A stretch of DNA of 64,000 nt from Mumia flava (lineage in GTDB: Bacteria; Actinomycetota; Actinomycetes; Propionibacteriales; Nocardioidaceae). The notes under the pieces were generated by a model, which made no database searches, had not been told where the DNA came from, and saw only the letters and a program-made list of their open reading frames with translations. How positions within the stretch are numbered: position 1 is the stretch's first letter; the number at the start of each line of letters is the position of its first letter. The stretch spans positions 992,001-1,056,000 of the forward strand of contig NZ_PGEZ01000002.1 of NCBI RefSeq assembly GCF_002797495.1, written 5' to 3'. The translations under genes were made by a program, and so were the position numbers. Of the stretch, positions 1 to 64,000 are shown piece by piece.

Positions 1-383
<383 letters not shown>

Positions 384-827
384 TCACGACCGGTCGACCC
401 GGATGCGGGTCAGCTCGAGCGAGCGGATCAGCCAGCGGCCGTCGTGACGCACGTAGGTCTCGTGGAAGTGGCCGAAGCCGTGCGCCCGGCGGCCGAGGTC
501 GCTGCCGGTGGCCGGATAGATGAGGTGGTCCTCCATCGCCCAGACCCCGTCCGCGCGGGTGGGCGACACGATCGTGAGCTCGGCGCTGAACGCGTGCACC
601 ACGACCTGGGCGCCGCCGAGCCGCCGGCTCAGCGTCAGGCCCACGTCCGGTGCGTCGGCGAAGTACGTCAGGTGCCCGTCCACGTCGTAGACGCGGACCT
701 GCCCGTTCGGTGCGAACAGCGGGTCCAGCTCGCGCCAGGCGCCGGCCCCGAGCAGGCGGCAGTACCGCGCCTTCAGCGTGCGGAGCTCCTGCACGGCGAC
801 GAGGCGGTCGACGTCGCCGGTCGTCAC
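384..827 (-). CDS. SnoaL-like / NTF2-family protein
   Basis: A 147-residue protein of the SnoaL-like (nuclear transport factor 2 fold) family. Such cone-shaped domains act as small cyclases, hydratases, isomerases or ligand-binding proteins. The N-terminal helix VDRLVAVQELRTLKARYCRLL, the acidic stretch ELDPLFAPNG and the C-terminal GRWLIRSLELTRIRV are typical. I chose the GTG start because it overlaps the upstream VOC stop as GTGA and has AGGAG a few bases upstream; reading further upstream gives a low-complexity Arg-rich shadow of the VOC gene. Translational coupling to the VOC gene suggests one pathway, but the reaction is unknown. Confidence 0.8.
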   Translation of the reverse strand: MTTGDVDRLVAVQELRTLKARYCRLLGAGAWRELDPLFAPNGQVRVYDVDGHLTYFADAPDVGLTLSRRLGGAQVVVHAFSAELTIVSPTRADGVWAMEDHLIYPATGSDLGRRAHGFGHFHETYVRHDGRWLIRSLELTRIRVDRS

Positions 828-1483
828 GTCGGGAGCTCCTGGCCCGCCTGCTCGCGCACCATGTACTCGGCGTACCAGTCGGGCCACCCCGGGTCCTCGT
901 GTCCGGTGCGGGCCTCGTGCTCGCCGTGGGCCGCGGCCGCCCTCCGCAACGCCTCCGCCAGCGCGGCGGAGTCGCCGAACGAGGTCCACAGGATCCGCCC
1001 CGGGATGCGCGCCGTCACCTCCTGGACGATCCACTCGTTGCCGTCAGGGTCCTCGAACGACACGAACGATCCGTACGACCGACGCTCGGGCGCGAGACCC
1101 TCGACGCGCTCGGCCGTACCCGCGTGGTGGAACACGCCCCCCGAGTCGTGGAAGATCCCGCTCACCTCGACCTCGCGGCCGACCAGGTCGGATCGCGTGG
1201 CCTCGATGTCGGACACGACGAGCTGGAGGCCCCGGACGGAGCCGGGCGCCGCGGACGTCAGCCCGGTCCCGAAGATCACCGACGTGGGCGACCCCGGCGG
1301 CGTGAACTCCACGACGCGGAAGTCGTCGCTCATGGACTTGTCGATGTCTTCGCGCCACCCCAGTCGCGAGTAGAACGCCTTGGCGCGGTCGACGTCGCTG
1401 ACCGGGATGACGACGACCTCGATCTTCATCGTCGCCGTGGCGACATCGCGGGTCGTGCGTCGCTCCATCTCGATGCTGCTCAT
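824..1483 (-). CDS. VOC (glyoxalase/bleomycin-resistance) family protein
   Basis: A 219-residue vicinal-oxygen-chelate fold protein. Residues ~20-145 carry the two beta-alpha-beta-beta-beta modules: MKIEVVVIPVSDVDRAKAFYSRLGW at the start and SFEDPDGNEWIVQEV at the end, the usual metal-ligand region. The ~60-residue C-terminal extension ending in WPDWYAEYM recurs in actinobacterial members, often in pairs with SnoaL or YCII proteins. The start is the ATG preceded by a GAGAGGA-like site; an in-frame upstream ATG adds a non-conserved tail. It is the first gene of a three-gene operon with SnoaL and alpha/beta hydrolase genes. Role is probably a small-molecule dioxygenase, isomerase or resistance protein. 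Confidence 0.85.
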   Translation of the reverse strand: MSSIEMERRTTRDVATATMKIEVVVIPVSDVDRAKAFYSRLGWREDIDKSMSDDFRVVEFTPPGSPTSVIFGTGLTSAAPGSVRGLQLVVSDIEATRSDLVGREVEVSGIFHDSGGVFHHAGTAERVEGLAPERRSYGSFVSFEDPDGNEWIVQEVTARIPGRILWTSFGDSAALAEALRRAAAAHGEHEARTGHEDPGWPDWYAEYMVREQAGQELPT

Positions 1484-1550
1484 GGCTGCGTCCTCTCGTG
1501 GGTCGGCTCTGTCTCTCGACCATGACCCCGACCGACGTGCGCTCGCGCCC

Positions 1551-2040
1551 GTGATCACCCCGGGTCGTGCCCGGGCCGGACGGGTGCGTCACGTCGGTCG
1601 TCGTGCGGACGAGCGAGGGGCGCGCGCTCGCTTCGATCTGGAGCGGGCAGTCCGCGATGCCGCTGCTGCGGGGATGACGCAGGCCGAGATCGCGTATGAG
1701 ATCGGACGCAGCCAACCAGAAGTTTCCCGGCTCCTGCACTTCCGCGGCACGAGCGCGCGCAAAGGCCCTCCGGCACCGGCGCCGCGCCATCAATGCGCTC
1801 GTACGCGACGCCGGTGGGCGTCACGTACGAGTCTTCGGTTCGGTCGCCACGGGCGTTGATCGCGACGACTCCGATATCGACCTGCTGTTCACGATGACGA
1901 AGCCGATGAGCCTGATGGCCCTTGGTCGGCTCGAGCAGAAGATCAGCGACCTCGTCGGCGTGCGGGTGGATCTGGTCCCGGACAGCGCGGTGCGTCCTGA
2001 GTTTCGCGACCGCATCGAGGCCGAGGCCGTCCCGCTGTGA
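1551..2040 (+). pseudogene. HTH-nucleotidyltransferase antitoxin, frameshifted
   Basis: Two frames together encode one known architecture. The first frame (from a GTG at 1551 or 1584) gives a helix-turn-helix with GMTQAEIAYEIGRSQPEVSRLLHF. The second, one base further on, gives RRRAINALVRDAGGRHVRVFGSVATG followed by DDSDIDLL, the GS-x9-DxD catalytic motif of minimal nucleotidyltransferases, and ends at the TGA. The switch must occur near 1750-1765, at a GCGCGCGC run where one extra base would explain the shift. MNT proteins of this kind are antitoxins that AMPylate a HEPN partner. A sequencing error or slippage is possible, but the missing partner downstream suggests real decay. Start is uncertain. 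Confidence 0.7.
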
Positions 2041-2094
2041 CCCGGAGCGACGTCGAGGTCCTCGAGGACGCGCTCGCCCAGTCGTCGTACCGGC
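2037..2094 (+). pseudogene. possible N-terminal stub of a HEPN/DUF86-like partner
   Basis: A GTG overlaps the stop of the nucleotidyltransferase as GTGA and opens the reading VTRSDVEVLEDALAQ, which resembles the first helix of DUF86/HEPN toxins that normally follow such antitoxins. After about 15 codons the similarity stops and the reading runs into the 3' end of the convergent DUF4387 gene. I read this as a deletion scar of a toxin gene. Only ~15 residues support the identity, so this is tentative. Confidence 0.35.
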
Positions 2095-2484
2095 TCACGC
2101 CTCCGGTCGCGGCACGCGCACCAGTGCCAGGGGTACGTGGTGCTGCCCGGCGTGCATGTCGCGATCGCGCAGCGAGCCCTGGCTGATCGGCCGCGGGAAC
2201 GAGATCTTGACGACGTTCAGCGACGGGATCCGGAAGATCTGCACGTCGTCGGCATCCACCCGGTAGAGGTGCGCGATCACCTGCTCGCTCACGTACGCCT
2301 CGTCGGCCGCGAGCCGGTACGACGCCGCGTCGCGCATGAAGAGCTCCATCGTGACCCAGAACGGGCCGGCGTTCTTCGAGCGGACCTCGAGGGCGAGCTC
2401 GCCCAGGGCGACGGACTCTGGTGCGACGGAGTCCGGCGCGACGGTCTCCACCGCGGCGGCCTCGGGAACGGTGGTCTCGCTCAT
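2095..2484 (-). CDS. DUF4387 (AtuA-associated) protein
   Basis: A 129-residue protein matching the DUF4387 family. The signature is VRSKNAGPFWVTMELFM followed by IFRIPSLNVVKISFPRPISQGSLRDRDMHAGQHH. An Ala/Val/Pro-rich N-terminal tail of ~25 residues precedes the domain. DUF4387 proteins are almost always encoded beside an AtuA/DUF1446 protein, either as a separate gene, as here, or fused, so the two probably form one enzyme. The biochemical role is not established. The gene starts in a 4-bp ATGA overlap with the AtuA gene and is the last gene of the operon. Confidence 0.85.
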   Translation of the reverse strand: MSETTVPEAAAVETVAPDSVAPESVALGELALEVRSKNAGPFWVTMELFMRDAASYRLAADEAYVSEQVIAHLYRVDADDVQIFRIPSLNVVKISFPRPISQGSLRDRDMHAGQHHVPLALVRVPRPEA

Positions 2485-3866
2485 CGGGTCTCCCCCATCT
2501 CGATCCGGAACAGGCTCGTCGGTGTCGGCGACTCGACCACGTGGTTGAGCACGAACTCGTACGCCGCACCGCGCTCGATCTCGGCCGGCGACGTAGCGAA
2601 CGCGAAGCTCGGCAGGTAGTCCATGTCGGGCGTGGGCAGGTGCAGCATGAGCGGGTTCGCGACCTTCGCCACCGCCGTGGCGGTGGCCTGGTCGGCCGCG
2701 CTGACCAGCAGCATCACGGCGACCTCGCGCGGCGGCCCGGTCTCGGGCTCGAGCTCGTCCAGCACCGCGTTGTGCCCGTAGAGCCGCAGGTCGAAGGCGT
2801 ACTCGTCGGTCGACAGGCCGAGCGTCTGGCCCACCCGCTCGGTGATGATCGTGCGCATCAGGGCGGACCAGCGACCGAGGTCGCCCAGCACGAGCGGGTC
2901 GCGGATCGCCGAGAACGAGATCGTCTCGTAGCCCGACAGCCGCGCACCCTCGAGCTTGATGGTGTGCTGCTCGGCGACGTGGAACCGCGACCCCTCGACG
3001 CGCACCCGCCGATCGTCCAGCGCGACGTAGGTCGCGTCGCTGACGTCGAGCTCACCGTCGGGCTCGCGCATCCGGAACGGGTTCACCGTCTCGTACAGCA
3101 TGTGCGCGGCGACGGAGGTGGGCGTGCAGGCGGCGTCGGTGTCGAGCGGCTCGATCTCGAACCCCTGCGCGTCGACCGTCGCGAGCACGCCTCCGGCACG
3201 TGGGTTGGTCGTGCACTGCCCGCCGCACTCGACGATCTTGGCCATGTGCCAGGTCGGGCCGGCGGGCATCCCCTTGATCAGTGGGTACGCGGCGGCGATC
3301 GCCGTGTCGGTCGCCCGGCCGGCGAAGACCACCTGGGCGCCGGACTGCAACGCCTCGACGATCGGCTCGTGGCCCATCGCCCCCACGATGTGCGTGCAGC
3401 TCTGCAGGGTCTCGGCGGTGAGCTGACCGAGCGGCGGCAGCGGGTGGATGCGTCCGGCCGACAGGTGCTCCTTGAGGTCGACGGCGCTCTGCTCGCTGTA
3501 GATCCGGGCGACCCGAAGGTCGAGCCCTTCCTCGGCCATCACCTGGGCGGCGAGCCCGGCGACCCAGTCGACCCCGGAGTCCGTCCCGCTCGTCCCGCAG
3601 GATCCGACGATCAGCGGGATGTCGGCGCGCGCCGCCGCCTTCAGCAGGCTCCGTAGGTCGCGAGCGACCGCGGCCGCGGTGGTCTTGGGCTTCGACGCGC
3701 CCAGGTAGGCCGGCCCGGAGTCGGTCGATCCGCCGTCGACGGAGATGACGTCGGCGCCGAGCGCGAGCGCGCGCTCGACCGTCGACTCCGCGAACCCGGC
3801 GCCGAGCATGCCCGTCGGCGCGAAGACGCGAACGGAGTCGGCGGGACGGTCGTGGGTGGTGCTCAT
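2481..3866 (-). CDS. AtuA family (DUF1446) acyclic-terpene-utilisation-like protein
   Basis: A 461-residue AtuA/DUF1446 protein. Diagnostic stretches are GADVISVDGGSTDSGPAYLG near residue 40, IVGSCGTSGTDSGVDW near 85, GRATDTAIAAAYPL near 190 and AKIVECGGQCTTNPRAGG near 210. AtuA is required for citronellol/geraniol catabolism in Pseudomonas, but most family members, including those paired with DUF4387 and a sugar-type transporter, have no assigned reaction. It overlaps both neighbours by 4 bp, so it is translationally coupled within a four-gene operon with an MFS carrier and a 2-hydroxyacid dehydrogenase. No biotin-dependent geranyl-CoA carboxylase genes lie nearby, which argues against terpene catabolism here. 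Confidence 0.85.
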   Translation of the reverse strand: MSTTHDRPADSVRVFAPTGMLGAGFAESTVERALALGADVISVDGGSTDSGPAYLGASKPKTTAAAVARDLRSLLKAAARADIPLIVGSCGTSGTDSGVDWVAGLAAQVMAEEGLDLRVARIYSEQSAVDLKEHLSAGRIHPLPPLGQLTAETLQSCTHIVGAMGHEPIVEALQSGAQVVFAGRATDTAIAAAYPLIKGMPAGPTWHMAKIVECGGQCTTNPRAGGVLATVDAQGFEIEPLDTDAACTPTSVAAHMLYETVNPFRMREPDGELDVSDATYVALDDRRVRVEGSRFHVAEQHTIKLEGARLSGYETISFSAIRDPLVLGDLGRWSALMRTIITERVGQTLGLSTDEYAFDLRLYGHNAVLDELEPETGPPREVAVMLLVSAADQATATAVAKVANPLMLHLPTPDMDYLPSFAFATSPAEIERGAAYEFVLNHVVESPTPTSLFRIEMGETR

Positions 3867-4882
3867 GAGGGCTGTCCTCCTGCAGTGAGGGCGTCGGCGG
3901 CGGCCGTACGGGGCGCCGCGTCGATCAGGTGCTGGTTCACGCTCGAGCGCGGTCGTCCGGCGAGGGCCGCGACGATCTCCTCCGCGCCGCGCATCCCGGC
4001 GGCGGCACGCGCCTCGGCAGTCTGGCCGGCCATGTGGGAGTAGACGACGATCCCGTCGACGTCGCGCAGCGGGCTGTCCGGTGGCAGCGGCTCGGCGGCG
4101 ACGACGTCGAGCGCCGCGCCGGCGATCCGACGGTCACGGACGGCGTCGACCAGTGCCTGCTCGTCGACGATCGGCCCGCGTGCGGTGTTGATCAGGATCG
4201 CGTTCGGCTTCATCCGCGTGAACGCGTCGGCGTCGATCAGGCCACGCGTGCGGTCGTTGAGCGCGGTGTGGATCGACACGTAGTCCGAGCGCGCGAGCAG
4301 CTCCTCGAGGCCGACGAAGCTGACCTCCCCGGCGACGTCACCCCGCTCGTCCGGCGGCACCTGCGTCGTGCAGAGCACCTCCATCCCGAACGCCCGCGCC
4401 AGCGGTGTCACCGCACGCGCCGACGCGCCGAAGCCGACCAGCCCGAGCGTCGCGCCGCGCAGCTCGTGCCCGTCCTCGCGGGGCCAGCCGCCGGCGGCGA
4501 CACCGGCCGCGCTCGCGACCAGGCGGCGGGCCGACGCGAGCAGCAGGCCGAGCGTGTACTCCGCAACCGCGTTCGCGTTGATCCCCGGCAGGTTGCTCAC
4601 CGTGATCCCGTGCCGGGCTGCCGCCTCGACGTCGACCGAGTCGTACCCGACACCCGTCCGTACGACCGCACGGAGGCGGTCGGCGCGGCCGAGGACGTCG
4701 GCGGTCATCGGCTCGTTCGCGATCAGGGCGGCGTCGATCCCTTCGAGCGCCGCGGCGAGCTCCTCAGGGTCCCGAGCTCCGCGCATCGGCAGGTGGACGG
4801 TGTCCATCCCGGCGGCGCGCAGGTACGCGTCGACGTCGTCGCCGGGGCACAGGTAGTCGGTGGTGATGAGGACGCGGGGCAC
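3863..4882 (-). CDS. D-2-hydroxyacid dehydrogenase (phosphoglycerate-dehydrogenase-like)
   Basis: A 339-residue NAD-dependent D-isomer-specific 2-hydroxyacid dehydrogenase. It has the Rossmann turn LGLVGFGASARAV, the Arg-containing INTARGPIVDEQALVDAV, the Glu of GAALDVVAAEPLPP and the catalytic His region VVYSHMAGQTAEA. I chose the GTG start because AAGGAG sits 5 bases upstream; an ATG 18 bases earlier overlaps the transporter stop (TGATG) and is an alternative. In this operon it probably oxidises or reduces a hydroxy-acid made from the imported substrate. The annotation as 3-phosphoglycerate dehydrogenase itself is unlikely, given the catabolic setting and the absence of an ACT domain. Confidence 0.85.
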   Translation of the reverse strand: MPRVLITTDYLCPGDDVDAYLRAAGMDTVHLPMRGARDPEELAAALEGIDAALIANEPMTADVLGRADRLRAVVRTGVGYDSVDVEAAARHGITVSNLPGINANAVAEYTLGLLLASARRLVASAAGVAAGGWPREDGHELRGATLGLVGFGASARAVTPLARAFGMEVLCTTQVPPDERGDVAGEVSFVGLEELLARSDYVSIHTALNDRTRGLIDADAFTRMKPNAILINTARGPIVDEQALVDAVRDRRIAGAALDVVAAEPLPPDSPLRDVDGIVVYSHMAGQTAEARAAAGMRGAEEIVAALAGRPRSSVNQHLIDAAPRTAAADALTAGGQPS

Positions 4883-4899
4883 GGGATCTCCTTCGGGCA

Positions 4900-6183
4900 T
4901 CACAGCGCGCGTCCGTCGGCGCGCTGCCGCTGGGCGGACTGGACCTTGACGACGACCAGGATCGCGAGCGCGGTCAGGACGGCGATGTCGAGCAGCATCC
5001 ACGACCAGCTCGTGACGTCGACGACGGCGCCGATCATCGCGGGACCGAGGAACCCGCCGGTCGCCCATCCCACGGTGTGCAGCCCGGCGTACGTCCCGAG
5101 GACACGAGCGGACGGAGCGAGGTTCCACAGGACGACGACGGCGTTGATCATGAACCCGGACGCGCCCGCCGCGCCGATGCACAGGCCGGTCACGGTGCCG
5201 GCCGGGGTCTGCACGACGGTCGCGAGGATCATGCCGCCGGCGAAGATCGCCATCCCGATGATCATCACCTTGAGCCGGCCGATCCGTTCGGCGATCAGCG
5301 CCATCGGGTAGGCGGCGATGATGTAGGCGATCCCGGCCGGCAGCGTGAGCCCGCCGGCCTGGCCGCGGGTGAGGTCGAGGACCTCCATGCCGTACGGGGT
5401 CACCAGGGAGCGCGAGGCCGCCCACGCCCCGCCGAAGAGGAAGATCGCGAAGATGATCAGCAGTCGGCTGCGGTCGGTGTCGCGCACGATCTCGCCGAGC
5501 GTCTCGCGGACCCGCACGTGCGCGGCGTCCTTGCGGTCGGGGTCGGCGTCCTCGGCGAGCGCCTGCTGGTACGCCGGGGAGCGGCTGTCGCGGACGGTCG
5601 CGGCGAGCACGGCGATCGAGATCAGCATGAGCGCCGACGGGATCGCGAACGCCAGGTCCGGGTGGTCGTCGACCACGAGCAGGCTGATCAGGGCGGCCAC
5701 GATCACGGTGATGGCCGACGCGATCTTCACCGCGGCGTTCGCGCGGCTGCGACGCTCCGGCGCGATGAAGTCGGGCATCAGAGACTCGCCGATGGGCTTG
5801 AACGAGTTCGCGACCAGCGCGTAGGCGAACATCACGACGAGCAGCGTCGCGAGCGTGCCGGCCGCGTGCGGGATCAGCAGGAAGAGCAGTGCCGCGATGG
5901 GCATCCCGACGACCAGGTACGGCATCCGCCGGCCCCACGACGTACGGGTGCGGTCCGAGCGGTTGCCCATCCAGGGCTGGATGAAGATGCCGAGCAGGTT
6001 GTCCATGCCCATGCACAGGCCGATCAGCGCGGCGCTCGCGAGGTGGTCGCGCAGCAGGGCCGGGACCTGGCTGTCGTAGAAGTTCCAGGTGGACTCCTGG
6101 GCGAACACGGCCAGCGCCACCAGGAAGGTGATGCGCCGCTCCATCGAGCGCTGCGACCGGGGTGTCGCCGCCGTCGTCGTCAT
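4900..6183 (-). CDS. MFS transporter, GPH/SLC45-like sugar or glycoside carrier
   Basis: A 427-residue, 12-helix major-facilitator carrier. The loop 2-3 motif GNRSDRTRTSWGRRMPYLVVG resembles the SLC45/GPH group of proton- or sodium-coupled saccharide transporters. The central loop (TVRDSRSPAYQQALAEDADPDRKDAAHVR) is long and charged. The start used has GAGGAG 6-7 bases upstream; an upstream ATG would add 12 residues. It is the first gene of the operon, just downstream of a 16-bp palindromic operator, so it probably imports the substrate that the dehydrogenase and AtuA/DUF4387 proteins degrade. Confidence 0.85.
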   Translation of the reverse strand: MTTTAATPRSQRSMERRITFLVALAVFAQESTWNFYDSQVPALLRDHLASAALIGLCMGMDNLLGIFIQPWMGNRSDRTRTSWGRRMPYLVVGMPIAALLFLLIPHAAGTLATLLVVMFAYALVANSFKPIGESLMPDFIAPERRSRANAAVKIASAITVIVAALISLLVVDDHPDLAFAIPSALMLISIAVLAATVRDSRSPAYQQALAEDADPDRKDAAHVRVRETLGEIVRDTDRSRLLIIFAIFLFGGAWAASRSLVTPYGMEVLDLTRGQAGGLTLPAGIAYIIAAYPMALIAERIGRLKVMIIGMAIFAGGMILATVVQTPAGTVTGLCIGAAGASGFMINAVVVLWNLAPSARVLGTYAGLHTVGWATGGFLGPAMIGAVVDVTSWSWMLLDIAVLTALAILVVVKVQSAQRQRADGRAL

Positions 6184-6297
6184 CCGTTGCTCCTCAACGC
6201 CATGGTCATGGATCACCACCGACCGCGTCCCTCGAACGCGGCACGCCGTGACCCGTACGCAAGGTGGACCGGTCGCCGTGTGGCCTGCGTCACGCTA

Positions 6298-6313
6298 TTT
6301 TGCTATAGCAAAA
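6298..6313. promoter_or_regulatory. perfect palindrome TTTTGCTATAGCAAAA, likely GntR/FCD operator
   Basis: A 16-bp perfect palindrome and the most AT-rich spot in the intergenic region. It lies between the divergent MFS operon and the GntR/FCD gene, about 50 bp before the regulator start. Position and symmetry fit a repressor site controlling both directions. Confidence 0.7.
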
Positions 6314-6366
6314 CTGTCAAGAGGTGCATCAGGGATTTGCCATTGCGTTTCGACTAAGGTGAGGTC

Positions 6367-7086
6367 GTGCCCGAAGAGCTTTCCACCCAGCTGGCGCCCG
6401 AGACGCTGGCCGACCGTGCGTACCGCTCGATCCGCGCTGCCGTCGCGACCGGCGAGCTGCGGCCGGGGCAGAAGGTCACGGAGCGTGGTCTCGCCGAGCG
6501 CCTGTCGGTGAGCCCGACCCCGATCCGTGAGGCGATCCGCCGCCTGGAGCAGGACGGCCTGCTGGAGCGCACCGGCCCGCGGACGGTCGAGGTCGCCCAG
6601 ATCGGCGACCTGGCGATCACCGACCTCGCCGAGGTCGAGGTCGCGCTGCGCGGGATGGTCGCGCGGTTCGCCGCGCGCCATGCGACGCCCGACCAGCTCG
6701 ACACGCTCGACGCGATCCTCGACGACGCCGACGACCTGCTCATCGTGCTGCGCCAGCGTCACCTCGTAGGCGATGCGATCGACCGGCACCTCAACCAGCT
6801 GCTCGACACCATGCAGCGGTTCAACGCCGGCGTCGACGCCTGCGCGCACAACCCTGTGCTGGTCCGGTTGCTCGACCAGGCCCGGGTGTTCTCGTGGCCG
6901 GAGCGCCGCTCGCGTCTGGTGGACGCGGTGCACCTCGACGCTGAGTTCGGACTCGAGCGCTACGCCCTGCACCGCGCACTCGTCGGCGCGCTGCGCGACG
7001 GCAACGAGGAGGACGCCGAGCGGCTCGTCACCGAGGACGCTCGCGGCGGCCTGGCGGACCTCCTGGCCGGCTCGCCGCGGACCTGA
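6367..7086 (+). CDS. GntR family regulator, FCD (FadR-like) subfamily
   Basis: A 239-residue regulator with an N-terminal winged helix (residues ~18-75: LADRAYRSIRAAVATGELRPGQKVTERGLAERL and then SVSPTPIREAIRRLEQDGLLERT) and an all-helical FCD ligand domain ending in ALHRALVGALRDGNEEDAERLV. FCD regulators bind a small organic acid, often through a metal held by Asp/His. The GTG start has an AGGTGAG site. It is divergent from the AtuA-type operon with an AT-rich palindrome between, so it is the likely substrate-responsive repressor of that operon and of itself. Confidence 0.9.
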   Translation: MPEELSTQLAPETLADRAYRSIRAAVATGELRPGQKVTERGLAERLSVSPTPIREAIRRLEQDGLLERTGPRTVEVAQIGDLAITDLAEVEVALRGMVARFAARHATPDQLDTLDAILDDADDLLIVLRQRHLVGDAIDRHLNQLLDTMQRFNAGVDACAHNPVLVRLLDQARVFSWPERRSRLVDAVHLDAEFGLERYALHRALVGALRDGNEEDAERLVTEDARGGLADLLAGSPRT

Positions 7087-7191
7087 GCCGCGCCCTTCGC
7101 GCCGAGCGTCGGGCTCGGATCAGGGAGGTCCTGGCAGTCCCGGTCTCCGCAGGACCTGCCCTGGGCCGGGGAGCGTGTCTAGCGTGAAGCC

Positions 7192-8076
7192 ATGAGCATT
7201 CCCGAGATCACTCTGAACAACGGCGTGACCATGCCGGGCCTCGGGTTCGGCGTCTACCAGACCCCGCCGGACGAGACCGAGACGGCAGTCGCGACGGCGC
7301 TCGACGCCGGGTACCGGCACATCGACACCGCGGCGGCGTACGGCAACGAGCGCGGCGTCGGGGCCGCTCTGCGCGGCTCAGGCCTCCCCCGCGACGACGT
7401 GTTCGTCGAGACGAAGGTCTGGATCAGCGACTACGGGTACGACGAGACCCTGCACGCCTTCGACAAGAGCACGGGCAAGCTCGGCATCGAGCAGATCGAC
7501 CTCCTGATCCTGCACCAGGCTCTGCCGAGCGCGTTCGATCGGACGATCGGCGCCTACCGCGCACTGGAGACGCTGCTCGCCGACGGCTCGGTGCGCGCGA
7601 TCGGCGTCAGCAACTTCATGCCGCCCCACCTCGACCGGCTGCTCGACGCGACCGAGATCGTGCCGGCGGTGAACCAGATCGAGGTGCACCCGTACTTCCG
7701 CCAGTCGGAGCTGCTCGCGTACGACGCCGAGCGCGGGATCGTCAACCAGGCGTGGTCGCCGATCGGCGGCATCACGTTCTACCGCGACGGCTCGCACGGC
7801 TCGACCCTCGAGGACCCGACGATCCTGGCGATCGCGGCCGAGCACTCCCGCACGCCGGCCCAGGTGATGCTGCGGTGGCACCTCCAGCAGGGCCGCCAGG
7901 TCATCCCGAAGTCGGTCACGCCGTCGCGCATCCGCGAGAACGTGGACGTGGCCGACTTCGCGCTCTCCGCCGGCGAGCTGGCCGCGATCGACGCCCTCGA
8001 CACGGGGGTGCGAGGCGGCCCCGAGCCGGAGGACATCACCCTCGAGACCTTCGGGATGCCGATCCCGGAGGCGTAG
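7192..8076 (+). CDS. aldo/keto reductase
   Basis: A 294-residue AKR-family NADPH-dependent carbonyl reductase. The catalytic tetrad is visible: Asp and Tyr in GYRHIDTAAAYGNERGVG, Lys in VFVETKVWIS and His in IDLLILHQALP. The cofactor region IPKSVTPSRIRENVDVADF matches the NADPH 2'-phosphate clamp. It resembles the AKR5 2,5-diketogluconate reductase / morphine dehydrogenase-like group. It stands alone, convergent with the XRE gene. The substrate is unknown. Confidence 0.9.
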   Translation: MSIPEITLNNGVTMPGLGFGVYQTPPDETETAVATALDAGYRHIDTAAAYGNERGVGAALRGSGLPRDDVFVETKVWISDYGYDETLHAFDKSTGKLGIEQIDLLILHQALPSAFDRTIGAYRALETLLADGSVRAIGVSNFMPPHLDRLLDATEIVPAVNQIEVHPYFRQSELLAYDAERGIVNQAWSPIGGITFYRDGSHGSTLEDPTILAIAAEHSRTPAQVMLRWHLQQGRQVIPKSVTPSRIRENVDVADFALSAGELAAIDALDTGVRGGPEPEDITLETFGMPIPEA

Positions 8077-8121
8077 ACCTCACGCGACGAACCGACCGAT
8101 CCTCAGGTCCAGCACCGAAGG

Positions 8122-9027
8122 TCAGCCGCGGCGGTCCGACCCAGCGGGGTCGGAGACCTCCTCCGCTGCGTCGTGGGTCGCGACCCACGACGCCAGGAGC
8201 TTCAACGCGTCGGCCGTCGGACTCCCCACGGGCGCGGTGTAGACGTTGAGCTGGAGGCCCGGTTCGGACGGCAGCTCCATCGCCTCGAAGTCGAGATCGA
8301 GCTGACCGACCACCGGATGGCGCAGGCGCTTGCGCCCGCTGCGGTGGTAGCGCACGTCCTGCGACGCCCACCGCTGCCGGAACAACTCGCTGCGGGTCGA
8401 CAGCTCGCCGACCAGCTCGATCAACGCCTTGTCGTGCGGGTTGCTCCCCGCCTCCAGCCGCAGCATCGCAGCCGCGTCGCGAGCGATCACGTCGTAGTCG
8501 ACGAACATCTCGCGCGCGGCCTCGGGATGCAGGTAGATGAAGCGCGTCGTGTTCGCCGGGCGCCGCGGGTCCTCGAAGACGGGTGCGTAGAGCGCTCGCG
8601 CCAGCGGGTTCATGGCGATGATGTCGTGCCGTCCGTTGCGTACCCACGCCGGAGCGTCGGTGATGGCATCGAGCACCTGCTGAACCGCGGGGCGCACCTG
8701 CTTCGGCTCCTTGCGCGTACGTCGCGCACCGCTCGCCCCCGCCTCCCGGGCCAGCGCGAACAGATGGTCCCGCTCGGCGTCCTCGAGCTGCAACGCGTTC
8801 GCGACGGCATCGAGGACGCTCTCGGACGCCCCGGCGAGTCCTCCGCGCTCCAACCGCACGTAGTAGTCGACCGAGACTCCGGCGAGCATCGCGACCTCCT
8901 CTCGGCGTAGGCCCTTGACGCGCCGCGTCCCCCCGTACGCCGGCAACCCGGCCTGCTCGGGGGTGATGCGGGCGCGCCGCGAGCTGAGGAACTCACGGAT
9001 CTCGTTGCGCAGATCCATCGATGCCAT
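8122..9027 (-). CDS. XRE-type regulator with MmyB-like ligand domain
   Basis: A 301-residue transcription factor. The N-terminal HTH (ITPEQAGLPAYGGTRRVKGL, then RREEVAMLAGVSVDYYVRLE) is the signature of the MmyB/ScbR-neighbour group, and the C-terminal half (NTTRFIYLHPEAAREMFVDY, DLDFEAMELPSEPGLQLNVYTAPVGSPT) is the PAS-like MmyB ligand-binding domain. In actinobacteria these regulators usually lie divergent from a single dehydrogenase or reductase that they control, and here the zinc alcohol dehydrogenase starts 147 bp away on the other strand. An ATG three codons later is an alternative start. Confidence 0.9.
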   Translation of the reverse strand: MASMDLRNEIREFLSSRRARITPEQAGLPAYGGTRRVKGLRREEVAMLAGVSVDYYVRLERGGLAGASESVLDAVANALQLEDAERDHLFALAREAGASGARRTRKEPKQVRPAVQQVLDAITDAPAWVRNGRHDIIAMNPLARALYAPVFEDPRRPANTTRFIYLHPEAAREMFVDYDVIARDAAAMLRLEAGSNPHDKALIELVGELSTRSELFRQRWASQDVRYHRSGRKRLRHPVVGQLDLDFEAMELPSEPGLQLNVYTAPVGSPTADALKLLASWVATHDAAEEVSDPAGSDRRG

Positions 9028-9174
9028 GGCTCCACGGTAGGTCGGGTTGCGCCGACGTGGGGAGCACTGCTGGTACCCGGAAGACCCGTGACTCCCGCAG
9101 CGAGCGAAAGAGGGGTTGTCTGGACACGGACGGCGACCCCGTCCAACGAACGACCACCCACGAGGAGACCTTCC

Positions 9175-10197
9175 ATGCGAGCAGCACTCATGTACGGCGC
9201 CGGCGACGTCCGCGTCGAGACCGTCGCCGATGCGGCGATCGAGGAGCCGACCGACGCCGTCGTCCGCGTCGTGGTCGCGTGCGTGTGCGGGTCGGACCTG
9301 CACCCGTACCGCGGCATGCCGGCCTCCGAGCAGGGCACGCCGATGGGTCACGAGTTCGTGGGCGTCGTCGAGGAGACCGGCTCCTCGGTGGCCGGGGTGG
9401 CACCCGGTGACCTGGTGATCGCCCCGTTCGCCTGGTCCGACGGGACCTGCGACTTCTGCCGCGAGGGCCTGCACACGTCGTGCCGGCACGGTGGCTTCTT
9501 CAGTGCGGCGCAGGCGGAGGCGGTCCGCGTGCCGCAGGCCGACGGCACCCTGGTGAAGGTCCCGTCCGACGTCGATCCGGCCGTCCTGCCGTCCCTGCTG
9601 ACGCTGTCGGACGTGTACGGCACCGGCTACCACGCAGCCCACCAGGGAGGCGTCGACGCACGCACGTCGGTCACGGTGATCGGCGACGGCGCCGTGGGCC
9701 TGCTCGCCGTCCTGTCGGCCAAGCAACGCGGCGCCGAGCGGATCATCCTCATGGGCCGCCACAAGGACCGCACGGACCTCGGCCGCGACTTCGGCGCCAC
9801 CGACGTCGTCGCCGAGCGCGGCGAGGCCGGGATCGAGGCGGTCCGCGAGCTCACCGGTGGCGACGGCACGCACGTCGTCCTGGAGGCCGTGGGCCTTCGC
9901 GCCGCGTACGACATGGCCGTCGGCGTCGTCCGGCCCGGCGGCACGATCAGCCGCGTCGGCGTCCCGCAGTACGCCGACGCTCCGATCGGCTTCGCCTCGC
10001 TGTTCGGACCCAACGTGACCCTGACCGGCGGACCGGCGCCCGCACGGGCGTACATCGAGCGGCTCCTCCCCGACGTGCTCGACGGGACGGTCGATCCCGG
10101 TCGCGTCTTCGACCGGACCGTCGACCTCGACGGTGTGCCCGAGGGCTACCGCGCGATGAACGACCGAGAGGCGCTCAAGGTCCTCGTCCGGCCCTGA
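9175..10197 (+). CDS. zinc-dependent alcohol dehydrogenase
   Basis: A 340-residue medium-chain dehydrogenase. Catalytic zinc ligands are in CVCGSDLHPYRG and GHEFVGVVEETG. The structural-zinc lobe is reduced: CDFCREGLHTSC has only three evenly placed cysteines. The Rossmann fold is VTVIGDGAVGLLAVLSAKQRGAERIILM. It resembles threonine/formaldehyde dehydrogenase-like proteins often listed as zinc-dependent alcohol dehydrogenase. The start has GAGGAG 7 bases upstream. The divergent MmyB-type regulator is the probable repressor. Confidence 0.9.
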   Translation: MRAALMYGAGDVRVETVADAAIEEPTDAVVRVVVACVCGSDLHPYRGMPASEQGTPMGHEFVGVVEETGSSVAGVAPGDLVIAPFAWSDGTCDFCREGLHTSCRHGGFFSAAQAEAVRVPQADGTLVKVPSDVDPAVLPSLLTLSDVYGTGYHAAHQGGVDARTSVTVIGDGAVGLLAVLSAKQRGAERIILMGRHKDRTDLGRDFGATDVVAERGEAGIEAVRELTGGDGTHVVLEAVGLRAAYDMAVGVVRPGGTISRVGVPQYADAPIGFASLFGPNVTLTGGPAPARAYIERLLPDVLDGTVDPGRVFDRTVDLDGVPEGYRAMNDREALKVLVRP

Positions 10198-10233
10198 CCG
10201 CCCCGGCCCGTGCGAGGAGGTCAGGTTCGCGGG

Positions 10234-11670
10234 TCACCAGCTGGTCGGCTTCTCCGGCGTGTAGGCCCAGACCTCGAAGAACTCGTCCAGGTCCTGCTTC
10301 GAGATCTTCTCCGCCAGCGCGATGAAGTCCGCGGTCGACGCGGCGTCGTACCGGTAGGTCCGCGGCCACGCCTTGAGCAGCTTCGCGAAGTCCTTCTCGC
10401 CGATGGTCTGCTGCAGCTCGTACAGCGTCAGCGCGCCGCGGCTGTAGACGGCACCGGCGAACAGGTCCACCGGGCCGGGATCGGCCATGACGGTCTCCCA
10501 GAACGCGTTGTCGGCCGGGATCGCGTAGACCGACGCCGCGCTGTCCGCGACCGTCGTGCCACCGGAGTGCTCGGCCCACATCCACGCCGCGTAGGTTGCG
10601 AAGCCCTCGTTCAGCCAGATGTCGGCCCAGCGGTGCGGCGAGACCGTGTTGCCGTACCACTGGTGTGCGATCTCGTGCGCGACCGTGCCCTCGCGGGCGA
10701 CCCGGGAGTAGACCGCGCGCGACTGCGTCTCGAGCGCGTACCCGACGGAGTCGTCGTCGACGATGCCCCCGGCGGAGTCGAACGGGTACGGGCCGAAGTG
10801 GTCGGTGAAGAACGCGATCATGTCGCCCTGCTTCGCCAACGACGCCTCGCTGGTCGTACGGTTCGTCGGCGTGACGTCGCGGTCGATCGCGTCGATGATC
10901 GGCAGGCCCTTCGGGCCGTCGGTCGTCGTGATGTCGAAGTCGCCGATCGTCGCGGTCGACAGGTAGCTCGCCATCGGCTTCGACTCGAACCAGCGGTAGG
11001 TGGTCCGTCCGTCACGGGTCCGCGGCTGACCGACCGGGACGCCGTTCGCGATCGCCGCCTTGCCCTCCGGCACCGTGATCGCGAACGTGTAGACCGCTTT
11101 GTCGTTCGGGTCGTCGTTCACGGGATACCACGTCGGTGCGCCGTCGGGCTCGTTCACGACCATCGCGCCGTCGGCGGTGGAGACCCACCCGTACAGCGAG
11201 CCGCCCAGGTCCCGCGGCTGCCCGGTCGTCCCGCCGTAGGTGACCTTCACGACCGCCGGGACCCGCTTGAGCAGCGGGAACCTCGGCGTGACCGTGAGCT
11301 CGCCGTACTCGTGGGTGAACTCGGCTTCGAGGCCGTTGACCCGGACGGACGACACGTCGAGCCCGCGCAGGTCGAGGTTGAACGACGACAGCGTCACGTC
11401 CGGGCGCAACGTCATCAGAGCGACCGCGTCCAGGTCGCCGCTCGCCGCGTCGACCGGGGTGTAGTCGAGCTTCAGATGGTAGGTCAGCGTGTCGTAGCCG
11501 GTCGCGCCGAGCAGCGGGAAGTACGGGTCGCCCGCCGACGACCCACCGGGCTGCGGCTGCAGGAACGACGGCGGTCCGGCGGCAGCCGGGGCGACGGCCC
11601 CGGCCAGTCCGAGGCAGAGCGCGGAGCAGGCGGCGGTGACGGCGAGGGCGGTACGACGCAACGGACGCAT
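10234..11670 (-). CDS. secreted M1-family metallopeptidase
   Basis: A 478-residue zinc aminopeptidase. The signal peptide MRPLRRTALAVTAACSALCLGLAGAVAPAAAG gives export. The zinc site HEIAHQWYGN plus NEGFATYAAWMW forms HExxH-x18-E. The substrate-binding exopeptidase segment is GYALETQSR instead of the classic GAMEN. N-terminal beta-domain strands precede it (DAVALMTLRPDVTLSSFNLDL). Length fits the short secreted actinobacterial M1 group lacking the C-terminal helical domain. It probably trims extracellular peptides. It is convergent with the alcohol dehydrogenase gene. Confidence 0.92.
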   Translation of the reverse strand: MRPLRRTALAVTAACSALCLGLAGAVAPAAAGPPSFLQPQPGGSSAGDPYFPLLGATGYDTLTYHLKLDYTPVDAASGDLDAVALMTLRPDVTLSSFNLDLRGLDVSSVRVNGLEAEFTHEYGELTVTPRFPLLKRVPAVVKVTYGGTTGQPRDLGGSLYGWVSTADGAMVVNEPDGAPTWYPVNDDPNDKAVYTFAITVPEGKAAIANGVPVGQPRTRDGRTTYRWFESKPMASYLSTATIGDFDITTTDGPKGLPIIDAIDRDVTPTNRTTSEASLAKQGDMIAFFTDHFGPYPFDSAGGIVDDDSVGYALETQSRAVYSRVAREGTVAHEIAHQWYGNTVSPHRWADIWLNEGFATYAAWMWAEHSGGTTVADSAASVYAIPADNAFWETVMADPGPVDLFAGAVYSRGALTLYELQQTIGEKDFAKLLKAWPRTYRYDAASTADFIALAEKISKQDLDEFFEVWAYTPEKPTSW

Positions 11671-11825
11671 GCCCTGACCGTAGACCCGTTCGATGACGTT
11701 CGCGTTTCGAGTTTCACAACCACGCGCTTGCCGCACTGGCAAGGTCGCGGGCCCGATCGGGGATGCCACGGCATGCTGGAACACGTCCACCCACCGGCAC
11801 AGCCGCCGAGCACGCGAGGAGCCCC

Positions 11826-12479
11826 ATGTCGGCTACGCACCAGCACCCCGATCCGACGACCGACCCGACCGCGTTCTGGGAGGATCGCTACCGCGACAGC
11901 GACCGGATCTGGAGCGGGAACCCCAACCCGCTGCTCGTGCGGGAGGCGTCCGACCTCTCCCCCGGGACCGCACTCGACCTCGGCTGCGGCGAAGGCGCCG
12001 ACGCGGTCTGGCTCGCGAGCCGCGGCTGGCAGGTGACCGGCATCGACATCGCCCAGGTCGCCCTGGACCGTGCCGCCACCCACGCGACCGATGCCGGGGT
12101 GGCGGAGCGGATCACCTGGGAGCGGCACGTGCTCGGCGAGACCTTCCCCGACGGCTCGTACGACCTGGTCAGCGCGCAGTTCCTCCAGTCGCCGGTCGCG
12201 CTGGACACCGACGGCGTGCTGCGCCGAGCCGCCGACGCGGTCGCTGTGGGCGGCACGCTGCTCGTCGTGATGCACGCCGGATGGCCGTCGTGGGCACGCG
12301 AGGAGGACCACCCGTTCCACGCGACCTTCCCGACGATTCAGGAGGTGCTCGACGTGCTCGCGCTCGGCGACGACTGGCGGATCGACACCGTGGAGGCCGT
12401 CGAGAAGCCGTCGGTGTCCCCCGACGGCGTCCCCGGGATCCGGGCCGACAACCTCTGGCGCGCGACCCGCCTGCGCTGA
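11826..12479 (+). CDS. class I SAM-dependent methyltransferase
   Basis: A 217-residue Rossmann-fold methyltransferase. Motif I is TALDLGCGEGADAVWLASRG, followed by VTGIDIAQVALDRA and the post-motif YDLVSAQFLQSP. The start region FWEDRYRDSDRIWSGNPN matches the TehB/thiopurine-like group common in actinobacteria. GAGGAG lies upstream of the ATG. The last ~140 bp overlap, tail to tail, the 3' end of the convergent DMT transporter gene. Substrate unknown; tellurite/heavy-metal or thiol methylation are possibilities for the group. Confidence 0.88.
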   Translation: MSATHQHPDPTTDPTAFWEDRYRDSDRIWSGNPNPLLVREASDLSPGTALDLGCGEGADAVWLASRGWQVTGIDIAQVALDRAATHATDAGVAERITWERHVLGETFPDGSYDLVSAQFLQSPVALDTDGVLRRAADAVAVGGTLLVVMHAGWPSWAREEDHPFHATFPTIQEVLDVLALGDDWRIDTVEAVEKPSVSPDGVPGIRADNLWRATRLR

Positions 12480-13375
12480 CGCGCTGCCGCCGCGCTCGCA
12501 CCCGCGACCAGCGCGATCCCGGCGGCGTCCAGCCCGCTCAGCTCCTGACCGAGCACCACGAACCCGACCAGCGCGGCGATCGCAGGTGACAGGCTCATCA
12601 GCATCGCGAACACCGACGCCCGGATCCGGCGCAGCGCGGCCATCTCCAGCGCGTACGGAAGCGCGGTCGACAGCAGCGCGACGGCCGCGCCGAGTGCCAG
12701 GACCGACGGCTCGAGCAGCCTCGGACCCGCCACCGTCAGGCCGAGCGGGAGGGAGACGAGTGCTCCGACCGCCATCCCGAGCGCCAGGCCCTCCCCACGC
12801 GCGAACCGCCGTCCGGCACTGGCCGACGTGAGGATGTAGACGACCCAGCCCGCACCGGCGCCCAGCGCGAAGGCGACCCCGAGCGGATCCCAGTCGCCAC
12901 CCTCTCCACCGCCGACCCCGGGAGCGCCGATCAGCACGACGCCGGCGAGGGCGAGCGCACCGAGGGCGTAGGCGCGGGCGCGGCGGTCGAGCACGACCGA
13001 CAGGGTCAGCGGGCCGAGGAGCTCGATCGTCACCGCGAGGCCCAACGGGATCCGTTCGATCGCCTGGTAGAAGCAGACGTTCATCGCGACGATCCCGGCA
13101 CCGAAGCCCGCCGCCACCGACCAGTCGCCCCGGTCGTGGCGCAGGCGCGGTCGGCACACGACCAGCAGGACCAGCGCCGAGAACCCGAGCCGCAGCGCGA
13201 CCGCACCCGCAGCCCCGACGGCGGGGAAGAGCGCGACGGCGACCGCCGCACCGAGTTGCTGGGACACCGCGCCACCGACGACGAGCGCAACCGCGACGCT
13301 CGACCGGTCCGGTCGGGCCCGTACGGCAGCCGTGGGAGTCGCAGGACCCGGCGACGATGCAGGAAGGAGTGCCAC
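12338..13375 (-). CDS. DMT superfamily (EamA/RhtA-like) exporter
   Basis: A 345-residue inner-membrane protein with ten predicted helices in two EamA repeats: VALVVGGAVSQQLGAAVAVALF to LSVVLDRRARAYALGALALAGVVLIGAPG, then WDPLGVAFALGAGAGWVVYILTSASAG to AIAALVGFVVLGQELSGLDAAGIALV. It resembles the threonine/homoserine exporter RhtA. The GTG start has AAGGAG close upstream. The last ~45 codons are hydrophilic, non-conserved and run antisense over the methyltransferase gene, so the functional end is probably the Arg-rich stretch around AAARQRRR. The divergent LysR gene is the likely regulator. Confidence 0.85.
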   Translation of the reverse strand: MALLPASSPGPATPTAAVRARPDRSSVAVALVVGGAVSQQLGAAVAVALFPAVGAAGAVALRLGFSALVLLVVCRPRLRHDRGDWSVAAGFGAGIVAMNVCFYQAIERIPLGLAVTIELLGPLTLSVVLDRRARAYALGALALAGVVLIGAPGVGGGEGGDWDPLGVAFALGAGAGWVVYILTSASAGRRFARGEGLALGMAVGALVSLPLGLTVAGPRLLEPSVLALGAAVALLSTALPYALEMAALRRIRASVFAMLMSLSPAIAALVGFVVLGQELSGLDAAGIALVAGASAAAARQRRRVARQRLSARIPGTPSGDTDGFSTASTVSIRQSSPSASTSSTS

Positions 13376-13397
13376 GCGACCGACCGTACGAACCTCT

Positions 13398-13407
13398 GAT
13401 CCGGATC
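13398..13407. promoter_or_regulatory. palindrome GATCCGGATC in LysR/DMT divergent promoter
   Basis: A 10-bp perfect palindrome midway between the divergent DMT exporter and LysR genes, a place where LysR-type regulators bind. The T-N11-A pattern is only loosely met, so this is suggestive only. Confidence 0.35.
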
Positions 13408-13444
13408 GGAAATGCTGATCTTCCTGCGGTTATGCTTGGCGAGC

Positions 13445-14311
13445 ATGAGCATGGAGCTGCGGCATCTGCGGTGCTTCCTCGCGATCGTCGACGAGGGCAC
13501 GATCACGGGTGCGGCCCGCAGACTCCACCTCACCCAGCCCGTCGTCTCGCGCACGCTCGGCCAGATCGAGCGTCACCTGGGCGTCCGTCTGATCGACCGT
13601 TCCACCCACCACCTCGCGCTCACTCCTGCCGGCGAGGCGTTCGCGCGACGCGCAGCGGTGGCGCTGAGCGCGGCCGACGCCGCCTTCGATCCCGAGCAGC
13701 TGCGCGCCTGGCCCCTGCGGCTCGGATACGCCTGGTCCGCGCTCGGCCCCCACACCGCGGACCTCCTGCGGCAGTGGGACTCGGCGCACCCCGACACACC
13801 GCTGCGGCTGCTGCGGTTCGTCGACGTCGTGGACGCGCTGACCAAGGGTGACCTCGACCTCGCGCTGATCCGCGGCGACCGGGTGCCCAGCGCGCTGCAC
13901 GTCGAGCTGGTCGGGCAGGAGCAGCGCTACGCCGCCGTGCCCTCCGACAGCGACCTGGCCGGTCGGGCCGGGCTGACGCTGGGCGAGCTCGCGCGGGAGA
14001 CGATCGCGATCACGCCCGTGTCCGGCTCGACGACCCCGCAGCTGTGGCCGTCGGACGCGCGCCCGACCGAGATCGTCTCGACCCGCGACACCGAGGACTG
14101 GCTCGCGACGATCGCCTCCGGGCACGCGGTCGGCGTCACCTCCGCCGCCACCTCGAGCCTGCACACCTTCCCCGGCGTCACCTTCGTCCCGCTGACCGAC
14201 GCGCCTGCGCTTCCGGTCCGGGTCGCCTGGACCGACCCGCCGCCGCACCCCGCCGTCGAGGACCTCGCGACCCTGGTCCGCGCGATCATCGGTTCGGCCG
14301 ACCCACCCTGA
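13445..14311 (+). CDS. LysR family transcriptional regulator
   Basis: A 288-residue LysR regulator. The winged helix MELRHLRCFLAIVDEGTITG and ARRLHLTQPVVSRTLGQIERHLGVRL is canonical. The type-2 periplasmic-binding effector domain follows (PLRLGYAWSALGPHTADLL through HAVGVTSAATSSLHTFPGVTFVPL). I take the ATG at 13445; a further ATG two codons later is equally possible, and an earlier in-frame ATG would add a non-conserved leader. It faces away from the DMT exporter gene with 69 bp between, which suggests that it regulates the exporter. Confidence 0.9.
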   Translation: MSMELRHLRCFLAIVDEGTITGAARRLHLTQPVVSRTLGQIERHLGVRLIDRSTHHLALTPAGEAFARRAAVALSAADAAFDPEQLRAWPLRLGYAWSALGPHTADLLRQWDSAHPDTPLRLLRFVDVVDALTKGDLDLALIRGDRVPSALHVELVGQEQRYAAVPSDSDLAGRAGLTLGELARETIAITPVSGSTTPQLWPSDARPTEIVSTRDTEDWLATIASGHAVGVTSAATSSLHTFPGVTFVPLTDAPALPVRVAWTDPPPHPAVEDLATLVRAIIGSADPP

Positions 14312-14323
14312 CCCGGCGCCGAC

Positions 14324-14884
14324 TCAGAGGGCGCGCACGACCCGTGCGGGCGACCCCACGGCGACGACGTCCGGCGGGAGATCCTTCAGCACGACAGAGC
14401 CGGCGCCGACCACCGTGTTCGCGCCGATCGACACCCCTGGCCCGACGATCACGCCGCCGCCGAGCCACACGTTGTCGCCGATCGTGATCGGCTGAGCGGA
14501 CTCCCACTTCTCGCGGCGCGGTCCCGGCTCGAGCGGGTGGGTCGCGGTCAGGAGCTGCACGTACGGGCCGATCTGGACGTCGTCGCCGATCCGGACCGCT
14601 GCGACGTCGAGGCAGACCAGGCCGAAGTTCGCGAACGTACGGGCACCGATCGACGTCTGGTAGCCGTAGTCGCAGCGGAACGGCGGCCGGATCTCGCTGT
14701 CCTCGCCGATCGCGCCGAGAAGCTCGCCGTACAGCTCCCGAAGGCGTGCGGAGTCGCTCGGATCGGTGGTGTTGATCTGGTGCGCGAGACGCTGCGCGCG
14801 CGCCAGCTCGACCTGCAGCTGCGGATCGTCGGCCTGGTACGGCTCGCCGGCGAGCATCCGGGTCCGCATGTCGGAGTCGGTCAT
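14324..14884 (-). CDS. maltose/galactoside O-acetyltransferase-like hexapeptide-repeat protein
   Basis: A 186-residue left-handed beta-helix acyltransferase. The N-terminal Mac domain (MRTRMLAGEPYQADDPQL) is followed by hexapeptide repeats: IGDDVQIGPYVQLLTATHPL contains the catalytic His, and ITIGDNVWLGGGVIVGPGVS and IGANTVVGAGSVV complete the coils. The end, LPPDVVAVGSPARVVR, is diagnostic. It moves an acetyl group from acetyl-CoA to a sugar hydroxyl, as in LacA, Maa and NodL. Length is typical. It stands alone, convergent with the LysR gene. Confidence 0.92.
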   Translation of the reverse strand: MTDSDMRTRMLAGEPYQADDPQLQVELARAQRLAHQINTTDPSDSARLRELYGELLGAIGEDSEIRPPFRCDYGYQTSIGARTFANFGLVCLDVAAVRIGDDVQIGPYVQLLTATHPLEPGPRREKWESAQPITIGDNVWLGGGVIVGPGVSIGANTVVGAGSVVLKDLPPDVVAVGSPARVVRAL

Positions 14885-14934
14885 GCCCCCAACGTAGGGC
14901 CGCGCTCGCATCTGCGCCTGCGTCGCCGGCCCGG

Positions 14935-15234
14935 CTAGGTCGCCCCTTGGCGCTTGTCCCGCCAGTGGCCGGCGACCTCGAAGACGCCCCAGACGACGAA
15001 GGCGACGAAGAAGGCGACCGCGGTCGCCGCGCCGCCCGAGTAGGTGAACGCATTGGTCCCGAGCAGGTTGCTGCACATCACCGTGCCCGGGTCGTAGGTG
15101 ATCGTGAGGTCACGCTCCACCGCGGCCGCCGACCCGTCGGTGGTGCAGGACCACGGCACGCTGATCGCGAACGCGAAGACGCCGGAGCCGATCCCGAACA
15201 GGATCCCGCCCGCGTGATCACCCAGCGTCGACAT
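14935..15234 (-). CDS. small two-helix membrane protein, hypothetical
   Basis: A 99-residue protein I do not recognise. An N-terminal hydrophobic segment (GGILFGIGSGVFAFAISVPW) and a second one (ATAVAFFVAFVVWGVFEVAG) flank an ~40-residue loop with two cysteines (WSCTTDG and VMCSNLLG) that could form an extracytoplasmic disulphide. The C-terminal tail HWRDKRQGAT is basic and so probably cytoplasmic. An ATG nine codons upstream is possible. No operon partner is evident. Confidence 0.6.
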   Translation of the reverse strand: MSTLGDHAGGILFGIGSGVFAFAISVPWSCTTDGSAAAVERDLTITYDPGTVMCSNLLGTNAFTYSGGAATAVAFFVAFVVWGVFEVAGHWRDKRQGAT

Positions 15235-15307
15235 GGCTGCTCGGTCGGGGCATGGCTGCACTGTAGGGACGCGGACGCTCCCGCGGGCGGGATTTCACCG
15301 CACCCGG

Positions 15308-15931
15308 TCACGCGCTCTGCTGCAGGATCCACGTCGGGACCGGCGCGGCGACCTCCGCGACGACCTCCCAACCGGCGCGACGGTAGAAGGCGAGGTTCGC
15401 GGGGTTGCAGGTCTCGAGGACGGCGGGCAGCCCGTCGGACGCGGCGCGACGAAGCCCCTCGGTCATCACCGCGCGAGCACGACCCTGCCCGGTGTGGTCC
15501 GGGTGGGTGGCGAGCACGCCCAGATACCAGTACGGCTTCGGCGGCATCGCCGGGTGCAGCACCTGCTCGTAGCGGTCGAGCCGGGCGAGCGCATCCGGCG
15601 GGACGACCGCGGCGAGGTCGGCGACCGGGTCGCCGGCAGCCTCCGCGGACCCGGGTGGCGCCCACATCGCGACCGCGGCACCGTCGATCGTCCAGATGGT
15701 GCCGTGCTCGACCCGCCGGTCGAACAGCCCGCCGAAGAACGCGTCGGCGTAGGTGGGATACGCGGCGTCGTCGGGGAAGAACCACCGGATCAACGGGTCC
15801 TCACGGAACGCCGCCACGATGGTCGTGAGCACGGTCGTACGGTCGGACGGCGTGGCCACCGTGACGCGCGCACGGAGCGCCTCCGTACGGCCGGAGCCGT
15901 TCGTGCCGTCGGCGCCGTCGGGGCTGGTCAT
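15308..15931 (-). CDS. GNAT family N-acetyltransferase
   Basis: A 207-residue GCN5-related acetyltransferase. The region YLGVLATHPDHTGQGRARAVMTEGLRRA contains the acetyl-CoA pyrophosphate-binding V-x-P-x-x-Q/R-G-x-G/A loop, and LETCNPANLAFYRRAGWEVVAEV is the usual C-terminal strand. The N-terminal FREDPLIRWFFPDD is common in the actinobacterial group with small-molecule or protein substrates. It starts in a 4-bp ATGA overlap with the upstream PPOX gene, so the two are co-translated. Confidence 0.88.
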   Translation of the reverse strand: MTSPDGADGTNGSGRTEALRARVTVATPSDRTTVLTTIVAAFREDPLIRWFFPDDAAYPTYADAFFGGLFDRRVEHGTIWTIDGAAVAMWAPPGSAEAAGDPVADLAAVVPPDALARLDRYEQVLHPAMPPKPYWYLGVLATHPDHTGQGRARAVMTEGLRRAASDGLPAVLETCNPANLAFYRRAGWEVVAEVAAPVPTWILQQSA

Positions 15932-16359
15932 GCGCGCGCGGGGATGCCGTAGACGTGGTCGAGCCGGATCCGCGCGACCAGCCGCCCCTCGGCCACCTGC
16001 GTCCGACGGAACTCGTCCCAGTCCGGATGCTCCCCGGACAGCCTGCGGTAGTAGTCCACGAGCGCCTCGACCACCTCGTCGTCGGGGTCGGCGGCGACCT
16101 CGGTGAGCGACGCATCGCCCTCGGCGACGACGTAGCTCCAGCGGTCGGCACTGGTGACGTACAGACTCGCCCGCGGATCGCGACGCAGGTTCGCGGTCTT
16201 CGCGCGCGACGCCGTGACGGAGACGATGGCGGTGCGATCGTCGGCGTCGTACGCGTAGATGATGTTCGAGATCTGAGGACGGCCGTCGCGTTTGAGCGTC
16301 GCGAGCGCGGCGAAGCGGTTCGCGGCGATCATCGTCCAGAGCGCATCGGTGTCGGCCAT
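15928..16359 (-). CDS. PPOX-class (F420/flavin-binding split-barrel) oxidoreductase
   Basis: A 143-residue split-beta-barrel protein of the pyridoxamine-phosphate-oxidase-like class. It shows ANRFAALATLKRDGRPQISNIIYAYD at the start, the core RAKTANLRRDPRASLYVTSADRWSYVVAEGDA and the end VARIRLDHVYGI. In actinobacteria this group commonly binds F420 and reduces small molecules; FMN or haem binding is also known. It is the upstream partner of the GNAT gene. Confidence 0.85.
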   Translation of the reverse strand: MADTDALWTMIAANRFAALATLKRDGRPQISNIIYAYDADDRTAIVSVTASRAKTANLRRDPRASLYVTSADRWSYVVAEGDASLTEVAADPDDEVVEALVDYYRRLSGEHPDWDEFRRTQVAEGRLVARIRLDHVYGIPARA

Positions 16360-16438
16360 GCACCGAGGCTAGCGCCGCTTCCGGCGCCCGACTCGCGACC
16401 AGGTCGTCGATGGACCCGCGTTCTTCTAGGGTCGGATC

Positions 16439-17071
16439 GTGCTGTTGCTCTCCGACCCCAGGGTCGCGGCCGTGCCCGTCGAAGACTCGGGCGAGCCCCT
16501 CGTCGACCTTCGGGCCGTTCCCGGGCTGTCCATCGATCACCGCAAAGCTGATCCGCGTGGCGACTGGGTACGGCTGCGGGAGGGCGTCGCGGATCGAGTC
16601 CGCGAGGCGCAGACGCTTCTGCCCCGCGGCATGCGCCTGCTCATCGTCGAGGGGTATCGGCCTGCGGCCTTGCAGTCGCGGTACTTCGACGACCACCGGT
16701 CGACCGTGCAGCGGGATCAGCCGACGTGGTCGGCGCGACAGGTCGCGGTCGAGGCGAGCAAGCACGTGTCCCCCGTCGAGGTCGCGCCGCACCCGTGCGG
16801 AGCCGCAGTCGACCTGACGCTCTGCGTGGACGGGGCCGAGCTGGACCTGGGCACTCCCCTCAACGCGACGCCTCAGCAGAGCGCGGGTGCCTGCTTCACC
16901 GGCGCGCCGAACGTGTCCGCTCCAGCGCGCGAACGGCGCCGTGTGATGGCGGAGGCGCTCGAGGCGGTAGGCCTGGTGAACTACCCGCCGGAGTGGTGGC
17001 ACTGGTCGTACGGCGACCGGTACTGGGCGGCGGCCACGGGAGCCTCCCACGCGCTCTACGGCCCGCTCTGA
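16439..17071 (+). CDS. D-alanyl-D-alanine dipeptidase, VanX-like (M15D)
   Basis: A 210-residue zinc dipeptidase of family M15D. Catalytic elements are all visible: Arg in VEGYRP, zinc ligands His and Asp in HPCGAAVDLTL (H-x6-D) and EWWHWSYGDRYWA, giving the catalytic Glu and the third zinc ligand His. There is no signal peptide, so it acts in the cytosol on D-Ala-D-Ala or related dipeptides. No vanH, vanA or vanRS genes lie nearby, so it is more likely a peptidoglycan-recycling or D-amino-acid catabolic enzyme than vancomycin resistance. The GTG start follows a TAGGG-containing region. Confidence 0.9.
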   Translation: MLLLSDPRVAAVPVEDSGEPLVDLRAVPGLSIDHRKADPRGDWVRLREGVADRVREAQTLLPRGMRLLIVEGYRPAALQSRYFDDHRSTVQRDQPTWSARQVAVEASKHVSPVEVAPHPCGAAVDLTLCVDGAELDLGTPLNATPQQSAGACFTGAPNVSAPARERRRVMAEALEAVGLVNYPPEWWHWSYGDRYWAAATGASHALYGPL

Positions 17072-17105
17072 CCGCCCCTGAGACCGGCGGGTGAACGCGG
17101 ACGGG

Positions 17106-19471
<2,366 letters not shown>

Positions 19472-19475
<4 letters not shown>

Positions 19476-20332
19476 GGGACTGCTCCTCGACGGCCGGACG
19501 GGTTCCTGCGGGCGAGCACCTGCAGGATCAGGGTGGACATCTCCTCGACCGACTTGGCCGAGGAGTCGATGATCGGGAGATCGTGGGCGCGGTACATCGC
19601 CTCCGCGCGGCGCAGCTCCGAGGAGCACTGCGGCAACGACGCGTACGTGGAGTTGGGGCGGCGCTCGGACCGTACGGCGTGGAGCCGGGCCGGCGTGGTC
19701 GTGATCCCGAAGCAGCGGTCGTGCAGCTCGCGGACCGGGCGCGGGAGCTCGAGGTCGGCCAGGTCCTCCTCGACCAGCGGGTAGTTCGCGACGAACAGGC
19801 CGTGCTGGAGCGCGAGATACATCGTGGTGGGCGTCTTGCCGCACCGCGACGGCGCGACCAGGACCACGTCGGCCTTCTCCAGCGACCGCACGCTCTGACC
19901 GTCGTCGTGCTCGATCGCGTACTCGACGGCCTGCATCCGGCTGTTGTAGCGCTTGATGTCGCCGACGCCGTGCAGTCGGGCGGGCGCCCGTACGCCCCGG
20001 GCGCCGAGCAGACCCTCGACCCGCTGCATGTGCATGTCGAAGAAGTCGATCAGCGGCGCCCGCGTCTTGTGCAGCTCCAGGCGGACCTCGTCGAGCGCGG
20101 TCGTCGTGAACGCCAGCGGGGTGATCCCCCGGTCGACCGCGGCGTCGAGCGTCGCGACGACGTCCCGGGCCTCCTCGACGGTGGTGATGAACGGGATCAG
20201 CGTCCGCTCGAACCGCAGGTCCGGGAACTGCAGCAGCAGCGCGTTGCCCATCGTCTCCGCGCTGATGCCGGTGCTGTCGGAGAGGAAGAACACCGGTACG
20301 GGCTGGTCCGGGTCGTGCGTCTGCGTCGCCAC
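19472..20332 (-). CDS. ppsR: pyruvate, water dikinase regulatory protein (kinase/phosphorylase)
   Basis: A 286-residue DUF299/PSRP protein. The N-terminal [23 protein letters not shown] is diagnostic, the P-loop [19 protein letters not shown] binds ADP, and the C-terminal [17 protein letters not shown] matches the family. Such proteins inactivate PEP synthase by ADP-dependent threonine phosphorylation near the catalytic His and reactivate it by phosphorolysis. The GTG start has GAGGGGAGG upstream. It is translationally coupled to its target ppsA. Confidence 0.95.
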
Positions 20333-20403
20333 GGCGCCCTCCCCTCGCGCTCGTCCCCCGTGTCCGCGCAAGATACCGTGTGCGGCTCGACGCGGAGACG
20401 GCA

Positions 20404-20433
20404 CCGCCTCCGGACCCGGTGGGCCGGAGGCGG
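20404..20433. terminator. GC-rich hairpin after the RND pump gene
   Basis: Perfect 10-bp arms CCGCCTCCGG / CCGGAGGCGG with a 10-nt loop, 34 bp past the RND stop and upstream of ppsR. There is no T-tract, as is common for actinobacterial hairpin terminators. Confidence 0.55.
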
Positions 20434-20466
20434 CGACGGGAGGGACCGCGGCCCCCGAGCGCCCGC

Positions 20467-23400
20467 TCAGCTGCTGGTGGCCGACGCGCTCTCGGTCTCG
20501 GCCCCGGAGCTCTTCGCCTTCGCGTCCTTGGCCTCGAGCTTGGCCTCCCGCTTCGCTGCGCGCTTCGTCGCCCGCCGCTCCTTGCGCCGCTCGACCAGCA
20601 AGTAGAGCACCGGCACGAGCAGCAGCGTGAGCACCGTCGACGAGATCAGGCCGCCGATCACCACGATCGCCAGCGGCTGGGAGATGAACGCGCTCCCACC
20701 GGTGATCCCGAAGGCCATCGGGGTGAGCGCCAGGACGGTCGCGAGCGCCGTCATCACGATCGGGCGGACACGCTTCCCGCCGCCCTCCTCGAGGGCCTCG
20801 GTGATGCCCGCGCCGGCGTCGCGGCGCTGGTTGACGAGGTCGATGAGCACGATCGCGTTCGTGACCACGATCCCGATCAGCATCAGCGCCCCGATCAGCG
20901 ACGGAACGCCGAGCGGGATCCCCGTGACCGCCAGCAGGAGCAGAGCACCGGTCGCGGCGAACGGCACCGACACCAGCAGGATCAGCGGCTGCACGAGCGA
21001 GCGGAACGTCCCGACCATCACCGTGTAGACGATCGCGATCGCGACGACCAGGGCCAGGCCGAGCTGGGCGAACGCCTCCGTCTGGTCCTCCGACACGCCG
21101 CCGAGACTCACGTCGGTGCCCTCGGGCAGCTCGACGTCGTCGAGGACGGCCTGCACGTCCGCGGTCACCGCGCCGAGGTCGTCGGCCTCCGGCTCGGCCG
21201 TGATCGTGATGGTGCGCTCGCCGTCGGTGCGCGTGACCGCCGTGGCGACCTGCTCCTCGGTCAGCTCGGCGACCTGGCCGAGCGTCGCTCCCCCGGAGAC
21301 CGGCAGCTCGCGCAGCTCGTCGAGGGTGGCCGGCTCGGCACCGGTGACCATCGCGACGTCGAGCTGCTCGCCGTCGATCGAGACCTGTCCGATCGGCGGC
21401 TGCGACAGCGCCTGGGCGATCAGCTGCCCCAGGACCGCGCTGGTCAGGCCCGACGCCTCTGCCTCCGGGCTCGGCTCGACGCTGAGGATCGGCTGCGCGG
21501 GCGCTGCGTCGGAGGTGACGGAGCCGATCGCGTCGACGTCGGCCAGCGCGTCGACGACCGTCTCCGCGGCCGCGTTCAGGTTGTCCTGGTCGGTTGCCGT
21601 GACCACCACCTCGAGCGAGGACGCGAACCCGGCGTCCCCGGCCGTGACCGTGATGTCGCCGTCAGCGTCCGCGAGCGCGGCCTCGATGTCGTCGGCAGCC
21701 GCGTCCGCGTCCGCGTCCTCGTCGAGGGTGAGGGCGAAGGTCGTCGCCCCACCGGAGAACGCCGCGGTGAACGCGTCGCCGGAGCCGACCGTGGTCTGCA
21801 CGGTCTCGACGTCGTCGAACCCGACCAGCACGTCCTCCACGCCGCTCGCGGCCTCGTCGGAGTACGCGAGCGAAGCGCCCGGCTCGAGCTCCTGGGTCAC
21901 CGTGAGCGTGTTCTGACCGCTGCTGCCCAGGAAGTTGGTCTTGATGAACGGCGTGAGGGCCATCGTGGCGACCAGGATCACCAGGGCACCGGCCACGGTC
22001 CGCCAGGGACGCTTGACGACCCAGCGGATCGCCGGGTCGTACGCGCGGCGCAGCCACGAGCGCTCTTCCTTCGCCTCCGCCTCGGCCTGCACCGCGGCTG
22101 GGTCGACGGTCGTCGCCGGCGACCGGAGGAACCAGTACGCCAGGACCGGCACGATCGTCAGGGACACCAGGAGGGACGCGAGCAGCGCCAGCGCCACCGT
22201 CACGGCGAACGGTCGGAAGAGCTCTCCGACCTGGCCGCCGACGATCCCGATCGGCAGGAAGACCGCGGCGGTCGCGATGGTGGACGAGGTGATCGCGCCG
22301 CCGACCTCCCGGACCGCGGTGGTGATCGCGCGGACCTTCGCCTCGCCGTACGAGAGGTGGCGCTTGATGTTCTCGATGACCACGATCGAGTCGTCCACGA
22401 CACGGCCGATCGCGACGGTCAGTGCGCCCAGCGTGAGGATGTTGAGCGTGTAGTCGCCGAGGCGCAGGCCGATCAGGGTGATCAGAAGCGACAGCGGGAT
22501 CGACACCGCGGTCACCAGGGTCGCGCGCACGGAGAAGAGGAACAGCAGGATCACCACGATCGCGAAGAACAGGCCCAGCCCGCCCTCGGTGGTGAGATCC
22601 TCGATCGACTTCTCGATGAACGGAGCCTGGTCGAACGACACGGTGAAGGTGGTGCCGTCGCCGATCGACTCCTCCAGCTCAGCGGTCAGCTCGTCGACCT
22701 CGTGGGAGATGTCGACGGTGTTGCCGTCGGGCGTCTTGGTGATCGCGATCGAGAGGCTCGGCTCGCCGTTGGTCCTCGAGTACGAGGTCGGCGCGGACTC
22801 CGCGACCTGCACGTCGGCGACCTCGCCGAGCGGGCGCGTACCGCCGTCGGGCAGCGCGACCGGGACCGCCTCGAGCTCCTCGAGGGTGGTCGGCGTCGCA
22901 CCGACCTGGACCGAGAGGCTGGAGTCGCCCGAGTCGACCGAGCCGGCCGGGACGAGGGACGCGTTGGTCTCGAGCGCCTGCGCAACCTCGGCGCCGGTCA
23001 CCCCGAGGCGGGATGCGCGCGGTGTCAGGGTGATCTCGACCCGGTCTTCCGGGGCCCCGGTTAGCTGCACCTGACGGACGCCCTCGATGTCCTCGAACTC
23101 CGGTACGGCGATCCGCTCGAGCCGCTCGGCTAGCTCGGGCGCGTCGAGGTCGGAGGTGACGGCCAGCTGGATCACCGGGAACTGGTCGAAGTCGCCCGCG
23201 AACACGATCGGCTCCGCGCCGTCCGGCAGCGTGGTCAGACCGGTCACGGCGCTCTCGACCTGCTGCTGGGCGCGGTCCAGGTCCGTGCCGTACTCGAGCG
23301 TGACGAGCACGAGCGCGGAGCCGCTGGACGAGGTCGAGTCGATCTGCTCCAGCCCGTCGACACCCGACAGCGCCGACTCGACCGGCTCGGACACCTCCTG

Positions 23401-23583
23401 CTCGACCGCCTCGGGCGAGGCGCCGGAGTACGGCACCACGACGCCGACGGCGGGGAACTGCAGGTTCGGGATCAGCTCCTGCTTCAATGCCCCTGCGGAC
23501 ATGACGCCGAACAGGGCGACGAACACGGTCGCCAGCGCGACCAGCGCGCGGTTGCGCAGGGAGAACGATGCGAGACGGCCCAC
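20467..23583 (-). CDS. RND efflux transporter, HAE1/AcrB-like
   Basis: A 1038-residue resistance-nodulation-division permease. It has 12 predicted helices with two large periplasmic-type loops, the proton-relay motif [20 protein letters not shown] in helix 4, and the second-half [20 protein letters not shown]. The C-terminal ~40 residues are Lys/Arg/Ala-rich ([19 protein letters not shown]) and end acidic, a tail not needed in the family. In Gram-positives these pumps work without a TolC partner, and no membrane-fusion gene is adjacent. The GTG start lies across from the divergent MarR gene with nested inverted repeats between, so it is probably a MarR-repressed drug or lipid exporter. Confidence 0.93.
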
Positions 23584-23630
23584 GGGCGCGGTCAGCTCCT
23601 CGTCAGTACGTGACGGTCCAGGGACAGAAG

Positions 23631-23673
23631 ATAGTTAGCCGGAGACTAACTATATAGTGAGCCTCCGGCTAAC
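23631..23673. promoter_or_regulatory. nested inverted repeats, MarR operator
   Basis: Two overlapping dyads in the RND/MarR divergent promoter. One has perfect 8-bp arms ATAGTTAG and CTAACTAT (23631-23638, 23646-23653; 7-nt spacer). The other has perfect 11-bp arms GTTAGCCGGAG and CTCCGGCTAAC (23634-23644, 23663-23673; 18-nt spacer). CTATATAG at 23650-23657 may be a promoter -10 region. The left arm is shared, so occupancy of the two dyads should be mutually exclusive or cooperative. Confidence 0.75.
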
Positions 23674-23691
23674 GGACGGGCGGGGAGCACC

Positions 23692-24156
23692 ATGGGGCGA
23701 CAGGACGACCTCGACGAGGTGGAGGCACTGACAGGACGCGTCGAGCGCCTGACGGCCGACCTGCGGATCGACGCGATGGTCGCCAGCGAGCTCTCCATCC
23801 AGCAGCTCAAGGTGCTCACGCTGGCGGTGCACCGCAGCCCCGTCACGGCGCACGACGTGGCCGAGACGCTCGGCGTCAGCGCCGCCACGGTCTCGGGGCT
23901 GGTCGGACGCCTCGTCGACCGGGACCTGCTCGTGCAGGAGCCCGATCCGCGGGACGGTCGGGCCCGGCGGCTCCGCGCGACCGAGGCCGGACAGGATGCG
24001 CTCGAGGAGGTCGCGAGCTTCCACCTCCAACAGTCCCGCGAGCTGCTCGAGCGCATGACCGACGAGGAGATCGCCGCGCTACGCGTCTCCATGGGCGGAC
24101 TCGAGCGCGCCATCCGCGAGACCGTCGACGCCCAGAAGGCAGTCCGCGGCGTCTGA
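23692..24156 (+). CDS. MarR family regulator
   Basis: A 154-residue winged-helix MarR protein. The recognition region VTAHDVAETLGVSAATVSGLVGRLVDRDLL and the wing EPDPRDGRARRLRATEAGQDAL are canonical. Dimerisation helices flank these. It is divergent from the RND pump with nested dyads between, so it is the likely repressor of the pump and of itself, released by a pump substrate. Confidence 0.92.
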   Translation: MGRQDDLDEVEALTGRVERLTADLRIDAMVASELSIQQLKVLTLAVHRSPVTAHDVAETLGVSAATVSGLVGRLVDRDLLVQEPDPRDGRARRLRATEAGQDALEEVASFHLQQSRELLERMTDEEIAALRVSMGGLERAIRETVDAQKAVRGV

Positions 24157-24168
24157 CGGCCCCTCCCC

Positions 24169-24267
24169 GCTCGTCGAGGCCGAGCGAAGCGACCCCTCCC
24201 GCTCGTCGAGGCCGAGCGAAGCGACCCCTCCCGCGCGTCGAGGCCGAGCGAAGCGAGGATCGAGACG
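24169..24267. repeat. three tandem copies of a 32-bp intergenic repeat
   Basis: Copies begin at 24169, 24201 and 24233. The first two are identical 32-mers; the third differs at its start and end and continues into GGATCGAGACG. The core CGAGGCCGAGCGAAGCGA, read on the other strand, is the same family as the repeats at 34356-34426 and 38529-38594 (consensus GTCTCGATC then CTCGCT-CGCTCG then CCTCGAC). It lies between convergent MarR and metallo-hydrolase genes. Confidence 0.85.
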
Positions 24268-24269
24268 CC

Positions 24270-25094
24270 TCAGCCCCCGCCGAGCCCCGTCTCGTCGTCG
24301 TGGTCGCCGCGCACCCAGGCGATGTGCCGCTCGGCGGAGTACTGCAGGACCGCCTTCGCGTCCCCGTCGATCAGATTGCCGAAGTTGCCGACGATCCGGT
24401 CGAACGTGAACGCCGAGAGCCGTTCGGCGATGGCGGCGACGACGTTCGCCGAGAGCGGGATCTTGTTCGGGTAGCTGCGCATGAAGCCGAGCGTGCGGCG
24501 GTCCGGGTTCGGGAACACCGTGTCACCGCTCATCAGCAGCCCGCGCCCGTTCTCGTCGTCGGCCCACAGCGCCACCGCCGCGCCCACGAAGTGACCGCCG
24601 ACGCGATGCAGGCTCAAGCCCGGAGCGAGCGCGTGGTCGCCGTCCCAGAGCTCGATCCGGTCCGACGTGCGGCCGAGCCACTGCGCGTCCGGCTCGCACA
24701 CGAGCACCGGGGCGTCGAGCGCCTCGCCCCACGACACCTGCGCACCGAACATGTGCGGGTGGCTGGCGGCGACGGCGATGACGGGACCGCGCTCGCGGAT
24801 CCGCGCGACCGTCTCGTGGTCGACGTAGCCGACCGGGTCCCACAGCAGGGAGCCGGCGTCCGTCGTCACGAGCTGGGAGGTCTGGCCGATCCCGACCCCC
24901 GGATCGGCCCGGATCTCGGCACGGCTCGCCTCGCGATCACGCCAGGACAGCGTCTGCCCAGCCAGCTGCAGCTCCGCCAGCGTGGTCCACCGCTGGCCGT
25001 CGGCGGGGACGTACTGCCGCTCGTCGGCACAGATCGGGCACACGTCCGGCAGCGGCTCGTCGTACTCCACCGCGCAGGTCAAGCAGATGTGCAT
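24270..25094 (-). CDS. MBL-fold metallo-hydrolase with N-terminal zinc ribbon
   Basis: A 274-residue protein. Residues 1-30 form a rubredoxin/zinc-ribbon-like knuckle (CLTCAVEYDEPLPDVCPICADE, i.e. CxxC-x13-CxxC), followed by a metallo-beta-lactamase fold with ASHPHMFG in place of HxHxDH, LHRVGGHFVGAAVALW and LLMSGDTVFPNPD. The first zinc motif is thus altered (no second His-x-Asp-His), so zinc binding may be reduced or rearranged. The start has an AGAG-containing site. Function unknown; family members include glyoxalase II-like and sulphur-metabolism enzymes. Confidence 0.8.
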   Translation of the reverse strand: MHICLTCAVEYDEPLPDVCPICADERQYVPADGQRWTTLAELQLAGQTLSWRDREASRAEIRADPGVGIGQTSQLVTTDAGSLLWDPVGYVDHETVARIRERGPVIAVAASHPHMFGAQVSWGEALDAPVLVCEPDAQWLGRTSDRIELWDGDHALAPGLSLHRVGGHFVGAAVALWADDENGRGLLMSGDTVFPNPDRRTLGFMRSYPNKIPLSANVVAAIAERLSAFTFDRIVGNFGNLIDGDAKAVLQYSAERHIAWVRGDHDDETGLGGG

Positions 25095-25218
25095 GGTGCT
25101 CTCCCTCGGTTTCGCGGCTCTCACTCACGTCTGACAGAGGTGGGGGCGCGTTCGCCTATGTTAGAGCGCTCCGGACCGCCTCATCCCGAGCGCATCACGT
25201 CCCCGCGAGCGGCGTGCG

Positions 25219-26346
25219 TCATCCCAGCGGCGCGCGGTGCAGGACGAGCTTCGTGGTCCTGGCCGCGTACGCGGTGGGTGCGTCATCGAAGTCGGCGAGC
25301 TCCGTCGTGACCCGCTCCGCCGGGAAGCCCGTCGCGGCGATCCAGTCCAGAAGCTCCGGCAGCACGGCACGCGGGTGCGAGACCCCGAGCCGCAGGGTGA
25401 TGTCGGTGGCGTACATGTGCATCAGCGGCACGCCGGTGGCCGTCCCGACGTAGTAGCCGACCGCCGTGCAGACACCGCCCGGCGCAGTCGACCGTACGGC
25501 TGCGCGCAGGCCGGGGCTCGAGCTCGACGCCTCGACCACCACGTCGTACGCGCCGAAGCCGCCGCGCGGACGCCGTGGACGCTCCCGGACCGCGACACCG
25601 AGGGACTCCGCGATCGCGAGCCGGGTCGGATCGACGTCCACGTACTCCACCCGGGGCGAGCCGAGCGCGACCGCGAGCCCCGCCGCGTACAGACCGATCG
25701 ACCGCGCTCCCCCGCCGACGACGAGCACCGATGCGTCGGGCCGGTCTCGCAGCGCGGGTGCGACCGTGCGCCAGGCGTCGCTCAGGTTGTCCGATGCGGC
25801 TGCGACCCGGAGCGGATCGAGGCCGGTAGGCAGCGGCACGAGCATCGCGTCGGCGTGCGGGACGCGGACCAGGTCGCTCGCCATCCCGCCGAACTCCCCG
25901 CTCGCCGGACCGAACCCGTACGCCGACAGCGTCCGCTCACCGCCGGCCGCGGCCCGTGTGGTCTCGCACTTCGACGTGAGGCCACGCCGGCACGGACCGC
26001 AGTGCCCGCACGAGACCGACCACGGCACGACGACATGATCGCCCGGCCGTACGGACTCCACGGCGTCGCCGACCTCGACGACCTCCGCGACGCACTCGTG
26101 CCCGATCGCGAAGGGCCCCGCGAACGGGAGTGGACCGCAGATGTGGCCGACCGCGGGGTCGATCAGGCCAGCCCTCAGCCCGGCTTGCATCGCGCGCGAC
26201 ACCTTGCGGTGGATCGGCAGGGTGTCGCCGTCGCACCGGCTCACGACGAACGGGCGCACGATGGCGTCGCGCGGTGTTCGCAACGTCGGGTCGGGCTTGT
26301 CGACCCAGCGCAGGTCGCCGGCGGAGAACAGATTGAGCTCGCGCAT
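25219..26346 (-). CDS. zinc-type alcohol/glucose dehydrogenase
   Basis: A 375-residue medium-chain dehydrogenase. It has a catalytic-zinc region with SRCDGDTLP and GHECVAEVVEVGDAV, a full structural-zinc lobe CGHCGPCRRGLTSKC (four cysteines), and the Rossmann turn VLVVGGGARSIGLYAAGLAVALG. The zinc-binding Cys followed by Asp rather than Gly-Ser, and the long insert after it, resemble glucose dehydrogenase-like members. The ATG used is followed by RELNLFSAGDLRW; an earlier ATG would cover the palindrome upstream. It is monocistronic, with a dyad 20-32 bp before its start. Confidence 0.85.
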   Translation of the reverse strand: MRELNLFSAGDLRWVDKPDPTLRTPRDAIVRPFVVSRCDGDTLPIHRKVSRAMQAGLRAGLIDPAVGHICGPLPFAGPFAIGHECVAEVVEVGDAVESVRPGDHVVVPWSVSCGHCGPCRRGLTSKCETTRAAAGGERTLSAYGFGPASGEFGGMASDLVRVPHADAMLVPLPTGLDPLRVAAASDNLSDAWRTVAPALRDRPDASVLVVGGGARSIGLYAAGLAVALGSPRVEYVDVDPTRLAIAESLGVAVRERPRRPRGGFGAYDVVVEASSSSPGLRAAVRSTAPGGVCTAVGYYVGTATGVPLMHMYATDITLRLGVSHPRAVLPELLDWIAATGFPAERVTTELADFDDAPTAYAARTTKLVLHRAPLG

Positions 26347-26365
26347 GCCCGGCAGTCTATGACGA

Positions 26366-26378
26366 CCGTTATAAACGG
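26366..26378. promoter_or_regulatory. dyad CCGTTATAAACGG before the dehydrogenase
   Basis: Five-bp arms CCGTT / AACGG around ATA, 20-32 bp upstream of the dehydrogenase start in an otherwise GC-rich region. It may be an operator overlapping the promoter -10. Confidence 0.4.
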
Positions 26379-26400
26379 CGTCGACCGACACCGGGTGGAG

Positions 26401-26742
26401 TCAGGCCCGCAGGACCTTCTCCAGTGCCTTGCCCTTCGCGAGCTCGTCGACGAGCTTGTCGAGGTAGCGGATCTTCTGCATCAGCGGGTCCTCGACCTCC
26501 TCGACCCGAACCCCGCACACCACGCCCTTGATGAGGGTCACGTTCGGGTTCAGGTCAGCGGCGGCGAAGAAGTCCTCGAACGTGGTCTCCGCCTCGAGGT
26601 GCTTGGCGAGCGTCGCCTCGTCGAACCCCGTGAGCCACTCGATGACCGCGTCCAGCTCCGCCTTCGTACGGCCCTTGCGCTCGACCTTGGTCACGTAGTG
26701 CGGGTAGACCGACGCGAAGCTGGTGGTGAAGATGCGGTGCAT
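26401..26742 (-). CDS. DUF2200 family protein
   Basis: A 113-residue protein that matches DUF2200 across its whole length: [27 protein letters not shown], then [18 protein letters not shown] and [48 protein letters not shown]. The family is widespread as a single-domain protein of unknown function, fused or near stress proteins in some genomes. No operon partner is seen here. Confidence 0.88.
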
Positions 26743-26829
26743 TCGGCGATGCTAGTCGCTCGGACGAGGAGCCTGCGCGGGCACATACGTGATACCGCGG
26801 AGTCCGACTCCCGGGAACCAGGGACCCGT

Positions 26830-26871
26830 GTCTCGACATTCCCGCTGCCCGGGCGACGGGAATGTCGAGAC
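26830..26871. repeat. 15-bp inverted repeat with TCTCGACAT core
   Basis: Perfect arms GTCTCGACATTCCCG (26830-26844) and CGGGAATGTCGAGAC (26857-26871) around a 12-nt loop. A further half copy (GATGTCGAGACTCG) follows at ~26879-26892. The core recurs in the inverted repeats at 44684-44739 and 51328-51367, so this looks like a dispersed palindromic family. It sits in the 214-bp gap between the DUF2200 and leucine-rich-repeat genes, which holds nothing else recognisable. Confidence 0.8.
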
Positions 26872-26956
26872 TCACGTCGATGTCGAGACTCGCGAGCGGA
26901 ACCCAAGGGCACCCACCCGCCGATCCGGCCCCCGCGGACGTGATGACCGAGTCCGG

Positions 26957-27802
26957 CTACTCGTCGTCGAGCAGCGGGTCGATCGGAGGCGGACCGTCCG
27001 GGTTCGGGACGTAGTGCGAGGGCGGCTCGGCAGTGATCCGAGTCCGCCCGGTGATGTCGGTCCACAGGTACTCGACCGTGCCGTCGGTCGAGAAGCCGAC
27101 AGCCACGTGCTCCCGCTCCTCGCGAAGCCACTTCGCGAGCCCCGGCAAGGCCCACTCGAGGTCGACCATGCTCGGCTTCATTCCCCTGACTCCGCGGAGC
27201 GCGATCTCCTCGACGTGCGTCATCTCGAGCAGCGGGGCGTAGTCGCCGCTGAGGACACGCGGGTTCCACCGCAGCTCGCGAAGCTTCGTCAGGCGGGGCA
27301 GGAAGGCGATCGAGTCGGCGTCGTAGCGCGGACCGCCGTTGGCACTCCCCCATACGGACAGCCGTTCGAGTGCCACGAGGTCACCGAGCGGCGAATAGTC
27401 GGTGACCCGCTTGGCTCCGTCGATGTGCAGCTCGCGCAAGCTCGTCAACCGAGTGAGCGGCGACAGGTCGGTGACTGCCGTGGCGCCGCCGAGCCAGAGG
27501 TGGCGGAGCTTCGTCATTCCCTCGAGGACGTGAAGGGCCGAGTACCGGCCCCACGTGATCTCGAGCCTCACCAAGCCGGTCTGCGCCGCAAGCGAATCGA
27601 AGACCAAAGGCGTCACCTGCCCGACGAATCCCAGGGATCGCAGCGGCCACGGGTCGGCGAAGAACTCCGCCCAGGCCTCACGGGCCTTGCGGTTCTTGTA
27701 GTCCGACAGCCCCGGATCGGTCGTCACGACGACGTCGCGCTCGCCGTCGTACTGATCGGGGTGGCTCAGGACAGTGCCTGTGACGCGCGGTTCCATGGCC
27801 AT
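26957..27802 (-). CDS. leucine-rich-repeat protein, hypothetical
   Basis: A 281-residue protein without signal peptide or membrane helix. Residues ~50-190 contain about five 22-24-residue leucine-rich repeats: LVRLEITWGRYSALHVLEGM, TKLRHLWLGGATAVTDLSPL, TSLRELHIDGAKRVTDYSPL, VALERLSVWGSANGG, TKLRELRWNPRVLSGDYAPL. They resemble internalin-type repeats. The last ~60 residues (VGFSTDGTVEYLWTDITGRTRI) look like a separate beta-rich domain. A cytosolic LRR protein is uncommon in actinobacteria and suggests protein-protein interaction, perhaps a contact-system immunity or scaffold role; that is speculation. It is divergent from the DUF2252 gene. Confidence 0.75.
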   Translation of the reverse strand: MAMEPRVTGTVLSHPDQYDGERDVVVTTDPGLSDYKNRKAREAWAEFFADPWPLRSLGFVGQVTPLVFDSLAAQTGLVRLEITWGRYSALHVLEGMTKLRHLWLGGATAVTDLSPLTRLTSLRELHIDGAKRVTDYSPLGDLVALERLSVWGSANGGPRYDADSIAFLPRLTKLRELRWNPRVLSGDYAPLLEMTHVEEIALRGVRGMKPSMVDLEWALPGLAKWLREEREHVAVGFSTDGTVEYLWTDITGRTRITAEPPSHYVPNPDGPPPIDPLLDDE

Positions 27803-27861
27803 GCAGCCATTGTCACCGGACTCCCTCGGCGAGGGACCCGATCCCCGCCTACGCTCGCCGG

Positions 27862-29187
27862 ATGAGCAGCGACGACGACGACCGGCGGCAGCACGTCGTC
27901 GACACCCTCACCGAGGCCTTCGACGATCTCCTCCGGGCCGATCCCCGGGGATTCCGGACGAAGTTCCGCAAGATGGCGGCGGACCCGTTCGCGTTCTTCC
28001 GTGGGTCGGCGTGCGTGTTCTACGCGGACCTTGCCGGGGCCGAGGACCGTTGGGGCGACGACCGCACGTCCCGGGTCTGGATCCACGGTGACCTGCACGT
28101 CGAGAACTTCGGCACCTACATGAACTCCGAGGGCCTACTCGTCTTCGACGTCAACGACTTCGACGAGGCGTATCTCGGGCCGTTCTCGTGGGACCTGCGC
28201 CGCTTCGTCGCGAGCCTCGCGCTGCTGTGCTGGCAGAAGGCGCTGCCGGAGGAGGACGTACGGCGGCTCGCGGCCGTCTATCTCCGTGCCTACCTCGACC
28301 AGGTCCGGCGCTATCTCGGCACCGACGACGACACGAGCGAGTTCGCACTGCGGCTCGACAACACCGAAGGCGCGGTGCACGGCGCGCTGCAGACCGCGCG
28401 GGCCGGCACGCGCATCGGGCTCCTGGGGTCGATGACCGTGGTGACGGACCATGAGCGGCGGTTCGTCGACGACACGACCGTCCGACACCTCGACGCGGCC
28501 GAACGCTCCCAGGTCCTCGCGGCGTTCGACCGGTACCTGGAGACGATCCCGGCGGACAAGCTGTCCGGTCGCGCGGTCTACTACGACGTCAAGGACGTGG
28601 TCGCGAAGAGCGGGTTCGGCATCGGCAGCGCCGGTCTCCCCGCGTACAACGTGCTGATCGAGGGCTTCGACCAGGCACTAGAGAACGACATCGTGCTCAG
28701 CATGAAGCAGGGCAACCGCTCCGCCGTCGGACGCGTCGTCGGCGACGAGCGAGCACGTGGCTTCTTCGAGCACGACGGGCACCGCACGGTCGTGAGCCAG
28801 CGAGCGCTCCAGGCGCACGCAGACCACTTCCTCGGATGGACGTCGATCGCCGGTACGGGGTTCGTCGTCGCCGAGCTGTCACCGTACGAGACCGACCTCG
28901 AGTGGGACGACATCACCGAGCCCGACGAGATCGAGCCGCTGCTGGTCGACCTCGGCCGTGCGACCGCGAAGGTGCACTGCGCGTCCGACGAGGACAGCGA
29001 CGAGGAGCTCGTCGAGTTCCAGACCGAGGAGGCGATCGTCGCGGTGATCGGCGACGACGAGGACGCGTTCGTCGACGACGTCGTGGGATTCGGGATCACC
29101 TACGCCGAGACCGCGCGGCACGACCACGCATTGTTCGTGGACGCGTTCCGGGCCGGTGACATCGCGGGGCTGGCCGCGCGGGGGTAG
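27862..29187 (+). CDS. DUF2252 family protein
   Basis: A 441-residue protein. FRTKFRKMAADPFAFFRGSACVFYADLA, then WIHGDLHVENFGTY, VFDVNDFDEAYLGPFSWDLRRFVASLAL are the family signature; HGDLHxxNF and DxNDFD resemble the catalytic and Mg-binding motifs of aminoglycoside-phosphotransferase-like kinases. The family substrate is not known. ATG follows GCCGG without a strong Shine-Dalgarno. The phospholipase D-like gene follows on the same strand 49 bp later. Confidence 0.9.
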   Translation: MSSDDDDRRQHVVDTLTEAFDDLLRADPRGFRTKFRKMAADPFAFFRGSACVFYADLAGAEDRWGDDRTSRVWIHGDLHVENFGTYMNSEGLLVFDVNDFDEAYLGPFSWDLRRFVASLALLCWQKALPEEDVRRLAAVYLRAYLDQVRRYLGTDDDTSEFALRLDNTEGAVHGALQTARAGTRIGLLGSMTVVTDHERRFVDDTTVRHLDAAERSQVLAAFDRYLETIPADKLSGRAVYYDVKDVVAKSGFGIGSAGLPAYNVLIEGFDQALENDIVLSMKQGNRSAVGRVVGDERARGFFEHDGHRTVVSQRALQAHADHFLGWTSIAGTGFVVAELSPYETDLEWDDITEPDEIEPLLVDLGRATAKVHCASDEDSDEELVEFQTEEAIVAVIGDDEDAFVDDVVGFGITYAETARHDHALFVDAFRAGDIAGLAARG

Positions 29188-29236
29188 TGGGGCGGCGCTC
29201 TCGCCGCCGGTTGGTCCGGTGCGTCATAGTGACGCC

Positions 29237-30811
29237 ATGCCCGATCCCGAGCGTTGGCTGCTGACGCGGTCCGAGCGCGACAACCCGTACACGCAGATCG
29301 ACGACCGGTACGACGGTGACCGCGCGTGGTCGACCGGCAACCAGGTCGACCCGCTGATCGACGGGGCGACGTACTTCGCCGCGTTGCACGAGGCGTTGGA
29401 GGCGACGGGCGACGGCGACCTCGTGCTGTTCACCGACTGGCAGGGTGATGCCGGCCAGCAGCTGACCGACGACCCGGACAGCCGGGTGCTCGACGTGCTC
29501 GCGGCGGCGCGGCAGCGCGGCGTGGACGTACGGGGCCTCGTGTGGCGCTCGCACACCGACCAGGCCGGGTTCTTCCACGAGCAGAACCGCCACCTCGGTG
29601 AGCAGCTGCGCAAGCGCGGCATCCCGGTCATCCTCGACATGCGGGTGAGGCCACGCGGCTCGCACCACCAGAAGTTCGTCGTGATCCGGCATCCCGACCG
29701 GCCCGACGCCGACCTGGCGTTCGTCGGCGGCATCGATCTCGCCCACAACCGCCGCGACGACCACGACCACGCAGGCGACCCCCAGGGCCGGCGGACCGTG
29801 CCGGAGTACGGCGAGCACGCGCCCTGGCACGACGTGCAGGTACGGCTGCAGGGGCCGATCGTCCACGACATCGAGACGGTGTTCCGGGAGCGGTGGGAGG
29901 ACCAGACCCCTCCCACGTCGCTGCCGTGGCGCAAGGTCCGCGACACGATCAGCCGCGTCGACACCACGCCCGTGCCGCTCGCGCCGCAGCTCCCGCCCCC
30001 GCCGGAGGCCGGGACGCACACCGTCCAGCTCCTGCGGACCTACCCGGAACGTCCGCGCCGCCCCTACCCGTTCGCGCCGCGAGGTGAGCGCAGCGTCGCC
30101 GCGGGCTACCGGAAGGCCATCGGGAACGCGACCGAGCTCGTCTACGTGGAGGACCAGTACTTCTGGGGCCACGACGTCGCCGACATCTTCGCCGAGCAGC
30201 TCCGCGCGCAGCAGGACCTCCGCCTGATCACGATCATCCCGCTGTACCCGGACGTGGAGGGACTGAACCGCTCCGCGCAGCACCTCGCCCGCGACCAGGC
30301 CCTCGACCTGCTGATGCGGGTCGCCCCCGGGCGCGTCGCGGCGTACGGGTTGGAGAACCCGGCCGGCGTCCCGGTGTACGTGCACGCGAAGGTCGCCGTG
30401 ATCGACGACCGGTGGGCCGCGACCGGCTCCGACAACTTCAACCGCCGCTCCTGGACCCACGACTCCGAGCTCACCGCCGCCGTGCTCGACGACACCTATG
30501 CGCGGGACCTGCGGCTGCGGCTCGCCGCCGAGCACCTCGACCGGCTGGACGACGTGCTCGGCGGCTCCGAGCTCAAGACGGTGATGGCGGACTGCCTGAG
30601 CTCGCACGCGATGTTCGACAAGTACGGGGAGTACGCCGACGCGCTGGACGCGTGGTACCGCGACGGGCGCCGCGGACCCAGACCGCCCGGGCGCTTGCGT
30701 CGTCTGCCCGCGACCCGCGACCGCGCCCGTACGATGCCGATCGCGGCCGCACTGCTGAACCGCGTGCACAACCCGGACGGTCGGCCGCGCGACGAGCGGG
30801 GCGGGGCCTGA
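29237..30811 (+). CDS. phospholipase D-like protein
   Basis: A 524-residue protein with two HKD motifs: GSHHQKFVVIRHPD with VGGIDLAHNRRDDHDH near residue 150, and VYVHAKVAVIDDRWAATGSDNFNRRSW near residue 380. Both half-sites keep His, Lys and the Asn/Ser, so the pseudo-dimeric active site should work on a phosphodiester bond. No signal peptide is evident. The Arg/Pro-rich tail is non-conserved. It may be co-transcribed with the DUF2252 gene; I infer a phospholipid or nucleic-acid phosphodiester substrate but cannot choose. Confidence 0.88.
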   Translation: MPDPERWLLTRSERDNPYTQIDDRYDGDRAWSTGNQVDPLIDGATYFAALHEALEATGDGDLVLFTDWQGDAGQQLTDDPDSRVLDVLAAARQRGVDVRGLVWRSHTDQAGFFHEQNRHLGEQLRKRGIPVILDMRVRPRGSHHQKFVVIRHPDRPDADLAFVGGIDLAHNRRDDHDHAGDPQGRRTVPEYGEHAPWHDVQVRLQGPIVHDIETVFRERWEDQTPPTSLPWRKVRDTISRVDTTPVPLAPQLPPPPEAGTHTVQLLRTYPERPRRPYPFAPRGERSVAAGYRKAIGNATELVYVEDQYFWGHDVADIFAEQLRAQQDLRLITIIPLYPDVEGLNRSAQHLARDQALDLLMRVAPGRVAAYGLENPAGVPVYVHAKVAVIDDRWAATGSDNFNRRSWTHDSELTAAVLDDTYARDLRLRLAAEHLDRLDDVLGGSELKTVMADCLSSHAMFDKYGEYADALDAWYRDGRRGPRPPGRLRRLPATRDRARTMPIAAALLNRVHNPDGRPRDERGGA

Positions 30812-30850
30812 CCGTCGGCGACGCGTGCGTCACGCCGGGAGCAGCGCCCC

Positions 30851-32629
30851 TCACCGCGCGGCCAGGTACGCCTTCCATCCGCCGTGGCGCGTGATGTCGG
30901 CACCGCCCGCGGCGCTCTGAGCGTCGCAGCCGAACCCCAGGACCTCGCGGCCGTCCTCCAGGTCCACCGCGCCGAGGTTCATCGGCGACGGCAGCGCGGC
31001 GAGGAAGTCGCCGAGCGCCCCGACGGACAGACGCCACACCTCGCCACGGATCGCCGCACCACCCGCGCCGACGCGGACGAGTCCCGGCTTCGGCGGCGTG
31101 GTGTCGAGCGCCTTCAGCGCGTACGCTGCCGCCGTCCGCGCCGGACCGCACCACAGGGCACCGCGATCCCGCAGCTCGCGCTCCAGCGGCTGACCCACGA
31201 GGTGTGCGCCGACGACGAAGAGCTCGGTCGTCGCGAGACCGGCGGCCGCGGGCCACGGAAGCGGCGGCACGACAGCGCCGTCGCCTGGTGTCCCCCGGTC
31301 CGACGGCCCCTCGGAACCGAGCCCCCGGACCCGCGCCGCGACATCCGCGACCACCGCGTCGCCGAACGCCGGAGCCAGCAGCGTGACGCCGAACTGTGCC
31401 ACCCCGTCGCCCTGGTCGGCGACCTCGCCCGCCGGCACCGCGACGGCGCACAGGTCGAACAGGTTGCAGAAGTTCGTGTAGGTCCCCACCCACGAGTTCA
31501 CCCCCACCGGGTCGGCCGCGACGTCGGCTCGCGTCGGCTGTCCGGGCGCGGTCGGGACGAGCAGCGCGTCGCAGTCGGTCAACAGCGCGAGCGACTCCCG
31601 CTTCAGCGCGTCGAGTCGCTCCCGGTCGCGCAGCATGTCCGAGGCCCGCACGTCCCCGGCGCGCGCGATGATCGCGCCGACCGTGGGATCGACGTCCTCG
31701 CGGTGCGTGTCGACGAAGTCCCCGACAGCGGCATGCCGCTCCGCGACCAGTCCTCCGTCGTACAGCAACCGCGCCGCCTCGAGGAACGAGCCGAACGGGA
31801 TCGGCACGATCGCGCACCCGGCCGTACGAGCCTGGTCGACGGCTGCGCCGAACGCCTCCGCCCACCCCGGCGCCATCGCGACGAGCTCGTCCGGCACGGC
31901 GAGGCGCGGGCGCGCCGGCGCACCGACCGGCGCGTCGGCCGGCCAGGCCCGCGTCCCCGGTCCCCCGGCCATGACCCCCATCGCAGCACCGGCCGTCGCG
32001 AGGTCGCGCGCCATGATCGTCACCGCGTCCCACGACCGGCACGCCGGCACGACACCCTCGGTCGAGACCACGCCGAGCGTCGGCTTGATCCCGACGATCC
32101 CCTGGTACGCGGCGGGCACGCGCCCCGACCCGGCGGTGTCCGTGCCGATCGCCAGGTCGGCGAGGCCGAGCGCGACGGCGACGGCCGATCCCGAGCTCGA
32201 CCCGCCCGACACGTACGCCGGGCGGCGCGCGTCCCGCACGCCGCCGTACGGGCTGCGCTGCCCGACGAGGCCGGTCGCGAACTGGTCGAGGTTCGTCGTC
32301 CCGATCACCGTCGCCCCCGCGGAACGCAGCCTGGCGACGGCGACGGCGTCAGCCTCCGCTGGCCCGGTCGCGAACGTCGGACACGCAGCCGTCGTCGGGA
32401 GCCCGGCGACGTCGACGTTGTTCTTCACCGCGAGCAGGAGCCCGGCGAGCGGGCCCTCGGCGACCTCGGCCTCCGCACGCACCTCGTCACGCTCGCGCAG
32501 ACCGATCCACACCTCGGCCCTGTTCACGCGCGCCACCGCGTCGTACGCATCGTCGACCCGATCGGCCGGGACCCGTCCCGTCGCAGCCCCCGGCCCGCCG
32601 AGCGTCTCGGAAGGCGCCGTCGCCGTCAT
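30851..32629 (-). CDS. atzF: allophanate hydrolase
   Basis: A 592-residue amidase-signature enzyme converting allophanate to 2 NH3 and 2 CO2. The Ser-cisSer-Lys triad is in LLLAVKNNVDVAGLPT (Lys) and YVSGGSSSGSAVAVALGLADLAIGTDTAGSGRVPAA. The C-terminal ~130 residues (LFVVGAHLVGQPLERELRDRGALW) through YALKALDTTPPKPGLVR form the AtzF-specific extra domain. Length is typical. It starts in an ATGA overlap with the carboxylase stop, making it the last gene of the urea/guanidine operon. Confidence 0.93.
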   Translation of the reverse strand: MTATAPSETLGGPGAATGRVPADRVDDAYDAVARVNRAEVWIGLRERDEVRAEAEVAEGPLAGLLLAVKNNVDVAGLPTTAACPTFATGPAEADAVAVARLRSAGATVIGTTNLDQFATGLVGQRSPYGGVRDARRPAYVSGGSSSGSAVAVALGLADLAIGTDTAGSGRVPAAYQGIVGIKPTLGVVSTEGVVPACRSWDAVTIMARDLATAGAAMGVMAGGPGTRAWPADAPVGAPARPRLAVPDELVAMAPGWAEAFGAAVDQARTAGCAIVPIPFGSFLEAARLLYDGGLVAERHAAVGDFVDTHREDVDPTVGAIIARAGDVRASDMLRDRERLDALKRESLALLTDCDALLVPTAPGQPTRADVAADPVGVNSWVGTYTNFCNLFDLCAVAVPAGEVADQGDGVAQFGVTLLAPAFGDAVVADVAARVRGLGSEGPSDRGTPGDGAVVPPLPWPAAAGLATTELFVVGAHLVGQPLERELRDRGALWCGPARTAAAYALKALDTTPPKPGLVRVGAGGAAIRGEVWRLSVGALGDFLAALPSPMNLGAVDLEDGREVLGFGCDAQSAAGGADITRHGGWKAYLAAR

Positions 32630-35600
32630 GCTGCCTCCTCCAGGACCGGCCCGAGGACCACGAGCGCCTCGCCCGGCGCGACCTGCTCCCCCGCCGCGCA
32701 GCGCACCGCCGTGACGACGCCGTCGCACGGCGCGGTGACCGCCGACTCCATCTTCATCGCCTCCAGCGTCACCAGCGTCTGCCCTGCGGTCACGCGGTCA
32801 CCGACCGCTACGCCGACCTTCCACACGCTCGCGACCAGCGGCGCGTCCACACGCGAACCGCCGTCGGGGACCTCCACGTCGGGCTTGTCGGCGACGACCG
32901 CGTCGGCCGCCTGCTCCGCCCGGGCGAACTCCCCCGACGCGTGCCACGCCTGCCGCTCCGCACCGAACGCCGTCGCCTGCCGCTCCCGGAACGCCGCGAT
33001 GTCCCCGGCGTTGTCCGCGAGGAACCGCTCGTGCTCCGCCAGGGAGAACGTGCCCTCGGTGATGTCGAGCGAGCCACGCCCCGCCGCCATGTCGGCGCGC
33101 AGGTCGAGCAGCTCGTCGGCGCCCACCGGGTACCACGAGATCCGGTCGAAGAACCGCAGCAACCACGGCGTACCGTCCTCGAACGGCGCCCGGTCGTGGC
33201 GGTAGGTGCTCCACACCTGGGTCGTACGGCCGACGAACTGGTAGCCGCCCGGCCCCTCCATCCCGTAGATGCAGAGGTACGCGCCGCCGATCCCGACGGA
33301 GTTCTCCGCGGTCCACGTGCGCGCCGGGTTGTACTTCGTCGTGACGAGCCGGTGCCGCGGGTCGAGCGGCGTCGCGACCGGCGCCCCGAGGTAGACGTCG
33401 CCGAGGCCGAGCACGAGGTAGTCGGCGTCGAAGACCGTGCGGTAGACGTCGTCGACCGAGTCGAGCCCGTTGATCCGGCGGATGAACTCGATGTTCCACG
33501 GGCACCACGGCGCGTCGTCGCGGACACCCGCCATGTAGCGCTCGATCGCCTCACGCGTCGCCGGGTCGTCCCAGCTGAGAGGCAGGCGGACCTGCCGGCT
33601 CGGGACCACCGGCTCGGTGGTCGCCGGGAGCTCCCGCTCGATCTCGGCGAGCAGGTCGAGCACGTGTCCGGTGGGCAGGACATCGGGATCGACATGGACC
33701 TGGAGCGAGCGGATCCCCGGGGTCAGGTCGACGACGCCCGGGACCGCCCGCTCCGCGAGCGCGGTGTGCAGCGCGTGGACGCGGGCGCGCAGCCCGAGGT
33801 CCAGCACCAGGTCGCCGTACTCCACGAGCACGTTGTCGTCGCCGCTGCGGCGGTAGGTGACCGACGGCTCGCCGTCCGCGCGACGGAGCACACCCCCGTC
33901 GTCGGCGCTCGGGCTTCGCGGGACGTACGCGGGGGTGGCGACCGCGCGACGCGAGGGCAGGTCCGCCACCTCCACGGGGACGAAGCGGACCGTGTCGCCG
34001 GGCCGGAGCTGGCCGAGCTTCCACCGGTCCGCGGTCACGACCGTCACCGGGCAGACGAACCCGCCCAGGCTCGGACCGTCCGGCCCCAGCAGGATCGGCG
34101 TGTCCCCGGTGAAGTCGAGCGCACCGACGGAGTAGGCGTTGTCGTGCAGGTTCGACGGGTGCAGGCCCGCCTCGCCCCCGTCCGGACGCGCCCACTGCGG
34201 CTTCGGCCCGACCAACCGTACGCCGGTGCGCGCGGAGTTGAAGTGCACCTCGTAGGCCGACGTGTACAGCGTGTCGATGTCCTCGCGGGTGAAGAAGTCG
34301 GGTGCGCCGTGCGGACCCTCGGTCACCGCGAGCTCCCACGCGTGGGTCATCTGTGGGGTCTCGATCGCTCGCTCCGCTCGCGCCTCGACCAACGGGAAGG
34401 ACTCCGCTCGCGCCTCGACCACCGGGCCGGACACCACCCGCAGGACGTCACCCGGGCGCAGCGCACGACCACCGTGGCCGCCGAACCCGCCGAGGGTGAA
34501 CGTCGCTGCGCTGCCGAGGTACTCCGGCACGTCGAGCCCGCCGGCGAAGGCGACGTACGTCCGCAGGCCCACGGTCGCGTCGCCGACGTCGAGCGTGGCG
34601 CCGGCCGGCACGTCCACCGGCTCCCACATCGGCACCGGGTCTCCGTCCACCATGACCGGCGCCTCCGCGCCCGTGACGCAGACGGACGTCGCGTGCGAGA
34701 ACCGCAGAGCCGGCCCGGACGCCGTGCACTCCAGCCCGGCGGCGTTCGGATCGTTGCCGAGGGCGAGGTTCGCGAGCCGCAGCGACCGGTCGTCCATCGC
34801 CCCGCTCGGCGGGACACCGACCTGCCACGCACCGGCGCGGCCCTCGACGTCCTGCACCGTCGTCATCATCCCGGCCCGGTCGACGCGGATCCGGGGCTCG
34901 GGATCGGTCACCGCATCCAGCGTGCTCGTGGTGTGCTCGACCGCCCGCACCACGTCGAGCCCGGTGATGGTGCGCAGCAGCCCGAGGTTGACCTCGATCC
35001 CGTCGATCCGTGCGTCCGCGAGCGCGACGCCGAGCCGGTCGTACGCGGCGTCGCGGTCGTGCGCCGACGCGATCACCTTCGCGAGCAGCGGGTCGTACGA
35101 CGTGGTGACCTCGGTGCCGTCGGCGATCCACGCGTCGACGCGGACGTCGTCGCTCTCGGGAAGTGCGACCCGGGTCAGCACCCCCGCGCTCGGCGCGAAC
35201 CCCTCGGCCGGGTCCTCGGCGTAGACACGTGCCTCGACGGCGTGCCCGATCACCGGGACGGCGCCGCGTCCGGTCGCGTCGACGTACGCGTCGAGCATCG
35301 ACGCGTCACCGGCGGCGAGGCGCAGCATCCAGGCCACCAGGTCGACCCCGGTCACGGCCTCGGTCACCGGGTGCTCGACCTGGAGCCGCGCGTTGACCTC
35401 CAGGAAGGACGCCTCGTCGCGATCGGTGTCGTAGACGAACTCGACGGTCCCCGCCGAGCGGTAGCCGACCTCCGCGGCCAGGTCACGGGCCGACGCGTGC
35501 AGCTGCGCCCGTACGTCGTCGGGCAGCGCCGGCGCCGGCGCCTCCTCGACCACCTTCTGGTGGCGCCGCTGCAGCGTGCAGTCGCGGTCGCCGAGCGACA

Positions 35601-36279
35601 CGACCCGTCCGGTCCCGTCGCCGAAGACCTGGACCTCGATGTGACGCGCCCGCTCCACGTAGCGCTCGGCGAACACCCCGGCCGATCCGAACGACGCGGC
35701 CGCGAGCCGGGTCACCCGCTCGTACGCGTCGGTGAGCTCGTCGGCGTCGCGGCAGACGGTCATCCCGATCCCTCCGCCACCCCCGGTCGCCTTCAGCATG
35801 ACCGGGTAGCCGAGCCGCTCCACCTCGGTGACGGCCTCCGCGGCGTTCCCCAGCAGTCCGGTCGCCGCGAAGACGGGAACACCCGCCCGCTCCGCAGCGG
35901 CACGGGCGGTGTGCTTCGTCCCGAAGGCGCCGAGCTGGTGCGGGGTCGGTCCGACGAAGGTCATCCCGGCCGCCTCGACGGCCTCGCAGAACTCCGCGCT
36001 CTCCGACAGGAACCCGTACCCGGGGTGGATCGCATCCGTGCCGGTGCGCTTCGCGGCCGCCAGCACCGCCTCGACGTCGAGGTAGCTCGCCGACGGTGCG
36101 GCGGGGCCGATCAGCACGGACTCGTCGGCGAGCCGCACGTGCGGCGCCGCCCGGTCGGCCTCGGAGAACACCGCGACCGTGCGCATCCCGAGCGCGCGGG
36201 CGGACCGCAGGATCCGGACCGCGATCTCGCCGCGGTTCGCGACCAGGAGCGTACGGGTCCGGCTGCGCGGCGCCGTCAT
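32626..36279 (-). CDS. urea/guanidine carboxylase (biotin-dependent)
   Basis: A 1217-residue multidomain enzyme. Residues ~1-450 are a biotin carboxylase (LLVANRGEIAVRILRSARAL; MLKATGGGGGIGMTVCRDAD; FLEVNARLQVEHPVTEAVTG). Residues ~475-800 are a KipA/PxpC-like and ~830-1080 a KipI/PxpB-like carboxyltransferase half. The C-terminus is a biotinyl domain with LVTLEAMKMESAVTAP. The product is N-carboxylated urea (allophanate) or guanidine. Next to two UAAP proteins, guanidine is the better guess. Residues ~618-640 (EARAESFPLVEARAERAIET) are a translated copy of an intergenic repeat, not family sequence. It overlaps both neighbours by 4 bp. Confidence 0.93.
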   Translation of the reverse strand: MTAPRSRTRTLLVANRGEIAVRILRSARALGMRTVAVFSEADRAAPHVRLADESVLIGPAAPSASYLDVEAVLAAAKRTGTDAIHPGYGFLSESAEFCEAVEAAGMTFVGPTPHQLGAFGTKHTARAAAERAGVPVFAATGLLGNAAEAVTEVERLGYPVMLKATGGGGGIGMTVCRDADELTDAYERVTRLAAASFGSAGVFAERYVERARHIEVQVFGDGTGRVVSLGDRDCTLQRRHQKVVEEAPAPALPDDVRAQLHASARDLAAEVGYRSAGTVEFVYDTDRDEASFLEVNARLQVEHPVTEAVTGVDLVAWMLRLAAGDASMLDAYVDATGRGAVPVIGHAVEARVYAEDPAEGFAPSAGVLTRVALPESDDVRVDAWIADGTEVTTSYDPLLAKVIASAHDRDAAYDRLGVALADARIDGIEVNLGLLRTITGLDVVRAVEHTTSTLDAVTDPEPRIRVDRAGMMTTVQDVEGRAGAWQVGVPPSGAMDDRSLRLANLALGNDPNAAGLECTASGPALRFSHATSVCVTGAEAPVMVDGDPVPMWEPVDVPAGATLDVGDATVGLRTYVAFAGGLDVPEYLGSAATFTLGGFGGHGGRALRPGDVLRVVSGPVVEARAESFPLVEARAERAIETPQMTHAWELAVTEGPHGAPDFFTREDIDTLYTSAYEVHFNSARTGVRLVGPKPQWARPDGGEAGLHPSNLHDNAYSVGALDFTGDTPILLGPDGPSLGGFVCPVTVVTADRWKLGQLRPGDTVRFVPVEVADLPSRRAVATPAYVPRSPSADDGGVLRRADGEPSVTYRRSGDDNVLVEYGDLVLDLGLRARVHALHTALAERAVPGVVDLTPGIRSLQVHVDPDVLPTGHVLDLLAEIERELPATTEPVVPSRQVRLPLSWDDPATREAIERYMAGVRDDAPWCPWNIEFIRRINGLDSVDDVYRTVFDADYLVLGLGDVYLGAPVATPLDPRHRLVTTKYNPARTWTAENSVGIGGAYLCIYGMEGPGGYQFVGRTTQVWSTYRHDRAPFEDGTPWLLRFFDRISWYPVGADELLDLRADMAAGRGSLDITEGTFSLAEHERFLADNAGDIAAFRERQATAFGAERQAWHASGEFARAEQAADAVVADKPDVEVPDGGSRVDAPLVASVWKVGVAVGDRVTAGQTLVTLEAMKMESAVTAPCDGVVTAVRCAAGEQVAPGEALVVLGPVLEEAA
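34356..34426. repeat. palindromic-repeat copy inside the carboxylase gene
   Basis: Positions 34356-34396 match 38529-38569 at 40 of 41 bases. A second partial unit (CTCCGCTCGCGCCTCGACCA) begins 30 bp later, at 34402. The insertion keeps the carboxylase frame and adds ~23 residues between RVVSGPV and TPQMTHAWELAV. The right-hand inverted end seen in the intergenic copy is absent here. Confidence 0.85.
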
Positions 36280-36893
36280 GCCGGCACCCCCGCTCGAACG
36301 ACCATCTCTGCGCGGCTCGGGTCGAAGCCGTTGCAGGGGTTGTTGATCTGCGGGCAGTTGGAGACGAGGACGAGTGTGTCCTTCTCCGCACGCAGGCTGA
36401 CCGACAGGCCCGGGGCGGAGATCCCGTCGACGATGCCGAGGGCGCCGTCGGGATCGACGGGGACGTTCATGAACCAGTTGACGTTCGGGACGTGGTCGCG
36501 CTTGCCCATCCCGTAGCGGCTCAGCTCACGCAGGAAGTTCTCCGCGCACGCGTGCTGGCCGTACGTGTGGTGGCCGTAGCGCAGCGTGTTCGACTCCTTC
36601 GAGCAGGCCCCGCCGAGGGTGTCGTGGCGCCCGACCTCGTCCTCGACGACACTCAACAGCGGCGTGCCCTCGTTGTCGCGGAGCACGCTGCCGGTGGTGA
36701 GGAAGACCGAGTCCTGCTCCTGCAGCGTCGCCTGCGCCGAGTACGCCCGGCTCGTCTCGTGCGCGTCGTAGGCGAGGAAGTCGACCGCCTGGTTGCCGTC
36801 GAGGTCGACGATCGTGAGGAGCTGGCCGCGCTCGAGCACGGCCGACCACGGTGCGCGCGGGGCCACGGTGGTGCGGGAGACGAACGTGCTCAT
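36276..36893 (-). CDS. urea-carboxylase-associated protein 1 (carboxyguanidine deiminase subunit, DUF1989)
   Basis: A 205-residue DUF1989 protein of the urea-carboxylase-associated type. It has WSAVLERGQLLTIVDLDGNQAVDFLAYDAH, then GGACSKESNTLRYGHHTYGQHACAENFLREL and the end CPQINNPCNGFDPSRAEMVV. Published work on guanidine catabolism assigns such paired proteins to carboxyguanidine deiminase (CgdAB), which turns carboxyguanidine into allophanate. Cysteines in GGACSKES and CPQINNPCN could bind metal. It is coupled by 4-bp overlaps to the UAAP2 gene before and the carboxylase after. Confidence 0.88.
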   Translation of the reverse strand: MSTFVSRTTVAPRAPWSAVLERGQLLTIVDLDGNQAVDFLAYDAHETSRAYSAQATLQEQDSVFLTTGSVLRDNEGTPLLSVVEDEVGRHDTLGGACSKESNTLRYGHHTYGQHACAENFLRELSRYGMGKRDHVPNVNWFMNVPVDPDGALGIVDGISAPGLSVSLRAEKDTLVLVSNCPQINNPCNGFDPSRAEMVVRAGVPA

Positions 36894-37729
36894 GCCAGAC
36901 CTCCGGAGCGCAGGTAGTCGCGGGTGTTCTCGAACGCCCGCCGGCCCTCCGGCGTCGCGTCCCACAGGGGGTCGTCCGGACCGGTCGGCCGGTCGCGCCA
37001 CGCGACGACGTCGAGCGGCGTCGCGACGTACTCGTCGCGCGGGTCGAGCGGATGGGGCACGTCGGCGACGAGCAGGATCAACGGCATCTCCGCGCGCAGC
37101 ACCACGCTGCCGCCCGCACCCGCCGATCCGGTCGGGTGCGGGCGGCCCTCGTCGTCGATCCGTACACCCTGGAAGTACGAGACCGACGGCACCACGTCGC
37201 GGCGTCCGAGCCCGTGCTTGGCAGCGCCCAGCACCAACAGCTCGCGTCCCGCCGGCGACGGCCCTTCGGGTGACCCGTCGCCGTAGCGCCGCTCGTTGCG
37301 CGCCTGGGTCGACGTTCCGTAGATCGTGTCGTGGTGCCCCGACGTGTCCTCGACTACGGACGCGAGCACGCGACCCTGGTCGGACAGCAGCAGCCGGCCC
37401 GCCCCGGCGTACACCTGCCACTGCACCTTGACGGTGTCGGCGACGTTCAGGCGCTCCCAGGGCGCGAGCGCGTTGTAGGCGAGGACGTGCGCGCACGCGT
37501 CGCCGGCGACGTCGACGAGCCGGACGCAGGTCCCCCGGGTGATGCGCCGGTGACTGTACCCACCGCCTGCGATCCGCTCGGCCCAGACGACGTCGTCGGG
37601 TGTGACACCGGGGGGTGGCGCCGGTCGCGCGAAGCCCTCGCTCAGTGCCTGCGCCTCTTGAGCTCGGGCGTGCGCACGAGCGCCTGCGGTCGTCGCGGTC
37701 CCGGTCGAGACCATGCTGTCGGTCGACAT
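36890..37729 (-). CDS. urea-carboxylase-associated protein 2 (carboxyguanidine deiminase subunit, DUF1989)
   Basis: A 279-residue DUF1989 paralogue of the following gene. Matching stretches are YSHRRITRGTCVRLVDVAGDACAHVLAYNA, SVVEDTSGHHDTIYG and a PSVSYFQGVRIDDEG core. The ~45-residue N-terminal Ala/Gln-rich extension is not conserved. The ATG used has AGAAAGG upstream; an earlier ATG would overlap the operator. First gene of the four-gene operon (UAAP2, UAAP1, carboxylase, allophanate hydrolase), controlled by the putative TetR operator just upstream. Confidence 0.88.
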   Translation of the reverse strand: MSTDSMVSTGTATTAGARAHARAQEAQALSEGFARPAPPPGVTPDDVVWAERIAGGGYSHRRITRGTCVRLVDVAGDACAHVLAYNALAPWERLNVADTVKVQWQVYAGAGRLLLSDQGRVLASVVEDTSGHHDTIYGTSTQARNERRYGDGSPEGPSPAGRELLVLGAAKHGLGRRDVVPSVSYFQGVRIDDEGRPHPTGSAGAGGSVVLRAEMPLILLVADVPHPLDPRDEYVATPLDVVAWRDRPTGPDDPLWDATPEGRRAFENTRDYLRSGGLA

Positions 37730-37743
37730 GAGCGGCGGCCTTT

Positions 37744-37769
37744 CTGTCGGTTGATCGAAAGTCAACGCG
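37744..37769. promoter_or_regulatory. putative TetR operator, site 1
   Basis: CTGTCG-N3-GA-N-CGAAAGTC-N2-CGC, 15-40 bp before the UAAP2 start. It matches site 2 (38665-38690) at most positions, and inner arms differ in a compensating way (TTGA..TCAA here, CCGA..TCGG there). Relative to the gene it controls it is in the opposite orientation to site 2, which favours a protein-binding site over an RNA element. Confidence 0.6.
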
Positions 37770-37804
37770 AGTGCCCGTACGGACGCGTCTCAGCAGCGTT
37801 AAGG

Positions 37805-37818
37805 CTCGGTAAACCGAG
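37805..37818. promoter_or_regulatory. palindrome CTCGGTAAACCGAG near tetR
   Basis: Six-bp perfect arms CTCGGT / ACCGAG around AA, 36-49 bp upstream of the TetR start. It may be an autoregulatory operator or part of a larger site in this 124-bp divergent promoter. Confidence 0.45.
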
Positions 37819-37853
37819 AGGGAGGTCCTGGTCGCCCTGCTACCGTCACGCGC

Positions 37854-38519
37854 ATGGCCTCGAAGCTCGGGCGACCTCGCGCGCAGGGTCCCTCCACATC
37901 GGGGCTCACCACCGAGGAGGACATCCTCGTCGCGGCGGCGGCGCTGTTCTGCGAGTCCGGGTACGGCAGCACGAGCACCCACGCGATCGCGCGCGCCGCC
38001 GGGATCTCCCAGGCGAGCATGTACCACTACTTCGCCGGCAAGCACGCGATCCTGCTCGAGCTGCTGCTCGCGACCGTGCGTCCGTCGACGGCGTTCGCCG
38101 CGTCCGTCGCCGACGCCGAGGCCGATGCCGAGACACGGCTCTGGGCGCTGTGCGCCTACGACGTGCACCTCCTGCTGTCCGGGCAGGAGAACACGGCCTC
38201 GCTCTACCTGCTGCCCGAGCTGGCCGACGAACGGTTCGCGGAGTTCCACGCCGAGCGGCAGCGGCTCTTCGGCGTGTACCGCACCCTGGTCGGCGCGGTG
38301 CTCGGCGTCGGACCCGAGGACGCCCAGGAGGAAGCGAGCCTCGTCTTCGGGCTCGTCGAGTCCACGATCCTGCGCCGCCGCAACGAGCCGGAGATGGTCG
38401 TGCGCGGAGCCGGCGAGCGCCTGGCCGATGCGGCTCTGCGTCTGCTCGGCGCGGACTCCGCGACGATCGAGCGCGCGCACACGGCCGGGACGGCGCTCGT
38501 ACGGCCGGCTGCCGGCTGA
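37854..38519 (+). CDS. TetR family regulator of the carboxylase module
   Basis: A 221-residue TetR protein. The HTH is ILVAAAALFCESGYGSTSTHAI followed by ARAAGISQASMYHYFAGKHAILLELL. The ligand domain is all-helical with no recognisable subfamily. It lies between the divergent guanidine/urea carboxylase operon and the symporter gene, both of which carry the same putative operator, so it probably represses both and responds to guanidine, urea or a product. Confidence 0.88.
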   Translation: MASKLGRPRAQGPSTSGLTTEEDILVAAAALFCESGYGSTSTHAIARAAGISQASMYHYFAGKHAILLELLLATVRPSTAFAASVADAEADAETRLWALCAYDVHLLLSGQENTASLYLLPELADERFAEFHAERQRLFGVYRTLVGAVLGVGPEDAQEEASLVFGLVESTILRRRNEPEMVVRGAGERLADAALRLLGADSATIERAHTAGTALVRPAAG

Positions 38520-38528
38520 GCGCACAGC

Positions 38529-38594
38529 GGGTCTCGATCGCTCGCTCCGCTCGTGCCTCGACCAACGGGTCGGCCCGAGCCCCGATCGAGACCC
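38529..38594. repeat. full-length palindromic intergenic repeat element
   Basis: A 66-bp element bounded by perfect 12-bp inverted ends GGGTCTCGATCG (38529-38540) and CGATCGAGACCC (38583-38594). Its first 41 bases recur in the carboxylase gene, and a related form is tandemly repeated at 24169-24267. It lies between tetR and the symporter gene, so it could also fold as a terminator for tetR. Confidence 0.8.
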
Positions 38595-38664
38595 TCGTTA
38601 ACACGACTGTGAGGAAGCGGAGTGCCCCGTCGTAATACGGGCGCGCCTGAATGGTGACCACTAT

Positions 38665-38690
38665 CTGTCGACCGACCGAAAGTCGGCGCC
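38665..38690. promoter_or_regulatory. putative TetR operator, site 2
   Basis: The same CTGTCG/GA/CGAAAGTC/CGC pattern as site 1, 19-44 bp before the symporter start. It links the symporter to the carboxylase operon. Confidence 0.6.
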
Positions 38691-38708
38691 GTACCCCGTG
38701 GAGTCACC

Positions 38709-40220
38709 ATGATCATCGCCGGAGTCGCCCTCACCGTCCTGCTCGTCCTCGTCGTCGGCATCGCCGTCGCTCGCAAGATCGACGGGGACAGCGCCAACTA
38801 CCTGGTGGCCGGGCGGCAGCTCGGCATCCCGCTCGTCGCGGTCGCGCTCACGACCGCCGCGGTGGACAGCAACGCGACGGTCGGCAACACCGACCTCAGC
38901 TCCGCGTACGGCTTCTGGGCCGGCGCGTCGCTCGCGATCGGGCTCGCGATCTGCCTGACGATCGCGGGTCTGTTCCTGGCGCGGCCGATGAACCGGATGG
39001 GGTTGTTCACGCTCGGCGACTTCTTCGCCCGGCGCTACAACCGATCCGTGGAGGTGGTCGCGTCGGTGCTGATGATCTTCGCGTTCACGATCCTGCTCGC
39101 CGGCAACCTCGTCGCGTGCGGCTTCCTCCTCGAGTACTTCACCCCGATGCCGTACGACGTGGGCGTCGTCCTCGCGGTCCTGCTCGTCCTCGCGTACACG
39201 ATCGGCGGCGGCCTGTTCTCCGACGCCTACACCGCGGTCATCCAGGCGATCATCACCGTGGTCGCGACGATCGTGCTGCTGTTCTGGGTGATGGCCGAGT
39301 ACGGCATCAGCATCCCCGCCGGCATGGGCCCGTTCGACTTCGGCCAGCTCACCGACACCAGCCAGGGTGCCGCGATCAACTGGGCCACCCTGATCTCGCT
39401 CGGCATCGGCGACCTGGTCGCGATCGACTTCATGCAGCGCATCTTCGGCGCGAAGAGCCCCGAGGTCGCCCGCAAGTCCTGCTTCATCGGCGCCGGCTTC
39501 ACCGCCACCGTCGGGATCATCTGGGCGCTCGTCGCGCTCACCGCCTCCTCCGTGCTCGGCCTGACCTCGGACGAGGCGCCGATCATGTACCAGCTGCTCG
39601 ACGGGTACGCGCCGGCGCTGCTGGCGATCCTCGTGCTCTCCGGCGTCGTCGCCGCGTCGTTCTCGACAGCGTCCGGCGCGATCCTCGCGACCGCGGCCGT
39701 CGCGGTCCGCAACATCGCCGGCGTCCGCCGCGAGGTCGAGCCCGGTCACGCCGACCCGCTGCTGCGCTGGACCCGCGTGGCGATGCTGCCGGTGGTCGCG
39801 ATCGGCATCTTCCTGGCGATCCGCGTGAGCCAGACCGGGATCCTGCTGACGCTCGCGTTCGACCTGATGCTCGCCTGCCTGATCGCGCCGTTCCTCCTCG
39901 GCCTGTTCTGGAAGCGCTCGACGTCCACCGCCGCGCTGGTCGGCGCCGGCGTCGGGTTCGTCGTCCGGGTGGTCCTCCTGGTCCTGACCCCGACCCTGTA
40001 CGGCGTGCCGAACGACCTGCTCTACGTCGACAACTCGCTGGTCGGGGCCGGGTTCGACGGCTGGGCCACGCTCGTCGCCGCCGCAGCCGGTGTCATCGCC
40101 TTCGTCGTCACGGCGCTGGTCACGACCTCCGACCCGGAGGAGGAGAAGGACCTCGTCACTGCGGACGTCCGCGCCGCTGCGGGCGGCCCTGCTGGTGCCG
40201 CCGAGCCCGATCTCGTCTGA
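38709..40220 (+). CDS. sodium:solute symporter (SSS family)
   Basis: A 503-residue SSS-family importer with about 13 helices. It begins IIAGVALTVLLVLVVGIAVARK, has the extended FLVAGR-type motif as NYLVAGRQLGIPLVAVALTTAAVDSNATVG, and AIDFMQRIFGAKSPEVARKSCFIGAGF, a conserved SSS loop. Homologues carry urea, proline, pantothenate or related compounds. GTGGAG is the ribosome binding site. The shared operator and location suggest that it brings in guanidine or urea for the carboxylase pathway. Confidence 0.9.
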   Translation: MIIAGVALTVLLVLVVGIAVARKIDGDSANYLVAGRQLGIPLVAVALTTAAVDSNATVGNTDLSSAYGFWAGASLAIGLAICLTIAGLFLARPMNRMGLFTLGDFFARRYNRSVEVVASVLMIFAFTILLAGNLVACGFLLEYFTPMPYDVGVVLAVLLVLAYTIGGGLFSDAYTAVIQAIITVVATIVLLFWVMAEYGISIPAGMGPFDFGQLTDTSQGAAINWATLISLGIGDLVAIDFMQRIFGAKSPEVARKSCFIGAGFTATVGIIWALVALTASSVLGLTSDEAPIMYQLLDGYAPALLAILVLSGVVAASFSTASGAILATAAVAVRNIAGVRREVEPGHADPLLRWTRVAMLPVVAIGIFLAIRVSQTGILLTLAFDLMLACLIAPFLLGLFWKRSTSTAALVGAGVGFVVRVVLLVLTPTLYGVPNDLLYVDNSLVGAGFDGWATLVAAAAGVIAFVVTALVTTSDPEEEKDLVTADVRAAAGGPAGAAEPDLV

Positions 40221-40252
40221 TCCCCGCCGGGCACCGCGCCCGATCCGGATCC

Positions 40253-40291
40253 CCGGCCGCCCCGCGCACCCCCGCCGCGTGGGGCGGCCGG
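40253..40291. terminator. long GC hairpin after the symporter gene
   Basis: Fifteen-pair stem with arms CCGGCCGCCCCGCGC and GCGTGGGGCGGCCGG (one G-U) around a 9-nt loop, 33 bp past the symporter stop. There is no T-tract. Confidence 0.65.
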
Positions 40292-40322
40292 CCGGTACGC
40301 GGACCGAACGACCGTCCGGACG

Positions 40323-40373
40323 TACGATTCTCGCCCCCACGCGGTGATCTCCCCGCCGCGTCGGGGAATCGTA
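40323..40373. repeat. inverted repeat TACGATTC / GAATCGTA
   Basis: Eight-bp perfect arms (40323-40330 and 40366-40373) with a partly pairing interior, between the symporter terminator and the 3' end of the AraC gene. It may terminate the AraC transcript. Confidence 0.45.
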
Positions 40374-40398
40374 GGTCCGCGTGGTTGCGCAGTCCGCT

Positions 40399-41412
40399 TC
40401 ACCCCGCCCCGGCCTCCCCGGCCGCCTCCCGGAACGTCAGGGGCGTCTGCCCGGTCCACGTCTTGAACGCCCGCTGGAACGAGCTCTGGTCCCCGAACCC
40501 GGTCAGGAACGCCACTTCTGCGAGCGAGTGCCGGTCGTCGGCGAGCAGCGCCTCCGCAGCCTCGCGCCGGGCGAGCACGGCGATCGACTGGTAGCTCTCC
40601 CCGTGCTCGGCGAGGCGCCGGTGCAGGGTGCGTTCGCTCATGCCCAGGCGCCGGGCGATCACGGACCTCTTCGGCACGCCGTCGGGCAGCAGGTCGGTGA
40701 TCGTCGCGTGGACCGACTCGACGAGTGACCGCTCGGCCTGCTCCGAGCGCAGCTCCTCCAGGTGGGCCAGCAGGAACGTGGACAGGCCCTGGTCCGCGAG
40801 CGTCGCCGGCGTCGCGAGGGTCCGGGCGTCGAGCTCCAGCGCGTTGCGGTGCGCCCCGTACCGCACCGGGCAGCCGAAGAATGCGTGCGCCTCGGCGATC
40901 GAGTCCGGTCGGTCGTGGCAGAAGGACACGGCTGTCGGCGTGACGCGCTTCCCGGCGGCCTCGCGGAGGACGGACGTCACCGCCGCCAGCGCGCACTCGT
41001 TCGCGAGGGCAGCGCCCCGTCGGTGGTGCGGACGGATCAGGCCGAGCGTCGCGCCGCCGTCGGGCGCGCTCTCGAGGGTGTACTCCAGGGTGTCGCTGAG
41101 CAGCAGGACGTAACGCACGAGCCGCCGCAGCGAGTCGCGCAGCGTCTCAGCCGTCTTGAGCCCGAGCCCGAGGGCGCTGAAGTCGTCGGGGTGCAGCGTC
41201 TCGGCGTAGCGGTACGGCAGACCGTGGTCGTCCGGCAACGTCGCGCGCTCCAGGAACGCGTAGTACGCCTCCGCCTCCACGCTCTCCTTCGACGCGTCGA
41301 GCGGCGTCCCCCCGACCCCGAGTCCGACGCTGCGCAGGAGCGCCTCGGGAGTCTCCGGTGCGCTCGCGACGCGGGCGATCACGCGGACCACCGAGCTCCG
41401 GACCGTGCTCAC
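40399..41412 (-). CDS. AraC family regulator (OruR-like)
   Basis: A 337-residue regulator. The N-terminal ~200 residues are the arabinose-binding-like/OruR ligand domain (YYAFLERATLPDDHGLPYRYAETL) and the C-terminus has two HTHs: VIARRLGMSERTLHRRLAEHGESYQSI and SLAEVAFLTGFGDQSSFQRAFKTWTGQTP. The GTG start is preceded by a GGGAGG-containing stretch. It is divergent from an oxidoreductase gene (155 bp between), its probable target. Confidence 0.9.
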   Translation of the reverse strand: MSTVRSSVVRVIARVASAPETPEALLRSVGLGVGGTPLDASKESVEAEAYYAFLERATLPDDHGLPYRYAETLHPDDFSALGLGLKTAETLRDSLRRLVRYVLLLSDTLEYTLESAPDGGATLGLIRPHHRRGAALANECALAAVTSVLREAAGKRVTPTAVSFCHDRPDSIAEAHAFFGCPVRYGAHRNALELDARTLATPATLADQGLSTFLLAHLEELRSEQAERSLVESVHATITDLLPDGVPKRSVIARRLGMSERTLHRRLAEHGESYQSIAVLARREAAEALLADDRHSLAEVAFLTGFGDQSSFQRAFKTWTGQTPLTFREAAGEAGAG

Positions 41413-41567
41413 GTCGCGCTGCCTCCCGGTCAGCGGCGGCCGGCGACCGCCGCGCTCCAGCCTAGGGCGCGGCTGGCCCGATCGGGCAACAGAACGGCCG
41501 CGGATGTCAAGACCGGGCCCCTCCCCGCTTCCTAGCGTTTCAGGCATCGGACGGAAGGACCGGACCC

Positions 41568-42566
41568 ATGATCGAACAGATTCCGAGCACCGCCCCCGCG
41601 GCGTACCACGAGCGGTACGGCGCCCCGCGTCTCGTCGGGCAGCGCGAGCTCGCGGTGCCCGCTCCCCCGGACGACGGCGTGGTCGTACGGGTCCGCGCCG
41701 CCGGCATCAACCGCGGCGACGGGCTCGCGATCGAAGGCATCCCGTACGCCGCCCGCCTGTCCTACGGCATCACGCGCCCGAAGCACCGGGTCCCGGGGAC
41801 GGACGTCGCCGGTGTCGTCGCCGCGGTCGGACCGGACGTCACGACGCTGACGGTCGGCGACGCGGTGTACGGGTGGGCGCGCGGCGCCTTCGCCCGGTAC
41901 GCCGCCGCGTCGGCCGGCGACCTGACGCGCAAGCCGGACACCCTCACGTACGAGGAGGCGGCCGCCGTCCCGACCGCAGCGGTGACCGCGCTCCAGGCGT
42001 TGCGCCTCGCCGGAATCGAGTCCGGGCGCGCGTCGGGCCAGCGCGTCCTCGCGATCGGAGCCTCCGGCGGTGTCGGATCCTTCGCCGTCCAGCTCGCCAC
42101 GGCGTACGGGGCGGTGGTGACCGGCGTGTGCAGCAACCGCAACGTCGACCTGGTCCGTTCCTTCGGCGCCCGCCACGTCGTCGACTACACGCAGGCGGAC
42201 CCGACCGCCGAGCGCCGCCGGTACGACGCGGTGCTCGATCTCGCCGGCCGCGCGCCGCTCACCCGTGCCCGCCGGACGCTGCGGCGCGGTGGGACGTACG
42301 TCGTCGTCGGGGGTGGCGAACCCCGCTCCCTCACCGGCCTGCGTCGCTTCGCTGCCGCGGTCCTGCTCTCGCCCTTCGGTCCCGAGCGGCTGCGACCGCT
42401 GTTCGCGTCGCCCGAGCCCGCCGACCTCGAGGTCGTCACCGGCCTGCTCGCGTCCGGCGACGTCGCTCCGTACGTCGAAGCGGCGTACGACCTGCGCGAC
42501 GCCGCCGACGCCGTCGAGTACGTCCACCGCGGGCGCGCCCGGGGGAAGGTCGTCCTCGTTCCCTGA
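41568..42566 (+). CDS. zinc-free medium-chain dehydrogenase (quinone oxidoreductase-like)
   Basis: A 332-residue NAD(P)H-dependent oxidoreductase. AAGINRGDGLAIEG, VPGTDVAGVVAAVGPDVTTLTVGDAVYGW, EEAAAVPTAAVTALQALR and VLAIGASGGVGSFAVQLATAYGA fit the zeta-crystallin/reticulon-4-interacting group; zinc-binding Cys residues are lacking. AAGGAC lies upstream of the ATG. It heads a plus-strand run with a DUF4386 membrane protein and an alpha/beta hydrolase. Confidence 0.9.
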   Translation: MIEQIPSTAPAAYHERYGAPRLVGQRELAVPAPPDDGVVVRVRAAGINRGDGLAIEGIPYAARLSYGITRPKHRVPGTDVAGVVAAVGPDVTTLTVGDAVYGWARGAFARYAAASAGDLTRKPDTLTYEEAAAVPTAAVTALQALRLAGIESGRASGQRVLAIGASGGVGSFAVQLATAYGAVVTGVCSNRNVDLVRSFGARHVVDYTQADPTAERRRYDAVLDLAGRAPLTRARRTLRRGGTYVVVGGGEPRSLTGLRRFAAAVLLSPFGPERLRPLFASPEPADLEVVTGLLASGDVAPYVEAAYDLRDAADAVEYVHRGRARGKVVLVP

Positions 42567-42616
42567 CCCCACCCGTTCCCTACGACCGATCCAGCCCGCA
42601 CCCACCAGGAGGAGCC

Positions 42617-43405
42617 ATGACCGCCACCACCGCACCCTCGAACGCCGCACCGTCCACACCTGCGCCGCACACCGAGACCCGCCGAGCCCGCCTGCGCCGC
42701 CTCACCAAGGTGGCCGGCTGGCTGTACCTCGCGATCTTCGTGGTCTACCCGCTCGCGACGCTCGTCCGCTCGAGCCTCGTGGTCCCGGGGGACGCCGCGA
42801 CCACGGCCGCCAACATCCACGACAACGAGACCCTGTTCCGCTGGGGCATGGCCGGCGAGGCCTCGATCGTGCTGATCGAGATCGTCCTGGCCGCGGTGCT
42901 GTACGCGCTGCTGCGGCCCGTCAGCCGTTCGATGTCGCTCGCAGCGTCGCTCGCTCGGGTCGCCGAGGCGGTGGTGATGGCCGCCGGCTGTCTCGTCACC
43001 AGCATCCTCAGCCTCGTCGTCGTGAACGCGGGCGGGTACGCCGCGGCGTTCGACGCCGACCAGCGCAACGCCCTCGTGATGGTCTTCCAGGAGGCCAACG
43101 ACGACATCGTTCTCGTGTGGGGGTTCTTCTTCGCGCTCTCGCTGCTGCTCACCGGGTGGCTGGTCGTCCGGTCGGGCTTCCTGCCCCGCATCCCGGGCCT
43201 GCTGCTCGCACTCGCCGGGGCGGGCTACCTGCTGCAGAGCTTCGGCACGTTCGTCGCGCCGGGCATGACCGACGTCTGGGCGACGGTCGTGCTGGTCGTG
43301 GCGATCCCGGGCGAGCTCGTGTTCGCGCTCTGGCTGCTGATCAAGGGCGTCGACGAGGACGCGTGGTCGGAGTCGGCTGCGCGGGCGCAGCGCACGCAGC
43401 TCTGA
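42617..43405 (+). CDS. DUF4386 membrane protein
   Basis: A 262-residue protein with about six membrane helices matching DUF4386. It shows RLTKVAGWLYLAIFVVYPLATLVRSSLVVPGDAATTAANI, then an SLAASLARVAEAVVMAAGCLVTS helix pair and IPGLLLALAGAGYLLQSFGTFVAP. Function of the family is unknown. GAGGAG is 4 bases before the ATG. It follows the oxidoreductase by 50 bp and precedes the hydrolase by 30 bp. Confidence 0.88.
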   Translation: MTATTAPSNAAPSTPAPHTETRRARLRRLTKVAGWLYLAIFVVYPLATLVRSSLVVPGDAATTAANIHDNETLFRWGMAGEASIVLIEIVLAAVLYALLRPVSRSMSLAASLARVAEAVVMAAGCLVTSILSLVVVNAGGYAAAFDADQRNALVMVFQEANDDIVLVWGFFFALSLLLTGWLVVRSGFLPRIPGLLLALAGAGYLLQSFGTFVAPGMTDVWATVVLVVAIPGELVFALWLLIKGVDEDAWSESAARAQRTQL

Positions 43406-43435
43406 GTGTCGAGACGAGCCGAAGGGTGGCAGACG

Positions 43436-44677
43436 ATGATCGCGATCCGTCGCACGATTCGGACGGTCGTCCTGGCCGTCGTCGTGGCCGGGGTCCTGCT
43501 CGTCGGGATCGCCGCGAACGCCGGCGCGTACCTGATGGACTTCACCGCGCCCGCCGCCGGACGGGAGCCGGCGGCGTACGCCGGGCTGAGCCATGCGCGA
43601 CCCGGCCCGTACGGCGTGGGGCTGCACCGGTTCCGGACGGACGAGGCGCCGCTGGACCTGACGGTCTGGTACCCGGCCCGCGTGGGGTCGGCCGACGAGC
43701 CCGCGCTCACCTACACCTACGGCGTGGCGATGCTGAGCGCGAGCAGTCCGACCGCGCTTGCGACCTACGGCGGGCAGGCACGCCTGCACGCCACCCCCGA
43801 GACGGTGGGTGGCCCGTACCCGCTGGTCGTTCTCTCGTCGGGATTCGCGATCACGCCCGAGAGCTACGGCTGGCTCGCTGAGCACCTCGCGTCGTACGGG
43901 CTGGTGGTGGTCGCGCCCGACCACAGGGAGGCGCTGGACCCACGGCGGCTGTGGGAGGCGACGCGGGACCGCCCCGACGACGTCGCGGCCACCCGGGCGT
44001 ACGTCGCGTCGGCTGCCTTCGGCGACGGCGAGCTCGGCGGGGTCGTCGACCCGGACACGGTCGCGGTCGTCGGCCACTCGTACGGCGGGGCGACCGCGCT
44101 CGCGGCGGGAGGCGCGAGGGTCGACGCGGACGCGTTCGACGCCGCGTGCACCGAGGCCGGCGGCGACGGGCCGCTCGGGCTCCTGTGCGACGCGCTGCTC
44201 CCGCGGCTCGGCGACATCGCGGGCGGGACGCAGGAGCGCCCGTCGGGCTCGCCCGTCGACGCGGTCGTGTCGCTCGCCGGTGATGCCGCGATGTTCGGAC
44301 GCCCCGGGCTCGCGGCCGTGACCGCCCCGGTGCTCACGATCGGCGGTACGGCGGACCACGACTCGCCGTTCGCGTGGACCTCCGCCCTGGCGTACGAGTC
44401 GGTGGGGAGCGCACGGAGGACCGAGGTGGCGCTCGAAGGCGCCGGGCACTTCGTGTTCACCGGCCCGTGCGCCCGAGCGCGTCGGGGTCTGGCGGTGATG
44501 CCGACCGGGTTCTGCTCGGACCCGGCCTGGGAACGGCATCAGGGGCACGCGGTGGTGAGGCACTACGTCGCGGCGTTCCTGCTCGCCGAGCTCGACCGGG
44601 ACGTCGCCGCTCGTACGGCGCTAGCACCGGGCCGCGCCACGCCGGACGGCGTCCGGTTCCGCGCGACCGGCTCGTGA
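43436..44677 (+). CDS. exported alpha/beta hydrolase (PAF-acetylhydrolase/dienelactone-like)
   Basis: A 413-residue alpha/beta hydrolase. The N-terminal segment TVVLAVVVAGVLLVGIAANAGAYL is a signal anchor or uncleaved signal. LPLVVLSSGFAITPESYGWLAEHLASYG-like core, VAVVGHSYGGATALAAG (nucleophile Ser), GTADHDSPFAW (acid) and LEGAGHFVFTG (His) complete the triad. It resembles secreted acetylhydrolase/lipase-like proteins. I chose the ATG after GAAGGGTGG; a GTG 30 bases upstream overlaps the DUF4386 stop. Confidence 0.87.
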   Translation: MIAIRRTIRTVVLAVVVAGVLLVGIAANAGAYLMDFTAPAAGREPAAYAGLSHARPGPYGVGLHRFRTDEAPLDLTVWYPARVGSADEPALTYTYGVAMLSASSPTALATYGGQARLHATPETVGGPYPLVVLSSGFAITPESYGWLAEHLASYGLVVVAPDHREALDPRRLWEATRDRPDDVAATRAYVASAAFGDGELGGVVDPDTVAVVGHSYGGATALAAGGARVDADAFDAACTEAGGDGPLGLLCDALLPRLGDIAGGTQERPSGSPVDAVVSLAGDAAMFGRPGLAAVTAPVLTIGGTADHDSPFAWTSALAYESVGSARRTEVALEGAGHFVFTGPCARARRGLAVMPTGFCSDPAWERHQGHAVVRHYVAAFLLAELDRDVAARTALAPGRATPDGVRFRATGS

Positions 44678-44683
44678 CGCCGG

Positions 44684-44739
44684 GACCGGAATCTCGACAT
44701 GACCGTCGTCCGAGCAACGGCGATGTCGAGATTCCGGTC
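44684..44739. terminator. 17-bp inverted repeat between convergent genes
   Basis: Perfect arms GACCGGAATCTCGACAT (44684-44700) and ATGTCGAGATTCCGGTC (44723-44739) with a 22-nt loop, between the convergent hydrolase and dgdA genes. It probably terminates both. It shares the TCTCGACAT core with 26830-26871. Confidence 0.65.
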
Positions 44740-44754
44740 GGGGCTGGGTGAGGC

Positions 44755-46191
<1,437 letters not shown>

Positions 46192-46224
46192 CTAGAAGAT
46201 CAGCCCGGAGGGTAGGCCACAACG

Positions 46225-47202
46225 ATGACGACGAGACCGGTGGACACCCGCATCCGGGTCAGCCAGCACTCCGACATCCCGCTGTTCCGGCAGATCGTCA
46301 CGCAGGTGACGTTCATGGTCGAGACGGGCCAGCTCGCCGACGGCGACAGGCTCCCGGGGACACGGCTGCTCGCGGACAACCTCGGCATCAACCGCAACAC
46401 GGTCGCCCGGGCGTACGGAGACCTGCGCCGGCGCGGGCTCGTCGAGTCGCGCGGTCGGCGCGGGATGGTGGTGGTCGGCGCCGAGGGCGCGCGTGCCGCC
46501 TCAGCCACTCGGGACCACGCCCACGACCTGCTGGCGTCCGCGGTCGACGCGTGCATAGGGATCGGTCTCGGCCCGGCCGAGATCGCCGAGCTCGCCGGCG
46601 GCTACGCGGCGCGAGCGGCAGGCAGCGCACCGCGGATCGCCTTCGTCGAGTGCAACACCGACCGAGCGACCGCCCTTGCCCACGACCTCGAGCACGAGCT
46701 CGGCATCGAGGTCGAGCCACTCGTGCTGGGCGGCTTCGAGGCACCCGAGCTGGACGTCGACCTCGTCCTCACCACGTTCTTCCACCTGGCCGAGGTCCGG
46801 GCGCTGGCACGCGGTCGACCTGCCGACGTCGTCGCGCTCGTCGTGGCTCCGCACATCCGCACCCTCGTCGAGATCGCGAGCGTGCCACACGACCGGACGG
46901 TCGGGCTCTGGTATCCGACCGAGGACCAGGCGATCAGCGTCCGCGACTCGTTGCAGCAGGCCGGGATCACGAACGTCCGGATCCTGGCCGGCACGTCGGG
47001 CGCGGACCTGCGCGGGATCGACGTCGTCGTCCTCCCGAGCGAGCGACCGGACGTCCGCGACGCCCTGGCCGACCGGGTCCGGGTGATCGAGTTCGGCAAC
47101 GTCCTCGACGCGTCGTCGGTCCGGATGGTGCGCGACGTCGTCCGGGACCTGCGTCCGGCGGCACCGCCGCCGCGCGTCAGCCGCGCGCGACCCAGCCGGT
47201 GA
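46225..47202 (+). CDS. GntR-type regulator with C-terminal periplasmic-binding-like domain
   Basis: A 325-residue protein. The N-terminal winged helix IPLFRQIVTQVTFMVETGQLADGDRLPG and NLGINRNTVARAYGDLRRRGLVESRGRRGMVV is of the YtrA/MocR type. The rest is neither an aminotransferase (as in MocR) nor UTRA: it reads IAFVECNTDRATALAHDLEHELGIEVEPL and looks like an alpha/beta ligand-binding fold. Divergent from dgdA and so its likely regulator. The last 26 bp overlap the gene fragment on the other strand. Confidence 0.85.
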   Translation: MTTRPVDTRIRVSQHSDIPLFRQIVTQVTFMVETGQLADGDRLPGTRLLADNLGINRNTVARAYGDLRRRGLVESRGRRGMVVVGAEGARAASATRDHAHDLLASAVDACIGIGLGPAEIAELAGGYAARAAGSAPRIAFVECNTDRATALAHDLEHELGIEVEPLVLGGFEAPELDVDLVLTTFFHLAEVRALARGRPADVVALVVAPHIRTLVEIASVPHDRTVGLWYPTEDQAISVRDSLQQAGITNVRILAGTSGADLRGIDVVVLPSERPDVRDALADRVRVIEFGNVLDASSVRMVRDVVRDLRPAAPPPRVSRARPSR

Positions 47203-47437
47203 ACGACCGACGCGACGGCAGCCAGTCCGTACGCTGCTTCCCGGTCTGCGGATCGACGTCCCCGGACCGCACGCTCACCCGCACCTTCCCGTACCCGCCG
47301 AGGCACGTCTCGCTGATCCGGAACCGCACCGTGTCGCGGCCGTAGCGGATCCGCATGCCGACCCGGCACGGGATCGGCCCGCCGACCTGCTTCCATCGGC
47401 GTACCCGGCCGACGCTTGTCGCATCGGAATCCCCCCA
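47177..47437 (-). pseudogene. remnant of a secreted beta-rich hypothetical protein
   Basis: An open stretch of ~86 codons whose translation (WGDSDATSVGRVRRWKQVGG through VRFRISETCLGGYGKVRVSV) resembles the C-terminal part of secreted actinobacterial proteins with a D-x-DATGDV-type opening and a single-Cys beta strand. No signal peptide or clear start precedes it in this frame. A protein starting at the ATG at 47356 would be only 59 residues. I read it as a 5'-truncated relic, with low confidence. Confidence 0.4.
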
Positions 47438-47564
47438 TCCCGTCGGACGACCGTTGCACGGTACCTCCGCCCGAAGGTCACATGGCGGGTCAGTTTCAGC
47501 GCGATCCCGACACGCCCGACGCGCACGCCGCACCCCCCGCACCGCGCCGTACCGCCGGCCGTGG

Positions 47565-48185
47565 TCAGCGTGCCGCGAGCAGCGCCGGGATGGTCTGGCG
47601 CACCAACGTGACGAGTGTGGCGGCCAGCAGCTGCTCGAGCTGGTCACGCGTCACCCCACCACCGCCGAGCCAGCGGCGCGTCGTGGTCGTGGCGAAGGCC
47701 GAGTAGCCGTGCAGGGCGACCCGTACCTCCGGCTCCGCACGCACGTCGTGGAGCCCCGCGATCTCGCAGATCCCGTCGGCCATGCGCTCGACGTAGGTGT
47801 CGACCAGCTCCTGGATCTCGCCGTCGCGTGGTTGCCCGAGCAGGGCGGCCGCCGCGAGCCAGGCCTGGGGGTGGTGCGCGACCATCGCGACCCAGTCGCG
47901 GACGCTCTCCTCGACCCGGTCCTCGACCGTGGCTCCCTCGACGAACGCCGGCGTCGGCAGACGGGGGCCGTCGAGCAGGCGAGCGAGCACCGCGAGGTAG
48001 AGGTCGCGCTTGGTGGCGAAGTAGTGGTTGAGCAGGCCACGGCTGATCCCGCAAGCGGCCGCGAGCTCGGTGGTGGACACCTCGTCGTACGACCGCTCGG
48101 CGAAGACCCGGCCCGCCGCGGAGACGATCTGCTCACGCCGGACGTCCGGATTCATGCGAACGCGTCCCGAGGCCATGTCGGCCAT
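47565..48185 (-). CDS. TetR family regulator, probable lcp repressor
   Basis: A ~206-residue TetR regulator. VRREQIVSAAGRVFAERSYDEVSTTELAAACGISR then GLLNHYFATKRDLYLAVLARLLDG is the HTH region. The C-terminal helices are generic. The start is unclear: ATG at 48185, 48176 or 48155 are all in frame. It is divergent from the Lcp-type oxygenase gene with a 7-bp dyad between; TetR regulators next to lcp genes are known repressors of rubber oxygenase in Gordonia and Streptomyces. Confidence 0.85.
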   Translation of the reverse strand: MADMASGRVRMNPDVRREQIVSAAGRVFAERSYDEVSTTELAAACGISRGLLNHYFATKRDLYLAVLARLLDGPRLPTPAFVEGATVEDRVEESVRDWVAMVAHHPQAWLAAAALLGQPRDGEIQELVDTYVERMADGICEIAGLHDVRAEPEVRVALHGYSAFATTTTRRWLGGGGVTRDQLEQLLAATLVTLVRQTIPALLAAR

Positions 48186-48269
48186 CTTGCCGTAGGGCCA
48201 GCGATCCGGCGCCGGTTTGGCCCGTTCCGTCCGTTGCGGCACGGCCCCCTCCCCTCGCTGTCGTCGTTC

Positions 48270-48287
48270 TGCCAGTTGTTACTGGCA
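48270..48287. promoter_or_regulatory. dyad TGCCAGT-N4-ACTGGCA, TetR operator candidate
   Basis: Perfect 7-bp arms with a 4-nt spacer in the TetR/lcp divergent promoter, 70-87 bp before the oxygenase start. Symmetry and place suit a TetR site. Confidence 0.6.
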
Positions 48288-48356
48288 ATCTGCCGATAAC
48301 GCTTCTATGATGCACATCACACCGTCGCGTCCGCGGCGGCGACTGGAGGAGGAACG

Positions 48357-49577
48357 ATGGGCGAGCTCAACAGGAGACGGCTCCTCAAAGCAGGAGGAGC
48401 GCTCAGCGCACTCGGCGCGATGACGGTCGCGGCGCCGTCGACGGCATGGTCGTGGTCACCGGCAGGATCGGTCGCCGGCACCGGCGCGGGGCTGGACCCG
48501 CGGTGGGTCTGGGACGACCCGGTCGACTCGCTGATCGCCGACGTCATCGACCGTGGAGACGCGCAGCTGGTCAACGACTCGATGAAGCGCTGGATCTACA
48601 ACGGCCAGGCAGTGCCGTCCGGTGCGCCGGCGGACGTCCAGGAGTTCATGAACAGCGCGATCCAGCTGCCGGCCTGGGCGGACCTCGAGAAGCTCGACGT
48701 CGCGTTCGACTTCTGCGAGAAGTGGGGCCTGTATCTCGGCGTCCTCTACGGGATGAACAGCGGCATGATGAGCACCGCCATCCCGCGCGAGGCCCGCGCC
48801 GTCTACTACTCCAAAGGCGGATGGGACCTCAAGGACCGCATCTCCAAGACGGCCAAGCTGGGCAAGGACATCGGCGACCACCACGCGTACCGCTCCGACG
48901 GGAAGATGTCGGTGACCTGTGCCCGGACGCGGATGACCCACGCGGGCGTCCGCCACCTCCTCCCCCAGTCACCGCACTGGGTCGCGGCCGCGGACGAGGA
49001 GATCCCGATCAGCCAGCGCGACATCATGGTCACCTGGCACAGCCTGGCGTCGTCGGTGTGGCAGAAGCTCATGGAGTGGGACATCGACGTCCCCGACGAC
49101 GAGGCCGAGGCGTACCTCCACCTGTGGCAGGTCACCGCCAGCATGCTCGGCGTCCTCGACGAGTACATCCCCGCGACGTGGGCGGATGCGCTCGCGCAGC
49201 GTGAGCAGATCCTCGTCCCGCTCCTCGGCGCGACGCCCGAGGGCATCAAGCTCGCGGACATGCTGCTCGACCTCGGCAAGAACCTCGACGCCACGCTCGT
49301 CACCCGGCCGGTGCTCGAGTCGTTCACGCGCTACATGCTGGGCAACAAGATCACCGACAGCCTCAAGATCCCGCGACACTTCATCCTCGATCCCACGATC
49401 AGGACGGGGTGGCCGATCTTCGTCAAGATCCGCGAGTTCGGCCTCAACCTGCCGTTGTCGGAGAAGCTCTACTGGACCTTCGAGGAGCTGATCCGGGTCG
49501 TGGTCCTCATCTACATGAGCGAGGGCATCGAGCCGATCCTCATCGACATCCCCACCGCCAACAACCCCAACCCCTGA
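48357..49577 (+). CDS. lcp: latex-clearing-protein (Lcp)-family oxygenase, DUF2236
   Basis: A 406-residue DUF2236 protein of the length of Streptomyces K30 Lcp. The N-terminus ELNRRRLLKAGGALSALGAMTVAA is a twin-arginine signal, so it is exported folded. The family core is ARTRMTHAGVRHLLPQSPHWV, with conserved Arg, Thr and His near the haem b site, and later DIMVTWHSLASSVWQKL. Lcp cleaves poly(cis-1,4-isoprene) oxidatively; the wider DUF2236 family includes MpaB-like enzymes with other substrates. GAGGAG precedes the ATG. No oxiA/oxiB aldehyde oxidase genes follow, so rubber use is not established. Confidence 0.8.
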   Translation: MGELNRRRLLKAGGALSALGAMTVAAPSTAWSWSPAGSVAGTGAGLDPRWVWDDPVDSLIADVIDRGDAQLVNDSMKRWIYNGQAVPSGAPADVQEFMNSAIQLPAWADLEKLDVAFDFCEKWGLYLGVLYGMNSGMMSTAIPREARAVYYSKGGWDLKDRISKTAKLGKDIGDHHAYRSDGKMSVTCARTRMTHAGVRHLLPQSPHWVAAADEEIPISQRDIMVTWHSLASSVWQKLMEWDIDVPDDEAEAYLHLWQVTASMLGVLDEYIPATWADALAQREQILVPLLGATPEGIKLADMLLDLGKNLDATLVTRPVLESFTRYMLGNKITDSLKIPRHFILDPTIRTGWPIFVKIREFGLNLPLSEKLYWTFEELIRVVVLIYMSEGIEPILIDIPTANNPNP

Positions 49578-49587
49578 CCCCCGGACC

Positions 49588-49670
49588 GGGCGGGTCGACG
49601 CGTCGAGGTCGGAGCCGCAGTCCACGCCTCTTGACACATCGGCGACGATCTCGGTCGCGTCGACCCGCCC
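49588..49670. terminator. 15-bp inverted repeat with long loop between convergent genes
   Basis: Perfect arms GGGCGGGTCGACGCG (49588-49602) and CGCGTCGACCCGCCC (49656-49670) around 53 nt, filling the gap between lcp and the convergent sigma factor gene. The loop holds TTGACA, which may be chance. A bidirectional terminator is the simplest reading. Confidence 0.55.
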
Positions 49671-49672
49671 AC

Positions 49673-50896
49673 CTACTCGTCGACGACGAGCCGGCGTGCG
49701 CGTTCCCGCAGGTAGCGCTGCTCGGCGACGTTGAGCGTCGCCCGCGCAGCGTCACGATAGGCGCGCACCGCATCGTTCGTACGCCCTTCGCGCTCCAGCA
49801 GGTGCGCGCGGACGGACTGTGCTCGAGGCAGGTCGGGATGGGCCGCGGCGAGCGTCTCGAGCTCACCCAGTGCGCAGCGCGGGCCGTCGACCATCGCCTG
49901 CGCCACGATCCGGTTGAGAACGACCGTCGGGTTCCGTCCCTGGGTCCGGTGCTCGAGCACGCGATACAGAGCGTGGATCTCGTCCCAGTCGGTCGAGCCG
50001 GTGTCGCGCGCCTGGGCGTGGACCCCGGCGATGCAGGCCTGCAGGAGGTACGGACCAGGGCTCGAGCCCGGCACGACCCCGTCCAGGAGCGCCAGACCCT
50101 CGGCGACGAGATCCTGGTCCCAGAGCCGACGGTCCTGCTCGTCCAGCGGCACGAGCTCCCCGCGCGGCCCGACCCGCGCGGGGTGACGCGCCTCCGTGAG
50201 AAGCATGAGCGCCAGAAGACCCGCGACCTCGGTGTCGTCCGGGACCGCGCCGCGCAGCAGTCGGGTGAGCCGTACGCCCTCGGCCGCGAGCCCGGGATCG
50301 CGGGCCGGATCCCCGGTGGTCGTGTGGTGCGCCTCGGTGAGCGTCACGTAGAGGACGTCGAGGACGGACCCCATCCGCTCCGCCGCGTCGGCCGGTCGCG
50401 GAAAGTCCGCGCCCGCCTCGGTGAGCCGCCGCTTGGCTCGCGTGATCCGCTGCGCGACCGACGCGACCGGGACCTGGTAGACGTTGGCGATCTGCTGCGT
50501 CGTCAGCCCGGCAACCGCGCGCAGCGTGAGTGTCACCTGCGCCGTCCTCGTGAGAGCGGGATGACAGCACAGCTGCAGCAGGAGCAGCGAGTCGTCGCTA
50601 GCACCACCCGGCGCGGCCACCGGGACCCGCAGCATCGCTTCCCGGCTCTCGCGGTCGCGGCGGCGCCGATCGCTGCGGACACGGTCGACGTAACGGCGCC
50701 GAGCGACCGTGGAGAGCCATCCGGCAGGGTCGTCCGGCGGCTGCGACGCCCACCTCCGGTGAGCCTCGACGAGCGCGTCCTGCACGGCGTCCTCGCACGC
50801 CTCGAACTGGTCGCCGCCGTACCGGCGCACGAGTCCCGCCAGGGCCCGTGGTGCGAGCTCGCGCCACGGGCCCTCGGCGTCGTCGTCGACCGTCAC
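49673..50896 (-). CDS. ECF-type RNA polymerase sigma factor (ECF42/DUF6596 type)
   Basis: A 407-residue sigma factor. Sigma region 2 is FEACEDAVQDALVEAHRRWASQPPDDPAGWLSTVARRRYVDRVRSDRRRR and region 4 includes LTLRAVAGLTTQQIANVYQVPVASVAQRITRAKRRL. The long C-terminal TPR-like domain (VLYVTLTEAHHTTTGDP; ALLLTEARHPAR-type repeats) is the mark of the ECF42 group, where it replaces an anti-sigma factor. Members are co-encoded with a YCII/DGPF protein, as here: this gene starts in a GTGA overlap with it. Confidence 0.93.
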   Translation of the reverse strand: MTVDDDAEGPWRELAPRALAGLVRRYGGDQFEACEDAVQDALVEAHRRWASQPPDDPAGWLSTVARRRYVDRVRSDRRRRDRESREAMLRVPVAAPGGASDDSLLLLQLCCHPALTRTAQVTLTLRAVAGLTTQQIANVYQVPVASVAQRITRAKRRLTEAGADFPRPADAAERMGSVLDVLYVTLTEAHHTTTGDPARDPGLAAEGVRLTRLLRGAVPDDTEVAGLLALMLLTEARHPARVGPRGELVPLDEQDRRLWDQDLVAEGLALLDGVVPGSSPGPYLLQACIAGVHAQARDTGSTDWDEIHALYRVLEHRTQGRNPTVVLNRIVAQAMVDGPRCALGELETLAAAHPDLPRAQSVRAHLLEREGRTNDAVRAYRDAARATLNVAEQRYLRERARRLVVDE

Positions 50897-51261
50897 CCGT
50901 CGCCCATGTCGGCGAACATCACCGGGCGCACCTCCAGCGCGAGCCCGGGGACGCTCGCGTCGGGGATCTGCTTCGCGAGCTCGACGGCACGGGACTCGTC
51001 CTCGACGTCCAGCAGGTAGAAGCCGCCCATGAACTCCTTCGCCTCGACGAACGGACCGTCGGTGACCTGGAGCCCGTGGCCGTTGCTGCGGACGACCTTC
51101 GACCTGCTCGGGTCCGCCAGGGCCTGGGTCGCGACGAACTCACCGCTCTGCTTCGTCCGAGCCATGAATGCCGCGTGGCCGTCGCCGATCAGCTGCTGCT
51201 GCTCCGGTGTCAGCCCCTCGAGCACGGCGGGGTCCACGTTCATCATGATCAAGTACTTCAT
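50893..51261 (-). CDS. YCII/DGPF-domain protein
   Basis: A 122-residue YCII-related protein with the eponymous TDGPFVEAKEFMGGFYLLDV motif and the N-terminal MKYLIMMNVDPAV. DGPF proteins are the standard partners of ECF42 sigma factors and may be target or signalling proteins. It is the upstream gene of the two-gene operon. GAGAAGGAGA lies before the ATG. Confidence 0.92.
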   Translation of the reverse strand: MKYLIMMNVDPAVLEGLTPEQQQLIGDGHAAFMARTKQSGEFVATQALADPSRSKVVRSNGHGLQVTDGPFVEAKEFMGGFYLLDVEDESRAVELAKQIPDASVPGLALEVRPVMFADMGDG

Positions 51262-51327
51262 CTGGGTCTCCTTCTCGGATGCGTCCCGACGGGCCGCTCA
51301 GCACAGGGTCGTCACCGTTCGCCCTGA

Positions 51328-51367
51328 CTCGACATCCGCCGAGAACTCGACTCGAGATCGTGTCGAG
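51328..51367. repeat. inverted CTCGACA / TGTCGAG pair
   Basis: Seven-bp inverted arms (51328-51334, 51361-51367) in the promoter gap between the divergent YCII and MFS genes, with an internal CTCGACTCGAG-like stretch. The core matches the palindromic family at 26830 and 44684. It may equally be an operator. Confidence 0.4.
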
Positions 51368-51395
51368 ACTGATCGCTCCGTGACGACCCCGGGGC

Positions 51396-52943
51396 ATGAA
51401 ACATCCCGAGACCGGCTCTTTCCCTGCTCGCCTGCGCGGCCCGGCGCGACCCTGGTTGAGCCTCACCCTGCTGCTGCTTCCCACCGCGGTCGTGGCTGTC
51501 GACATGAACGTGCTGTTCCTGACGCTACCGGACCTGACGACCGACCTGGACGCTTCCGCGACGGAGCAGCTCTGGATCGTCGACGTCTACGGCCTGGTCG
51601 TCGGCGTGCTCGCGGTCGCGGCCGGGGCGATCGGAGACCGGATCGGGCGCCGACGCCTGCTCCTGGCCGGTTGCGCCGGCTTCCTGTCTGCCTCGCTCCT
51701 TGCCGCGTTCTCGCCGAGCGTCGAGGCTCTCCTCGTCGCGCGGATTCTCCAGGGCGTCGCCGGCGCGACCCTGATGCCGTCGACGCTGGCCCTGATCGGC
51801 GACCTGTTCGAGGACCCGACGGGACGGGCGCGTGCGATCGGGACGTGGGCGGCGTGCCAGTTCGCGTTCGCCTCGTTCGGTCCTGCGGTCGGTGGCGTGC
51901 TGCTCCACTGGTTCTGGTGGGGCTCGGTCTTCCTGCTGGCGGTGCCGGTGTGCGTCGTGGTGCTGGTCCTCGGTCGTCGGCTCCTCCCCGAGTCGCGGCC
52001 GTCCGGCGACGACACCTCGTGTGTCGACGCGCTCAGCGCAGGGTTGCTGATCGGGGCGCTGGTCGGCCTCTTCACGGCGATCAAGGCCGTCATCCCGGGC
52101 ACGGCGCTCCCCTGGCCGGTGGCCGTGGCCGTCCTCGCTCTCGCCGGGGGATCGGCGGCGGCGTTCTCGGTCCGTCAGCGGCGGATGCCCGTGCCTTTCC
52201 TCGATCTCGCTCTGCTCCGTCGGCCCGTGATCGCTGCATCGGTGATCAGCTTGGCGATGGTCGCGGTCGTGCTGGCGGGCACCGGGTTCTGGGTGACGCA
52301 GACGCTTCAGACGGTGGTCGCGCTGGATCCGCTGCGGGCAGCGATCGCGTTCATGCCGATGGGACTCGGGATCGCAGCCGGCACACTGCTCGCACCCCTG
52401 TTCGCGAACCGGGTGCCGGCAGCGCGGCTGGTCCCCCTGGGTCTCGCCGTAGCCGCCGTCGGTGCGCTCGCGCTGCTCGCTGCCGCGCCGGACCGGCTCC
52501 TGGTCCCGATGCTCGTAGCGATCACCGTCACCGCGTTCGGCTGCGGACCGCTCTTCGCGTTCGGCACCCACCGCGTCGTCTCCGGCGCACCGCGGGCAGC
52601 TGCCGGCCGGGCCGCAGCCCTCGCCGAGACGTCCAACCACCTGGGCTCCGCGGTCGGCCTCGCTCTGGTCGGGACGGTCGCCAGCACGACCTTCCTGCTC
52701 GCGCTGCAGGGCACGGCCGCAGAACCAGGTCCTGGGGTCACGACCATGGCTGATGCCGCACCCTCGGCCACCGATCCGGCCGCGCACGCCGCTGTGGGGG
52801 TCGCCGCGGCCGAGGCGCTTCATGCCGTCGGCCTGCTCGGCGCTGTCGTCCTGCTCGGGTGCGCCGCACTCGACGTTGCGGTGCAGCGGCGTGAGCGGGC
52901 GTACGCGCGGCTCCGGGGTACGCCCGACCCGAGCCGACGATGA
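51396..52943 (+). CDS. MFS multidrug exporter, DHA2 (14-helix) type
   Basis: A 515-residue drug:proton antiporter of the DHA2 family. Motif D1 is LLLLPTAVVAVDMNVLFLTLPDLTTDL, motif A GAIGDRIGRRRLLLAG and motif C FASFGPAVGGVLLHW. The closest described group is QacA/SmvA/LfrA. It stands alone, divergent from the ECF42/YCII operon, and is followed by a perfect 13-bp hairpin. It may be under the control of that sigma factor, but no evidence beyond position exists. Confidence 0.92.
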   Translation: MKHPETGSFPARLRGPARPWLSLTLLLLPTAVVAVDMNVLFLTLPDLTTDLDASATEQLWIVDVYGLVVGVLAVAAGAIGDRIGRRRLLLAGCAGFLSASLLAAFSPSVEALLVARILQGVAGATLMPSTLALIGDLFEDPTGRARAIGTWAACQFAFASFGPAVGGVLLHWFWWGSVFLLAVPVCVVVLVLGRRLLPESRPSGDDTSCVDALSAGLLIGALVGLFTAIKAVIPGTALPWPVAVAVLALAGGSAAAFSVRQRRMPVPFLDLALLRRPVIAASVISLAMVAVVLAGTGFWVTQTLQTVVALDPLRAAIAFMPMGLGIAAGTLLAPLFANRVPAARLVPLGLAVAAVGALALLAAAPDRLLVPMLVAITVTAFGCGPLFAFGTHRVVSGAPRAAAGRAAALAETSNHLGSAVGLALVGTVASTTFLLALQGTAAEPGPGVTTMADAAPSATDPAAHAAVGVAAAEALHAVGLLGAVVLLGCAALDVAVQRRERAYARLRGTPDPSRR

Positions 52944-52946
52944 CGA

Positions 52947-52977
52947 GGGCACCGCTCCCCATCCGGGAGCGGTGCCC
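52947..52977. terminator. perfect 13-bp hairpin after the MFS exporter
   Basis: Arms GGGCACCGCTCCC and GGGAGCGGTGCCC with a 5-nt loop, starting 4 bp after the MFS stop. It also faces the 3' end of the small ORF on the other strand, so it may act in both directions. Confidence 0.8.
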
Positions 52978-53003
52978 ACGCAGTCGTCTGTTCGGGCGCT
53001 GCG

Positions 53004-53093
53004 TCAGCGACGGCCCAGGTAGCGGGGCCACGGCTCGAAGGTCGCGATCGGGCTGCGGCCGACACGTCGTGCGAATCGCTTCATGATGGTCAT
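53004..53093 (-). CDS. 29-residue small ORF, hypothetical peptide
   Basis: A short ORF with an excellent GAGGAGA ribosome binding site 5-6 bases before its ATG. The peptide starts MTIMKRFARRVGRSPIATF and ends EPWPRYLGRR. It is strongly basic (nine Arg/Lys), with no membrane helix or cysteine. Its own upstream region carries a GTTGTTCTGAACAAC palindrome and downstream it meets the MFS hairpin, so it looks like an independent transcript. I do not recognise it; options are a small DNA/ribosome-binding protein, a leader or an antimicrobial-type peptide. Confidence 0.55.
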   Translation of the reverse strand: MTIMKRFARRVGRSPIATFEPWPRYLGRR

Positions 53094-53140
53094 CGGATCT
53101 CCTCGGAAATGGTCGTACGAGTGGGTTTCGCGTTGATTTG

Positions 53141-53155
53141 TTGTTCTGAACAACG
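53141..53155. promoter_or_regulatory. palindrome GTTGTTCTGAACAAC upstream of the small ORF
   Basis: Seven-bp perfect arms around a single T, 48-62 bp upstream of the small ORF start. It is AT-rich for this genome. The order GTTC-N-GAAC is the reverse of the actinobacterial LexA box (GAAC-N4-GTTC), so SOS control is not implied. Confidence 0.55.
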
Positions 53156-53212
53156 AACACCGCCCCGTCCGTGTTTCCGCGGACCCCCGAGAGCCCGCTC
53201 ACACCGTCGCCG

Positions 53213-53872
53213 TCAGGACCGGCCGCCGGCCCAGGACGTACGGCCGTCGCCGTCGATCGGCAGCTGCGGCCCGAGGACGACCGAGGGTCGCAGCGTCGCC
53301 TCTCCCAGCCCGCGGACCCGCGCCAGGACCTCGCGGACACCGGCGCGGGTGCGCTGCGCATCCCCCACGCCGAGGCCGTACGCGTCGACGTCGGCGGCGC
53401 GCGCCAGGTCGACGGCCCGTGCGAGATGGAAGTCCTGGGTCACCACGACCGCGGAGGACACCTGGAAGACCTCCCGCGCACGGCGCATCGTGTGCCACGT
53501 GCTGAACCCGGCGTAGTCGGTGAAGACGTCCTGCGGATCCACTCCGGCGGCGAGCACGGCATCGCGCATCGCTCCGGGCTCGTTGTACGCGTGGGTGCGG
53601 TTGTCGCCGGACACGAGGATCTTGTCGACCGCACCCGACTCGTAGAGCGCGACGGCGGCGTCGACGCGCTGGCGGACCACCGCTCCGAGGCTGCCGTCCG
53701 GGCGGACCATCGATCCGGGCACGATCGCCGCCTGCGCATGCGGGAGATCGTCGGGCTCTTCCACGATCCAGCGATCGGTCCGGGCGAGCACCACCGCGTT
53801 GGCGGCGCCGACGACGAGCGCGCCCGCGGCCACGACGACCCCCGCGACGACCCCCGCACGGCCCAGTCCCAT
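53213..53872 (-). CDS. SanA/YdcF-type (DUF218) envelope protein
   Basis: A 219-residue ElyC/SanA/YdcF protein with an N-terminal membrane anchor (AGVVAGVVVAAGALVVGAANAVVLA). The DUF218 core is AAIVPGSMVRPDGSLGAVVRQRVDAA, VDKILVSGDNRTHAYNEPGAMRDAVLAAGV and VFTDYAGFSTWHTMRRAREVF with VTQDFHLARA. SanA is linked to envelope barrier function and vancomycin exclusion at high temperature in E. coli. No operon partner. Confidence 0.9.
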   Translation of the reverse strand: MGLGRAGVVAGVVVAAGALVVGAANAVVLARTDRWIVEEPDDLPHAQAAIVPGSMVRPDGSLGAVVRQRVDAAVALYESGAVDKILVSGDNRTHAYNEPGAMRDAVLAAGVDPQDVFTDYAGFSTWHTMRRAREVFQVSSAVVVTQDFHLARAVDLARAADVDAYGLGVGDAQRTRAGVREVLARVRGLGEATLRPSVVLGPQLPIDGDGRTSWAGGRS

Positions 53873-53923
53873 GCGTCGAGCCTAGGCAGGGCAGCCAACA
53901 CCGATCACGGGGCAGCGGGCCGC

Positions 53924-55849
53924 CTACGCGTCGCGCAGGAACCGCGCGAAGAACGCCGTCAACCCGTCGACGTCGTCGAGCGGCAGCACGGTCGCGACGT
54001 ACTGGTCGGGCCGGACGACGACCAGCGCACCCGCGTCCCTGTCGACGCCGCGCAGGTCGAAGATGTCCGGCTCGGCCCCGACCGACGTGAACGCCTTCTC
54101 GTAGTCGTGCAGCCCGAAGCGGCCCTTCGCTGGCAGCAGCAGCTCCGGCAGGTCGGTCGGCGCGACCGCGGTGTGGGGCTGCTGCAGCACCGCTCGCAGA
54201 TCGAGGACCGCATCGACGTCGGCGCCCGCCGGCGTGAAGCGCCGCACCGCCGCGTCGCGCCGCTCGGTCAGCGCCTCGCACAGCGCACGCAACCGCGAAC
54301 CGGGATCGCGTACGTCGGCCCGGTCCGCGAGCGCATACAGCCGCCACCGGCCGTCGGCGCGGTGGGCGTGGCCGAGGTGCACGGGCTTCGCATCACTGAT
54401 CCGCAGCACGGGCGCGGAGTGGAACCGCTCGCCGATCCCGAACCCCTTCGCGAGGTGCTGGTGCGTGCCGTCGCCGGTCAGCAGCGCCGGCTCGTACCGG
54501 GTCCCGAAGCCTGCCGTGTAGCGCCCCTGCGCCACGAACGTCTCCCGCATCACGGTGGCGACCTCGTCCGGGCCGTCGGTGTCGGCGCCGTGCGACCGCG
54601 CGGTCATCTTCGCTGCGAAGTCGCGGTCGAAGTCGATCAGCTGTTGCGCGACGACCTGGCGCTCGGCGCTGTACGTGGACAGCAGCGATGCGTCCGCCTG
54701 CCCGCGCAGCACGGCGGCGAGCTTCCAGCCGAGGTTGAACGCGTCCTGCATCGAGACGTTCATCCCCTGCCCGGCCTTCGGGCTGTGCGTGTGGCACGCA
54801 TCCCCGGCGACGAACACCCGCGGCTCTCGCCCGTCGCCGGCGTCGTCGAACTGGTCGGTCACGCGCTGACCCACCTCGTACGCCGACCACCACACGATCT
54901 CGTGCACGTCCAGCGCGTACGGAGCGAGGATGCGCTGGGCAGCGGCGATGACGTCGTCGGAGCCGATCCCGCGCTGCGCGACCCGCTCACCCGGCTCGAG
55001 CTCGCCCATCTCGACGTACATCCGGAACAGGTAGCCGCCCTCGCGCGGGATGATCAGCATCGACCCGGCCTCGGACTTGATCACGGCCTTGAACCGGATG
55101 TCGGGGAAGTCGGTGGTCGCGAGCACGTCCATCACGCCCCACGCGTGGTTCGCCGCGTCGCCACGCAGCTCGCGGCCGATCGCACGCCGTACGGTGCTCC
55201 GCGCGCCGTCGCAGCCCACCACGTAGCGAGCACGTACGACGCGATCGGCGGGTGCCGCGTCGGCCGCCGCGCCGTCGTTGGTCGGCCGCAGCGTCACCGC
55301 GACCGGATGATCGCCCGCGTCGTGCAGGGGGTCAGCCACGACGCTCAGCCCCGCGACCTCCCACCCGTACGCGGGCTCGAGGCGGCTCGGCGCCTTCTCC
55401 ATCGCCTCCAGGAGGAACTCCTGCACCCGCGCCTGGTTCAGGATGACGTGCGGGAACTCCGACAGCCCTTCCTCGACGTCACGGACCCGGCCGGTCCGCG
55501 CGATCCGATCCGGCGCTCCGGCTTCGGGGCTCCAGAAGGTGACCTCGTTGACCCACGAGCCCTCCTTCACGACGCGCTCACTGAACCCGAACGCGTCGAA
55601 CATCTCGATGGAGCGGCACGCGACCCCGTCGGCCTGCCCCATCTCGAGCGGGCCGTCGCGGCGCTCGACGATCGCGGTCGTGATGTCGGCGAACTGCGCG
55701 AGCTGGGCGGCGAGCACGAGACCGGCCGGACCCGTACCGACGATCAGGACGTCGACCGCGTCCGGCAGGCCGGGCTGCGCGGCGCGGTCCGGGTCGGCGG
55801 GGAGTCGCTCGGGGTCGCCGGGGTGGAAGCCGTTCAGGTACGCCTGCAT
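53924..55849 (-). CDS. FAD-dependent aromatic hydroxylase, MobA/phenol-2-monooxygenase-like
   Basis: A 641-residue class A flavoprotein monooxygenase. It has the FAD dinucleotide motif VDVLIVGTGPAGLVLAAQLAQ, the DG motif ARYVVGCDGARSTVRRAIG, the second FAD motif VFVAGDACHTHSPKAGQGMNVSMQDAFNLGWKLA and a C-terminal thioredoxin-like domain (residues ~470-641). Size and order match 3-hydroxybenzoate 4-monooxygenase MobA. It is co-oriented with, and upstream has a 28-bp palindrome facing, the tandem-MarR gene, its probable repressor. Confidence 0.9.
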   Translation of the reverse strand: MQAYLNGFHPGDPERLPADPDRAAQPGLPDAVDVLIVGTGPAGLVLAAQLAQFADITTAIVERRDGPLEMGQADGVACRSIEMFDAFGFSERVVKEGSWVNEVTFWSPEAGAPDRIARTGRVRDVEEGLSEFPHVILNQARVQEFLLEAMEKAPSRLEPAYGWEVAGLSVVADPLHDAGDHPVAVTLRPTNDGAAADAAPADRVVRARYVVGCDGARSTVRRAIGRELRGDAANHAWGVMDVLATTDFPDIRFKAVIKSEAGSMLIIPREGGYLFRMYVEMGELEPGERVAQRGIGSDDVIAAAQRILAPYALDVHEIVWWSAYEVGQRVTDQFDDAGDGREPRVFVAGDACHTHSPKAGQGMNVSMQDAFNLGWKLAAVLRGQADASLLSTYSAERQVVAQQLIDFDRDFAAKMTARSHGADTDGPDEVATVMRETFVAQGRYTAGFGTRYEPALLTGDGTHQHLAKGFGIGERFHSAPVLRISDAKPVHLGHAHRADGRWRLYALADRADVRDPGSRLRALCEALTERRDAAVRRFTPAGADVDAVLDLRAVLQQPHTAVAPTDLPELLLPAKGRFGLHDYEKAFTSVGAEPDIFDLRGVDRDAGALVVVRPDQYVATVLPLDDVDGLTAFFARFLRDA

Positions 55850-55880
55850 GGGTGCTCCTCGTGCTCGGTCGGCGCTCGAA

Positions 55881-55908
55881 CCAGATAGTCAGTACACTGA
55901 CTATCTGG
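55881..55908. promoter_or_regulatory. 28-bp palindrome, likely MarR operator
   Basis: Perfect 13-bp arms CCAGATAGTCAGT and ACTGACTATCTGG around AC, 32-59 bp upstream of the monooxygenase start and downstream of the tandem-MarR gene. This is the strongest operator-like signal in the window. Confidence 0.8.
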
Positions 55909-55953
55909 CAGGATACGTGTCGCGGCCCCTGCCGTCCACCCGCCCGCGCGGGG

Positions 55954-56874
55954 TCAGGGCAAGCGGGCGAGCGCGCGCAGGTCGTCCAGCAGGCGGGCAC
56001 GGGTCGGCGGGTCGAGGTCGTGCATCAGCTGCTCCTGGACGGCCGCGACGGCGGGCGCGGACTCGTACGCCGCGCGCTCCCCCTCCGGAGTCGGTGTCAG
56101 CACCCGGCGGCGCCCGTCCGCAGGGTCCCGCTCCTGCGCGACCCAGCCACGCTCGCGCAGCCGCGCGACGACTTCGCCCACGGTCGTACGGTCGAACGCG
56201 GCGCGGTCCGCGACCCCGCTCTGGCTCACGCCCGGGCTCGCGACGACCACGTGCAGCGCCGCGTACTGCGGTCCCGTGATCCGGCCACCGAGCTCGGCTG
56301 CGAACAGCTCGGTGTGCACCTGCTGGGAACGGCGCACCAGGTGGCCGGGCAGCACGAGCGGAGAGGCCGTACGGTCGTCGACCGAGTCGCGATCTCCGAC
56401 CCGGCCCACGCTGCGCAGCGCGTCGAGGAACGCCTCGCGCTCCCCCGCCGCTACGGGCTCGAGCAACCGATCCTGGACGCGCCCCACGGCCGGCGCGACC
56501 GCGCCGAGCGTACGGAGGCCGTCGGGGGTGACCGTCAGGACGTGACGGCGCCCGTCGGTCACGTCGCGCTGCCGCTCGAGCCAGCCGCGCCGCTCGAGCC
56601 GCCGCAGGACCTCCATCGTCGAGGTGCGGTCGAGGAACGCGAGCGCGCCGATCCCGCGCTGGTCGGTGCCGGGGTACGCACGGACGGCGCCGAGCACCGC
56701 GTACTGCCGGCTGGTCACGGTGTCCCCGACCTCCTCGGCCCACAGCGCCTGATGCACCTGGTACGAGCGCCGCAGCAGGTGCCCGCAGAGCGCAGTCAGC
56801 GCAACCCCGCCGGGCGCGCGCCCGGCGGGGTTCTCCGACGTACGGTCACGCGGGTGTGCCGGGGAGGACTCCAC
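55954..56874 (-). CDS. tandem MarR-MarR fusion regulator
   Basis: A 306-residue protein with two complete MarR winged helices. The first (residues ~30-150) has GTDQRGIGALAFLDRTSTMEVLRRLERRGWLERQRDVTDGRRHVLTVTPDG; the second (~170-300) has SQSGVADRAAFDRTTVGEVVARLRERGWVAQERDPADGRRRVLTPTPEG. A monomer would thus form the pseudo-dimer that normal MarR needs two chains for. The GTG start is assumed; no earlier start is possible without the island. The monooxygenase gene follows with a 28-bp palindrome between. Confidence 0.9.
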   Translation of the reverse strand: MESSPAHPRDRTSENPAGRAPGGVALTALCGHLLRRSYQVHQALWAEEVGDTVTSRQYAVLGAVRAYPGTDQRGIGALAFLDRTSTMEVLRRLERRGWLERQRDVTDGRRHVLTVTPDGLRTLGAVAPAVGRVQDRLLEPVAAGEREAFLDALRSVGRVGDRDSVDDRTASPLVLPGHLVRRSQQVHTELFAAELGGRITGPQYAALHVVVASPGVSQSGVADRAAFDRTTVGEVVARLRERGWVAQERDPADGRRRVLTPTPEGERAAYESAPAVAAVQEQLMHDLDPPTRARLLDDLRALARLP

Positions 56875-56887
56875 GACACCCCATCAT

Positions 56888-56916
56888 GGCCCTCAGCTGC
56901 GCGTGACGCGTCGCCG
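56888..56916. repeat. 29-bp direct repeat, left copy
   Basis: Identical over 29 bp to 57983-58011. Homology weakens but goes on for ~16 more bases, and its reverse translation (Y-A-V-R-R-R-R-V-T-R-S-stop) mirrors the C-terminus of the metallo-hydrolase gene (Y-T-V-G-R-R-R-V-T-R-S-stop). It is therefore a displaced second copy of that gene's 3' end, beyond the XRE/nucleotidyltransferase module. Confidence 0.9.
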
Positions 56917-56937
56917 ACGGACGGCGTATCTCGCGGT

Positions 56938-56957
56938 ATAGCAGAAAGTGCTATGAT
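56938..56957 (+). promoter_or_regulatory. promoter with ATAGCA-N5-TGCTAT dyad before the XRE gene
   Basis: Six-bp arms at 56938-56943 and 56949-56954 overlap a TATGAT -10 box at 56952-56957. The ATG is only 7 bp past the -10 box, so the transcript is probably leaderless. The dyad suits autorepression by the XRE protein. Confidence 0.65.
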
Positions 56958-56963
56958 CGTGCC

Positions 56964-57491
56964 ATGTCGACCCGAGGGGAACTCCTGCGCGAGGTGATGT
57001 CTGAGACGGGCACCACCCAGACGATGCTGTCCCGCGTCAGCGGTGTGCATCAGCCGAGCATCAGCCAGTTCCTGTCTGGCAAGGTCGACCTGAGTGACGA
57101 GCAGCTGGACCGGCTGTTGTCGTGCATGGGCTATCGACTCGAGGTCGTGCGCCGTCCGGTCGAACCAGAGCTCACGCACTCCGAGCACCGCTCCTGGATG
57201 CTGCACCGTCGACTTTCCTTCCACCTGACGAAGCCGACCTTCGAGGAGTGGCAGCCGCGACTGCTCGAGAACCTGGAGCGGCTCCGCGGCGGGGTCCGAG
57301 GAAGGGTCCACACACAGAACGTGGAGCGTTGGACGGACCTCGTCAGCGAAGGTGAGATCCTCGACCTGCACCGGGCGATGACAGGTCTGGATCGGCGATC
57401 GATCGAGATGCGAGAGGTCTCGCCGTTCAGCGGCCTTCTCCCCGACTCCGAACGGCTGGACGTCCTGCGCGAGCTCAGGCGCGCCGGCTGA
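56964..57491 (+). CDS. XRE-family regulator / antitoxin-like protein
   Basis: A 175-residue protein with an N-terminal HTH (ELLREVMSETGTTQTMLSRVSGVHQPSISQFLSGKVDLS) and a C-terminal ~110-residue helical region that I cannot assign. The stop and the next start overlap by one base, as in toxin-antitoxin pairs of XRE plus nucleotidyltransferase. GC content is lower and codon use less biased than in the flanks. It lies inside the 29-bp direct repeats and is probably the intact half of an addiction-type module. Confidence 0.8.
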   Translation: MSTRGELLREVMSETGTTQTMLSRVSGVHQPSISQFLSGKVDLSDEQLDRLLSCMGYRLEVVRRPVEPELTHSEHRSWMLHRRLSFHLTKPTFEEWQPRLLENLERLRGGVRGRVHTQNVERWTDLVSEGEILDLHRAMTGLDRRSIEMREVSPFSGLLPDSERLDVLRELRRAG

Positions 57492-57948
57492 TGCGACGCG
57501 ACCAGCTGGAGCATGCGATCCGAGCCGCCTGTCAGATCATCGACAGACACGAGGTGATCATCGTCGGGTCACAGGCAATCCTGGGCTCGGTCGACGAGGT
57601 GGACCTGCCGGAGGTCGCGACGATGTCGATGGAGATCGATGTGCTGCCGATTGCCCCGACGAACGAGGAGACCGCACGCCTTGCTGACGAGATCGCCTCG
57701 TCAAGGTGAGCAACCTCAACACGGCTGCGCCCGGCGGCGAGCCTGTGTTCACCGGGTGGCGCCTCGACAAGGACGACCTCTGCGTGGCCAAGCTCTGCGC
57801 GTTTCGGGAGAAGGACCGTGACTTCGTGCGCGCCCTCGTCGAAGCTCGCCTGGTCGACCGAACGGCGATCGAGGCCCGACTAACGACGGTGGCGCCTCGC
57901 TACCAGCGCGCCGCGGACGCCGCGGCGCGCTGGATCGCCACACTCTGA
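57491..57948 (+). pseudogene. DUF6036-type nucleotidyltransferase, internal deletion
   Basis: The first 67 codons (RRDQLEHAIRAACQIIDRHE, VIIVGSQAILGS, then SMEIDVLPI) are the N-terminal half of a DUF6036/AbiEii-like nucleotidyltransferase with GSQ and ExDV motifs. The second half is found in another frame: DRLVKVSNLNTAAPGG, FTGWRLDKDDLCVAKLCAFREKDRDFVRALVEARLVD. The expected ~35-45 residues between (the HGYYAHGV-type region) are missing. The break lies near 57689-57697 and is out of frame, so the protein is dead unless two chains assemble. This is a clean deletion scar. Confidence 0.75.
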
Positions 57949-57982
57949 TCCGACCTCGTCGGCCGGCCAGCCACAGCGCGAG

Positions 57983-58011
57983 GGCCCTCAGCTGCGCGTG
58001 ACGCGTCGCCG
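57983..58011. repeat. 29-bp direct repeat, right copy (3' end of the MBL gene)
   Basis: The other member of the pair with 56888-56916. It covers the last eight codons, including the stop, of the metallo-hydrolase gene on the minus strand, plus 5 bp beyond. Confidence 0.9.
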
Positions 58012-59136
58012 CCCGACCGTGTAGACCTCGAGCTCGCGCCCGACGTGCACCGCGCCGTCGAACCCGACATGCGCCCAGCGACGCCACTGCTGGCGGTCCA
58101 GCGGCGAGCCGTCGAGGTTGCCGATGTGGCTGAGCAGCAGCGTGTCGACGCCTGCGCGCTGCGCGACCGGGCCGACCTCCTGGACCTCGACGTGGGACTC
58201 CAGGATGTGGGCGAGCACCGGCTCCGGCAGCGTCATCCCACGCACGTTCACCGCTTCGTGGACGAGCAGGCGCGACCCGTCGGCGAGGCCTTCGAGATTC
58301 GTGCTGTACGTGGTGTCGCCGGAGAACGTGATGGACCCGTGCTCGGTGTCGAAGCGGTAGCCGAACGCCGGGTACGCCGGGCCGTGCGGCACGAGCACCG
58401 CGCTGACGCGGACCCGGTCGTCCTCCATCACGACGAACGGATCCATGTCCGGAGCGGTGTTCTGGAACGACGCACCGACGTCCGGGATCGCGATCTCGTG
58501 CACGTCGGCCAGGGCACGGGTCTCGCGGATCCGCGAGTCGCGCAGGAAGACGTTCGTGCTGTACGCGAACGCGGCGCAGGCGTGGTCGGTCAGCGCCGAC
58601 AGGCCCGGGGTCGGGTTCTCGGGCGAGGTCGTCGGCGACGTGCCGCCCCCGAACGTCGGAGGCAGACCGCCGGCCGAACCGGGCCCGTACACCGGGACCG
58701 GCCCCGCCAGGCTGTCACCCTGGCCCGGCGCGTTCCAGCCGCCGAGCAGGAAGAGGTTCGGGTAGTCGGCCACGTGGTCGACGTGCAGGTGCGTGACGAA
58801 CACCGCGGCCAGGTCGGCGAGCCTCAGCCCCGCCTGGACGTACTGGTGCACGGCGGACGCACCGGCGTCGACCAGGTAGACCCGGCCGTCGACGACGACC
58901 GCGGTCGAGATCCCGGCCTGGCCGGGCCGCGGCGGCGGCCCACCCGCCGTCCCGAGCAGCACGACGTGCAGGCCGCGGGAGAGGTCGACGGACCGGCCGC
59001 GGCCCGCTGACGGCGACGCGTGCGCGATCCCGGGCAGGGCGACCGCACCGAGGCCGGCCGCGGCCGCGCCGCCGAGGAGCAGGCGCCGCGACAGCGCCGT
59101 GGTGGTGTGGGTCGGGTCGGAGCAGGAGGTGCACAT
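57988..59136 (-). CDS. Tat-exported MBL-fold metallo-hydrolase
   Basis: A 382-residue hydrolase. The N-terminus has ALSRRLLLGGAAAAGLGAVALPGIAHA, a twin-arginine signal after a CTSC leader. The MBL core is VYLVDAGASAVHQYVQAGL, VFVTHLHVDHVADYPNLFLLGGW (HxHxDH), ITFSGDTTYSTNLEGLA and a late HIGNLDG. It resembles the RNase Z/arylsulphatase/phosphodiesterase-like group; a lactonase or phosphodiesterase role is likely. Its start overlaps the stop of the ABC lipoprotein gene (TGATG), so it belongs to the importer operon and probably prepares the substrate outside the cell. Confidence 0.88.
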   Translation of the reverse strand: MCTSCSDPTHTTTALSRRLLLGGAAAAGLGAVALPGIAHASPSAGRGRSVDLSRGLHVVLLGTAGGPPPRPGQAGISTAVVVDGRVYLVDAGASAVHQYVQAGLRLADLAAVFVTHLHVDHVADYPNLFLLGGWNAPGQGDSLAGPVPVYGPGSAGGLPPTFGGGTSPTTSPENPTPGLSALTDHACAAFAYSTNVFLRDSRIRETRALADVHEIAIPDVGASFQNTAPDMDPFVVMEDDRVRVSAVLVPHGPAYPAFGYRFDTEHGSITFSGDTTYSTNLEGLADGSRLLVHEAVNVRGMTLPEPVLAHILESHVEVQEVGPVAQRAGVDTLLLSHIGNLDGSPLDRQQWRRWAHVGFDGAVHVGRELEVYTVGRRRVTRS

Positions 59137-60302
59137 CAGCCGGCCAGCCCCCACAGCTCGAGGAACCCGTCCTGGTAGTCCGTCGACCCGTACCACGCCC
59201 CGGTCTTCTCGGCCTCGGGCGTCAGGTCGAGGTCGTCGATGTTCTCAGCGGTGAACATCCGCTGGTACGGGAAGGCGACCTCGGTGTTGCTCGGCTGGCC
59301 GGCCATCATCCGGACCGCCTGGTCGGCGGCGTACCAGGCGAGCGCGTCGGCGTTGAACCCCACCTCGCTGGAGACCAGCTGGCCGCCCTCGAGCTGCTGG
59401 AGCGCGGCGAGGGTGCCGTCCATGCTGGCGATCTTGACCGACGTGGCGTTGGCGGTCTGCAGTCCGTCGATCGTCGGCTGCACGAGGAAGTCGACCTCGG
59501 TCTGCACGTAGTCGATATCAGGGTTCTTGGTCAGCTCGCTGGTGACGAGGCTCGGAAGCTTGTCGAGCTGACCGGTGTTGGCCTTGATGACCGTGACCTC
59601 GCAGTCCGGGCAGTCCCGCTCGTACGTGGCGAGTGCGCCCTGCTCGGCCCAGATCGTGGTCGCCGGGGTGTCGGTGACCTGGATGTAGAGAACGTTCGCT
59701 GCGGCGTCGGAGTCCGCGATCACCCAGCTCGCCGACCGCGACTGGAGTGCGACGTAGTCGGGCGTCAGGTACGCGTACTGCGCGGGGTCGCCAGGGCCGG
59801 CGGGCGCGGTCATCGTGTTGACGACCGGGATGCCCGCCTTCTGGGCACTCTCGAACGCGACGGACGCGAGATCGGTCGGGATGGACCCGGTGATGATCGC
59901 CGCAGCCTCCGCGTCGATGCCCTGCTGGATGCAGCTCGCCATGTTCGCGGGGTTGGCCTTGCCGTCGCAGACCTCGACCTGGACGTCCGCCGCACCGAGC
60001 GCGTTCTCGAGCGCCGACGCCACCGCCTGGAAGACCGGCACCTGGTAGGTGGCCGGGACGAAGTAGACGGTCTTGCCGGCGAGCTGGTCGACGCCGTCGA
60101 CCGCGTCACCGGGGGCCTCGAAGCTCTCGACGGCCTTCGTGGCCTCCTCGACGACCTGCTGGGCGGCCTTCGCCTCGGCGCTGGTGGCCTGGGCGGCGGA
60201 ACCTGCCTCGGCGGCGCTCTGCTCCTCCACGGAGCTGCATCCGGACAGCGCCAGGGCGGCGACCGCGCACGCGGCCACCAAGGGCTTGTCGATCCTGAAC
60301 AT
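59136..60302 (-). CDS. ABC importer substrate-binding lipoprotein (ribose/sugar type)
   Basis: A 388-residue class-B periplasmic-binding protein anchored by a lipobox in LVAACAVAALALSGCSSVEE. After an Ala/Glu-rich coiled linker (residues ~25-70) the fold begins VYFVPATYQVPVFQAVASALENALG and keeps AAAIITGSIPTDLASVAFESAQKAGIPVVNT and VKIASMDGTLAALQQLEGG. The nearest described group is the ribose/autoinducer-2/monosaccharide PBPs (Peripla_BP_4). The ATG has GGAGAACTCCC upstream. Third gene of the operon. Confidence 0.9.
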   Translation of the reverse strand: MFRIDKPLVAACAVAALALSGCSSVEEQSAAEAGSAAQATSAEAKAAQQVVEEATKAVESFEAPGDAVDGVDQLAGKTVYFVPATYQVPVFQAVASALENALGAADVQVEVCDGKANPANMASCIQQGIDAEAAAIITGSIPTDLASVAFESAQKAGIPVVNTMTAPAGPGDPAQYAYLTPDYVALQSRSASWVIADSDAAANVLYIQVTDTPATTIWAEQGALATYERDCPDCEVTVIKANTGQLDKLPSLVTSELTKNPDIDYVQTEVDFLVQPTIDGLQTANATSVKIASMDGTLAALQQLEGGQLVSSEVGFNADALAWYAADQAVRMMAGQPSNTEVAFPYQRMFTAENIDDLDLTPEAEKTGAWYGSTDYQDGFLELWGLAG

Positions 60303-60362
60303 GGGAGTTCTCCGTTTCTCGCGGTGCTCACGCACCGGGTGGAAGGGACGGTCCGAGACGGG

Positions 60363-61379
60363 CTAGCTGCGCAGCCGGCGTTGGACGTACGCCGAGGCGG
60401 CGACGGCGGCCACGAGCACGCCGCCGTAGAAGACGTCGGTGACCCACCCCTGGTAGCCCAGGAGCTGGAGGCCGAAGACGCCAGTAATGAGGAAGTAGAC
60501 GGCGATGAACATCCCGAGCGGGTTGAACCGCCCGGGCACCACCGCGACGGTGCCGAGGAAGACGCTGGCGAACGCGGGTAGGAAGTACTCACGCGCCGAG
60601 GTCGCGTTGAACCCGCCGAGCCCGGCCGCGGTCACGACGCCGGCGACGCCGCACAGGAGCGACGACGTGAGCCACGCACCGACCCGCACACGCGTGACGG
60701 GAATGCCGGCGAGCCGGGCCACGTCGCGGTTCGCGCCGACGAACAGCATGTGCCGCCCGAGCGGCGTCGCGCTCATCACGTACGCGGCGACGACGACCAG
60801 CACCACGCCGTACCAGAAGATCATCGGCAGGCCGGCGACCCGCGCGAGAGCGATGTTCGACAGCGTGAAGTCCAGCCCGCTGACCGACGTCTCCTCCGAG
60901 ATCCAGCTGCCGAGCCCGAGGGCGACGCTGCCGACGCCGAGCGTGACGATCACGGAGTTGATCCCGGCGCGGACGACGAGCACCGCGTTGACGGCGCCGA
61001 ACAGCACCGCCAGCACGATCGCCGCCAGCGCCGCCAGCGGGAACGACCACCCGTGCAGCACGACCAGCGAGGCGACCGTGGAGCCCGACAGCGCGTAGAC
61101 CGACGGGAACGACAGGTCGAACTCCCCGACCGCCATCGTCGCGACGACGGCCATGCCGAGGAAGACCAGCGGCGTCTGACGGGCGAAGATGCCCTGGAGG
61201 AAGTTGCTGAGCGGGACGTCGGCCAGCACGAAGAACACCGCACCCATCACGACCCACAGACCGATCAGGCTGAAGCGCTGGGCGAGCTGGGCGTACGGAG
61301 GGGTGCGCCGGGCGCGGGACGCGGTGTCGGGCGCCGGGTCGGAGCTCGCGTCGGGCTCGTGCTCGGTGATGGTGGTCAT
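60363..61379 (-). CDS. ABC importer permease (RbsC-like)
   Basis: A 338-residue BPD_transp_2-family permease with about ten helices: FSLIGLWVVMGAVFFVLADVPLSNFL at the start and the diagnostic FVGANRDVARLAGIPVTRVRVGAWLTSSLLCGVAGVVTAAGLGG. It forms the channel with the ATPase before it (4-bp ATGA overlap). Sugar, AI-2, or polyol substrates are usual. Confidence 0.92.
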   Translation of the reverse strand: MTTITEHEPDASSDPAPDTASRARRTPPYAQLAQRFSLIGLWVVMGAVFFVLADVPLSNFLQGIFARQTPLVFLGMAVVATMAVGEFDLSFPSVYALSGSTVASLVVLHGWSFPLAALAAIVLAVLFGAVNAVLVVRAGINSVIVTLGVGSVALGLGSWISEETSVSGLDFTLSNIALARVAGLPMIFWYGVVLVVVAAYVMSATPLGRHMLFVGANRDVARLAGIPVTRVRVGAWLTSSLLCGVAGVVTAAGLGGFNATSAREYFLPAFASVFLGTVAVVPGRFNPLGMFIAVYFLITGVFGLQLLGYQGWVTDVFYGGVLVAAVAASAYVQRRLRS

Positions 61380-62926
61380 GCGGGTCCTCCGGTGGGAACG
61401 TCGAAGATGGCGCCGAGCACGGACTCGGCGGTGAAGGGACCGGTGAGGTCGCGGGCGACGACGCCGTCGTCCAGCACGAGCAGGCGGTCGCAGACCGCTG
61501 CGAGGTCCTCGACCTCCGACGACACGTAGAGCACGGCGGCACCGTGCTGCGCGGCCTGGCGGGTGGCCTCGAGCAGCGCGGCGCGCGCGCCGACGTCGAC
61601 GGCCTGGGTCGGCTCCTCGAGGACGAGCAGCCGCGGCTCACCGAGCAGCCACTTGCCGAACAGAACCTTCTGCTGGTTGCCGCCGCTCATCGTGGCGACG
61701 ACCGTGTCGCGGCCGCGCGGGCGCACGTCGTAGCGCTCTAGGACCCGGTCGGTCTCCTGCCGGCGCCACGCCCGGCCGAGTGACCACGGGCGCGCGCGGG
61801 CGCCGACGTGCGGGATCGTGACGTTCTCCTCGACGGTGAGGTCCATCGCGAGGCCGTAGCCGTGGCGGTCCTGCGGGATCATCACGACCCCGGCGTCGAG
61901 CAGCTCGGCGACCGAGCAGCGGGCGAGGTCGAGCGCGCGTCCGGCGCGACGGATCGAACCGCGGGCGGAGCGCGCACCTCCGAGCAGCCCGGGGAGGTCG
62001 AGGAGGCCGGAGTCGATCGTGCCGGTCACACCGACGACCTCGCCCGGCCGCAGGGTCGCAGTGACGTCACGGACGCGACCGCCGCCGATGCCGGACAGCG
62101 TGACCGACTCGGCGGGCGCGCCCGACACGGGCGGGTAGTGCCCGATCAGGTCGCCGGGCGCGCCGTCGCGGCCGAGCACGAGCCGGGTCAGCGCCGCCTC
62201 GTCGAGCGCGGCGACGTCGACGCCGGTCTCGACGACCCGGCCGTTGCGCAGCGCCGTGACGCGGTCGCCGAGCGCGAGGACCTCCTTGAGGTCGTGGCTG
62301 ACGAACAGCACTGCCGTGCCCTGCTCGGCGAGGAACCGCACCATCGCGTAGAACGCAGGCAGCGCCTCGTGCGGGATCGCCCGCGACGACTCGTCGAAGA
62401 CGACGACGCCGCTCCCCTCGGCCCGTTCCTGGAGCGCCCTGGCGACCGCGACCGCGACCCGCTCGCTCGGGTCGAGCGAGCCGACGGTCGCGTCAGGGTC
62501 GATCGGGACGCCGAGGAATGCGAACGTCTGCCGGACCGCGGCGCGATCGGCCGCACGGTCGATCCGGCGGGTGACCGCGTTGACCGCGTGGCGCCCGACC
62601 CGCACGTTCTCGGCCACGGTCAGGTCGTTGATCAGTCCCAGGTCCTGGTGGACGAACGCGAGGCCCTGCTGGTGCAGCCGGCCGGCGTGCACCGGCGGCC
62701 CGATGGCGGTGCCGTCGACCAGCACCTCGCCGCCCGGATCGGCCCGGTGGACGCCGCTGATCAGCTTGATCAGCGTCGACTTGCCCGAGCCGTTCTGACC
62801 GACCAGCGCGTGGATCTCGCCCGGCGCGAGCCGCAGGTGCGCGTCGCGCAGCACGGTCACGCCGGAGAACGTCTTCGAGAGTCCGCGCACCTCCAGGCGG
62901 GGAACGGCACCGTCGGCTCGGGTCAT
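61376..62926 (-). CDS. ABC importer ATPase with two ABC domains (RbsA-like)
   Basis: A 516-residue fused ATPase. Domain 1 has Walker A LVGQNGSGKSTLIKLISG, Walker B VVVFDESSRAIPH, and a degenerate signature (LDPSERVAVAVARAL instead of LSGGQ). Domain 2 has a degenerate Walker A (GVTGTIDSGLLDL) but a canonical signature MSGGNQQKVLFGKWL and Walker B LLVLEEPTQAVDVG. As in RbsA/MglA, one composite site (domain-1 Walker plus domain-2 signature) should hydrolyse ATP. GGAGAGG precedes the ATG. First gene of the operon. Confidence 0.93.
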   Translation of the reverse strand: MTRADGAVPRLEVRGLSKTFSGVTVLRDAHLRLAPGEIHALVGQNGSGKSTLIKLISGVHRADPGGEVLVDGTAIGPPVHAGRLHQQGLAFVHQDLGLINDLTVAENVRVGRHAVNAVTRRIDRAADRAAVRQTFAFLGVPIDPDATVGSLDPSERVAVAVARALQERAEGSGVVVFDESSRAIPHEALPAFYAMVRFLAEQGTAVLFVSHDLKEVLALGDRVTALRNGRVVETGVDVAALDEAALTRLVLGRDGAPGDLIGHYPPVSGAPAESVTLSGIGGGRVRDVTATLRPGEVVGVTGTIDSGLLDLPGLLGGARSARGSIRRAGRALDLARCSVAELLDAGVVMIPQDRHGYGLAMDLTVEENVTIPHVGARARPWSLGRAWRRQETDRVLERYDVRPRGRDTVVATMSGGNQQKVLFGKWLLGEPRLLVLEEPTQAVDVGARAALLEATRQAAQHGAAVLYVSSEVEDLAAVCDRLLVLDDGVVARDLTGPFTAESVLGAIFDVPTGGPA

Positions 62927-62952
62927 CGCACCTCTCCAGATCGTCGGTTCGC

Positions 62953-62966
62953 GTGACCGCGGTCAC
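62953..62966. promoter_or_regulatory. palindrome GTGACCGCGGTCAC upstream of the ABC operon
   Basis: A 14-bp perfect palindrome 27-40 bp before the ATPase start. The promoter region also carries GGTCACAG and CACTGTGTCC, which may be extra half-sites. The neighbouring LysR gene or an unlinked LacI regulator could bind here. Confidence 0.5.
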
Positions 62967-63104
62967 GTTGGGTCACAGTTGTACCACTCACTTGTCACTG
63001 TGTCCAGCGAGTGCGCGATACGACAACTCAGCGCATGAAGAGAGGCGCGGGGGCGAGCGCATGGGAAACCGTGGGCCGTACGGGGGCGTACCGGAACCGT
63101 GGGC

Positions 63105-64000
63105 CTACGGTGCGGCGGGGACCGAGAGCCGAGCGGCCTCGACGAGGACCGCGCCGAGCCAGTCGATGAAGCTGGCGTCGGCGAGCCGCGGGTTCCACAC
63201 GAGGTCGATCCCGAGGCCCGGGAGCGGGTACGGGAACTCCGCGACCCGCAGCGGGAACATCTCGCTCATCGCCCCGATCACGCTCGCCCGGTGCACCGCG
63301 ACACCGCCGACGGGCGCGACCAGCGCCGGGATCAGCATGTTGTCGGGGACGAGCTGGCCCACGCGGTACGGAATCCGGTGGTCGTCGAGCGCGACGTACG
63401 GCGCGCTGCTCCGCAGACCCTCCTCGAACACGACGTGCGGGAGGTCGCGCAGCAGATCGAGTGCGGTCGCGTCCACCGGCGCGGCGTCGGGTGCGGCGAC
63501 GACAACCCAGCGGTCGTCATAGAGCCGCTCGCGCGGGTACGGCGCCGGGACGCCCTCGGACAGGAGCACGGCGTCGACACCGCCGGAGGTGAAGTCGGAC
63601 TCGGCCGGCACCGCGAACGTCCGCAGCCGCAGCGTGGCCTGCGGAGCACCCTGCGCGACCAGCCGTGCAAGCGCGCTGCCGAGCACGAAGGCCGTGCTCG
63701 TGGTCGACGCGACCGTGATCGTGCGACGGTCGGTCGCTGGGTCGAACCCGGGGAACCGGACGACCCGCCCGGCGTGCTCCAACGCCTGGCGCAGCGGCAC
63801 GACCAGCTCGGCCGCGCGGGGGGTGAGGGTCATCCCGGCGCCGTGGCGGACCAGCAGCTCGTCACCGAGGAGCCGCCGCATCCGGCCGAGCGCGTGGCTC
63901 ATCGCCGGCTGCGAGAGGCCGACCCGGGCGGCGGCGCGGGTGACCGAGCGTTCCTCGAGCAGCGCGAGCAGCGGCACGAGCAGGTTCAGGTCGACCGACG
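63105..64000 (-). CDS. LysR family regulator (5' end outside window)
   Basis: At least 298 residues of a LysR regulator. The HTH is SVTRAAARVGLSQPAMSHALGRMRRLLGDELLVRHG, and the reading stays open upstream (VDLNLLVPLLALLEE) to the window edge. The effector domain starts RRTITVASTTSTAFVLGSALARL. It resembles the NodD/NahR-like group with LVRHGAGMTLTPRA. It lies just upstream of the ABC/MBL operon in the same direction, and is a candidate regulator of that operon. Confidence 0.9.
   Translation of the reverse strand, partial: SVDLNLLVPLLALLEERSVTRAAARVGLSQPAMSHALGRMRRLLGDELLVRHGAGMTLTPRAAELVVPLRQALEHAGRVVRFPGFDPATDRRTITVASTTSTAFVLGSALARLVAQGAPQATLRLRTFAVPAESDFTSGGVDAVLLSEGVPAPYPRERLYDDRWVVVAAPDAAPVDATALDLLRDLPHVVFEEGLRSSAPYVALDDHRIPYRVGQLVPDNMLIPALVAPVGGVAVHRASVIGAMSEMFPLRVAEFPYPLPGLGIDLVWNPRLADASFIDWLGAVLVEAARLSVPAAP

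Follow-up and report, generated by a model that had tools for sequence, protein, structure and literature searches.

How did a 1,066-bp stretch consisting of an XRE-type regulator gene and a broken partner gene come to lie between two identical 29-bp sequences, exactly at the 3' end of a metallo-hydrolase gene of Mumia flava? The window, i.e. the whole 64-kb stretch of DNA that was analysed, presents the following features at this place:

55954..56874, minus strand: tandem MarR gene, with a predicted GTG start 18 bp from the left stop-codon copy
56888..56916: left 29-bp copy, displaced hydrolase 3' end, putatively attL-like
56917..57982: insert, 1,066 bp, GC 65.9%
56937..56957, plus strand: palindrome TATAGCA-n4-TGCTAT, read by eye, overlapping a -10-like box (TATGAT) 6 nt 5' of the XRE ATG
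56964..57491, plus strand: intact XRE gene (HTH_3), 175 aa, from the ORF list and Pfam
57491..57948, plus strand: broken DUF6036 nucleotidyltransferase gene, in ORFs 57491-57709 (72 aa) and 57706-57948 (80 aa)
57983..58011: right 29-bp copy, last seven hydrolase codons, stop and 5 bp, putatively attR-like
57988..59196, minus strand: MBL-fold metallo-hydrolase gene, the repeat being made of its 3' end, from the ORF list and Pfam

The repeat pair and its flanking genes

The exact direct repeat GGCCCTCAGCTGCGCGTGACGCGTCGCCG is present in two copies with an offset of 1,095 bp, as stated in the initial annotation. The right copy encodes the hydrolase C-terminus RRRVTRS followed by the stop codon and 5 bp, and the eight codons plus stop originally assigned to it have to be corrected to seven. 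In the M. flava genome (4.4 Mb) the 29-mer occurs at exactly these two places with up to three mismatches allowed, and at none when read backwards as a control; a common, cargo-free genomic repeat is thereby ruled out, and a chance repeat is ruled out by the 29 exact bases. In a family-wide search of 341 genomes the 29-mer was absent from all 340 others, so that its use as a flank of other cargo, for which a search had been proposed, was not encountered there. Nothing convincing was obtained for the 29-mer region or its core in phages (blastn), plasmids or viral contigs (20-mer), and no parent element with the 29-bp core was found in these collections or in the 341 family genomes. The 29-mer ranks second by length among the exact direct repeats of the window. 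The longest (37 bp) belongs to a tandem array of an approximately 32-bp unit at 24166-24260, with copies at 24166 and 24198.

Towards the gene interior, 8/12 bases beyond the core match between the copies (for random pairs from this region P is about 0.005, the 12-bp length having been picked after the fact), compared with 5/12 on the other side. The proposed continuation of a diverged C-terminus past the left core is thus retained as a suggestive feature only, for the gene-internal side and not for the other.

The insert was correctly described as lower in GC than its surroundings, with 65.9% vs 73.5% in the hydrolase gene, 75.9% in the MarR gene and 71.7% in the window. Among 1,259 stretches of insert length, sampled every 50 bp along the window, two are as low, one of which overlaps the insert. 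The other, 48501-49566, is the sole further sampled stretch that comes down to the insert's level.

The genes around the insert follow each other on the minus strand in the order ABC transporter set, substrate-binding protein, hydrolase, tandem MarR and FAD monooxygenase; the last three were named by Pfam, the transporter set and the binding protein from their sequence. The insert genes are placed on the plus strand and part hydrolase and MarR. When the insert is removed, the stop-codon copy at 56893 comes to lie 18 bp from the predicted GTG start of MarR at 56874, so a gene run was most probably interrupted by the insert. A perfect 30-nt GC-rich inverted repeat (AACCCCGCCGGGCGC/GCGCCCGGCGGGGTT) at 56803-56832 falls within the 5' part predicted for the MarR ORF; it may be a terminator, and the true MarR start would then be elsewhere.

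An empty site, in which one 29-mer would join the hydrolase end to the MarR gene, had been anticipated for related genomes. A DNA search of the genus (six genomes including that of M. flava) recovered the hydrolase-MarR stretch from the own genome only. Protein searches with strict E-value limits yielded hydrolase relatives in 17/294 family genomes (E 1e-40) and 3/394 class genomes (E 1e-85), the own genome included in both counts, with identities of at most 56%; a relative at 64% identity was detected on Streptomyces plasmids, and three distant ones in a scan of named contigs. Neither MarR nor XRE gave a match (E 1e-8) in any of the 20 fetched hydrolase regions, two of which are own-genome paralogues, and the MarR neighbour is likewise absent (E 1e-8) from the plasmid and named-contig loci. 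No empty site was found among the sampled relatives because none of them was found to have the hydrolase gene adjoining a MarR gene. The hydrolase gene is rare and its C-terminus varies among relatives.

A regulator gene with a broken partner

As previously noted, the repeats enclose an XRE gene, here recognized as intact, and a nucleotidyltransferase gene in two pieces. The XRE stop and the nucleotidyltransferase start overlap at 57491, the partner directly following the regulator. Each window piece scores below the Pfam cut-off for DUF6036 and an intact relative above it; the N-terminal piece displays a GS and E-x-D pattern, which we take to be that of nucleotidyltransferases. The gene carries a 103-bp deletion with a frameshift at 57689-57695. 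In genome G005 of the same genus the nucleotidyltransferase is uninterrupted and contains GAGATCGA twice, 103 bp apart, whereas the window has a single GAGATCG at 57689-57695 and the intervening stretch is gone; because of this difference in GAGATCG copies, the break appears to bear the mark of a slip between short (7-8-bp) repeats.

Sequences similar to the palindrome at 56937-56957, which we interpret as a probable operator combined with a leaderless promoter of XRE, precede homologous modules. A TATAGCA-n4-TGCTATA-like palindrome overlapping a -10-like box just 5' of the start was seen by eye, with variation, in all 12 displayed plus-strand family loci, and also by eye on the plasmid copy L070 and in 6/7 class loci. 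Such an arrangement would fit self-repression by XRE and leaderless transcription.

Pfam gave no match for the six further ORFs of the insert, and none of the four Phage_integrase matches and the one Resolvase match of the genome lies within the window, in line with the annotated lack of a visible integrase; the insert also gave no match to seven related integrases. With XRE, two DUF6036 pieces and six unmatched ORFs, it is devoid of integration or transfer genes, including the own integrase that an autonomous integrative element would have. Arm-like motifs (GCAGGTCAG-type, TGTTGCC pairs), as found beside many tRNA repeats, are absent from the insert, and no known RNA or tRNA target was detected above threshold in the window. 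A transposon was rejected since the scanned ORFs contain no transposase match and the insert ends no inverted-repeat pair among the 25 of 176 listed; moreover, the G005 insert described below lacks a matching target duplication, against the fixed-length duplication of a transposon.

The layout corresponds to that of XRE-nucleotidyltransferase toxin-antitoxin systems, with XRE directly before its partner and a shared promoter with a palindrome, but the toxin gene is not intact owing to the 103-bp deletion and frameshift. A toxin-antitoxin (addiction) role of the pair is suggested solely by resemblance, and in the window copy the presumed toxin gene is disrupted. Searches against solved structures produced no match for the nucleotidyltransferase and three weak matches of the HTH part of XRE, one of them to a HigA antitoxin (E 0.012); PADLOC and NCBIfam contributed no informative match for the pair. 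According to PMC8406773, XreSs-MNTss of Streptococcus suis is an Xre-MNT type II toxin-antitoxin system with self-repression and predicted promoter palindromes. The window pair resembles it in the XRE regulator gene adjoining a nucleotidyltransferase-type gene and in the predicted promoter palindromes; unlike in XreSs-MNTss as described there, the window partner is broken, and the DUF6036 pair is likened to it by layout, as a putative toxin-antitoxin pair.

Related modules and attachment-type repeats

XRE relatives were identified in 21/294 family genomes (own included) and 9/394 class genomes (own and one family genome included), and on five mycobacterial plasmids; viral contigs contained no close relatives of XRE or the nucleotidyltransferase, and phages none of XRE. 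Twenty of the 22 other family XRE places were followed, the counts leaving out the fragment L043 and the decayed L041 (XRE at 50% identity with one internal stop codon). In 27/28 modules the XRE frame runs open for 171 codons or more, whereas a single ORF covers at least 150 of 188 nucleotidyltransferase residues in only 16/28 (12/28 not). It is thus common among the modules for the presumed antitoxin to be kept and the presumed toxin lost.

For 20 oriented family modules, the 700 bp 5' of XRE were compared with up to 50 kb behind it, or less at contig ends. Direct repeats of tRNA 3' ends (36-52 bp) bracket 8/20 of these modules:

L095: 46-bp tRNA-end repeat, 21.6 kb, integrase at the far end
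L098: 47-bp tRNA-end repeat, 22.7 kb, integrase at the far end
L101: 52-bp tRNA-end repeat, 3.06 kb, integrase matches of only 14-58 residues, at its two repeats
L102: 46-bp tRNA-end repeat with mismatches, 36.7 kb, integrase at the far end
L105: 36-bp tRNA-end repeat, 11.2 kb, integrase at the far end
L109: 43-bp tRNA-end repeat, 2.13 kb, no match to related integrases
L110: 50-bp tRNA-end repeat with one mismatch, 26.4 kb and a further copy at 48 kb, integrase at the far end
L112: 48-bp tRNA-end repeat, 15.1 kb, integrase at the far end

ARAGORN located a tRNA at the far copy in L095, L098, L102, L105 and L112, at the further copy in L110 and at the near copy in L109; in L101 the contig ends inside the tRNA. 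An integrase ORF is found at the far end of 6/8 of these modules (searched with the two L105 integrases as seeds among ORFs of at least 250 aa). The distance from the near repeat to the XRE start is 133-248 bp in the eight modules vs 47 bp in the window. A tRNA-end repeat is missing from the stretch scanned in the remaining 12/20 family modules, and an attachment repeat in 6/7 class modules; a 32-bp palindrome (L100), a hairpin-like 59-bp repeat (L166), a 28-bp motif (L103) and a score-20 repeat (L093) were not counted as attachment repeats. Under a stricter 25-kb rule with a score of at least 28, which misses L102 and L110, repeats accompany 6/27 modules vs 4/220 random anchors, and the four control positives are two anchors on one and the same L095 repeat and two in L162. 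Thus, in Nocardioidaceae the pair often adjoins an attachment-type repeat, opposite the integrase end of an integrated element.

In L103, an integrase without about its first 140 residues directly follows the nucleotidyltransferase, close to a tRNA-Glu gene. Since L109 and L101 lack a full integrase and that of L103 is truncated, a decay series exists, from integrase-bearing elements via a truncated integrase to small units without one, and integrase-bearing elements with the pair can collapse to 1-3 kb.

In L162, one of the seven class modules and from a distant family, the pair lies between two 21-bp repeat copies with one mismatch. They belong to a longer sequence which, in the stretch of L162 and L163 (genome G463), matches over 21-61 bp and is present in four copies at -3646, -2653, -172 and +1286 relative to the XRE start, parting small cargo such as a HepT-like gene (Pfam), the XRE-DUF6036 pair and others. 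The arrangement resembles a series of units deposited by successive integrations. A tandem motif of the TGTTGCCCCAGTGTTGCC type occurs approximately 72-83 bp 5' of XRE in L095, L098, L101, L103, L108, L110 and L112, and sometimes near the far repeat; these motifs are perhaps integrase arm sites. The palindrome of L100, GGCAGTTTCACCGCCTAGGCGGTGAAACTGCC, is perfect over 32 bp; one copy lies 82 bp 5' of XRE and a second one 49.8 kb beyond the gene.

In the XRE tree the window sequence groups with L093, L094, L096, L099, L100 and the plasmid copy L070, with moderate support (92/95, open fork), separate from the clade of the tRNA elements (100/99). The five genome loci L093, L094, L096, L099 and L100 have neither a tRNA-end repeat within 50 kb nor an integrase of the kind sought, and for L070, which the repeat scan left out, no integrase is listed in the 4-kb flanks. 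In G005 the pair is part of a 1,142-bp insert, between the end of a polyketide-cyclase-like gene (Pfam score just below the cut-off) and an ABC gene, at a place where genome G001 has 15 bp, and no long repeat is present; so the pair can apparently arrive or leave as a bare unit.

Origin of the insert

With a probability of roughly 0.5, we read the insert as the remnant of a larger mobile element integrated at the hydrolase 3' end, similar to a CIME (cis-mobilizable element). In this scenario, foreign DNA, of which 1,066 bp are left, would have entered the minus-strand genes precisely where the hydrolase gene terminates; an integrase would have targeted this 3' end and restored the last codons of the gene, the two 29-mers representing attL and attR. 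The XRE-DUF6036 module would have adjoined one end of the original element, and everything else that the element carried, integrase and arm sites included, would have been lost in later deletions. The nucleotidyltransferase might have been broken by slippage between two repeats of 7-8 bp, and XRE, as a putative autorepressor and antitoxin, might have been retained after the decay of its toxin-like partner. The end product would be a CIME-like remnant unable to move by itself. The insert would thereby fit as an extreme of the decay series, with a protein-gene end as target.

This remnant reading is favoured by the exact repeat with only two copies in the genome, which brackets a low-GC insert between genes otherwise 18 bp apart, and by the related modules, 8/20 of which lie in tRNA-end repeats, six with an integrase; under the stricter rule 6/27 modules stand against 4/220 control anchors. 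The gene-internal match of 8/12 bases would follow from a replacement gene end carried in by the element, and is suggestive in this sense; in a distant family the L162 pair also lies between repeat copies. On the other side, the window XRE groups with modules without attachment repeats and apart from the tRNA-element clade, the insert has no arm-like motifs and places XRE at 47 instead of 133-248 bp from the repeat, and 12/20 family and 6/7 class modules are without an attachment repeat. A dedicated integrase would hardly be expected to target a rare gene with a non-conserved C-terminus; outside this locus the 29-mer is absent from the 341 family genomes, and neither phages (blastn) nor viral contigs (20-mer) yielded it; and in G005 vs G001 a module of the same group sits in a compact insert without long repeats. 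The earlier proposal of an element integrated at a protein-gene 3' end therefore agrees with the repeat, the composition and the gene end, while the att nature of the copies stays putative and no empty site was found. Likewise, the notion of a decayed mobile module gains from the attachment-type repeats and integrases beside its relatives, but not from its nearest XRE relatives, which are not on such elements; for a descent from an ICE or IME the same division holds, related modules being on integrase-bearing elements and the nearest ones not.

Non-homologous capture is the main alternative, possible albeit doubtful, in which a double-strand break with long staggered ends took up an XRE-DUF6036 fragment by ligation, the fill-in duplicated 29 bp and an integrase was never involved. 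The genome encodes Ku and capture at a staggered break would therefore be feasible; the nearest genome relatives of the module without attachment repeats, the compact insert of G005 (1,142 bp vs 15 bp in G001, no long repeat) and the missing arm-like motifs point in the same direction. However, only by coincidence would the filled-in 29 bp end immediately behind a stop codon, the 8/12 match beyond the core is not expected from such an event, and integration-type repeats do bracket 8/20 related modules.

We regard homologous insertion as improbable. A donor with the module beside a similar hydrolase 3' end would have been joined by one crossover of a circle or by uneven exchange, the shared stretch being left twice. 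This would account for a diverged match continuing on the gene-internal side only, and gene content changes elsewhere in the genus, at the RibD_C-ABC transporter spot, without a visible recombinase; yet 29 bp are short for ordinary homologous recombination, and an XRE match (E 1e-8) is present in none of the 20 fetched hydrolase regions, including the two own paralogues. Least of all do we expect a small mobile unit, i.e. an XRE-DUF6036 pair moved in trans by the integrases of other elements and landing at gene ends. Three repeat-bracketed units (1.1, 2.1 and 3.1 kb) have no integrase gene, and small cargo is parted by the L162 repeats; but the loss of a resident integrase is seen in L103, so that decay would explain small units, and the end repeats differ between the three units. 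A more general variant, namely that XRE-DUF6036 pairs are distinct actinobacterial hitchhikers at the attachment end of integrated elements, able to be moved in trans from one gene end to another as bare 1.1-kb units and persisting as the last remnant because XRE outlasts its partner, seems to us rather unlikely.

A CIME is defined in PMC5704250 as a decayed ICE or IME which has lost its integration and transfer genes and kept attL and attR. The insert resembles this description in its cargo between two identical gene-end repeats without integrase or transfer genes; it differs in that the unit is only 1.1 kb long, the att nature of its ends is presumptive and the target is a rare protein gene. 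Toxin-antitoxin pairs that stabilise islands include mosAT of SXT and sgiAT of SGI1, as cited in PMC8406773, and HipAB of CGI48 (PMC8978831). Relatives of the window module are similar as regulator-partner pairs on integrated elements, unlike the window copy, which has outlived any element; a stabilising function would be attributed to it by analogy alone. A full-text search of the literature collection consulted found no paper on DUF6036, and an XRE-nucleotidyltransferase pair at the attachment end of an element was absent from titles and abstract starts among the matches listed.

The gene-end-repeat layout is real and tidy and of a known general kind; the link of the module to element ends is the part worth following. 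The case illustrates a possible course of reduction, at the end of which an integrated element is left with a single regulator-partner pair flanked by its end repeats. The graded series within one family, from 11-37-kb elements with integrase via a truncated integrase to 1-3-kb units without, makes the order of loss and a protection of islands by the pair testable, and it ties DUF6036, an uncharacterised nucleotidyltransferase family, to the ends of mobile elements.

In Neisseria, minimal mobile elements are known as small cargo changing at one core-gene spot without a recombinase. They require no duplication, unlike the window insert with its 29 bp; the RibD_C-ABC spot of the genus is similar to them. 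This spot, between a RibD_C gene and an ABC transporter gene (L044 3065-6270 in G005 and the matching stretches of G001-G004), varies among the genomes: 44 bp are present in G003, 105 bp in G002, approximately 1.15 kb in G004, a polyketide-cyclase-like gene in G001, and such a gene together with the XRE-DUF6036 pair in G005, while in G000 the genes are on different contigs.
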